Source of the DNA: Bacteroidaceae bacterium
GTDB lineage: Bacteria > Bacteroidota > Bacteroidia > Bacteroidales > Bacteroidaceae
Assembly: GCA_017560945.1 (NCBI GenBank)
Contig: JAFZDY010000040.1
Location: 1 to 35,154 of the forward strand
Direction: 5' to 3'
Length of the DNA: 35,154 bases
Shown here in pieces: positions 1 through 35,154 of this stretch. Under the pieces are notes generated by a model. The model was given only the letters and a program-made list of their open reading frames with translations. It had not been told where the DNA came from and did not search any database. Within the stretch, counting starts at the first letter, position 1, and each line of letters starts with the position of its first letter. A program made the position numbers and the translations under genes.

Positions 1-1
1 C

Positions 2-478
2 CGTCAGGAAGGAAGTGGATATATTCCGACCATCGTCATCTATTCGTGCATGGAAGAGTGCGAGAAAATGCTGAAATCGGAAAACAATCTGAAAAAGCTC
101 CTCTCCATCACCACCACCATTTGCATCCTCATCGCCCTCTTCGGTGTGTGGTCGATGATTATGCTCACCTGTGAACAGAGAAGAAAGGAGATTGCCGTAC
201 GCAAGGTATTCGGTGCTACTACGAAAGACATCCTCGATATGTTCTTCCTCGAATACATGGCGCTGCAAGGAGCGGCGGCTCTCGTAGCCTTCCCCATCGG
301 CTATGCCTGCATGAAACCATGGCTGGAGCAATACGTGGTGCAGACCTCCATCCCGTGGTGGATATACGTCGGCATCTTCATGGCCGTAGCCCTGCTTGTG
401 GCCCTCTGCGTCGGTTGGCGCGTGTGGAAAACGGCCAAGGCCAAACCCGCAGATGAGATTGCCAAGGGAAGAGGGTAA
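2..478 (+). CDS. FtsX/MacB-type ABC transporter permease, C-terminal part (5' end outside window)
   Basis: The reading frame is open from base 2 to the stop at 476-478, so this is the last ~158 codons of a longer gene; the internal ATG at 50 is not the start. It matches the C-terminal parts of the next two genes residue by residue: an end of the periplasmic domain (IPTIVIYSCMEECEKML), a first membrane helix (LLSITTTICILIALFGVWSM), the FtsX cytoplasmic coupling segment (CEQRRKEIAVRKVFGATTKD), two further helices, and the tail KPADEIAKGRG. Such permeases act in the inner membrane with a separate ATPase, either exporting substrates or transmitting mechanical work to the periplasm. No ATPase gene is in view, so it may lie upstream. 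Substrate unknown. The tail and the junction to the next gene are nearly identical in DNA to the following copy. Confidence 0.9.
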   Translation, partial: RQEGSGYIPTIVIYSCMEECEKMLKSENNLKKLLSITTTICILIALFGVWSMIMLTCEQRRKEIAVRKVFGATTKDILDMFFLEYMALQGAAALVAFPIGYACMKPWLEQYVVQTSIPWWIYVGIFMAVALLVALCVGWRVWKTAKAKPADEIAKGRG

Positions 479-552
479 GAAATGGAAATAGTTAAGTCAC
501 CAAATTGTAAACAACCAAATAGTAAATTATGCTCATACATTATCTAAGTCTC
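464..552 (+). repeat. Junction repeat copy 1 between tandem permease genes
   Basis: This 89-bp stretch covers the last codons of the upstream permease, the whole 50-bp intergenic gap and the first codons of the next permease. It is identical base for base to 2875-2963. The identity ends at single mismatches (463 versus 2874; 553 versus 2964) but high similarity continues on both sides. An identical non-coding gap points to recent duplication or gene conversion, not to protein-level selection alone. Confidence 0.9.
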
Positions 553-2889
553 GCATGGGACCAGTTGAAGAAGTACCGCCTACAATCGATGGTCAGTATC
601 GTAAGTCTTGCCATTGGCTTTGCTTGTTTTGCCCTGGCGGCCATGTGGATAAAGTACGAAACCACATACGACGCATTTCACAAGGATGCGGATGATATCT
701 ATTGCCTAATGCGCAAGGACAAAGGTATCTCAGGAGGATACTCTTCATGGAGTTCTACTATACCAGTAAGTGATTCTATTATTGCCCGTTGTCCAGAAAT
801 TGATAAGTATATGGTCTTTTTTTGGTCCAGTAACTTTCGACGTGCGACATCAATGGAGAACGATTCAATTTACCTTGAGAATACGACTACATTGTATTGC
901 GATAGTTCTTTTTTTGATTTCTTCCCAGTAAGATTCTTGATTGGAAACAAAGACTTTTTGTTAGAAGATAATAAAATTGCTATTACTCAAGAAGCAGCTC
1001 GGAAATTATGGAAAAATGAGAACCCCATTGGTAAACGACTAACGATTGGAGCATATAATAATAATGAATTTATAGTAGCAGCAGTAGTAGAAGGGTGGGG
1101 CGAGCACACCAATATACCATTCTCTTTTATCCAGAATTTAAGTCCGCATGACAATTCTGGTCCTTTTAGCTATCGTAATTACGCTCTTCGTTTACATCCC
1201 AATGTAGATATAGAGAAACTGAACGAGAAATTGGCAGCTTTGCCAATGTTTAATCTTCCTCGTCATAATCCGATGGAAATGGATTGTGTATGGTCGGTAC
1301 TTCCATTGACCAAGTTGCATCAGGTGAATGCTAAACGAAACAAATCTTTTCAATTAAATCATATTTATCTATTTTCTATTGCGGGTGGATTATTAATCTT
1401 GTGTGGTCTTCTGAACTATCTTACTATGTTTATCAACCGTCTTTTCATCCGCAAACGAGAGATTGCCCTACGCAGGGTGTTTGGCGCATCAAGCGGACAT
1501 CTGATGACTCAGTTCCTCGTCGAATATGGTTTGGTACTCGTCATCGCCATGTTATTAGGGTTCTTCATATTGAATGCCTCCTTAGATTGGTTCTGCACCT
1601 TGTCCAAGTTGCCTTACGAACTCGGATATATCTATGGCGAGTGCTTCATCTATATGCTTGTGGTTATAGCCGTCTCGTTTCTTGTCTCCATACCGTTCAT
1701 CACATATTTCCGCAGACAATCGTTACAAATAGCCATTACTGGAGTAGGCGGACTTGCTCATTACAATATATTCCGCCGCATCAGTACCTGCTTCCAGATA
1801 GGTATTGCCTTCTTCTGTATATTTTGTACGGTGGTATTGCAAAAGCAGTTGAATGAACTTCGCCATGGTGATATTGGTTTTGACCACGAGCGCACTGTAG
1901 AAATTACCATTTTCCATGAAGAGGGATTTGATGATGAAAAGGAATCTTTTCTTCATTATCTCCGTCAACAACCCGAATTAGAGAGTCTCTTCAACGGATA
2001 TCCGCTTTATCCGCGTGGTCCAATCACAAGTTATATTGTCAAAAAAAGTGGAGAGATAGATTTGAATGTACAAACAGCCAGTATCACGGCTTACTATGAT
2101 TGGGATGGTGAACTAAGCCGTTTCCATAACCTTCGCTTGATAGAAGGTCGATTGTTACAACCGGGTGAGGATCCTTCTAATGTAGTTATCAATGAATCTA
2201 CCGCTAAACTGTATGATTGGGATTCTCCCATTGGTAAGCGTATTCTTAATGGATTAACCGTAGTGGGAGTGGTAAAAGACTTTAAGAATAATGGTCCTAC
2301 CATGCCTGCACAACCCTCCATATTGGTTCAAAAAAGAGAGGAAGACCCCTCCCATTATGTACTGAAGTACTCCGCTGGCAAATGGAGTGACCATCAGAAA
2401 AAATACGAGGAACACATTAAGAGTACTGGTAACAATTTGTATATTTCGTTTCTTCCCATAGAAGACAAGTTCAATGCCAACCTTGTTAGTGAAGACAACC
2501 TTCAAACTCTACTCTCCATCACCACAGGTGTCTGCATCCTCATCGCCCTCTTCGGTGTATGGTCGATGATAATGCTCACGTGTGAGCAACGTCGCAAGGA
2601 GATTGCCATCCGTAAGGTGTATGGTGCGACTACGAAGGACATCCTCGACATGTTCATCATCGAATACATGACCTTGCAAGGTATAGCGGCCATAGTAGCC
2701 TTCCCCATCGGCTACGCTTGCATGAAGACATGGCTGGAGCAATACGTGGTACAAACGGAAATCTCGTGGTGGATATACGTGGGCATCTTCCTCGTCGTTG
2801 CCCTGCTCGTAGCCCTTTGCGTCGGTTGGCGTGTATGGAAAACAGCCAAGGCCAAACCCGCAGATGAGATTGCGAAGGGAAGAGGGTAA
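529..2889 (+). CDS. FtsX/MacB-type ABC transporter permease (tandem copy 2)
   Basis: A 786-residue inner-membrane permease with duplicated MacB-periplasmic-core plus FtsX layout. The N-terminal helix (about residues 20-41, VSIVSLAIGFACFALAAMWI) is followed by a periplasmic domain to about 280, a three-helix FtsX block (about 283-400) with coupling segment IRKREIALRRVFGAS, then a second helix near 425, a second periplasmic domain, and a C-terminal FtsX block (about 665-785) with CEQRRKEIAIRKVYGAT. The start is the ATG at 529, 50 bp after the previous stop; the downstream copy starts in the same context. Codons for the first periplasmic domain (roughly 700-1370) look more AT-rich than the two ends, which match the neighbours. 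Probably co-transcribed with the flanking copies. Two-domain permeases of this size are common in Bacteroidota; the substrate cannot be told from sequence. Confidence 0.92.
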   Translation: MLIHYLSLAWDQLKKYRLQSMVSIVSLAIGFACFALAAMWIKYETTYDAFHKDADDIYCLMRKDKGISGGYSSWSSTIPVSDSIIARCPEIDKYMVFFWSSNFRRATSMENDSIYLENTTTLYCDSSFFDFFPVRFLIGNKDFLLEDNKIAITQEAARKLWKNENPIGKRLTIGAYNNNEFIVAAVVEGWGEHTNIPFSFIQNLSPHDNSGPFSYRNYALRLHPNVDIEKLNEKLAALPMFNLPRHNPMEMDCVWSVLPLTKLHQVNAKRNKSFQLNHIYLFSIAGGLLILCGLLNYLTMFINRLFIRKREIALRRVFGASSGHLMTQFLVEYGLVLVIAMLLGFFILNASLDWFCTLSKLPYELGYIYGECFIYMLVVIAVSFLVSIPFITYFRRQSLQIAITGVGGLAHYNIFRRISTCFQIGIAFFCIFCTVVLQKQLNELRHGDIGFDHERTVEITIFHEEGFDDEKESFLHYLRQQPELESLFNGYPLYPRGPITSYIVKKSGEIDLNVQTASITAYYDWDGELSRFHNLRLIEGRLLQPGEDPSNVVINESTAKLYDWDSPIGKRILNGLTVVGVVKDFKNNGPTMPAQPSILVQKREEDPSHYVLKYSAGKWSDHQKKYEEHIKSTGNNLYISFLPIEDKFNANLVSEDNLQTLLSITTGVCILIALFGVWSMIMLTCEQRRKEIAIRKVYGATTKDILDMFIIEYMTLQGIAAIVAFPIGYACMKTWLEQYVVQTEISWWIYVGIFLVVALLVALCVGWRVWKTAKAKPADEIAKGRG

Positions 2890-2963
2890 GAAATGGAAAT
2901 AGTTAAGTCACCAAATTGTAAACAACCAAATAGTAAATTATGCTCATACATTATCTAAGTCTC
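2875..2963 (+). repeat. Junction repeat copy 2 between tandem permease genes
   Basis: Identical over 89 bp to 464-552, at an offset of 2411 bp. It includes the stop codon of the second permease, the complete intergenic gap and the start of the third permease. Confidence 0.9.
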
Positions 2964-5339
2964 TCATGGGACCAGTTGAAGAAGTACCGCTTGCAATCAG
3001 CGGTTAGTATCGTAAGTTTGGCCATCGGCTTTGCCTGTTTCGCACTGGCCAGCATGTGGATAAAGTATGAGACAACGTATGATGCGTTTCATAAGGATGC
3101 GGACAGAATGTATTTCCTTACAGAAGACAGGAGCATGTTGGGAAACCAAAGTGAAGTGGAAAATCGTATAAACAAGGCTTTTTGCGACACCCTCTTCAAA
3201 CATTGTCCCGAGATTGTAGAGATGACCAAGTTTGAATATCGGAATCTGTTTGATGCAAATGATGCATCTTGTTATGGCATACTCTGCGACAGCAGTTTCC
3301 TTGATTTCTTCCAAATAAAGTTTCTAGCAGGCGACCGTGGATTTCTGAAACGTGAAGGCGAAGTGGCCATCACCCGCGAAAGAGCCGAGGAACTATGGCC
3401 CTATGAAAGCCCTTTGGGAAAGGAAATCATATATGCGTATGAGAAGCGGAGAGTTATCACTGCCGTTGTAGAAGGTTGGGGTGAACATACCAATACACCT
3501 TTTGACTTTATCAGTGGAAACATGAATCCGGATGATTTTTCTGTTTGCCACTGTGCTGTCCGTCTCTCGCCTCACGCCGATGTGCGGCATATCAACCAAC
3601 GCATTGATACACTTAAAATAATATCCAGTATTCGGGATAAATATGGAGAACTGATCCACAGGCGTCCTATGGGTAGTTTTGAATTGATTCCTGCCACGAA
3701 ACTCAGACACAGGCTTTCAGTTGAAGACACCCGGATGGAAGTTCAAATTCACCACATCTATCTGTTTGCTCTTGCAGGAGGATTGCTTATCCTATGCGGA
3801 TTGCTCAACTACCTGACCATGTTTGTCAACCGTCTCTTCATCCGTCAGCGCGAAATAGCCCTGCGCACGGTGTTCGGTGCCACGGGTTGGGATTTGATGG
3901 CACAATTCCTTGTTGAATATGGATTGGTGTTACTTATAGCCACAGGTATGGGCATGTACTTAATGAGAGTTTTTTTGGATAAATTCCGTTTATTGGCTCA
4001 ATTACCAAAGGGGACGGATTATTTCTATCGTGAGGGGTTCTTTTATCTGCTGCTCGTAGTGTTCGTTTCATTGCTTATCTCCTTGCCTTTCATTCGTTTC
4101 TTTCGCCGACAGGCTTTGCAGAACTCCATACAACCTCAGGTGGGATTGTTCAGCTACAGCAACTTCCGTAAACTGAGCGTCTGTCTGCAGATAGGCATCA
4201 GCATTTTCTTCATCTTCTGTACCATCGTGATGATGAAGCAGATTGACACCTTGCGCCACTCCGACATCGGCTTCTCAAGACACAACATGGGAATTGTCCT
4301 CATCTCTATGCTTGACGAAAATGGTAGCATGTTTATGCTCCAACGCGATGCTCAGAAGCAGAATGAAAAGGTGGAAGTGACCTATAATTACCTGAACCAA
4401 TTGCCGGACGTTCTGGAAGTGACGCGGAACACACCGATTTTCCCGATAAAGAATCACCGTACGTATCTACTTCAAAAATATGACTCTAATGGCACTCCTG
4501 TACATCCCGACATGGTGGATGACGAATGTCATTTCCAAACGATAACACATGCCGATAACACCTTGTCTGATTTCTACAACCTGCAATTATTGAAAGGAAG
4601 GTTCTTTGAAGAAGGCGATGACCAATGGTGTATCCTTATCAATGAAGCGGCAGCCCGCCAGTTCCATTGGCCTAACCCTGTAGGCAGACAGATTCTTTTA
4701 CCTCTTGGTGGGAATCCTGCTTACACCATTGTCGGGGTTGTCAAGGACTTCTTGAATTATGGAACTACCACGCCTGCCAAGCCTTACATTATATGCCACA
4801 TACTGAATTACGGGAGCAATTACTGCGTATTCAAGTATCGTCCGGGCACATGGAATGCTTGCAAAGAGAAGTTGGAAGAATATGCCAAGCAGATAAACGT
4901 GCATTATGATTTCTTTAATGTGGAAGAAGAATACGAAAAGCTGTTGAAATCAGAGAAGAATCTGCAAATCCTACTTTTCATTACAGCGGGTGTCTGCATC
5001 CTCATCGCCCTCTTCGGTGTGTGGTCGATGATTATGCTCACCTGTGAACAGAGAAGGAAGGAGATTGCCATCCGAAAGGTATATGGTGCGACTACGAAGG
5101 ACATCCTCGATATGTTCATCATCGAATACATGACTTTGCAAGGTATAGCAGCCATAGTGGCCTTCCCCATCGGCTACGCTTGCATGAAGCCATGGCTGGA
5201 GCAATACGTGGTGCAGACCTCCATCCCGTGGTGGATTTACGTCGGCATCTTCATGGCCGTAGCCATGCTTGTAGCCCTCTGCGTCGGTTGGCGTGTATGG
5301 AAAACAGCCAAGGCCAAACCCGCAGATGAGATAGAGTGA
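2940..5339 (+). CDS. FtsX/MacB-type ABC transporter permease (tandem copy 3)
   Basis: A 799-residue paralogue of the preceding gene with the same two-domain layout: N-terminal helix, periplasmic domain (about residues 42-280), FtsX block with IRQREIALRTVFGATG, second periplasmic domain, and C-terminal FtsX block with CEQRRKEIAIRKVYGATTKD. The first ~50 residues and last ~120 residues are almost the same as in copy 2, while the periplasmic domains align only loosely. The C-terminus is shorter than in the other copies: it ends KPADEIE, lacking the AKGRG tail. This appears to be the last gene of the permease cluster, since the following 530 bases have no coding region and the next gene is on the other strand. 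Role inferred from family: ATP-driven transport or mechanotransmission across the envelope; substrate unknown. Confidence 0.92.
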   Translation: MLIHYLSLSWDQLKKYRLQSAVSIVSLAIGFACFALASMWIKYETTYDAFHKDADRMYFLTEDRSMLGNQSEVENRINKAFCDTLFKHCPEIVEMTKFEYRNLFDANDASCYGILCDSSFLDFFQIKFLAGDRGFLKREGEVAITRERAEELWPYESPLGKEIIYAYEKRRVITAVVEGWGEHTNTPFDFISGNMNPDDFSVCHCAVRLSPHADVRHINQRIDTLKIISSIRDKYGELIHRRPMGSFELIPATKLRHRLSVEDTRMEVQIHHIYLFALAGGLLILCGLLNYLTMFVNRLFIRQREIALRTVFGATGWDLMAQFLVEYGLVLLIATGMGMYLMRVFLDKFRLLAQLPKGTDYFYREGFFYLLLVVFVSLLISLPFIRFFRRQALQNSIQPQVGLFSYSNFRKLSVCLQIGISIFFIFCTIVMMKQIDTLRHSDIGFSRHNMGIVLISMLDENGSMFMLQRDAQKQNEKVEVTYNYLNQLPDVLEVTRNTPIFPIKNHRTYLLQKYDSNGTPVHPDMVDDECHFQTITHADNTLSDFYNLQLLKGRFFEEGDDQWCILINEAAARQFHWPNPVGRQILLPLGGNPAYTIVGVVKDFLNYGTTTPAKPYIICHILNYGSNYCVFKYRPGTWNACKEKLEEYAKQINVHYDFFNVEEEYEKLLKSEKNLQILLFITAGVCILIALFGVWSMIMLTCEQRRKEIAIRKVYGATTKDILDMFIIEYMTLQGIAAIVAFPIGYACMKPWLEQYVVQTSIPWWIYVGIFMAVAMLVALCVGWRVWKTAKAKPADEIE

Positions 5340-5477
5340 AGAATGAGTTCTCAAGGGCGATGAGTAGTGAGTTATGAGCAGTGAGAGAAGAACTGTTCTG
5401 AAGAACTTTTACTTGCGCAGCTTGATGAACGAAAGCGAACTAATTTTAAATTATGAGTCATCAGAATACTATCAATA

Positions 5478-5605
5478 AGTACTGCAATCACACTTAAGGG
5501 ATACTACAGTACTTCTTATGTGGTACTGTAGTACCATAAGGAGAGTACTCGAGTACCATAAGGCTGGTACTGGAGTACTCCTTAAACGAAATTTTTAGGA
5601 GTACT
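5478..5605 (+). repeat. Array of GTACTnnAGTAC dyads with 22-bp period (copy 1)
   Basis: Five 14-bp dyad units start at 5478, 5500, 5522, 5544 and 5566, exactly 22 bp apart. The units are AGTACTGCAATCAC, GATACTACAGTACT, GGTACTGTAGTACC, AGTACTCGAGTACC and GGTACTGGAGTACT. The arms (GTACT/AGTAC) are conserved while the two central bases change in every unit (GC, AC, GT, CG, GG). The 8-bp gaps carry a degenerate CTTATG/CATAAG motif. The first unit has a decayed right arm. The array closes with AGTACTCCT (5574-5582) and its reverse complement AGGAGTACT (5597-5605). A related array lies inverted at 30927-31076. Not a CRISPR: the gaps are too short and the repeats are imperfect. Function unknown; possibilities are a protein-binding array or a REP-like element. 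Confidence 0.88.
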
Positions 5606-5793
5606 AATTTTTGCTGATTATCAGTAAGTTTCGCTTAATTTAAAGATTTTGATAAAATACCATTTGACAATTGGGGTTGACTACATTCAACCCTAATTGA
5701 TAACATAGGTTGACTGAGTGAAATGTTATTCACGGATAATGTTTACCCGTCGATACTTTTTTGAGTTTTAGTTTAGTTATGTGCAGAATGCAC
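5606..5793 (+). other. Conserved tail of the array element, possible small RNA (copy 1)
   Basis: Non-coding stretch between the dyad array and the terminator at 5794. It shares ordered motifs with the inverted segment beside the second array: GTTGACTAC (5676-5684), ATTGATA (5696-5702), five bases, GGTTGACTGAGT (5708-5719), TTTACCC (5742-5748) and GCAGAAT (5783-5789). ATTGATA lies exactly 90 bases from the array end in both copies. GGGTTGA and TCAACCC can pair around a 6-base loop at 5674-5693. A plus-strand transcript ending at the downstream hairpin would fit a small RNA, but I see no convincing promoter. Confidence 0.45.
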
Positions 5794-5836
5794 AAGAGTC
5801 AGGAACCACCGTGAGGTGCTTCCTGACTCTTTTCTT
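5794..5836 (+). terminator. Strong intrinsic terminator with GTGA tetraloop
   Basis: AAGAGTCAGGAA pairs perfectly with TTCCTGACTCTT (12 bp). After one C/C mismatch CACC pairs with GGTG around a GTGA (GNRA-type) loop, and TTTTCTTTCTC follows on the plus strand. The minus-strand side has no T-run, so it works for plus-strand transcripts. The nearest plus-strand gene ends about 450 bases upstream, so it more probably closes a non-coding transcript from the array element. Confidence 0.85.
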
Positions 5837-5872
5837 TCTCTTATATACAGGTCTTATATACCCAAAATCACA

Positions 5873-6202
5873 TTATGCCTCGCCCTTGAAGTCTGAGAGG
5901 TTGGGGACATAGGTCTTGTTGTTCTGCACCTGCTCGGGCATACGGATGGTACCCCAGTTAGCCTCGTACTTCTTCACATTGTCCTGAAGGGCAAAGAGGA
6001 GACGCTTGGCGTGTTCGGGAGTGAGGACAATGCGTGACTGTACATTGGCCTTGGGAAGTCCGGGCATCACACGTACAAAGTCAAGGATGAACTCTGAAGT
6101 AGAGTGGCTGATGATGGCAAGGTTGGCATAGGTGCCCTGTGCCACCTCTTCCTTCAACTCGATTTGTAACTGTCCGTTCTGGTTGGGAGTATTCTTTTCC
6201 AT
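5873..6202 (-). CDS. DUF3467 family protein
   Basis: A 109-residue soluble protein with the pattern of the DUF3467 family, small proteins widespread in Bacteroidota and without an assigned role. Recognisable segments are TYANLAIISHSTSEFILDF near residues 24-42, the central PGLPKANVQSRIVLTPEHAKRL, and a helix (LLFALQDNVKKYEANWG). No signal peptide or membrane helix is visible. The start ATG at 6200-6202 gives a polar N-terminus (MEKNTPNQNGQLQIEL). It sits 79 bases downstream of the DUF418 gene on the same strand. Family assignment is by recall of the motif pattern; function is unknown. Confidence 0.82.
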   Translation of the reverse strand: MEKNTPNQNGQLQIELKEEVAQGTYANLAIISHSTSEFILDFVRVMPGLPKANVQSRIVLTPEHAKRLLFALQDNVKKYEANWGTIRMPEQVQNNKTYVPNLSDFKGEA

Positions 6203-6281
6203 AATTCGTTTACTTAATTTATTCGGTTAATACAATATTGAGTGCGAAGATAAGCGATTATTCCGTTTCTCCGCTCATACT

Positions 6282-7460
6282 TTAATCTTTTTTATATATC
6301 CACGTCAACTTGTGCCAAAGGGCTTCGAGGGGACCTTGCTTGTGGCGGGAGAGCCACCACTTACAGAAGGCAAGCTGCACCAGGAACATGGGGATTCCCA
6401 ACAACAAGCTGACCGTATAGCCCAAGTGGGGAGCAAGGTAAAGGCCGAAGGGGAAATACACCAACATACCAATGAGTGACTGGGTGACATAGTTGGTAAG
6501 GCTCATGCGGCCATAGGAACGCAAGGCGGCTACACGACAACGGAAGCCCTCGCTCTGGTAGAGCAGGATGAAGGAAGAGACCCATACGAAGGTGAAGGCC
6601 AACTTCTGCCACATATCAATGGCTGCTCCGACGGTCTGCTGTACATCCGAGGTGGCACCCTGCATCACCAACACCTTCAGGCAATAGAGGGGAGAGAAGA
6701 GGATGGCACATGTGACAAGTACGCGTATCCACAGGCGGGTATTGCGCTCGCTACTTACAAACAATTGTCGACGGGCAATGTAGTATCCCAGGATGAATAT
6801 TCCCACCGTCTGCTCCATGCGTCCTCCACCGAGTGCCCACAAAAGGCTGGCCACCTGTCCAGTGGTAGCACTGGCCCAGAGGAACTGAAGGAAGGTTCCG
6901 TTCTGTATGACCTCGCCCAACTCGCCATACATGGCTCCCATACCAAAATCGGTGGGGGCATACGACGGATTTACCAAGGTAAGGAGGTATCGGCCCCATT
7001 CAAACGGCTGGAACAAGAAGAAGATGGCTGCCACCAACAACGCACGGTTGCTCCAATGACGTACCACGAAGAGCGACACACCCATGATGGCATAGAGCAT
7101 CAGCACATCGCCACCTGGGAAGATGGAGGCATTGACTGTGGCAATACCTGCCAACAGGAGCAATCGCCAAAGGAAACGAGGACCAAAATCGCGTCCCTTT
7201 AACCGCTGATTCTCATACTGCACATAGAAGGTAAATCCGAACAACAGGGAAAAGATGGCATACGCCTTTCCTCCAAAGAGATTGAAGGCAAGGTTGAATG
7301 TAACATTGTCCATCGTGGCCAACCACGCCGGTGAATCGGTGGGATAGACTGAGAATATAAAGTGTTCAACATTGTGAAGCAGAAGGATGCACATCACGGC
7401 AAATCCTCGCAATGCATCTACCACCTCGATGCGCGGTGTTTTCTGTACGGTTTGGTTCAT
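6282..7460 (-). CDS. DUF418 family multi-pass membrane protein (YeiB-like)
   Basis: A 392-residue integral membrane protein. The N-terminus carries the DUF418/YeiB-type signature RIEVVDALRGFAVMCILLLHN just before the first helix, a pattern shared with membrane acyltransferase-like families. Around nine to ten hydrophobic segments follow, and the C-terminal DUF418 domain has the typical GRMSLTNYVTQSLIGMLVYF run (about residues 317-336) and ends in a basic tail (WHKLTWIYKKD). Length is normal for the family. The biochemical role is not established; transport or acyl transfer has been suggested for relatives. It is followed on the same strand by the DUF3467 gene. Upstream lies a heptad repeat tract and a 200-base gap to dnaG. 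Confidence 0.85.
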   Translation of the reverse strand: MNQTVQKTPRIEVVDALRGFAVMCILLLHNVEHFIFSVYPTDSPAWLATMDNVTFNLAFNLFGGKAYAIFSLLFGFTFYVQYENQRLKGRDFGPRFLWRLLLLAGIATVNASIFPGGDVLMLYAIMGVSLFVVRHWSNRALLVAAIFFLFQPFEWGRYLLTLVNPSYAPTDFGMGAMYGELGEVIQNGTFLQFLWASATTGQVASLLWALGGGRMEQTVGIFILGYYIARRQLFVSSERNTRLWIRVLVTCAILFSPLYCLKVLVMQGATSDVQQTVGAAIDMWQKLAFTFVWVSSFILLYQSEGFRCRVAALRSYGRMSLTNYVTQSLIGMLVYFPFGLYLAPHLGYTVSLLLGIPMFLVQLAFCKWWLSRHKQGPLEALWHKLTWIYKKD

Positions 7461-7475
7461 GTGGGTTTATTTAAA

Positions 7476-7503
7476 GATTCAAAATTCAAGATTCAAGATT
7501 CAA
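7476..7503. repeat. Short heptad repeat (GATTCAA x4)
   Basis: Four direct 7-bp units: GATTCAA, AATTCAA, GATTCAA, GATTCAA. The tract lies immediately upstream of the DUF418 gene start. A related heptad tract (GTTCAAG) lies at 10958-10992. Confidence 0.85.
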
Positions 7504-7673
7504 AATTATTCGAGCAAAGCTCTCATCAAGCTACGCAAGTCAAAGTTTAAGGGAGGAAAGCATTTTACTCCTTCTCATAGAGGGCGATTGCGAGATGGCA
7601 CAGTAATCAGGGGGGCCTCAGCAACGGAGATTGGCTGGAGTGGGGCTTCCTTGTCACTAATATACTGACTCTC

Positions 7674-9872
7674 TCACGATAGCACCACTCGGTCTCCGGC
7701 ACGCTTGGCAATCATGCGTTGCACCTCTGACAGGTCCTTGTATCGTTTCATGATGTCCATGTAACGGGTGGCATCGGTCACCACACTACGATCCTGCAAG
7801 GCAGTGAGCATCTGCTTGAGTTCGTCCTCCACAATGGAGAGTTTCAAGTCGGTAAGCAGATGGGGTACCAGTTCGTGAAGACGTTCCTCATCGGGGACAA
7901 TCTTCTGCGAGCGAGAGTGATATTTACTCAGCTGATAGCGTTCACTACAAAGGTCGGCTGCCAAACGGGCAATCTCAGGATCGGGGTGAGAGAAGAAGTA
8001 ACGCGACACGGAGAAGTCCTGCTGGTGAACTCGCTCGGCCACCTCGGTTAACATACGGCGGTGCATGGCATCCTGCAACTCCAGTCCATCGATAGCAAGG
8101 TCGGCAACGACGTGCTCGATGACGGTCACATTGCGACAATTGCCCTCGTCGTCCTCCTCGGCATACATCACCCGTTCACCATAACGCACCACCTGTTGCA
8201 TCAGTAGTACCTCCTTATCGTGGTAGGCCTTCTTCCTCTTGTTGAAGGTGGGGACAAAGGATGAGTAGTCGACCTGTTCTGAGGGACCATCGCCCTGTGA
8301 ACCTTCCCAAGGATGAGGAGCAGTGTGTTCAGCAATGACACTCACCCCATTTTCGTCAGAAGGGAATGGGGCAGACACTGGGATGGAGTACTCACCGCCG
8401 TTTTCATCCATAGGCGGAGGGGGTACATCCAGTCCTTCCATGGGTGGAGCAGAAACCTGATTGCCCAACAATTCCACAGGTACTCCCCCATCGAGGGAGT
8501 TGGAAAGGGCTTTTGCCTCCTCGCGTTGGCGTTGTTTCTCGGCAGCAGCCAGTTTTTCCTCCTTGCTCTTCTTCATCAGTTTGTTCACCTCCTGTACCAG
8601 TAGTTTTTCCTCTATCTGGAGCAATTGGCTACACTCGCGGATGTAGACCGAACGTACTATGTTCTCGGGGATGACGGAGATGCTGCGCACAATGTCGCCG
8701 ATGAGTCCGGCCCGTTTGATGGGGTCGTTACCCACCTCTTCGAGCAAAAGATTGGTCTTGAAACGGATAAAATCAACTTCGTGGGAGTTGATGTATGCTT
8801 TATAGTCAGTAGCATTGTGCTTGCGGGCAAAGCTATCGGGGTCTTCGCCATCGGGCAGGAGCACCACCTTGATGTTCATACCCTCCTCGAGCAGCATGTC
8901 TATGCCTCGGATGGAGGCCTTGATGCCGGCTCCGTCACCATCGTAAAGCACAGTAATGTTGTCGGTAAAGCGATGGATAAGGCGTATCTGTCCCTGTGTC
9001 AATGAGGTTCCCGACGATGCCACCACATTCTCGATGCCAGATTGATGCATCGAGATTACATCTGTATAACCTTCAACAAGGAAGCAACGATCGTCTCTGA
9101 CAATGGCCTGCTTGGCAAAGTAAATACCATAGAGCTCATTGCTTTTGTGATAGATTTCCGATTCGGGAGAGTTCACATACTTGGCCACCTTCCCATCGGT
9201 CTTCAATACACGACCTCCGAAAGCTATAACCTTACCACTGAGTGTGTGCACCGGAAACATGACACGTCCCCAAAAACGGTCGCGCAACTGACCATCGTTG
9301 TCTCGACGATAACAGAGTCCTGTTTTCTCCAGAAACTCGGGCTTGTATCCCTTCCGCATAGCCTCCTTGAAGAGTGCATCGCGCTCATTCAGACTATACC
9401 CTAACTGAAACTTACGAATGATATCGTCGCGAAAACCACGCTGACGGAAGTAGGCAAGACCTATGCTCTGCCCATCCACATGATTGTGCAACAGATCTTG
9501 GAAATAGTTGTTGGCAAAGTCATTCACCACGAACATACTCTCGCGGGCATTTTGTGCCTGCTTCTCCTCGTTACTCAGTTCGCGTTCCTTGACCTCGATG
9601 TGATATTTGTTGGCCAGCCACTTCAACGCCTCGTAGTAGTTGAGTTGCTCGTGCTCCATGATGAAGTGCACCACATTTCCTCCCTTACCACAGGAGAAAC
9701 ATTTGCACAAACCCTTTGAAGGCGACACAACAAAAGAGGGTGTCTTCTCGTTATGGAAAGGACACAATCCCTTGTAGTTCACCCCCGCTCTCTTCAGCGT
9801 GACGAACTCCGACACTACATCCACTATTTGTGCAGCGTCTAATATTCGGTCTATGGTAGCCTGATCAATCAT
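7674..9872 (-). CDS. dnaG: DNA primase DnaG
   Basis: Synthesises RNA primers on the lagging-strand template at the replication fork, working with the replicative helicase DnaB. I place the start at the ATG 9870-9872 (MIDQATIDRILDAAQIVDVV), which is the usual DnaG N-terminus; the frame is open further upstream, but a promoter overlaps that extension. That gives 732 residues. Domains: CHC2 zinc finger with C37, H40, C58 and C61; catalytic core with TOPRIM motifs E267 (VEGYTD) and D311/D313 (YDGDGAG), then EDPDSF; a proline- and acid-rich linker at about residues 455-545; and a C-terminal helical domain expected to bind DnaB. The linker (for example DVPPPPMDENGG) looks low in complexity and unconserved. 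Single gene; no rpsU or rpoD macro-operon is visible around it. Confidence 0.97.
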   Translation of the reverse strand: MIDQATIDRILDAAQIVDVVSEFVTLKRAGVNYKGLCPFHNEKTPSFVVSPSKGLCKCFSCGKGGNVVHFIMEHEQLNYYEALKWLANKYHIEVKERELSNEEKQAQNARESMFVVNDFANNYFQDLLHNHVDGQSIGLAYFRQRGFRDDIIRKFQLGYSLNERDALFKEAMRKGYKPEFLEKTGLCYRRDNDGQLRDRFWGRVMFPVHTLSGKVIAFGGRVLKTDGKVAKYVNSPESEIYHKSNELYGIYFAKQAIVRDDRCFLVEGYTDVISMHQSGIENVVASSGTSLTQGQIRLIHRFTDNITVLYDGDGAGIKASIRGIDMLLEEGMNIKVVLLPDGEDPDSFARKHNATDYKAYINSHEVDFIRFKTNLLLEEVGNDPIKRAGLIGDIVRSISVIPENIVRSVYIRECSQLLQIEEKLLVQEVNKLMKKSKEEKLAAAEKQRQREEAKALSNSLDGGVPVELLGNQVSAPPMEGLDVPPPPMDENGGEYSIPVSAPFPSDENGVSVIAEHTAPHPWEGSQGDGPSEQVDYSSFVPTFNKRKKAYHDKEVLLMQQVVRYGERVMYAEEDDEGNCRNVTVIEHVVADLAIDGLELQDAMHRRMLTEVAERVHQQDFSVSRYFFSHPDPEIARLAADLCSERYQLSKYHSRSQKIVPDEERLHELVPHLLTDLKLSIVEDELKQMLTALQDRSVVTDATRYMDIMKRYKDLSEVQRMIAKRAGDRVVLS

Positions 9873-9881
9873 TTCTGGGTA

Positions 9882-9913
9882 CAAAAATACTCCTTTTCTT
9901 TTTAAGGAACAAA
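9882..9913 (-). promoter_or_regulatory. Bacteroidota-type promoter for dnaG
   Basis: On the minus strand TTTG (9910-9913) is followed after exactly 20 bases by TATTTTTG (9882-9889), matching the TTTG/TAnnTTTG pattern of the Bacteroidota primary sigma factor. Initiation 5-7 bases further on would fall at about 9875-9877, only a few bases before the dnaG start codon. Confidence 0.75.
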
Positions 9914-10051
9914 TTATTGACAGAATAAAAGCACCCACAAGTTTTTCTGGATGATGGAAGGAGGGGACTGAACAATCCTCTACCCAACTTTGTTGCATGA
10001 GATGGCAAGGAAACTTATCGAACAAGAGTATAAACATCTAAAAAAACAGAT

Positions 10052-10957
10052 ATGGAAAAGAAAATAGTGGTAATTGGTAGTTGCAATACCGACATGGTAA
10101 TCAATATGGAGCGTCTACCCCTGCCGGGAGAAACACTCATCGGAGGAAAATTCTTTATGAACCCTGGAGGAAAGGGCGCTAACCAAGCTGTTGCTGCGGC
10201 ACGACTGGGTGGAAAAGTAGAGTTCATAGCCAAGACAGGAAACGACCCCTTTGGAAAACGGGCTATCGAACAATACAAAGCCGAAGGAATTGATACAAAA
10301 TATATCCTAACTGACGAGGCGCAACCCTCGGGTGTAGCACTCATCATGGTGGATGCACATGGCGAAAATTGTATAGCCGTAGCTTCAGGAGCCAACGCAC
10401 AACTGCTTCCTGCTGACATTGACCATGCGAAGGAGGTATTAGAGGAAAGTGAAATCATACTGATGCAATTGGAGACACCGATGGAAACCATTGAGCATGC
10501 TGCTCGAATGGGCAAAGAGAGGGGTAAGAAGGTGATACTGAACCCCGCACCTGCTCGTGCATTGCCAGAGAAGTTACTCAAGTGCCTGTATATGCTCATA
10601 GCCAATGAAACAGAGGCTGAATTCATCTCAGGAACACAGATTACTGACTTGGATAGTGTGGCACGTGCCGCAGACATCATCACAGACAAAGGAGTGGAGA
10701 ACGTTGTCATCACCCTTGGCTCAAAAGGTGCATTCATAAAGGAGAAGGGCAATTACCACCAAGTACCTGCCATCAAGGTAAAAGCGGTGGATGCTACGGC
10801 CGCTGGAGACACCTTCTGCGGTGCTGTTTGCGTAGCACTTTCCGAAGGGAAGAGCATCACAGAAGCAGTAGAGTTTGCCAACCGATGTGCCGCGGTGACG
10901 GTTACACGAATGGGAGCACAGGCTTCATTGCCGAGAAGAAAGGAGGTAAACTTTTGA
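10052..10957 (+). CDS. rbsK: Ribokinase (PfkB family)
   Basis: Phosphorylates D-ribose to ribose 5-phosphate with ATP in the cytoplasm, feeding the pentose phosphate and nucleotide pathways. At 301 residues it has the usual ribokinase length. Visible motifs: N-terminal VIGSCNTDMVINMERLPLPG, the sugar-binding glycine motif NPGGKGANQAVAAARLGG (G39-N44), NPAPARALP, and the C-terminal PfkB signature DATAAGDTF with D253 as the expected catalytic base. Start ATG at 10052. The next gene, 105 bases downstream on the same strand, encodes a sugar permease, which supports a ribose or nucleoside-sugar uptake unit. Other PfkB sugars cannot be fully excluded, but the match to ribokinase is close. Confidence 0.92.
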   Translation: MEKKIVVIGSCNTDMVINMERLPLPGETLIGGKFFMNPGGKGANQAVAAARLGGKVEFIAKTGNDPFGKRAIEQYKAEGIDTKYILTDEAQPSGVALIMVDAHGENCIAVASGANAQLLPADIDHAKEVLEESEIILMQLETPMETIEHAARMGKERGKKVILNPAPARALPEKLLKCLYMLIANETEAEFISGTQITDLDSVARAADIITDKGVENVVITLGSKGAFIKEKGNYHQVPAIKVKAVDATAAGDTFCGAVCVALSEGKSITEAVEFANRCAAVTVTRMGAQASLPRRKEVNF

Positions 10958-10992
10958 GTTCAAGGTTCAAAAATCAAGGTTCAAGGTTAATT
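10958..10992. repeat. Short heptad repeat (GTTCAAG family)
   Basis: Starting right after the ribokinase stop codon, five 7-bp units follow without gap: GTTCAAG, GTTCAAA, AATCAAG, GTTCAAG, GTTAATT (last one decayed). It belongs to the same sequence family as the heptads at 7476-7503. Confidence 0.8.
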
Positions 10993-11062
10993 CTTTAGAG
11001 TCAGATGACACGGATTTATTTTATTCACTAGTAACTTGTCACCAATTTTAATTTAAATAACT

Positions 11063-12070
11063 ATGTTTATTGTTAACAATTATCTGTTAGCCGTCATCCT
11101 CTGCTTTGTGACAATGCTTTGCTGGGGATCGTGGGCCAACACACAGAAACTGGCCGGAAAGACCTGGCGTTACGAACTCTTCTATTGGGACTATGTCATC
11201 GGTATCCTATTATTTTCCATTGTACTAGGACTCACCCTTGGAAGCACAGGTGAGATGGGACGTAGTTTCCTCACTGATTTGGGACAGATTACATCGGAAA
11301 ACTACGTGAGTGCCCTCATTGGAGGAGCCGTATTCAACCTTGGTAACATACTGCTCTCTGCAGCCATCTCCATGGCAGGCATGACAGTAGCTTTCCCCTT
11401 AGGTGTAGGCATTGCACTGGTGCTGGGTGTCATCGTCAATTACATAGGAGCGCCAAAAGGTGACCCCATGATTCTGTTCCTCGGTGTAGCCTTGGTAGTG
11501 GTTGCCATCATCCTAAATGCCGTGGCTTCGGGAAAGATGCACAAGGGAAGTAACGCAAGTACCAGTAAAAAGGGTGCGGTGGTTGCCATCATTGCTGGTG
11601 TGTTGATGGCCTTCTTCTATCGCTTTGTAGCATCTGCGATGGATCTCGACAACTTCGAGTCACCTACCCCAGGCATGGCCACTCCCTACTCGGCTTTCTT
11701 CATATTCTCGGTGGGAATATTCCTGAGTAACTTCATCTTTAACACCATCATCATGCGCAGACCCTTCGTGGGTAAACCAGTGACCTACAGAGAGTACTTC
11801 CGTGGCCATATGAGTACACACATGGTGGGCGTACTGGGAGGCATCATCTGGGGATTGGGTACGGCACTCAGTTACATTGCCGCAGGTAAGGCAGGAGCGG
11901 CCATCTCCTATGCACTTGGACAAGGTGCTCCTATGGTAGCAGCATTGTGGGGCATCTTCATCTGGAAGGAATTCAAGGGAGCCTCGCGCACAGTAGACTA
12001 TTTGTTGGCTCTGATGTTTGTATTCTTCATTTCAGGTTTGGGAGCTATTATTATATCGGGTGCAAATTAG
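11063..12070 (+). CDS. GRP/RhaT-type sugar permease (drug/metabolite transporter superfamily)
   Basis: A 335-residue inner-membrane protein with about ten hydrophobic helices, starting MFIVNNYLLAVILCFVTMLCWGSWANTQKL. The early CWGSWANTQKL motif and the glycine-rich helices (AFPLGVGIALVLGVIVNYIG; GGIIWGLGTALSYIAAGKAG) are typical of the glucose/ribose/rhamnose transporter branch of the DMT superfamily. It lies just behind ribokinase, so ribose import is the best guess; rhamnose or glucose cannot be ruled out from sequence. A charged cytoplasmic stretch (SGKMHKGSNASTSKKG) at about residues 157-172 separates the two five-helix halves. No terminator separates it from rbsK, so co-transcription is likely. 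Confidence 0.85.
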   Translation: MFIVNNYLLAVILCFVTMLCWGSWANTQKLAGKTWRYELFYWDYVIGILLFSIVLGLTLGSTGEMGRSFLTDLGQITSENYVSALIGGAVFNLGNILLSAAISMAGMTVAFPLGVGIALVLGVIVNYIGAPKGDPMILFLGVALVVVAIILNAVASGKMHKGSNASTSKKGAVVAIIAGVLMAFFYRFVASAMDLDNFESPTPGMATPYSAFFIFSVGIFLSNFIFNTIIMRRPFVGKPVTYREYFRGHMSTHMVGVLGGIIWGLGTALSYIAAGKAGAAISYALGQGAPMVAALWGIFIWKEFKGASRTVDYLLALMFVFFISGLGAIIISGAN

Positions 12071-12133
12071 AAGAAAAACGTGTAAAGTGCAAAATCCACA
12101 CCTACAATAAACTTCTATCTCAAGAAATTTTAC

Positions 12134-12141
12134 TACTTTCG
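12134..12141 (+). promoter_or_regulatory. Possible -7 promoter element upstream of MATE gene
   Basis: TACTTTCG, one base off the TAnnTTTG -7 element of Bacteroidota, lies 24 bases before the MATE start codon. No clear TTG -33 box is seen at the right spacing, so this is tentative. Confidence 0.35.
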
Positions 12142-12164
12142 CGGCCGATTTAAGAAAGTAGTAT

Positions 12165-13502
12165 ATGCGTTATGGTAATTTGAGCCGCCAATTGACCGCA
12201 TTGGCCGGCCCTATTTTTGTGGAAACCCTGCTCGTGATGATGCTGGGTGCTGTAGATACATTCATGCTCAGCCGATACTCTGACAACAGTGTAGCGGCCG
12301 TGGGTGTGGTGAATCAATTGATGAACCTGGTGTTCCTCCTTTTCGAAGTAATTTCATTGGGAACCTCCATATTGTGTGCTCAGTACATTGGAGCCGGCAA
12401 GAGGGACAAGGTGATTCAGGTGGTAGGCACATCGATACTTTTCAATTTCCTCTTTGGAATAGCAATCAGCGTAGGACTCTACTTCCTGGCCGAAGATGTA
12501 TTGTTATTGATGGGACTTAGGCCCGATCTGATGTCAGACGGACTCCCATACATGTTGATAGTGGGTGGATTCTCATTCCTTCAAGCACTTTCGCTCTCAC
12601 TCTCGGCTTCACTCCGAAGTGCCGACAAAGCCAAATACCCCATGTACGTGGCCATGGTGGTGAACGTACTCAACATCATCGGAAACTATACACTCATCTT
12701 CGGTAAGTTCGGCATGCCTGCCCTCGGTGTAGAGGGAGCGGCCATCTCCACCTCCATCTGCCGACTTGTATCCGTTGTCGTCCTTTTCGTTATCCTTTTC
12801 AAGAAACATATCCCTTCCTTCCCGAAGGAACTGTTCACCCCCTTCCCCTGGGTGGAGTTGAAGAACCTCCTGAAGATAGGTATCCCCTCTGCCGGAGAGC
12901 ATATGTCGTATAGTCTTTCGCAGATTGTCATCACCTACTTCATCAACCTCATCAGCAATCAGGCGCTTGCCACACGCAGTTATGTGACCAACATCGTGAT
13001 GTTCACCTTCATCTTTGCCCTCTCCATTGCTCAAGGAGGAGCCATCCTGATCGGGCACTTGGTAGGAATGAAGAAGATACAAGCAGCATACACCATAGGC
13101 AAACGCATCATGCGACTGGGAGTGACCATGTCGGTCAGCCTCTCTCTGCTGACCGCCATCTTTGGCAAACAAATTCTCTCTATCCTGACATCCGACCCAT
13201 GGATCATCGCTACCGGCGCATCGCTACTGTGGGTAGAGGTGCTGCTCGAACACGGTCGCGCCCTCAACTTCTTTGGTGTGAATGCCCTCAGAAGCACAGG
13301 CGACATCTACTTCCCCGTGAACGTAGGCATCATCGTCATGTGGACTGTACAGGTCATCGGAAGTTACGTCCTTGGCATCAGCATGGGTTGGGGACTCGTA
13401 GCCATGTGGGCAGTATTTGCTCTCGACGAAAACATCCGCGGTTTCATCTTTGTTCGCCGTTGGAACAGTTTCAAGTGGGCGAAAAAGGGATTTGTAAAGT
13501 AA
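12165..13502 (+). CDS. MATE family efflux transporter
   Basis: A 445-residue integral membrane protein with the twelve-helix, two-lobe pattern of MATE (multidrug and toxin extrusion) exporters, which use Na+ or H+ gradients to export cationic compounds or other metabolites. The N-terminal segment LAGPIFVETLLVMMLGAVDTFMLSRYSDNSVAAVGVVNQL contains the PxxxE and D/T positions usual for the family, and the second lobe begins near residue 235 (NLLKIGIPSAGEHMSYSLSQI). Start ATG at 12165. It follows the sugar permease by about 95 bases with a possible own promoter and is closed by an intrinsic terminator. The substrate cannot be inferred. Confidence 0.93.
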   Translation: MRYGNLSRQLTALAGPIFVETLLVMMLGAVDTFMLSRYSDNSVAAVGVVNQLMNLVFLLFEVISLGTSILCAQYIGAGKRDKVIQVVGTSILFNFLFGIAISVGLYFLAEDVLLLMGLRPDLMSDGLPYMLIVGGFSFLQALSLSLSASLRSADKAKYPMYVAMVVNVLNIIGNYTLIFGKFGMPALGVEGAAISTSICRLVSVVVLFVILFKKHIPSFPKELFTPFPWVELKNLLKIGIPSAGEHMSYSLSQIVITYFINLISNQALATRSYVTNIVMFTFIFALSIAQGGAILIGHLVGMKKIQAAYTIGKRIMRLGVTMSVSLSLLTAIFGKQILSILTSDPWIIATGASLLWVEVLLEHGRALNFFGVNALRSTGDIYFPVNVGIIVMWTVQVIGSYVLGISMGWGLVAMWAVFALDENIRGFIFVRRWNSFKWAKKGFVK

Positions 13503-13545
13503 CTACATCCCACACTTTCACAAAGAAAACAATTCTTCCTGATAC

Positions 13546-13578
13546 AAGAGGGGGCAAGCATGCCCTCTCTTTTTTTTA
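13546..13578 (+). terminator. Intrinsic terminator after MATE gene
   Basis: A GC-rich hairpin (AAGAGGGGGCA, loop AGCA, TGCCCTCT, with a two-G bulge) is followed by eight T residues, 45 bases after the MATE stop codon. Confidence 0.8.
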
Positions 13579-13642
13579 TTTCTAACGTATATCTTCCACC
13601 CTTAACAATGCTGTGCGATATAAAAAAAGTTACACAAAACTA

Positions 13643-13672
13643 TTGAAGTTCGGATTTAAAAACTTATATTTG
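13643..13672 (+). promoter_or_regulatory. Bacteroidota-type promoter for the GH9 gene
   Basis: TTG at 13643-13645 and TATATTTG at 13665-13672 are separated by 19 bases, matching the Bacteroidota consensus. Initiation near 13678 would leave a leader of about 95 bases before the GH9 start codon. Confidence 0.65.
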
Positions 13673-13774
13673 CCACAATTATTTATACTTCGCATAGGTA
13701 AAACGTCATAACAAAGCACAAAGAGACGATAATATTCAGAAAAGCGAGAATTACAACCTAAAACCAATAAACAA

Positions 13775-16312
13775 ATGAGAATTACTAAAATGAAAAAAGC
13801 ATCGTTGCTTACGCTACTGATGGCAACAAGCCTCAGCTGTACACAACAACAGCAGAACTTGAAACTGAACGATCGCGAGTATTTTGAAAAACAGGGTGTG
13901 AATGTGCTGGTATTCAGCAATAGTTTTAACGGTGGATTCAATGACGAGAAGAATTCGGGTATCGAAATCATTCACCACGGTGTACGCACCGTACAGGGTG
14001 GTGCCGTACGATTGAACAACACCCCCGAGCAGTGGGACTTGGTACCAAAGATGACCAGTCGTACCGTAGACCACGAGCGCGGAACTATCGAAGTGAAGAT
14101 GCGCTATGACGAATACGATTTCGACAGCCGTGTGGTAGTAACAGCCAAAGGGGAGGCTGTGGAGATTGCCGTGTGGCTTGACAAGGCTGTACCCGAAGAA
14201 TTGGTAGGAAAGGCCGGATTCAACTTGGAGTTCCTTCCTTCACAATATTGGCTGAAGACCTTTACGGTAGATGGCAGATTGGGACGATTCCCCCGTTACG
14301 CCACCAGTCAGACTGTGACACGTCCCAATGACGAGAAACCTCTTCAGTTCAAGGGATTCAAGACCTATGACGACCGTGGTACCGACCGCTTTGTAGATCC
14401 TCTACCCATTGAGACTGGACATAACTTCACCATGGCATCCGACACGCCAGAACGCTTGATTCGTATCAGCAGCGAGGATGCTGAACTGCAATTGTATGAT
14501 GGACGTATGCTGGCACAGAACGGATGGTTTGTACTCCGTAGCATATTACCCGAAGGAAAGACCGGGCAAGTGGTTACATGGACTGTAGAACCGCATGCTA
14601 TCCCCAATTGGATTCGTGAACCGAACATTGGATTCTCGCAAGTGGGCTATCAACCGGACCAACCTAAGGTAGCAATCATCGAACTGGACAAGAACGACCG
14701 TCCACAATCAAAAGCCACCCTCATGCGCATTGGCGAGAATGGAAACACAGAGGAGGCGTATCGTGGCAACATCGAGAAGTGGGGAACATACTTCAAGTAC
14801 AACTACGTAAAGTTCGACTTCTCATCGGTAAAGCAACCGGGAGTTTATTACATTCAATATGGTGACACAAAGACCAATAACTTCCTCATCGATGAACACG
14901 TGTACGACAAGATTACCGATGCCACTACCGACGTGTGGGTTCCCATTCATATGAACCACATGGCTGTAACCGAAGGCTATCGTACATGGCATGGCGAACC
15001 CTTTAGAGAGGGTTATCTGCAAGCTCCCGAAAGTGACCACTTCGACCTGCACAGCCAAGGAAAGAGCACGGATACAAAGTATAAGCCATTGGAATTGATT
15101 CCAGGATTGAACGTAGGTGGATTCTTCGATGCAGGTGACTTCGACATCGAGACAGGATCAAACATCAACGTAGTTCAGAACTTCATCCGTACCTGGGAAC
15201 TCTTTAAGCCAATGCGAGATGAAACATTTGTAAGCCAATCGCAGCGTTATGTAGAACTGCACCGTCCGGATGGAATACCCGATGTATTGCAGTTCATCGA
15301 GCACGGTACACTCAACCTCGTGGCACAGGCAGAGCAGATTGGTCACATGGCCTCAACGCTCTCCAACTCAGTGCTCGACAACTATCACCACCTGGGCGAT
15401 GCAGCCAGCATCACCGACGGTTTGCATTACGACCCTCGTCTGAAGCCATACGAAGTGTCGGCAGATGGCAAGTCAAGCGGTACACCCGATGATATGTGGG
15501 CATTCACTACCCGTAATGCAAGTCTTGACTTCCGTGCAGCCACCATGTTTGCTGCTGCCAGCCGTGCCTTACAGGGTTACAACGACGAGTTGGCACAACG
15601 CGCCCTCACTCAGTCAAAACGACTCATGAAGGAGGCTACCGAATTGATGTCAAACAACCGCCGCGGACAACGTGGAAACAGAGGAAACGACCTCGGCACC
15701 AATCTGCAACTCTATGCCGCCACACGCGAGCAGCAGTATCTTGACAACTTCAATGCTCAGATATGGACATCTCTCGACCGCAATGTGAACAACACCATCC
15801 AAACAGCTCTCGATGCCATCCCCTTCATGGATGAATCCTATAAGAACAGACTGCGCCCCTACGTAGAGAAGTATGCAGTGTATGTCGACAGCCTATGTTT
15901 CGAGAATCCTTATGGTCTTCCCATCGGATTGGGCAACTGGGCCGGAGGCGGACAGGTACTTAGTTTTGGTACCACAGTATGCTTTGCACACATCTATTTT
16001 CCAGACATCATCAAGCGTGACGTCATCTTCCGTGCGGCCGACTGGATCTATGGTTGTCACCCCTATCACAACTACTCCTTCGTAGCGGTAGTGGGAGCAG
16101 CCCGTCCCAAGGAGGTATTCTATGGCAACAACCGTGCCGACTTCTCCTTCATTCCTGGTAACGTCGCTCCAGGCTTGTTGTTCAGACGCCCCGACCACTT
16201 CGAGAACTACGACGACTGGCCTTTCTTGTGGGGACAGAACGAAGGTACCATTGCAGGAAACACACAATACATTATCTTCAGTTCGGCACTGAGAAGCATT
16301 GTTAACAAATAA
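13775..16312 (+). CDS. Glycoside hydrolase family 9 lipoprotein (cellulase/endoglucanase type)
   Basis: An 845-residue exported enzyme. The signal peptide ends in a lipobox (MATSLSC, Cys22), so it is predicted to be lipid-anchored, probably at the outer membrane. Residues ~30-280 form a region I do not recognise, rich in beta-strand-like segments. From ~283 (FSQVGYQPDQPKVAIIE) to ~375 there is the immunoglobulin-like domain typical in front of GH9 modules. The catalytic (alpha/alpha)6 domain follows, with the DAGD motif (D452/D455, catalytic base side) in GGFFDAGDFD and the C-terminal NE motif (E823, general acid) in GQNEGTIAGN. GH9 enzymes cleave beta-1,4-glucans by inversion; some act on other beta-glycans. 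A second in-frame ATG at 13790 is an equally good start. Own promoter upstream; shared terminator with the convergent DUF4380 gene. Confidence 0.9.
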   Translation: MRITKMKKASLLTLLMATSLSCTQQQQNLKLNDREYFEKQGVNVLVFSNSFNGGFNDEKNSGIEIIHHGVRTVQGGAVRLNNTPEQWDLVPKMTSRTVDHERGTIEVKMRYDEYDFDSRVVVTAKGEAVEIAVWLDKAVPEELVGKAGFNLEFLPSQYWLKTFTVDGRLGRFPRYATSQTVTRPNDEKPLQFKGFKTYDDRGTDRFVDPLPIETGHNFTMASDTPERLIRISSEDAELQLYDGRMLAQNGWFVLRSILPEGKTGQVVTWTVEPHAIPNWIREPNIGFSQVGYQPDQPKVAIIELDKNDRPQSKATLMRIGENGNTEEAYRGNIEKWGTYFKYNYVKFDFSSVKQPGVYYIQYGDTKTNNFLIDEHVYDKITDATTDVWVPIHMNHMAVTEGYRTWHGEPFREGYLQAPESDHFDLHSQGKSTDTKYKPLELIPGLNVGGFFDAGDFDIETGSNINVVQNFIRTWELFKPMRDETFVSQSQRYVELHRPDGIPDVLQFIEHGTLNLVAQAEQIGHMASTLSNSVLDNYHHLGDAASITDGLHYDPRLKPYEVSADGKSSGTPDDMWAFTTRNASLDFRAATMFAAASRALQGYNDELAQRALTQSKRLMKEATELMSNNRRGQRGNRGNDLGTNLQLYAATREQQYLDNFNAQIWTSLDRNVNNTIQTALDAIPFMDESYKNRLRPYVEKYAVYVDSLCFENPYGLPIGLGNWAGGGQVLSFGTTVCFAHIYFPDIIKRDVIFRAADWIYGCHPYHNYSFVAVVGAARPKEVFYGNNRADFSFIPGNVAPGLLFRRPDHFENYDDWPFLWGQNEGTIAGNTQYIIFSSALRSIVNK

Positions 16313-16334
16313 TGTGAGACAACTCACTTCTAAA

Positions 16335-16368
16335 AAAAGGCCGCCCCGATACATCGGGACGGCCTTTT
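16335..16368. terminator. Bidirectional terminator between GH9 and DUF4380 genes
   Basis: AAAAGGCCG and CGGCCTTTT form the outer stem; after one C/A mismatch CCCGAT pairs with ATCGGG around a two-base gap (AC; some pairs must open to form a loop). A-run on the left and T-run on the right suit both strands. It lies 23 bases after the GH9 stop and 18 bases after the end of the convergent gene. Confidence 0.88.
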
Positions 16369-16386
16369 CCATTATATATATCACTA

Positions 16387-17265
16387 TTATTTAACGATAG
16401 AGAGGGCCTTCTTCAAAAGATTCTTAGAAGGTTCTGCGGGAAGATCTGTAGGTTCGAGGTACCAACGAACAGTCCAACCAAGTTCTTCACCCGGTTTCAA
16501 AGTTGTATATGCTCCCTGCTCCTCAATTTCTACGAAAGTCTTTCCTGTGTTGACATAAATCTGAATCTCAGCCTCAGCAGGTGCAGGTTCTGAAGGTTTG
16601 AGGTCGGGGAATTTCTTCACGAAGAGCAAACCATTGTCGCAGAAAGCAAGCCATCCCTTACCATCGGCATTGATCTTGCGATTGGCATTTTGCTCATCCA
16701 TTGTGTACCATGCTGCGTTCAACTTATATTCAAACGGCAAGCCCACCATGTTGTTTGCTGGAGTTGCTTCCTTAGCATCGAAGAAAATCAAACCACCATT
16801 GGGAACTCTCGAAATTTCCCATGGAGCTACCTTACGTGTTTCACCTGACTCATTGATGATAGTATAGGTGATTACTATTGCCTTGTCCTTTGAGTCAGTA
16901 GTGAACTCTTTACGCACTCTGTATCCAAATCGTCCAGACTTGTCACCAGTGAGTACCAATTTATCACCCTTCACCTCTGCATTGAAAGGTTTTGTATCAT
17001 ATTCGGGTACGGGAGGCCAGTTCCATTCCGATTGAGGACTGGTCCAGAAGGTACTACCAAACGAGTTAGCAGCTTTTGTCTGAGAAAGGACTTCCTTATC
17101 TTCATACTTATACGAGATAACCTTTCCCCCCTTTGAGGCATCCACTACCATTGTTACTTTACCCACCTTCAAGGTATATTTCCCATCTCCACTGTTAGTT
17201 ACTGTCTGGGCAGAGAGTGTTCCCAGAGAAATTGCTGCAATCAGCGACAAAATAAGTTTTTTCAT
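16387..17265 (-). CDS. Secreted DUF4380 family protein (galactose-mutarotase-like fold)
   Basis: A 292-residue protein with a cleavable signal peptide (MKKLILSLIAAISLGTLSAQ), predicted periplasmic. The body is beta-rich (VGKVTMVVDASKGGKVISYKYEDKEVL; FGSTFWTSPQSEWNWPPVPEYD) and resembles DUF4380 proteins, which adopt the beta-sandwich fold of aldose 1-epimerases and carbohydrate-active enzymes. No catalytic function is established for the family. It is convergent with the GH9 lipoprotein gene, sharing one terminator. It has its own Bacteroidota-type promoter at 17312-17342, with a leader of about 40 bases. A role in carbohydrate handling is inference from fold and neighbourhood. Confidence 0.8.
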   Translation of the reverse strand: MKKLILSLIAAISLGTLSAQTVTNSGDGKYTLKVGKVTMVVDASKGGKVISYKYEDKEVLSQTKAANSFGSTFWTSPQSEWNWPPVPEYDTKPFNAEVKGDKLVLTGDKSGRFGYRVRKEFTTDSKDKAIVITYTIINESGETRKVAPWEISRVPNGGLIFFDAKEATPANNMVGLPFEYKLNAAWYTMDEQNANRKINADGKGWLAFCDNGLLFVKKFPDLKPSEPAPAEAEIQIYVNTGKTFVEIEEQGAYTTLKPGEELGWTVRWYLEPTDLPAEPSKNLLKKALSIVK

Positions 17266-17311
17266 GATTTAATTATTTTAGTTTAAATATCATCTGTTTT
17301 TAACTCCGCTG

Positions 17312-17342
17312 CAAATATATATATTTATTCCGAAAGTAACAA
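17312..17342 (-). promoter_or_regulatory. Bacteroidota-type promoter for the DUF4380 gene
   Basis: On the minus strand TTG (17340-17342) is followed after 20 bases by TATATTTG (17312-17319). The rest of the gap 17343-17567 shows nothing I can assign. Confidence 0.7.
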
Positions 17343-17568
17343 CAACCTTTCACTTTTTACTCTTCATAGCGGACTATGGACGGACATTTGTAAATGTTTA
17401 TTAGCACTTATTCCTTAAAAAGACCTATTTGTTCATTCTCTCACTCTGAAATGACATTCGCGTAGTTTTATTGAGATTTCACAACTAATATCGATACGAC
17501 AGAGGCGAAAATAAGTATCCGTTAAGTCCAACTGGAAGTTCTTAACCATAGCAAAATATCTCATGAAA

Positions 17569-17602
17569 GAAAAGAGGGGCGACTATACACATAGCCGCCC
17601 CT
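17569..17602 (-). terminator. Intrinsic terminator of the korA-korB unit
   Basis: On the minus strand AGGGGCG-GCTAT pairs with ATAG-TCGCCCCT around a short loop (one mismatch pair between CTAT and GGGGCG), followed by CTTTTCTTTC. It begins 25 bases after the korB stop codon. Confidence 0.85.
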
Positions 17603-17627
17603 ACTCTATTCTTCGGTAATTTTATTA

Positions 17628-18644
17628 CTACTTCACTTCCCAAATGTCGTTGGTCATAAGCAGTTCCTGGAAATTGTGGTATTTCTTCATACCTGACACT
17701 TCGTCGAGTTGTTCGTGCACTGCATCGTTGTAAGTGGGGGCTTCCACGTCGCGAATGACACCGAGAGCAATGGGGAAATCGGGTCCCTCCATGAGAGCCA
17801 ACTTCATCTGCAAAGTGTTGTCCTGACAGTGAGCATCGTGAACCAAAATATCCTTTTCAGTTATGCCGTTTTCTCCCAACTTGACCACCTTGAGGCCAAA
17901 GCCTTCCTGCATGAGACCATACTCCTTATTCTCACCGAAGATCATAGGCTTACCATGCTCAAGATAGATGGCGTTCTTGGCACGACCAGCAGAGGTATAG
18001 ACTGACTCATGCGTACCATCGTTGAAGATAACACAATTTTGCAAAATCTCACACACCGAAGCACCCTTATGTCCGGCAGCAGCCTTCAGCACCTCAACTG
18101 TACCGGCAGCATCAGTTGCTACGGCACGAGCAAAGAAACGACCACGCGCACCGAAGCAAAGTTCGGCAGGACGGAAGGGATCTTCCACCGTTCCATAGGG
18201 TGATGACTTGCTGACGAACCCACGAGGAGAGGTTGGCGAATACTGTCCCTTGGTAAGTCCATAGATGCGGTTATTGAGCAGAATCATATTGATGTCAATA
18301 TTTCGACGTACGGCATGAATGAAATGGTTACCACCGATAGCCAATCCGTCACCATCGCCCGATATCTGCCACACACTCATATTGGGGTTGGCCACCTTGA
18401 AACCTGTAGAGATGGCTGCTGCACGACCGTGAATGGTTTGCATAGCATAGGTGTTCATATAGTAGGGCAAACGGCTAGAACAACCGATACCTGAAATAAC
18501 TGCTGTTTCGTGGGGAGCAATACCCAACTCAGCCATTGCCTTGTGCAGCGAAGCCAAGAAGAAATGGTCGCCACAACCCGGACACCAACGAGGTTGTCCT
18601 TTCTTAAAATCCTTTGCGGTATATTGATTCATAACGTCCTTCAT
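17628..18644 (-). CDS. korB: 2-oxoacid:ferredoxin oxidoreductase beta subunit (KorB type)
   Basis: Thiamine-diphosphate-binding subunit of a 2-oxoacid (most likely 2-oxoglutarate):ferredoxin oxidoreductase, which interconverts 2-oxoglutarate and succinyl-CoA with reduced ferredoxin in anaerobes. At 338 residues it shows the typical N-terminal RWCPGCGDHFFLASLHKAM, the HGRAAAISTGFKVANP segment and the ThDP/Mg motif GDGDGLAIGGNHFIHA...NNRIYGLTKGQ. CPGCGD and C-rich positions supply iron-sulfur ligands in this family. Start ATG 18642-18644; it lies 24 bases downstream of korA on the same strand and is followed by a terminator. The substrate (2-oxoglutarate rather than pyruvate) is inferred from the two-gene arrangement. 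Confidence 0.9.
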   Translation of the reverse strand: MKDVMNQYTAKDFKKGQPRWCPGCGDHFFLASLHKAMAELGIAPHETAVISGIGCSSRLPYYMNTYAMQTIHGRAAAISTGFKVANPNMSVWQISGDGDGLAIGGNHFIHAVRRNIDINMILLNNRIYGLTKGQYSPTSPRGFVSKSSPYGTVEDPFRPAELCFGARGRFFARAVATDAAGTVEVLKAAAGHKGASVCEILQNCVIFNDGTHESVYTSAGRAKNAIYLEHGKPMIFGENKEYGLMQEGFGLKVVKLGENGITEKDILVHDAHCQDNTLQMKLALMEGPDFPIALGVIRDVEAPTYNDAVHEQLDEVSGMKKYHNFQELLMTNDIWEVK

Positions 18645-18668
18645 TTAAAGGAGATATCTCCATATTCA

Positions 18669-20516
18669 TCATTTTTCCAAAATCTCATTAAATGCTTTCA
18701 CTAATTCTGCCACTACAAATGGTTGTCCCTTCACCTCGTTATACTGATAAGGAACAAATCCGTCAATCTTCATGCGAAGGTATCCAGCGAACTGTCCGAG
18801 ATTCTGCTCGGCAACAACCACCTTGGAGTATTTCTTTAATACTTCAGCTGTGTTCTTAGGCAGGGGATTCAGGTGAGTGAAGTGTGCCAAAGCAACCTTC
18901 TTACCACTCTTATTCATCTCCTGCATGGCAGAATAGAGGTGACCGTAAGTACCACCGAAGCCTACAATCAAAAGGTCAGCATCGTCGGCACAACCTTCCA
19001 CCCTCACATCGGGCACAGGGATACGCTCTACCTTCTCGGCACGGAGGCGACACATCAAGTCGTGATTATCGGGGGCAGTAGAGATGGCCCCCGTATTGCT
19101 ATCCTTCTCCAACCCACCAAGGATGTGAGTATATCCCTCCTGTCCAGGGATGGCCCAATATCGTACACCCGTCTCAGGGTTGCGACGATAGGGAACATAA
19201 TTATCCTTCATCTCAGGAGTAGCATAGGGAGGATTGATGGCGGGATAACTTGCGATATCGGGCAACTTCCATGCTCCTGAGCCATTGGCCACAAAGGCAT
19301 CGGTCAAGAGTACTACGGGAGTCATGTGCTCAAGGGCAATCTTACAAGCATCATAAGCCGCATCGAAACATTGGGTGGGTGAAGCAGCTGCAATCACTGG
19401 CATAGGAGACTCTCCATTGCGACCAAAGAGAGCCTGAAGCAAGTCGGTCTGCTCACTTTTAGTAGGAAGTCCAGTAGAAGGACCTCCGCGCTGCACGTTT
19501 ACTACCACCAATGGAAGTTCGGTTATAACAGCCAAATTCATAGCCTCACTCTTGAGACATACACCAGGACCAGATGTGGAAGTAACAGCCAATGCACCAG
19601 CAAAAGCAGCACCCACAGAGGTGGCACATCCAGCAATCTCATCCTCGCACTGTACTGTGGTCACACCCAATGATTTGTGCTTAGCCAACTCGTGAAGGAT
19701 ATCAGTAGCCGGAGTAATAGGATATGAACCCAGGAAGAGACGGAGTCCAACCTTTTCGGCTGCGGCAATGAGTCCATAGGCTGTTGCCTTGTTTCCACTG
19801 ATATCCATATACTTACCCGGGACCTTCACAGTGGTCTCAACCTTATAAGTATGATCCACTGAAGCGTGTGTATTGTGACCATAGTCGTATCCTGCACGGA
19901 TAACCTTGATGTTAGCCTCAGCCACAGCGGGTTTCTTTGCAAACTTTTCACGCAAGTAGTTTTCGGCAATAGCAAGATCGCGATTAAAGAGCCAGCACAC
20001 CAATCCAAGCGCGAACATATTACGGCACTTCAACATACTTTTGTTGTCCATACCAGTATCGGCCAAACAATCCTTCACCATTTGTGTGATGGGAGCGGCG
20101 ATGACATCCTGCTTGATGCCCATTTCTGCGATGGGATCTTCGGTCTTAAATGCAGCCTTTTCCAAATCGCTCTTTCTAAAACAATCCGTATCGATAATGA
20201 TACATGCTGTGGGTTTCGCAAACTTATATTGTGTTTTCAATGCAGCTGCATTCATAGCCACCAACACATCACACTGATCGCCGGGAGTGTACACCTTATT
20301 AGCACCAATGTGAACCTGAAAACCTGACACACCTGTGAGCGAACCTTGTGGAGCACGAATATCAGCTGGATAGTCGGGGAAAGTACTGATGTCGTTACCT
20401 ACCGTAGCCGACACCGTAGAAAAAATATTTCCGGCCAACTGCATACCGTCACCGGAATCGCCAGAGAAACGGACCACCACTTGATCCAATTCCATGACTT
20501 TTGTTTCATTTACCAT
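18669..20516 (-). CDS. korA: 2-oxoacid:ferredoxin oxidoreductase alpha subunit with fused gamma domain (KorA type)
   Basis: A 615-residue subunit. The N-terminal gamma-like domain (residues ~10-185) begins VVRFSGDSGDGMQLAGNIF and accepts CoA-linked chemistry in the family. It is followed by the alpha (pyrimidine-binding) domain from about residue 245, with GLIAAAEKVGLRLFLGSYPITPATDIL, TSTSGPGVCLKSEAMNLAV and QRGGPSTGLPTKSEQTDLL, all hallmarks of KorA. The C-terminal part (DADLLIVGFGGTYGHL...) resembles transketolase domain II. It forms the enzyme with KorB encoded just downstream. No separate ferredoxin-type delta subunit is in the unit; the ferredoxin gene at the window end may or may not be a partner. 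Confidence 0.92.
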   Translation of the reverse strand: MVNETKVMELDQVVVRFSGDSGDGMQLAGNIFSTVSATVGNDISTFPDYPADIRAPQGSLTGVSGFQVHIGANKVYTPGDQCDVLVAMNAAALKTQYKFAKPTACIIIDTDCFRKSDLEKAAFKTEDPIAEMGIKQDVIAAPITQMVKDCLADTGMDNKSMLKCRNMFALGLVCWLFNRDLAIAENYLREKFAKKPAVAEANIKVIRAGYDYGHNTHASVDHTYKVETTVKVPGKYMDISGNKATAYGLIAAAEKVGLRLFLGSYPITPATDILHELAKHKSLGVTTVQCEDEIAGCATSVGAAFAGALAVTSTSGPGVCLKSEAMNLAVITELPLVVVNVQRGGPSTGLPTKSEQTDLLQALFGRNGESPMPVIAAASPTQCFDAAYDACKIALEHMTPVVLLTDAFVANGSGAWKLPDIASYPAINPPYATPEMKDNYVPYRRNPETGVRYWAIPGQEGYTHILGGLEKDSNTGAISTAPDNHDLMCRLRAEKVERIPVPDVRVEGCADDADLLIVGFGGTYGHLYSAMQEMNKSGKKVALAHFTHLNPLPKNTAEVLKKYSKVVVAEQNLGQFAGYLRMKIDGFVPYQYNEVKGQPFVVAELVKAFNEILEK

Positions 20517-20603
20517 ATATATTAATGTTTTAATTTTTCATGTTTCCAATTACTAATTACGAGAATCTGCGCAATTAACACCCGCCAAATTCTCATACGG
20601 ACT

Positions 20604-20636
20604 GCAAAGTTCGTAAGATTCTGCGATATAACAAAA
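20604..20636 (-). promoter_or_regulatory. Probable promoter for korA-korB
   Basis: On the minus strand TTTTG (20632-20636) is followed after about 20 bases by AACTTTG (20604-20610), an imperfect -7 element. The leader to korA would be about 80 bases. Confidence 0.5.
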
Positions 20637-20768
20637 CTTTTTCTATAAAAACTTTTATTTTAAAAACAAAATGATAGTGTTTTAATATAAACCGTTTCAT
20701 TTAGACAGAGAAACCGAAAGAAAACTGGCGTATATTTTGGTTTCCTGAACGCATACTATACTAATTGA

Positions 20769-21641
20769 TTAAATATCGGCGGTCCGAAAGTGTTTACGAT
20801 AATCACGCGGCGTACACCCATTAAACTTCAAAAACGCGCTATTAAAACTACTAAGAGAATTAAACCCACAAGCTTCAGCAATCTGTAGCACTGTATCAGA
20901 TGTTGTTAGGAGTTTGCGCTGCGCTTGAGTAATTCGTTCGAGCATAAGATGATAACAAAGGGTATGACCAAAGGCACGCTTAAACATGGTATTAGCATAA
21001 TCAGGATGAAGACCTACAGCACGCCCTATGTCGGACACTTTGATAAAACGATGACAATTAGCTGCAATATAAAGAGTCATTTGCTCCACCAAATCCACTT
21101 CACCTACTGGCAAAGATTGGCCATGAGTCACATTTGAGGAAACACAAGCAGACATACGCAAAAGCCTTCCCTGTAACTCCAACAACATGGCACGTGTATC
21201 AGGTTGTTCACACTCAAGGTCTACCCGCCAATGATCCAATAACAACATATCATAGTCAACGAAGTTATAAGAATCCTCATCTAGTAACACTTCACCCCTA
21301 AACAACCTATTGACAAAGAAGTCAGGCAATCCCATACCAAGGAACAAAGACAAAGGAATGGACACAATGTAAAAAAAATCCGCATTTTCTACACTAATAA
21401 TCCGATGAGGAAACATACCCCACAAAATGGCCATTTTATGAGAAGGAATGGTTATTGTGCGCTCTTGAAAAAAATAGGTAACACTTCCACCCAAGGCATA
21501 CATTATCTCAATTTCGTTGTGACGGTCTAAACAAGGCATAGGGCCAGCCTTAAACTTGGTACATGTAATACCAAACGGTTCAAAAGTACGATTATTCTTC
21601 ACTAACCCTAATTTATTTTGGAAATCCGTATATTTTTCCAT
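20769..21641 (-). CDS. AraC family transcriptional regulator
   Basis: A 290-residue DNA-binding regulator. Residues ~20-165 resemble the AraC-type cupin sensor domain (HNEIEIMYALGGSVTYFFQERTITIPSHKMAILWGMFPHRI). The C-terminal ~100 residues hold the two helix-turn-helix motifs: KVSDIGRAVGLHPDYANTMFKRAFGHTLCYHLMLERI and TSDTVLQIAEACGFNSLSSFNSAFLKFNGCTPRDYRKHF, the standard AraC/XylS signature. Start ATG 21639-21641. It stands alone on the minus strand upstream of korA, with 252 bases between; whether it controls korAB is only suggested by position. Ligand unknown. Confidence 0.93.
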   Translation of the reverse strand: MEKYTDFQNKLGLVKNNRTFEPFGITCTKFKAGPMPCLDRHNEIEIMYALGGSVTYFFQERTITIPSHKMAILWGMFPHRIISVENADFFYIVSIPLSLFLGMGLPDFFVNRLFRGEVLLDEDSYNFVDYDMLLLDHWRVDLECEQPDTRAMLLELQGRLLRMSACVSSNVTHGQSLPVGEVDLVEQMTLYIAANCHRFIKVSDIGRAVGLHPDYANTMFKRAFGHTLCYHLMLERITQAQRKLLTTSDTVLQIAEACGFNSLSSFNSAFLKFNGCTPRDYRKHFRTADI

Positions 21642-21673
21642 AAAACCAAATGCTTTATTAAAATTTTAGGATG

Positions 21674-21820
21674 TAAATTTGCAGAAAATATTTCAAACAC
21701 ACAAGAAATATAACAAAAAAACAAACAAAACAGGGGGTAATTTTACTCCTTTTAGATATTATTGCAGCAATCATCATTATCAAAGGCCGCGCTTCGTATT
21801 TAGAAGTGGCGGTCTTTTTG
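21674..21820 (+). other. Orphan branched-chain amino acid leader/attenuator-like segment
   Basis: A -7-like TAAATTTG (21674-21681) is followed by an untranslated A-rich stretch, then an open frame with codons for V-I-L-L-L-L-D-I-I-A-A-I-I-I-I-K-G-R (21737-21790), the codon make-up expected of an ilv/leu leader peptide. Directly after comes a terminator hairpin: AAGGCCGC (21783-21790) pairs with GCGGTCTT (21809-21816), with an inner CTTC/GAAG stem, then TTTTTG. No ATG or GTG starts this frame, and no plus-strand amino acid gene follows; a minus-strand tRNA does. It looks like a decayed or relocated attenuator, or a short terminated RNA. Confidence 0.5.
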
Positions 21821-21911
21821 TTTATATGCGACAAATTAATTTACCAAGAGATTATCTACTCCACACACTGCCAAAAGCAACCATATCCACTCCATCATTC
21901 GATAATGATGA

Positions 21912-21946
21912 CAAAAAAAAGAGTCACATCGTACGATGAAACTCTT
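21912..21946 (-). terminator. Intrinsic terminator of the tRNA gene
   Basis: On the minus strand AAGAGT and ACTCTT form the outer stem, CATC and GATG the inner stem around GTAC, with small internal loops; eight T residues follow. It starts 11 bases beyond the tRNA 3' end. Confidence 0.85.
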
Positions 21947-21956
21947 CGTCATTTTG

Positions 21957-22030
21957 TAGCGGGACCCGGGATTGAACCGGGGACCTCATGATTATGAATC
22001 ATGCGCTCTAACCAGCTGAGCTATCCCGCC
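21957..22030 (-). tRNA. tRNA with CAT anticodon, probably elongator tRNA-Met
   Basis: A 74-nt cloverleaf on the minus strand: acceptor GGCGGGA/TCCCGCT (outermost pair G-T), D arm GCTC/GAGC, anticodon arm CATGA-TTCATAA-TCATG, variable loop AGGTC, T arm CCCGG-TTCAATC-CCGGG, discriminator A. CCA is not encoded. The anticodon stem lacks the three G-C pairs of initiator tRNA. An isoleucine tRNA with lysidine-modified CAT anticodon cannot be excluded by eye. Confidence 0.93.
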
Positions 22031-22049
22031 AAATTTTGTTTTGCGGGTG

Positions 22050-22081
22050 CAAAGGTAGACCTTTCTTTTGAATCCACCAAA
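22050..22081 (-). promoter_or_regulatory. Consensus Bacteroidota promoter for the tRNA gene
   Basis: On the minus strand TTTG (22078-22081) is followed after exactly 20 bases by TACCTTTG (22050-22057), a full match to TTTG/TAnnTTTG. Initiation would fall about 13 bases before the mature tRNA 5' end. Confidence 0.85.
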
Positions 22082-22237
22082 CATTTCGACCATTTTTATT
22101 CAAAAAATAAAGAAAAAAAGGATATCTATGCAAAAATGAGTGAAAAGATGTACATATATACCTTATATATAAGAAAAAAATATTTAATTTGTAGCCGTTA
22201 GCAAATAAAGCATATATAATTTGAAGCAGACATAATC

Positions 22238-22624
22238 ATGACGAAAAAGAAAATTAACCTTGAATATAACCTCAACACCGTGTCGGGTCCTATTTTGTGG
22301 AATGCTATAGGAACAGCCACAGGACTGCAAACTTGGATGGCCGACAAGGTGGATGTCAATGAGGACATTTATACATTTGAATGGGGACAATGTGAAGTTA
22401 AAGAAGCAGAGTTGACACACCGTCGTTTAAATTCACACATGCGATTCCATTGGTTGGACGATGAAGACGACAAGAGTTTTTTCGAACTTAGAATGGAGTA
22501 CAACGAACTGACTGGTGACTACACGTTACTGATTACAGACTTTGCTGAAGAGGACGAAGTTGAAGATCTTACGGAACTATGGAATACCGAGGTGAACCAA
22601 CTGATACGCCTATGTGGAATGTAA
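22238..22624 (+). CDS. START-like domain protein (Bacteroidota small family)
   Basis: A 128-residue acidic soluble protein resembling the Bacteroidota START-like (SRPBCC/Aha1-type helix-grip) family. Visible pattern: N-terminal strand KINLEYNLNTVSGPILWNAIGTATGLQTWMADKVD, where helix-grip proteins have the VWxAlttpegLxxWfad element, then YTFEWGQCEVKEAEL, a beta-hairpin region with FFELRMEYNELTGDYTLLITDFAEE, and a C-terminal helix. Ligand and role are unknown. An imperfect -7 element (ATAATTTG at 22216-22223) lies just ahead of the ATG. The next gene, an LptF/G permease, has its own promoter-like element 30 bases before its start. Confidence 0.8.
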   Translation: MTKKKINLEYNLNTVSGPILWNAIGTATGLQTWMADKVDVNEDIYTFEWGQCEVKEAELTHRRLNSHMRFHWLDDEDDKSFFELRMEYNELTGDYTLLITDFAEEDEVEDLTELWNTEVNQLIRLCGM

Positions 22625-22683
22625 TTTATCCACTAAATTTATAAAAACTACAAAAACAAGATGGCTCTCCGCCCTTTTTATCG

Positions 22684-22691
22684 TATTTTTG
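22684..22691 (+). promoter_or_regulatory. -7 promoter element upstream of the LptF/G gene
   Basis: TATTTTTG fits TAnnTTTG and lies 29 bases before the permease ATG. A clear TTG box at the right spacing is not seen. Confidence 0.5.
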
Positions 22692-22719
22692 CAGGCTGAA
22701 ACGCGCAAAAACAACCGAA

Positions 22720-24609
22720 ATGCTACGCATAAAGAAGTTATATCTATTTGTCATCAAGAGTTTCTTGATGTTGTTTGTAGGCACATTCCTTGTGTGTCTA
22801 TTTATCTTTATGATGCAATTCCTTTGGCAGAAAATTGAAACATTAGTAGGAAAGGGATTGGAAATCGGAGTATTAGCACAATTTTTCTTTTACTCGGCAC
22901 TAATGCTCATCCCCATGAGTCTGCCGTTGGCCATATTATTAGCAACCCTCATAACTTTTGGGAACTTTGGTGAAAGATGTGAACTATTAGCTATGAAAGC
23001 GGCAGGTATCCCTCTCATTAAAGTAATGCGTCCGCTCGTAGTTGTGGTCATATTCATAAGTGGACTCTCATTCTATTTCCAAAATGTTATCGGGCCACGA
23101 GCCACGACGGAATTGTACGCTCTCATCTTTTCCATGAAACAAAAATCACCTGAATTGGAGATTCCCGAAGGAGCCTTCTATCATGAATTGGACGGTTACA
23201 ACCTGTATGTACAAAAGAAAAACAAGGAAACAGGTATGCTGTACGATGTCATGATCTATAACTTTAGTGATGGTTTCGAGAATGCGCACATAATTGTGGC
23301 CGATTCGGGACGTATGGAGATGACAGCAGATAAAAAATACTTAAATCTGCACCTGTATAGTGGCGAACAGTTTGAAAACCTAAAAACTCAAAGTATGGCA
23401 CAAAAGAACGTGCCCTATCGCCGAGAATCGTTTCGCGAGAAGCATTCTCTCATCGAATTTGATGCAAATTTCAATCAAATGGATGCGAGCACACTGAGCA
23501 ATCAAGCTGCAGCCAAAGGTATGGCAGAGCTGGGGCACAGCATTGATTCGATGACGGCTCGATTCGATAGTATCGGAAGAAGTTACTATACAGACTCAAG
23601 AAAAGTCACTTACAAGAAACCGGAGTTGTCGGCCGTTGACTCAACCAAACTACAGGCACAAATGCAACCTATCAATCTGGATAGTCTTTTTAGAGTACAA
23701 AGTCACAAGAAACGGGAACAACTGGTACAAGCTGCATTAAGTCGTGTACAGACACAGAGTTCAGACTTGTCAATGAAAAGTTATATCACCAGTGATGGAG
23801 ATAAGAATATCCGCCGCCATCAAAAACTTTGGTGGGAGAAAATCACTCTCTCATTGGCGTGTATTGTATTCTTTTTCATAGGTGCGCCGTTGGGAGCCAT
23901 CATTCGAAAAGGAGGATTGGGAATGCCCGTAGTCATCTCAGTGGTACTATTTATCTTCTACTATCTCATTGAAAACACGGGTTCAAAAATGGCACGAGAA
24001 GGAGAGTTGCAAATGTGGTTCGGCGTATGGGTCAGCACTATGGTATTGGCTCCATTGGGAGCATGGCTCACTTATAAGGCTAATGGAGACTCAGTAGTAT
24101 TCAACATTGATGCGTACAAGGGCTTCTTTATGAAATTATTTGGAATCAGAAGCAAACGACATATTTTCAAAAAAGAAGTTATCATAGAAGATCCCGATTA
24201 CCCACAAGTGTATAGCCAACTTAAAACCCTTTGTCAACAGTGTAAGACTTACACTACTCAGGAAGGAATAGGCCGCATACCCAACTATTTACACATTTTT
24301 ACTCGAAAAAAGGAGGATATTGCCATTCAAAGCATCAATAACGAATTGGAAGGTATAGTGGAGATACTGAGCAACAGCACTGATACACAGGTATTGAACG
24401 CACTGAATGAATACCCTATTTTATCAGTAAATGCTCATAAAAGCCCGTCAAAACTACTTTGGGTAAATCTATTATGCGGAATAGTAATACCTGTCGGTCT
24501 CATCTTCTATTTACGAATATGGGTGTTCGGACACCGATTGAACAAGGATTTGAAACGTATAGTAGCCACTAGTGAAAAGCTATTGATTAGGGCCGAGGAA
24601 TTGTCGTAA
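22720..24609 (+). CDS. LptF/LptG (YjgP/YjgQ) family LPS export permease
   Basis: A 629-residue inner-membrane permease of the LptBFG machine that extracts lipopolysaccharide and passes it to the periplasmic bridge. Residues 1-120 hold the first membrane block, with the family pattern IKSFLMLFVGTFLVCLFIFMM and LPLAILLATLITFGNFGERCELLAMKAAGIPL. A periplasmic domain spans ~120-373, including a low-complexity part around 235-330. The second membrane block is ~375-465 (LACIVFFFIGAPLGAIIRKGGLGMP). A cytoplasmic extension of ~120 residues and one more helix (~586-606) follow; this extension is absent from the ~360-residue proteobacterial proteins but I recall long forms in Bacteroidota. Whether it is the F or G subunit is not decided by sequence alone. 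Followed by ribBA after 45 bases. Confidence 0.9.
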   Translation: MLRIKKLYLFVIKSFLMLFVGTFLVCLFIFMMQFLWQKIETLVGKGLEIGVLAQFFFYSALMLIPMSLPLAILLATLITFGNFGERCELLAMKAAGIPLIKVMRPLVVVVIFISGLSFYFQNVIGPRATTELYALIFSMKQKSPELEIPEGAFYHELDGYNLYVQKKNKETGMLYDVMIYNFSDGFENAHIIVADSGRMEMTADKKYLNLHLYSGEQFENLKTQSMAQKNVPYRRESFREKHSLIEFDANFNQMDASTLSNQAAAKGMAELGHSIDSMTARFDSIGRSYYTDSRKVTYKKPELSAVDSTKLQAQMQPINLDSLFRVQSHKKREQLVQAALSRVQTQSSDLSMKSYITSDGDKNIRRHQKLWWEKITLSLACIVFFFIGAPLGAIIRKGGLGMPVVISVVLFIFYYLIENTGSKMAREGELQMWFGVWVSTMVLAPLGAWLTYKANGDSVVFNIDAYKGFFMKLFGIRSKRHIFKKEVIIEDPDYPQVYSQLKTLCQQCKTYTTQEGIGRIPNYLHIFTRKKEDIAIQSINNELEGIVEILSNSTDTQVLNALNEYPILSVNAHKSPSKLLWVNLLCGIVIPVGLIFYLRIWVFGHRLNKDLKRIVATSEKLLIRAEELS

Positions 24610-24654
24610 GACCTGTAAAAAGAAACTATAGAATAACAGAAAACCAACATATAC

Positions 24655-25872
24655 ATGGATTCATTTAAACTAAATACGATTGAAGAAGCGATTGAAGACT
24701 TCCGCGAAGGAAAATTCTTGATTGTGGTCGATGATGAAGACCGCGAAAACGAAGGAGATTTCATTGTGGCTGCCGAAAAAATCACTCCTGAGAAAGTAAA
24801 TTTCATGATTACCAACGGACGAGGTGTACTATGTGCTCCACTACCAATCTCGCGTTGCGAAGAACTGGAATTAGAACATCAAGTGAACCAAAATACATCT
24901 ATTTTGGGAACCCCGTTCACTGTAACAGTAGATAAATTGGAAGGATGTACTACAGGTGTATCAGCACAAGATCGAGCAGCCACCATTTTGGCTTTGTCTG
25001 ACCCTCGTTCTACAGCAGCCACCTTCGGCCGTCCTGGACACATCAGTCCACTCTATGCACAAGACAAGGGAGTGCTTCGCCGTGCAGGACATACAGAAGC
25101 AGCCATTGACTTGGCTCAGCTGGCAGGATTGAGACCTGCAGCAGCCCTTATCGAAATAATGAATGAGGATGGAACTATGGCACGTATGCCACAACTACAA
25201 GAGGTTGCCAAACGATTTGATATCAAAATCATTTCAATACGCGACTTGATTGCCTACCGTCTGAAACAAGAATCGATGGTAGAACGAGGAGTTGAGGTAG
25301 ATATGCCAACAGGAGATGGGCACTTCCGCTTAATAGCCTTCCGTCAAAAGTCTAATGGATTAGAACATATGGCACTCATCAAAGGTTCGTGGGAAGCAAA
25401 TGAGCCCATTTTGGTGAGAGTTCACTCTTCGTGTGCCACAGGTGATATTCTTGGTTCAGCAAGATGTGACTGCGGCGCTCAATTACACAAAGCCATGCAG
25501 ATGATAGAGCAGGAGGGCAAAGGAGTAGTCGTATATCTGCAACAAGAAGGACGCGGCATAGGACTAATGAACAAAATGCGCGCCTATAAACTGCAAGAGG
25601 AGGGAATGGACACTGTAGATGCAAACTTGTGCCTCGGCTTCAAAGCAGACGAACGAGACTATGGAGTAGGAGCAGAAATCCTACGTTCCATAGGTGTACA
25701 TAGGATGCGTCTATTGACCAATAATCCTGTAAAACGTATTGGGTTGGAGGCATATGGTTTAAGTATACAAGAAATAGTACCCATCGAGGTAGAACCCAAC
25801 AAGTACAATGAACGATACTTGAAAACTAAACAGGATAGAATGGGACACACTTTGCACATTAGTGAAGAATAA
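24655..25872 (+). CDS. ribBA: Bifunctional 3,4-dihydroxy-2-butanone-4-phosphate synthase / GTP cyclohydrolase II
   Basis: Makes both precursors of riboflavin: RibB turns ribulose 5-phosphate into 3,4-dihydroxy-2-butanone 4-phosphate, RibA opens GTP to the pyrimidinone phosphate. The 405 residues match the normal fused length. RibB domain (1-~205): [36 protein letters not shown] and [17 protein letters not shown]. RibA domain (~210-405): [18 protein letters not shown] with the zinc cysteines, [19 protein letters not shown], and LTNNPVKR. Start ATG at 24655. Probably transcribed with the LptF/G gene upstream (45-base gap) and the aminotransferase downstream (42-base gap). No FMN riboswitch is recognisable in the short leader. 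Confidence 0.97.
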
Positions 25873-25914
25873 ATATTAGAAAATTAGAATTTAAAAATTT
25901 AAGAATCATATAGT

Positions 25915-27108
25915 ATGAATAATTTATCCAATCGTCTGCAAAGCCTCTCACCATCAGAGACGCTTGCTATGTCACAAAAAAGTAACGAGCTGAAGGCTCA
26001 AGGTATCGATGTAATCAACTTGAGTGTGGGTGAACCCGATTTTAATACACCCGAACATATCAAGGAGGCTGCAAAACAGGCTATAGATGAAAATTTTTCA
26101 CGCTATTCTCCTGTACCAGGATATCCTGCTCTACGCAATGCCATTGTAGCAAAATTGAAAAACGAAAACAACTTAGATTATACAGCCGCTCAGATTTCAT
26201 GTTCAAACGGAGCCAAGCAGTCAGTATGCAACATTATCATGACATTGATTGGTGAAGGTGACGAGGTAATTGTTCCTGCTCCTTATTGGGTAAGTTATCC
26301 CGAGATGGTAAAATTGGCAGATGGTACTCCTGTCATTATACGTGCAGGTATCGAGCAGGATTTCAAGATAACTCCGGCACAACTTGAGGCTGCTATCACT
26401 CCAAAGACCAAGGCTCTCATCTTATGTTCTCCTTCTAATCCTACAGGATCAGTTTATAGCAAAGAGGAGTTGGCTGGCTTAGCTTCAGTATTAGCCAAAC
26501 ATCCCCAAGTATACGTAATTGCTGATGAAATTTACGAACATATCAACTACATCGGCAAACATGAAAGCATTGCCCAATTCCCCGAAATGAAGGAAAATAC
26601 TATCATTGTGAATGGTGTATCAAAGGCATATGCCATGACAGGATGGCGTATTGGATTTATCGCAGGACCCGAATGGATTGTAAAGGCTTGTAACAAGTTG
26701 CAAGGACAGTATACTTCAGGCCCCTGTTCAGTATCACAAAAAGCAGCAGAAGCAGCTTATACAGGCACACAGGCTCCTGTTGAAGAGATGCGTCAAGCTT
26801 TTGAACGTCGTCGTAACCTCATCGTAGAATTGGCTAAAGAGATTCCTGGATTCGAAGTAAATGTACCACAAGGTGCCTTCTACTTATTCCCCAAATGCGA
26901 CTCATACTTTGGCAAGAGTTACGAAGGACGTATCATTGAAAATGCTGCAGACTTGGCTATGTTCTTATTGGAAGTAGGACACGTAGCATGTGTAGGTGGT
27001 GGTGCCTTTGGTAGTCCCGAATGCATCCGTATGAGTTATGCAACTTCTGATGAAAACATTGTAGAGTCGATGAAACGCATCAAAGAAACATTGGCTTTGC
27101 TGAAATAA
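25915..27108 (+). CDS. aspC: Pyridoxal-phosphate aspartate-type aminotransferase (class I)
   Basis: A 397-residue cytoplasmic class I/II aminotransferase, best matched to bacterial aspartate aminotransferases of subgroup I-gamma/beta (AspC/AspAT), which interconvert aspartate and 2-oxoglutarate with oxaloacetate and glutamate. Key features: the N-terminal SVGEPDFNTPEHI, substrate-loop region FSRYSPVPGYPALRNAI, SNGAKQSVCN, CSPSNPTGSVYS (Asn binding PLP), D204 in VIADEIYEHI, the PLP lysine K237 in NGVSKAYAMTGWRIGF, and C-terminal RMSYATSDE containing the carboxylate-binding arginine. It sits 42 bases after ribBA. Other substrate ranges, such as aromatic amino acids or prephenate, are possible in this subgroup. 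Confidence 0.9.
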   Translation: MNNLSNRLQSLSPSETLAMSQKSNELKAQGIDVINLSVGEPDFNTPEHIKEAAKQAIDENFSRYSPVPGYPALRNAIVAKLKNENNLDYTAAQISCSNGAKQSVCNIIMTLIGEGDEVIVPAPYWVSYPEMVKLADGTPVIIRAGIEQDFKITPAQLEAAITPKTKALILCSPSNPTGSVYSKEELAGLASVLAKHPQVYVIADEIYEHINYIGKHESIAQFPEMKENTIIVNGVSKAYAMTGWRIGFIAGPEWIVKACNKLQGQYTSGPCSVSQKAAEAAYTGTQAPVEEMRQAFERRRNLIVELAKEIPGFEVNVPQGAFYLFPKCDSYFGKSYEGRIIENAADLAMFLLEVGHVACVGGGAFGSPECIRMSYATSDENIVESMKRIKETLALLK

Positions 27109-27195
27109 TTCAATCTAATTGAAGGGGTGACTCAATCATCGTGGTACATCCATTTGAATGAAGAGTCATCCCCAAAATACTCCAACCGTCGACCC

Positions 27196-29079
27196 ATGAA
27201 CAAGAGAAACCAATCTATAAACCCATTCGTAAAGGAAGATGCAACTACCCGCACCATTTCGTGGAAACCGTGGATAGAGGTGGTATTGTTTGCTCTATTT
27301 GCCAGCTGGATACTGGTAGGAATGAATAGCGACTATTTCTTCACCGTTCAAGAACGTTCTCTGTTCTTGGCCAATCAAATCTTTTTTGATGAAATGATGG
27401 CAACGCCTGGTGGTCTGTTACATTGGGCAGGAAGTTATTTGACGCAGTTTTTCTACTATCCCACGTTAGGTGCATCCTTACTAATCCTCATTTGGTTGGC
27501 CACATATGGAGTCACAATCAAAGCCTTCAGACTAAATCACACCTGGAGCCATTTAGCCTTGATTCCTATTACAGCCTTGCTATGTTCTACCATCGACCTT
27601 GGATATTGGCTGTATCAAATAAAAATTCCAGGGTATTGGTTTAGCGAAAGTTTGGCTATGCTAATTGTCATATCAGGAATATGGTTGGGTAGAACTCTGC
27701 GTGGAACATGGGGTTACATCTGGTTAGGAGTATGGATTGCAGGAGGATATCCCATATTGGGATGGTATGCACTGTTGGGTGGCATACTGATGGCTATCAT
27801 ATATATTATGGAGTCTGAGAAAAGTGGTTCTCAACGATTTATTCCACTAATATATGTAGTAACTTTAGTAGGTATAGTTCCTCTGCTATGGTACTACCAT
27901 TACAACCAAAATCGTTTGGAAGATGCTTGGATATGTGGGTTTCCACAATTCGAGGTTAAAGATTGTACTTCATGGATAACACTTGCACCATTCTTTGTAA
28001 TGGTCGCAGGATGTTTGATTCTTCCTTTCGTTCTGGTATTGCAAAATGTCATAAAAGGTCGTATGCAAACCATCATCATACGCACTATTGTAATAACAGG
28101 ATGTGCCCTTGTTACATGGATAGCAAATTTCAGCGACTACAATTACCATGCAGAAATGCGTATGTACCGTTATGCCGAAGAGGGTAAATGGCAAAAAATA
28201 TTGCAAGAAGCACGTGAATGTAAAGATACTCCGACCCGCCAAATGGTTATTTTGAAAAATATAGCATTGATGAATTTAGGACAGATGGGAAACCAAATGT
28301 TTCAATATGACAATGGAGGAAAACTATTACACACAAGGGACAACCTGACAACTAACCTTGTACACACTGCCGCCCCAATGCTGTACTATCAACACGGAAT
28401 GCTTAACTATTGCATCAGATGGTGTATTGAAAATGGAGTTGAATATGGATTCACAGTAAATGACTTGAAGTTATTGGCACGTTGTTCATTGCTCGGCGGT
28501 GAATTTAATGCTGCTAAAAAGTATATCAATCTACTGAAACTAACAACCTTTCACCGAAAAGAGGCAGAAAAATTAGAGGAATTATACAATCGTCCTGAAA
28601 ACATATACCAATCGGAAGAATTTAAGGTGGTAAGAGAACTGCATAGATATGTAGCAGAGAATCTTGATAGTGATAACGGATTGTGCGAAATGTATCTGAT
28701 ACACTATTGCTCTAATATGACTAACAACGTTAGTCCACTTGTACAAGAGGTAACATTAAACTATGCACTTATCAGCAGAAATATTCAATTATTTTGGCCA
28801 AAGTTTTTCAAATATGCAGAATTGCACAATGGTGAAGAAATGCCTATTCACTACCAAGAAGCAGCATACCTATATGGTAACCTTGAGAAATCGGTAAATA
28901 TCAGTCAAATGCCATTTGACCATAAAATAATTGAACGATACAAGAAATTCAACGAAATGGTGCAAGCCTACATGAGACAAGGCATGACAGATAAAGAAGT
29001 TGCAGAAGCCGTAAAACCAGCCTTTGGCAATACATTTTGGTGGTTCTATTTCTTCTGTAATGACGTAAAGACCTATTAA
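27196..29079 (+). CDS. DUF6057-like membrane protein with soluble helical C-terminal domain
   Basis: About 627 residues when started at the ATG 27196; an in-frame GTG at 27127, behind a GGGG run, would add 23 residues. The first ~305 residues hold about eight to nine membrane helices (VVLFALFASWILVGMNSDYFF; FFYYPTLGASLLILIWLATYG; LWYYHYN; FFVMVAGCLILPFVLVL). The remaining ~320 residues are soluble and helical, with TPR-like spacing (YRYAEEGKWQKILQEARECKD; LGGEFNAAKKYINLL). I recall such proteins as DUF6057 in Bacteroidota; no function is known. The layout recalls membrane glycosyltransferase-type proteins with TPR tails, but no catalytic motif is evident. The stop codon overlaps the earliest in-frame ATG of the next gene (TAATG), so the two are probably translated together. 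Confidence 0.75.
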   Translation: MNKRNQSINPFVKEDATTRTISWKPWIEVVLFALFASWILVGMNSDYFFTVQERSLFLANQIFFDEMMATPGGLLHWAGSYLTQFFYYPTLGASLLILIWLATYGVTIKAFRLNHTWSHLALIPITALLCSTIDLGYWLYQIKIPGYWFSESLAMLIVISGIWLGRTLRGTWGYIWLGVWIAGGYPILGWYALLGGILMAIIYIMESEKSGSQRFIPLIYVVTLVGIVPLLWYYHYNQNRLEDAWICGFPQFEVKDCTSWITLAPFFVMVAGCLILPFVLVLQNVIKGRMQTIIIRTIVITGCALVTWIANFSDYNYHAEMRMYRYAEEGKWQKILQEARECKDTPTRQMVILKNIALMNLGQMGNQMFQYDNGGKLLHTRDNLTTNLVHTAAPMLYYQHGMLNYCIRWCIENGVEYGFTVNDLKLLARCSLLGGEFNAAKKYINLLKLTTFHRKEAEKLEELYNRPENIYQSEEFKVVRELHRYVAENLDSDNGLCEMYLIHYCSNMTNNVSPLVQEVTLNYALISRNIQLFWPKFFKYAELHNGEEMPIHYQEAAYLYGNLEKSVNISQMPFDHKIIERYKKFNEMVQAYMRQGMTDKEVAEAVKPAFGNTFWWFYFFCNDVKTY

Positions 29080-29108
29080 TGGAATCAACAACTATAAACA
29101 AGGAGTTT

Positions 29109-30614
29109 ATGAATAACAAAGGATTTATACCTTATTACGTATTTGCATGTATATTGATGGCATTGGTTTCATGCGGTAAACATCCAGCGTTACCTGAGGT
29201 GTATGACAATTCAAACCAACTACCTACAATATATCCCGACTATACCGACGTAACTATACCGAGCAACATTGCACCCATGAACTTTATGGTAGAGAATGCA
29301 GAAGCCTGTATCGCAGAGTTCTGTTGGGGAAATCATTCACAGACATTTGGCAATGCCAACAAAGTACAAATACCCCTGAAGGATTGGCAGAATATAATGG
29401 AGGAAGCCAAAGGGGAATCTATACAAGTAACAGTATACACCCAACAAGACAAAGAATGGACACGTCATACACCATTTCATATTTATGTGGCACAGGAGGA
29501 GGTAGATCCCTATATATCTTATCGTGTCATTAGCCCCTCATACACAGCATATGAAATGCTAAGTATCAACCAACGCCATCTGAGTAGTTTTGATGAATCG
29601 GTTGTATACAACAATATGCTTATAAATAAGGGTGCAAATGGACAGTGCATAAATTGTCACTCATACCAAAACTATGGTACTGACAATATGCAGTTTCATA
29701 TGAGACAAGCGCAAGGTGGTACCATGATTGTAACTGACGGAATTCCCCGCAAAGTAAACTTGAAGACGCCTGAGACTATTAGTGCCGGTGTGTACCCTGC
29801 CTGGCATCCTACACAAAAATTGATAGCCTACTCTACAAACAAAACAGGTCAATCGTTCCATACTAAAGAATTGGGTAAAGTAGAAGTCTTCGACAGCCGT
29901 AGTGACCTCATACTCTATGATATAGAGAAAAACCAAGTGAGCACTATCAGTGCAGAAGAGAATGAAATGGAAGTCTACCCTTGGTGGTCACCCGATGGAG
30001 GTACATTGTACTATGCTTCGGCACATTTTACCTATATTTATGATATAGCAGAAGACGCAGAAGTTATCAATCGATACAAAGACATCAAGTATAATATTTA
30101 CCGTCGAAAGTTCGACACAACCAATCATACATTCTCTGAGCCAGAATTAGTATATGATGCAGCCTCTGTCGGTCAGAGTGCAACATTACCACGCATAAGC
30201 CCTTGCGGAAGATTTCTGCTCTTTTCAATGGGTGATGATGGATGTTTCCACATTTGGCATCCTGAAGCAGATCTTTACATCATGAATTTGGCCAATGGTA
30301 TGGTACATCCACTTGAAGAGGCTAATAGTAACGCCGCCGAAAGTTATCATTCGTGGTCAAGTAACGGGCGATGGATACTCTTCAGCAGCCGTAGAGATGA
30401 TAGCAATTACACACGTCTATACTTGAGTTACGTAGATGAAAATGGAAAGGACCATAAGGCATTTGCCGTGCCACAGGAAGATCCTGAATACTATTACCAC
30501 TACCTACGCAGTTACAATGTACCTGAATTTATGAGCGAACCTGTAAGCATTAGTCCTCAGGAATTTGCTGCAGCAGCCAAGAAAGAGCCAATACAAGCTC
30601 AATATAAGAATTAA
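29109..30614 (+). CDS. TolB/PD40-type beta-propeller lipoprotein with a CxxCH haem motif
   Basis: About 501 residues from the ATG at 29109, which has AGGAG six bases before it; the ATG at 29079, overlapping the upstream stop, would add 10 residues. The signal peptide ends in a lipobox (LMALVSCG), so the protein is predicted to be lipid-anchored. A CINCH motif (C180-H184) matches the c-type haem attachment site. It is followed by TolB/PD40-like propeller blades: YPAWHPTQKLIAYSTNK, YPWWSPDGGTLYYAS, LPRISPCGRFLLFSMGDDG and YHSWSSNGRWILFSSRRDD. An N-terminal ~150-residue region is unassigned. It pairs with the DUF6057 gene by overlap. Haem attachment needs a c-type maturation system, which is not visible here. 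Function unknown. Confidence 0.82.
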   Translation: MNNKGFIPYYVFACILMALVSCGKHPALPEVYDNSNQLPTIYPDYTDVTIPSNIAPMNFMVENAEACIAEFCWGNHSQTFGNANKVQIPLKDWQNIMEEAKGESIQVTVYTQQDKEWTRHTPFHIYVAQEEVDPYISYRVISPSYTAYEMLSINQRHLSSFDESVVYNNMLINKGANGQCINCHSYQNYGTDNMQFHMRQAQGGTMIVTDGIPRKVNLKTPETISAGVYPAWHPTQKLIAYSTNKTGQSFHTKELGKVEVFDSRSDLILYDIEKNQVSTISAEENEMEVYPWWSPDGGTLYYASAHFTYIYDIAEDAEVINRYKDIKYNIYRRKFDTTNHTFSEPELVYDAASVGQSATLPRISPCGRFLLFSMGDDGCFHIWHPEADLYIMNLANGMVHPLEEANSNAAESYHSWSSNGRWILFSSRRDDSNYTRLYLSYVDENGKDHKAFAVPQEDPEYYYHYLRSYNVPEFMSEPVSISPQEFAAAAKKEPIQAQYKN

Positions 30615-30645
30615 AGGAGTAAGAATAAAGAATAACTTTGTAAAA

Positions 30646-30686
30646 AGAATGCATTTTTCCACATTGGAGAAATGCATTCTTTTTTA
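30646..30686 (+). terminator. Intrinsic terminator after the propeller lipoprotein gene
   Basis: AGAATGCATTT (30646-30656) pairs perfectly with AAATGCATTCT (30670-30680) and is followed by TTTTTT. It lies 32 bases after the stop codon. Confidence 0.85.
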
Positions 30687-30701
30687 CTGTCCAATAAAAC
30701 T

Positions 30702-30741
30702 AAAAAATTAGGACTGGTTCCATATTGCAGAAATCAGTCCT
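30702..30741. terminator. Hairpin closing the second array element, bidirectional
   Basis: AGGACTG (30710-30716) pairs with CAGTCCT (30735-30741). On the minus strand an AATTTTTTA run follows, placing it in the same position relative to the array element as the terminator at 5794 is to copy 1. On the plus strand TTTTT follows, so it may also back up the terminator at 30646. Confidence 0.65.
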
Positions 30742-30926
30742 TTTTGATTATTCTGCTTTTCAACAAACACAATGACCATGGGTAAAAGTAAATATTTTAC
30801 TAGAGGAAACCAACTCAGTCAACCTCAACTATCAATAAGATAAAAAGTGGTCAACTAAAAACATTAATAGGCACAATCAATAGAACAGGTACAATCAACA
30901 TAAAACATTGATATCCAATCAAAATT
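30742..30926 (-). other. Conserved tail of the array element, possible small RNA (copy 2)
   Basis: Read on the minus strand, this holds the same ordered motifs as 5606-5793: GTTGACCAC (30847-30855), ATTGATA (30830-30836), five bases, GGTTGACTGAGT (30813-30824), TTTACCC (30780-30786) and GCAGAAT (30750-30756), then a terminator hairpin. ATTGATA is again 90 bases from the array end. The rest of the sequence is diverged. No open frame of note and no clear promoter. Confidence 0.45.
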
Positions 30927-31076
30927 AGTACTCCTAAAAAAATCGCTAAAGGAGTACTGCAGTACTACCTATATGGTACTGCAGTATTTCATAAGTGGTA
31001 CTGGAGTACTACATAAGTGATACTTGAGTACTACATAAGAAGTACTCAAGAATCTCTTAAGTGTGATTATAGTACT
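30927..31076 (-). repeat. Array of GTACTnnAGTAC dyads with 22-bp period (copy 2, inverted)
   Basis: Six 14-bp units start at 30953, 30975, 30997, 31019, 31041 and 31063, exactly 22 bp apart: AGTACTGCAGTACT, GGTACTGCAGTATT, GGTACTGGAGTACT, GATACTTGAGTACT, AGTACTCAAGAATC and GTGATTATAGTACT. The last matches the reverse complement of the decayed first unit of copy 1. AGTACTCCT (30927-30935) and AGGAGTACT (30950-30958) close the other end as in copy 1. The 8-bp gaps carry CATAAG. This copy has one unit more than copy 1 and the opposite orientation; it also lies between convergent genes. Confidence 0.88.
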
Positions 31077-31149
31077 GATTCGCTTATGCTAAAACCATCC
31101 TGAAAAAGACTGGGAAAATATGAAAAGATTAGAGAGGGGCTTGTAATTA

Positions 31150-31189
31150 CAAAAAAAGAATCTCAACCGCACTAAATCAGCGATTGAGA
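31150..31189 (-). terminator. Intrinsic terminator of the rsmD unit
   Basis: On the minus strand TCTCAATCGC (31180-31189) pairs with GCGGTTGAGA (31161-31170), with one G-T pair, followed by TTCTTTTTTT. It lies about 50 bases after the rsmD stop codon. Confidence 0.85.
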
Positions 31190-31239
31190 CCCTATTTTTA
31201 TGCTTTATCTATTTTATCGAACAGCAATAGTCCTTTTTA

Positions 31240-31788
31240 TTATTCTTCAGAAACACGAAAGAAGGAAAAGTTGACGCTACCATAAGCACGATGTTCGACA
31301 AAGCAGCGATGATTTTCGAACTTATGATCTTTACCATGTTCCAGCACAAACAATCCATCAGGTTTTAATAGACCATGTTGGAATATCAAATCAGGAATTT
31401 GTGATAACTCTTTTAATGCGTATGGCGGGTCTGCAAAAATAAAATCGAACTGTTCACCTGCTCTACTTATGTATTTTAGCGCATCAGCACAGATAGGTAT
31501 ACATCTATCAGTTTTAACCTGACGCATGACGTCGCATATGAAAGCATGATGGTTGTGATCCTTCTCAATTGAAACCACTCGTGAACATCCACGTGAAACC
31601 AATTCAATACTAATGCTACCCGTACCTGCAAATAAATCCAAGGCTGTTACCCCCTCTTCATCAAAATCAAGATAAGCTGTAAGTACATTAAAGAGATTCT
31701 CTTTAGCAAAATCGGTTGTAGGACGCGCTTTAAAGGAACGCGGCACTTCGAATCTTCTTCGTTTATATATTCCACTAATAACTCTCAT
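31240..31788 (-). CDS. rsmD: 16S rRNA (guanine(966)-N2)-methyltransferase RsmD
   Basis: Methylates G966 of 16S rRNA with S-adenosylmethionine in the cytoplasm. The 182 residues match the family length. Visible motifs: the N-terminal RVISGIYKRRRF and RPTTDFAKENLFNVL segments typical of RsmD, the SAM-binding ALDLFAGTGSISIELVSRG (about residues 49-67), VVSIEKD, and the catalytic DPPY (D120-Y123). Start ATG 31786-31788. It is the last gene of a tight three-gene minus-strand unit (18 bases after the DUF3822 gene) closed by a terminator. Confidence 0.95.
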   Translation of the reverse strand: MRVISGIYKRRRFEVPRSFKARPTTDFAKENLFNVLTAYLDFDEEGVTALDLFAGTGSISIELVSRGCSRVVSIEKDHNHHAFICDVMRQVKTDRCIPICADALKYISRAGEQFDFIFADPPYALKELSQIPDLIFQHGLLKPDGLFVLEHGKDHKFENHRCFVEHRAYGSVNFSFFRVSEE

Positions 31789-31806
31789 CTACGGATATCT
31801 TAATAG

Positions 31807-32646
31807 TTATAAATTACGGATGGAATGCAATAAAGTAAGCATATCATAAGGTACTCCGTCATATGCTGCAACTTCAGAACGATTAAATTCAGCAACAGGA
31901 CTGACCACTGTTGTATTCTTGATAAATACCCTAAGAGTTGCTGACAACTCTTCATTAGCAGGATTTCCTCCTATCACATACAATTCATCGGTCTCTTGAT
32001 TCAACTCCAATTGTTTCCACATATTCAGTGCATAATAACAGCAATCTGCCATATTTCTACATTGGTATGTATTCAACAATAATGGCATTCCATGATCTAA
32101 AACTACTACATCAACCGCACGTCGGCTTTGGCAAACGTACACTTTCCGGCTAGTTGATGATATGGTATTTTTAGTCTTCAGTGCTAAATGATGAACAATG
32201 GGTGTAATGGCAGCATATACAATTGCACCAGGCCACAACTCCTGTAGCAAATGCCAAGCCACTTGCTCCATGGCAAACAATATCACGCTATTGGTACAAT
32301 CAGATACATTGTACAATACTTTCTCGCCTGGAGTTATATTGTGACACTGTTTGTAAAGTATTTCTGCCTGTTCTTCTTCAAACACATTTTGCGGGACAAC
32401 GGTCCAGCGTGGTGTGTCCAACAAGATAATGGTACGGGCAAAATTTTCACTATGCAAGTCCTCATTTACGGCTAACGTTTGCTTTATATTAGCAGTTAAA
32501 GAGATACTTGGATCTACAGGAACTGAAGTATACAAAAACGGTTGCTTGCCCGAGGGGTCAAACATAGAAAAAGAAAATCCATCCGCACTAAGGCGGATGG
32601 ACAATACTTGGTTTTTATCGTATAACGTCGAATTCACAACGCACAC
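31807..32646 (-). CDS. DUF3822 family protein
   Basis: A 279-residue soluble protein resembling the DUF3822 family of Bacteroidota, usually found beside rsmD as here. The start (YDKNQVLSIRLSADGFSFSMFDPSGK) looks like the first strands of an actin-like (ASKHA/PilM-type) fold, and later segments (KVYVCQSRRAVDVVVLDHGMPLLLNTYQC; ELYVIGGNPANEELSATLRVF) resemble the second half of such folds. No signal peptide or membrane helix. It lies 11 bases after the upstream membrane-anchored gene and 18 bases before rsmD. Function unknown; the fold comparison is an inference by eye. Confidence 0.8.
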   Translation of the reverse strand: MCVVNSTLYDKNQVLSIRLSADGFSFSMFDPSGKQPFLYTSVPVDPSISLTANIKQTLAVNEDLHSENFARTIILLDTPRWTVVPQNVFEEEQAEILYKQCHNITPGEKVLYNVSDCTNSVILFAMEQVAWHLLQELWPGAIVYAAITPIVHHLALKTKNTISSTSRKVYVCQSRRAVDVVVLDHGMPLLLNTYQCRNMADCCYYALNMWKQLELNQETDELYVIGGNPANEELSATLRVFIKNTTVVSPVAEFNRSEVAAYDGVPYDMLTLLHSIRNL

Positions 32647-32657
32647 ATTCCATTAAA

Positions 32658-33344
32658 TTATTCCCAGTTACCTGCGTTGTTGTTGGGTTCTTCTACATCA
32701 CCCACCTTCAAACCGCAGTAACGATCCAAACTCTCTTGCTTATCGATAAGGTTCAAGAGTTCCTGCTCATTGATACCTGAGAGGTATACTTCATACGGAG
32801 TTCTTGCCTCGAACAAATAGAGCGGAGTACCTGAACGAGTAGAGTCCACACGTGTCTCCAACTCGAACTTAACACCATTTCCGAAGGGAACATAGCACAA
32901 AGAATCGGCATTGAAACCAGCACCAAAAATAGAATCCTTCAAGCTAACGAACATTGTATCGCGGCTGAATCCTTCCAAACCAGCTTTCTTCACATCGTTC
33001 CACTTGCCTGTTTTGCGTGCCTTTTCAATCATCTCCATAGCCTTTCTTTCTGTAAGACCATTTTCCATCTGCTCGTCAGTCAATTCACCCTCTTTCTTTA
33101 CGATAGGCAACTGAGCAGTTTTAACAAATTGAATTAAAGTATCGAAATCTGCACAATAACCCTTCATCGTAATGTTTCGATAATTTACCTGTGCATCACG
33201 GATGTTAATCAAACTTGCGATAACCTCTTTCTCTCTCAAATCGCGCTCCTTATCAAACGCAATAGGTCCCATAATACTACCGTAGCAGAGATAGAGCAAA
33301 GCGATAGCACACAAGGCCAAAACAGAATTAATTAATGCTTTCAT
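32658..33344 (-). CDS. Membrane-anchored protein of unknown function
   Basis: About 228 residues from the ATG 33342-33344; the frame is open 13 codons further, but the promoter region overlaps that stretch. One N-terminal helix (ALINSVLALCAIALLYLCYGSIMGPI) is followed by a mostly helical, soluble, probably periplasmic part. The segment REKEVIASLINIRDAQVNYRNITMKGYCADFDTLIQF loosely recalls the region after the membrane helix in pilin-like or pseudopilin proteins, but there is no prepilin peptidase site. The C-terminus is acidic and Asn-rich (VEEPNNNAGNWE). It is the first gene of the unit with DUF3822 and rsmD. I do not recognise the family. Confidence 0.8.
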   Translation of the reverse strand: MKALINSVLALCAIALLYLCYGSIMGPIAFDKERDLREKEVIASLINIRDAQVNYRNITMKGYCADFDTLIQFVKTAQLPIVKKEGELTDEQMENGLTERKAMEMIEKARKTGKWNDVKKAGLEGFSRDTMFVSLKDSIFGAGFNADSLCYVPFGNGVKFELETRVDSTRSGTPLYLFEARTPYEVYLSGINEQELLNLIDKQESLDRYCGLKVGDVEEPNNNAGNWE

Positions 33345-33380
33345 TACAATATTTAATTTTTTTAGTTTATATTCGTGCCG

Positions 33381-33388
33381 CAAAAATA
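33381..33388 (-). promoter_or_regulatory. -7 promoter element for the minus-strand rsmD unit
   Basis: On the minus strand TATTTTTG fits TAnnTTTG and lies 36 bases before the ATG at 33344. A TTG (33413-33415) lies 24 bases upstream, longer than usual spacing. Confidence 0.5.
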
Positions 33389-33437
33389 GAATAAATATGT
33401 CGAATTAACGAACAATCGGGAAGTTTTTTCGTTTAAA

Positions 33438-34868
33438 ATGATGATAAATAGGTATTTTATAGAACAATTTAAGGTTTTTTTTGGTTTGGAGCCAACAGAA
33501 GACCAAGTAGAAGCCATTGAGGAACTGGGTAATTTCATCTTATCGGGAAACGAAAGGAAGGCTTTTGTTCTGCGTGGGTATGCGGGTACTGGAAAGACCT
33601 CGTTGGTGGGTACACTGGTGCGTCTGTTAGATTCACTGAAGCAGAAGGTGATACTGATGGCTCCTACAGGGCGTGCGGCTAAAGTATTTTCGCAACACGC
33701 ATCGCACCCTGCCTACACCATCCACAAGAAGATTTATCGTCAAAAAGTATTTAATGGTGAGGGAGGGAACTATGGTCTATCCGACAACTTGCACCAGCAT
33801 ACGCTCTTCATCGTTGACGAAGCCTCGATGATTGCCAACGAGGGGCTTTCAGGGAACTTTGGCACAGGACGTTTATTGGACGATTTGATTGAGTATGTCT
33901 ACTCTGGCCAGGGATGTCGGTTGCTACTGGTGGGTGACACTGCACAACTTCCTCCTGTAGGGGAAGAAGAGAGTCCGGCATTGCTTCCATGCGTCATCGA
34001 GGGATACGGATTGACGGTGAGGAACCTTGAGTTGAATCAGGTAGTCAGACAACTGGATGGTTCTGGTATTCTAACTAATGCCACCATGTTGCGTCACCTC
34101 ATTTGTAACGAGGTATACCCTCTGTTGCCACGAGTGAAGTTCGCAGGATTCCCTGACATTTGCAATCTGCCTGGAAACGAACTGATAGAAGCACTGGAGG
34201 AAAGTTTTTCGAAGGTAGGGCAAGACGAAACGATGGTCATTTGTCGAAGTAACAAGCGGGCCAATATCTACAACAACGGCATACGTGCACGCATACTTTG
34301 TTACGAGGAGGAATTGAGTGGCGGAGATATGATAATGATAGCCAAAAACAACTACTTCTGGGCGAGTGAATACAAAGAGACTGATTTCATTGCCAATGGA
34401 GACATTGGTGTCGTACGCCGTATGCGTCGCGAACGAGAATTATATGGCTTTCGATTTGCCGACGTTACCATCCGCTTCCCCGACTACGATGATTTGGAGA
34501 TGGAGGCAACCGTTTTGCTTGACACCCTCCAGAGCGAGGCTCCGGCATTGACACACGAACAACACGAAAAGTTGTTCAGCGCCATCATGGAGGACTATGA
34601 AGACATCCCTCAGAAACACGAACGGATGAAGAAGTTGAAGACCGACCCCTACTTCAATGCCCTGCAGATAAAGTATGCTTACGCCGTGACCTGCCATAAA
34701 GCACAGGGTGGACAATGGAGCCATGTGTACATCGACCAAGGCTACATCACTCCCGAAATGATGACACCCGATTACGCCCGATGGCTCTACACCGCCTTCA
34801 CACGCGCCACTGAAAAGCTGTTCCTGGTAAACTTCCCAAAGGAACAAACTGACATGGGCATAGGATAG
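33438..34868 (+). CDS. RecD-like superfamily 1B ATP-dependent DNA helicase
   Basis: A 476-residue helicase of the RecD2/Dda-like type that unwinds DNA 5' to 3'. Visible motifs: Q-like motif LEPTEDQVEAIEEL; Walker A GYAGTGKT (residues 47-54); motif Ia APTGRAAKVFSQHA with a TIHKKIY helix; Walker B DEAS (127-130); motif III VGDTAQLPPVGEEESPAL; and C-terminal UvrD_C_2 motifs VTCHKAQGGQW and LYTAFTRATEKL. It lacks the long N-terminal domain of full RecD2. Two ATG codons stand in tandem at 33438 and 33441. Its gene is divergent from the rsmD/DUF3822 unit, an arrangement I recall from other Bacteroidales. A role in repair or recombination is inferred from the family. Confidence 0.92.
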   Translation: MMINRYFIEQFKVFFGLEPTEDQVEAIEELGNFILSGNERKAFVLRGYAGTGKTSLVGTLVRLLDSLKQKVILMAPTGRAAKVFSQHASHPAYTIHKKIYRQKVFNGEGGNYGLSDNLHQHTLFIVDEASMIANEGLSGNFGTGRLLDDLIEYVYSGQGCRLLLVGDTAQLPPVGEEESPALLPCVIEGYGLTVRNLELNQVVRQLDGSGILTNATMLRHLICNEVYPLLPRVKFAGFPDICNLPGNELIEALEESFSKVGQDETMVICRSNKRANIYNNGIRARILCYEEELSGGDMIMIAKNNYFWASEYKETDFIANGDIGVVRRMRRERELYGFRFADVTIRFPDYDDLEMEATVLLDTLQSEAPALTHEQHEKLFSAIMEDYEDIPQKHERMKKLKTDPYFNALQIKYAYAVTCHKAQGGQWSHVYIDQGYITPEMMTPDYARWLYTAFTRATEKLFLVNFPKEQTDMGIG

Positions 34869-34986
34869 AGGGGACAAGGGTGTGTGAGATATCATAGAAA
34901 AGCCTTCACTACCGTATTCAAAAGGTTTATCGGCATGATTCACTCCCCTATCACATCGTACATCCCGAATGGATATATTATGAAGA

Positions 34987-35017
34987 AAGGCAGCCTTCCA
35001 AGAAAGAAGGCTGCCTT
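34987..35017. terminator. Hairpin terminator between helicase and ferredoxin genes
   Basis: AAGGCAGCCTTC pairs perfectly with GAAGGCTGCCTT (12 bp) around a seven-base loop. On the minus strand TCTTCATAATAT follows; on the plus strand GTTCTTT follows. It lies 29 bases beyond the ferredoxin stop codon, and probably serves that gene first. Confidence 0.75.
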
Positions 35018-35045
35018 GTTCTTTAACCGTAATTCGGTGTTCCTA

Positions 35046-35154
35046 TTATCCCAAGCTGATAGCTTCAGAAGGACAAACATCAGCACATGCGCCGCACTCG
35101 ATGCACTTCTCGGGGTCGATAGAATACTTTTCACCTTCGCTGATTGCCTCAGAG
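35046..35154 (-). CDS. Ferredoxin, 4Fe-4S (C-terminal part; 5' end outside window)
   Basis: The minus-strand frame is open from the window edge to TAA at 35046-35048 and encodes SEAISEGEKYSIDPEKCIEC followed by GACADVCPSEAISLG. The CxxCxxCxxxCP cluster motif (C-I-E-C-G-A-C-A-D-V-C-P) is that of a bacterial 4Fe-4S ferredoxin. This is probably the second half of a small 2[4Fe-4S] ferredoxin of about 55 residues, an electron carrier that could serve oxidoreductases such as KorAB. Only 36 codons are visible, so the exact type stays open. Confidence 0.9.
   Translation of the reverse strand, partial: SEAISEGEKYSIDPEKCIECGACADVCPSEAISLG

Follow-up and report, generated by a model that had tools for sequence, protein, structure and literature searches.

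What reads a row of short palindromes that lie in exact phase between two genes converging on them? The question is raised by a stretch of 35,154 nucleotides from a Bacteroidaceae bacterium (contig JAFZDY010000040.1 of assembly GCA_017560945.1), which we analyzed in full and refer to as the window. An original prediction, made from the letters of this DNA, described one such row and proposed that it is either a repeated binding site for a dimeric protein or a set of short hairpins.

Phased arrays and the element that carries them

The reported array (5479..5578, no strand assigned) consists of five 12-bp sites at exact 22-bp steps, starting at 5479 (GTACTGCAATCA), 5501 (ATACTACAGTAC), 5523 (GTACTGTAGTAC), 5545 (GTACTCGAGTAC) and 5567 (GTACTGGAGTAC). 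Four of the five fit GTACTNNAGTAC with at most one mismatch; the right arm of the first is degenerate, and this site carries three mismatches. The claim of five units with conserved arms was thus exact as to spacing but slightly generous as to the arms. The short CTTATG/CATAAG gaps that had been described are indeed found between the sites, and all five central dinucleotides are distinct, as stated (they are redefined below as linkers). The window contains nine matches to the GTACTNNAGTAC-type site at one mismatch or fewer, including a lone one inside a gene; dinucleotide shuffles of the window averaged 0.62 matches, and none of 100 shuffles reached nine. The reported array is genuine and greatly exceeds chance expectation.

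A second array in the same window, overlooked by the original prediction, comprises four GTACTNNAGTAC-type sites at 22-bp steps (30954..31031, likewise unstranded). Both arrays sit between convergent genes whose 3' ends face them. The first is flanked on its left by the gene for an FtsX/MacB-like permease (2940..5339, plus strand; Pfam PF02687 and PF12704) and on its right by that for a DUF3467 protein (5873..6202, minus strand; PF11950). The second lies between a gene with a PD40 beta-propeller repeat (29079..30614, plus strand; PF07676) and a gene matching PF03602 (31240..31788, minus strand), which we take to encode an RsmD-like methyltransferase.

These arrays are not confined to the window. 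A search of the whole genome for site pairs at 22-bp spacing, with up to three mismatches allowed, returned 49 matches that make up 16 arrays (two at contig ends) dispersed over many contigs; the reversed pair pattern, at the same tolerance, had no match. Alignment of the genome copies reveals a common, oriented element of about 170 bp, usually with four central sites. In the window, the copy carrying the reported array spans 5456..5625 on the minus strand, with its left end (TGATAATCAG...TTAGTACTCC) on the high-numbered side, and the second copy spans 30909..31085 on the plus strand, with a diverged right end; the ends of both are approximate. Both end motifs are present in 12 of the 16 copies, the right motif is missing from three (the second window copy among them), and one copy is cut by a contig end. 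By eye, the ends of the element resemble imperfect inverted repeats. Paralogues of the FtsX/MacB-like permease (window 529-5339; loci L020, L023 and L026) repeatedly have copies of the element behind them, perhaps through joint duplication of gene and array.

In other species, the arrays mostly start with the half-site CAGTAC and end with GTACTG, as judged by eye in at least 111 stretches from named genomes. The repeating unit is therefore AGTAC-N10-GTACT plus a 2-bp linker, and the “variable centres” of the original prediction are these linkers. By this definition, which rests on sequence, the units of the reported array lie at 5508..5527, 5530..5549 and 5552..5571 (again unstranded). We examined column behavior in 481 units from 132 distinct arrays; they were accepted at no more than two arm mismatches, a choice that accounts for part of their arm conservation and limits any test of the arms. 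Within that limit, compensatory change in arm pairs 1-5 does not rise above the chance level. Two spacer pairs, 6-15 (z 10.3) and 10-11 (z 8.7), do co-vary, which may reflect either structure or the symmetry of binding.

This co-variation, along with the location of the arrays at 3' ends, is what an RNA-level element might display, that is, a hairpin in the 3' untranslated region acting as a terminator, a stabilizer or a barrier to RNases. We consider such an element very unlikely. The arms are uncompensated in the 481 units (chosen, as noted, by those arms), a scan of 5300-5900 for intrinsic terminators (a GC stem followed by a T run) found none, and Rfam yielded no match over either window array, its one hit being a tRNA elsewhere. 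Nor is there a fixed orientation relative to genes: among five copies between tandem genes in this genome, two run in the same direction and three in the opposite one. The idea that short hairpins are the selected feature thus finds little favor with the arms, although the spacer co-variation stands. Palindromic candidate RNAs in Bacteroidetes are mentioned in one report (PMC8040213). Between the reported array and the DUF3467 gene, at 5795-5831, a long inverted repeat followed by a T-rich stretch is visible by eye but absent from the terminator scan; the convergent pair may therefore possess a separate terminator.

A four-cysteine protein family beside the arrays

When 738 open reading frames from array loci were clustered, the top family was a protein of about 144 amino acids, found in 12 loci of 10 assemblies and always with the array on its 3' side; the next families reach eight loci and have no fixed place. 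The protein belongs to DUF6078 (PF19555), with scores of 116.4 and 102.8 bits against a Pfam cut-off of 27. The matching gene of the window's own genome lies outside the window (G000:C8:64603-65019) and has GTACT units behind it.

The converse search leads to the same pairing. We retrieved 114 DUF6078 genes with the profile as the only criterion; in 82 of them, three or more dyad units form an array within 350 nt on the 3' side. The 114 are the best profile matches rather than a random draw, and are what was left of 117 fetched loci (L186-L302) once those short of 3' sequence or of profile coverage had been set aside. The period of the gene-linked arrays is 22 bp in 73 of the 82, 23 in seven and 21 in two, and the 3' arrays begin a median of 61 nt after the stop codon. 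An array on the 5' side was detected in nine of 107 genes, and all nine lack a 3' array; these genes are at L222, L220, L237, L252, L253, L275, L267, L274 and L210, several having GTACG or GTCCG arms. For 23 of the 114 genes, no array was detected on either side. Detection called for at least three units, a period of 21-23 and 5-base arms, settings that were fixed after examples had been seen but were applied identically to all controls: none of 114 shuffles and none of 109 ORF ends in the loci of another gene family had an array. These control ORFs run from stop to stop over 120 or more codons, in whichever frame, and hence are not all genes. Some assemblies were entered twice (L030 and L089, for example), and the genome sets are not fully independent. 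Plasmid and phage collections gave eight DUF6078 matches, of which six were read; all six have at least three units, albeit weakly in Treponema. Parabacteroides distasonis is among the six, with a GTACT-type array beside a DUF6078 protein that is 54% identical. The GTACT array at L346 (1910-2060) of that species overlaps the annotated start of pbpC, which suggests that this start codon is annotated too far upstream.

This linkage bears on the possibility that the element is a MITE-like minisatellite with no dedicated protein, located beside DUF6078 genes by chance. Porphyromonas gingivalis, which belongs to the same order as the window's organism, harbors an element of this kind, BrickBuilt. 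According to the part consulted of its description (PMC4596501), one strain has 19 intergenic copies, each with a leader, a tail and a 23-nt unit repeated up to 22.8 times, and a partner gene goes unmentioned there. The resemblance is one of layout: in both, a leader and a tail enclose short tandem repeats. Here they are represented by the end motifs of 12 of 16 copies; the two ends of the present element differ from each other, and it is mostly intergenic. Arrays of differing unit number (L071 against L100) also accord with a minisatellite. However, BrickBuilt is a 23-nt direct repeat, whereas the present arrays are 22-bp dyads linked to DUF6078, and adjacency to 82 of 114 DUF6078 genes but to none of 109 other ORF ends, together with the type-matched dispersal detailed below, is unexpected for an unrelated element. 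We thus hold a chance neighborhood to be very improbable.

Arm sequence varies from one DUF6078 clade to another. Genes of the family that lack GTACT arrays often adjoin arrays with different arms, including TGCCA/TGGCA, GTTTC/GAAAC, AGTTT/AAACT, AGTCCCA/TGGAACT, TTGAC/GTCAA and more. Across 84 DUF6078 proteins, the more alike two proteins are, the more alike are their arrays (Mantel r 0.58; highest permuted value 0.078); 12 of the 84 came from loci found via GTACT arrays, and physical linkage alone could give such a correlation. A second intergenic repeat, rich in GTTGAC/GTCAAC, adjoins several GTACT elements when inspected by eye (window 5676-5717 and 30815-30855, and the flanks in L016, L017, L023 and L027). 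Its arms are like those of the GTCAA array behind another DUF6078 gene (L211), and it may therefore be a decayed array of another type.

The type of the gene also predicts which arrays are scattered through its genome. A dispersed TGCCA tandem pattern (at most two mismatches) occurs 4 to 47 times in each of the 12 genomes whose DUF6078 gene is of TGCCA type, and never in eight genomes whose gene is of another type or has no clear array, or that lack the gene; all 20 are free of the reversed pattern. The 12 genomes represent two genera and are not 12 independent events. Dispersed AGTTT arrays were likewise present in four of five predicted genomes and in one of nine others. In the genome that failed the prediction (G218), the gene-linked array has a 9-bp rather than a 10-bp gap, and the exception among the others (G313) carries a GTTTC-type gene.

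For the GTACT type, co-occurrence is strong but imperfect. Across 399 genomes of the family, DUF6078 is present in 42 of 47 with GTACT arrays versus 128 of 352 others (odds ratio 14.7; genus-stratified odds ratio 10, p 2e-6), values that shared ancestry may still inflate; among 61 relatives, it occurs in all nine array-bearing genomes and in nine of the 52 others. A DUF6078 gene is followed by GTACT units in G000, G027, G014, G007, G104, G163, G202 and G249, whereas the copies fetched from G131, G411, G400 and G230 have other arms or none. At one locus of G007 (L334, contig C16), the DUF6078 gene is split over two frames and is followed by a decayed GTACT array. Among 13 genomes selected chiefly as a probe of exceptions, each with at least one GTACT pair, a close gene of the GTACT clade was found only in G386 (which has 39 pair matches), G260 and G248 (81-100% identity to the B. 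mediterraneensis protein); five of the rest have no DUF6078 match and five have distant ones only (24-32%, short weak matches aside). Some of these genomes are incomplete, but G410 (94%, with 65 pairs), G284 (99%) and G196 (100%) are nearly complete, and neither G410 nor G284 matches DUF6078 despite its GTACT arrays. Arrays can thus exist without the matching gene.

Four cysteines are invariant in all 129 DUF6078 proteins compared. The C-terminal domain has a weak fold resemblance to lambda-repressor-like helix-turn-helix (HTH) domains, the N-terminal four-cysteine part gave no confident model, and a search for solved homologues found none up to an E-value of 5. Twelve members scanned against Pfam matched DUF6078 alone at significance. 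Other identities fared poorly: as a defense gene, the best PADLOC match was E 0.055, and as a phage gene, the best PHROGs match was 0.15, each for a single one of 12 members. A viral-contig scan produced 11 pattern matches but no relative, yet four unannotated fecal phage records encode one.

From all of this, we judge that the window array probably belongs to a set of dispersed arrays that a DUF6078 protein targets, and assign this reading a probability of about 0.64. Association gives good support to the pairing of protein and array; binding, dimerization, fold, cofactor and a blocking role are inferred. DUF6078 would bind as a dimer, one per 22-bp unit, contacting DNA through its C-terminal, possibly lambda-repressor-like HTH domain, with the four invariant N-terminal cysteines holding a metal or an Fe-S cluster. 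Phasing at two helical turns would place three to five dimers on the same face of the DNA. The predicted dimeric binding site gains indirect backing: DUF6078 genes lie beside arrays of their own type and foretell the type that is dispersed, and the arms appear to be kept while the spacers drift (see below).

Placement at gene ends and turnover between genomes

The GTACT arrays are biased toward the 3' ends of genes. We started from 123 distinct arrays, left out 21 at contig edges and nine inside an ORF, and took genes from longest-ORF calls. Of the resulting 93, 37 lie between convergent genes, compared with 20 of 174 background gaps (odds ratio 5.1, p 2e-7), a placement for which the original prediction had proposed a test. 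Between divergent genes the bias is reversed (8/93 versus 51/174; odds ratio 0.23, p 8e-5), and between tandem genes 34 of 48 arrays are nearer the 3' end of the upstream gene (p 0.006). A row of dimers might conceivably act cooperatively as a protein-DNA block where genes end, most often in convergent pairs. There it would halt transcription that runs through or comes from the opposite side, or else delimit a domain. This is the most speculative step in our scheme, and taken alone it seems to us somewhat doubtful.

Similar arrays occur in many Bacteroidales, with record titles that include Prevotella, Paraprevotella, Phocaeicola, Bacteroides, Mediterranea, Xylanibacter and Parabacteroides, many of the records being metagenome bins. 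The original prediction had staked itself on a spacing more frequent than chance and on arrays being shared with close relatives. The outcome is mixed. The 22-bp spacing greatly exceeds what chance would give, and eight of 15 genomes of the genus, the window's own included, have the motif; at the window's positions, however, GTACT arrays are missing behind the corresponding flanking genes in 13 and 8 relatives. Put by locus, a GTACT array stands behind the RsmD-like gene in one of 14 loci and behind the DUF3467 gene in one of nine, in both cases that of the window's genome only. Some relatives instead have other 22-bp dyad arrays at these sites, namely of CTTAAG type in G014, of GTGAT type in G012 (both by scan) and of ACACGTGT type in G002 (by eye). 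The CTTAAG and ACACGTGT arrays (L304 and L306) are behind the RsmD-like gene, and the GTGAT array (L324) is behind the DUF3467 gene. No cognate DUF6078 for these three types was found among the copies read from those incomplete genomes, and inspection of the window sites by eye found no exact insertion boundaries.

One site, before a gene that we take to be ftsW, is common to three assemblies, each of a different species. There, 34 of 35 arm columns are identical versus 17 of 30 spacer columns, a count that is biased, since the exact arm pattern used to find the three loci predetermines 20 of the 35. Among the unfixed arm columns, 14 of 15 are identical versus the same 17 of 30 in the spacers (p 0.016). 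This comparison suggests that the arms are maintained while the spacers drift, although it is one locus and the evidence is modest.

The arrays could serve the nucleoid or the organization of the chromosome, with DUF6078 reading them for bridging, looping or partition. Dispersed arrays of several dimer sites in fixed helical phase would suit that role, as would the several array types per genome. A patchy distribution (DUF6078 has one to nine matches in each of 170 of the 399 genomes) and the turnover of sites argue against it, and we think it improbable.

Relation to known gene-and-repeat systems

Plasmid iterons and partition sites are phased repeats at about two helical turns, and the original prediction had left such a role open. 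It finds no support here: the arrays are scattered on many contigs, mostly at gene 3' ends, and DUF6078 is the sole neighbor that stands out among array-adjacent ORFs. The operators of lambda-repressor-like proteins (cI/Cro and the controller proteins of restriction systems) are tandem palindromes read by small HTH dimers. The present arrays share the tandem palindromes, and DUF6078 has the weak fold resemblance mentioned above, but they are found behind genes and genome-wide, away from promoters.

A closer parallel is the REPtron, in which a RAYT (TnpA-REP) protein is associated with REP, BIME or REPIN sequences. In the part consulted of its description (PMC6006769), the REPtron has one gene per repeat type, a gene flanked by its repeat, dispersed intergenic palindromes, several types per genome and a patchy distribution, and its partner protein is a HUH nuclease. 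The flanking repeat has its counterpart here in the 3' arrays of 82 of 114 genes and the 5' arrays of nine others, and the dispersed copies of the same type in the GTACT, TGCCA (12/12) and AGTTT (4/5) arrays; no GTAG-type foot was noticed in the arrays by eye. There are two differences. No HUH domain was found in the 12 DUF6078 members scanned, and REPtron repeats are one or two hairpins, whereas those described herein are phased 22-bp arrays of mostly three to five dyads.

The parallel also supplies the main rival to our reading, namely that the arrays act as a replicator within the genome: DUF6078, with or without the help of a host enzyme, would copy or mobilize them as TnpA-REP does REPs, selection against copies in promoters and genes would leave them at 3' ends, and any benefit to the host would be secondary. 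The arrangement is that of tnpAREP (PMC6006769, in the part consulted): the repeat lies next to the gene and elsewhere in the genome, and where a genome holds several gene types, each is paired with a different repeat; further, both element ends are retained in 12 of 16 copies, and the window's sites are empty or differently occupied in relatives. On the other hand, no Y1/HUH domain is evident. The own genome (82% complete) has no match to PF01797, four first-look candidates having been scored, and a RAYT/Y1 transposase was rejected as the partner on this ground; the 12 DUF6078 members scanned have significant matches to their own family only. The apparent maintenance of arms at the three-species site suggests something beyond spread. 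We regard the replicator as rather unlikely, and note that it is compatible with, not exclusive of, the reading of the arrays as target sites for DUF6078.

Taken as a whole, the data are best read as a system of gene and arrays that resembles a REPtron but has a four-cysteine protein of unrelated kind. Searches of open-access papers found the word DUF6078 in none of them, and no listed title describes the family or such arrays. We tentatively propose, at somewhat less than even odds, an undescribed class of gene-plus-array systems in gut Bacteroidales: fast-diversifying, small, four-cysteine, putative DNA-binding proteins, each reading its own phased 22-bp palindrome and filling the 3' ends of genes with type-matched arrays, with no recognizable nuclease. 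If true, RAYT/REP would have a counterpart that does without HUH proteins, and nature would offer a library of orthogonal DNA specificities; with many protein-array pairs at hand, specificity could be decoded by comparison. The placement of the arrays at 3' ends raises the question of how convergent genes are kept apart in Bacteroidales. Should the pairing be right, a family of unknown function would gain a testable role, numerous intergenic repeats of gut bacteria would acquire a protein that reads them, and the way of life that joins a gene to dispersed palindromes would have arisen with an unrelated protein.
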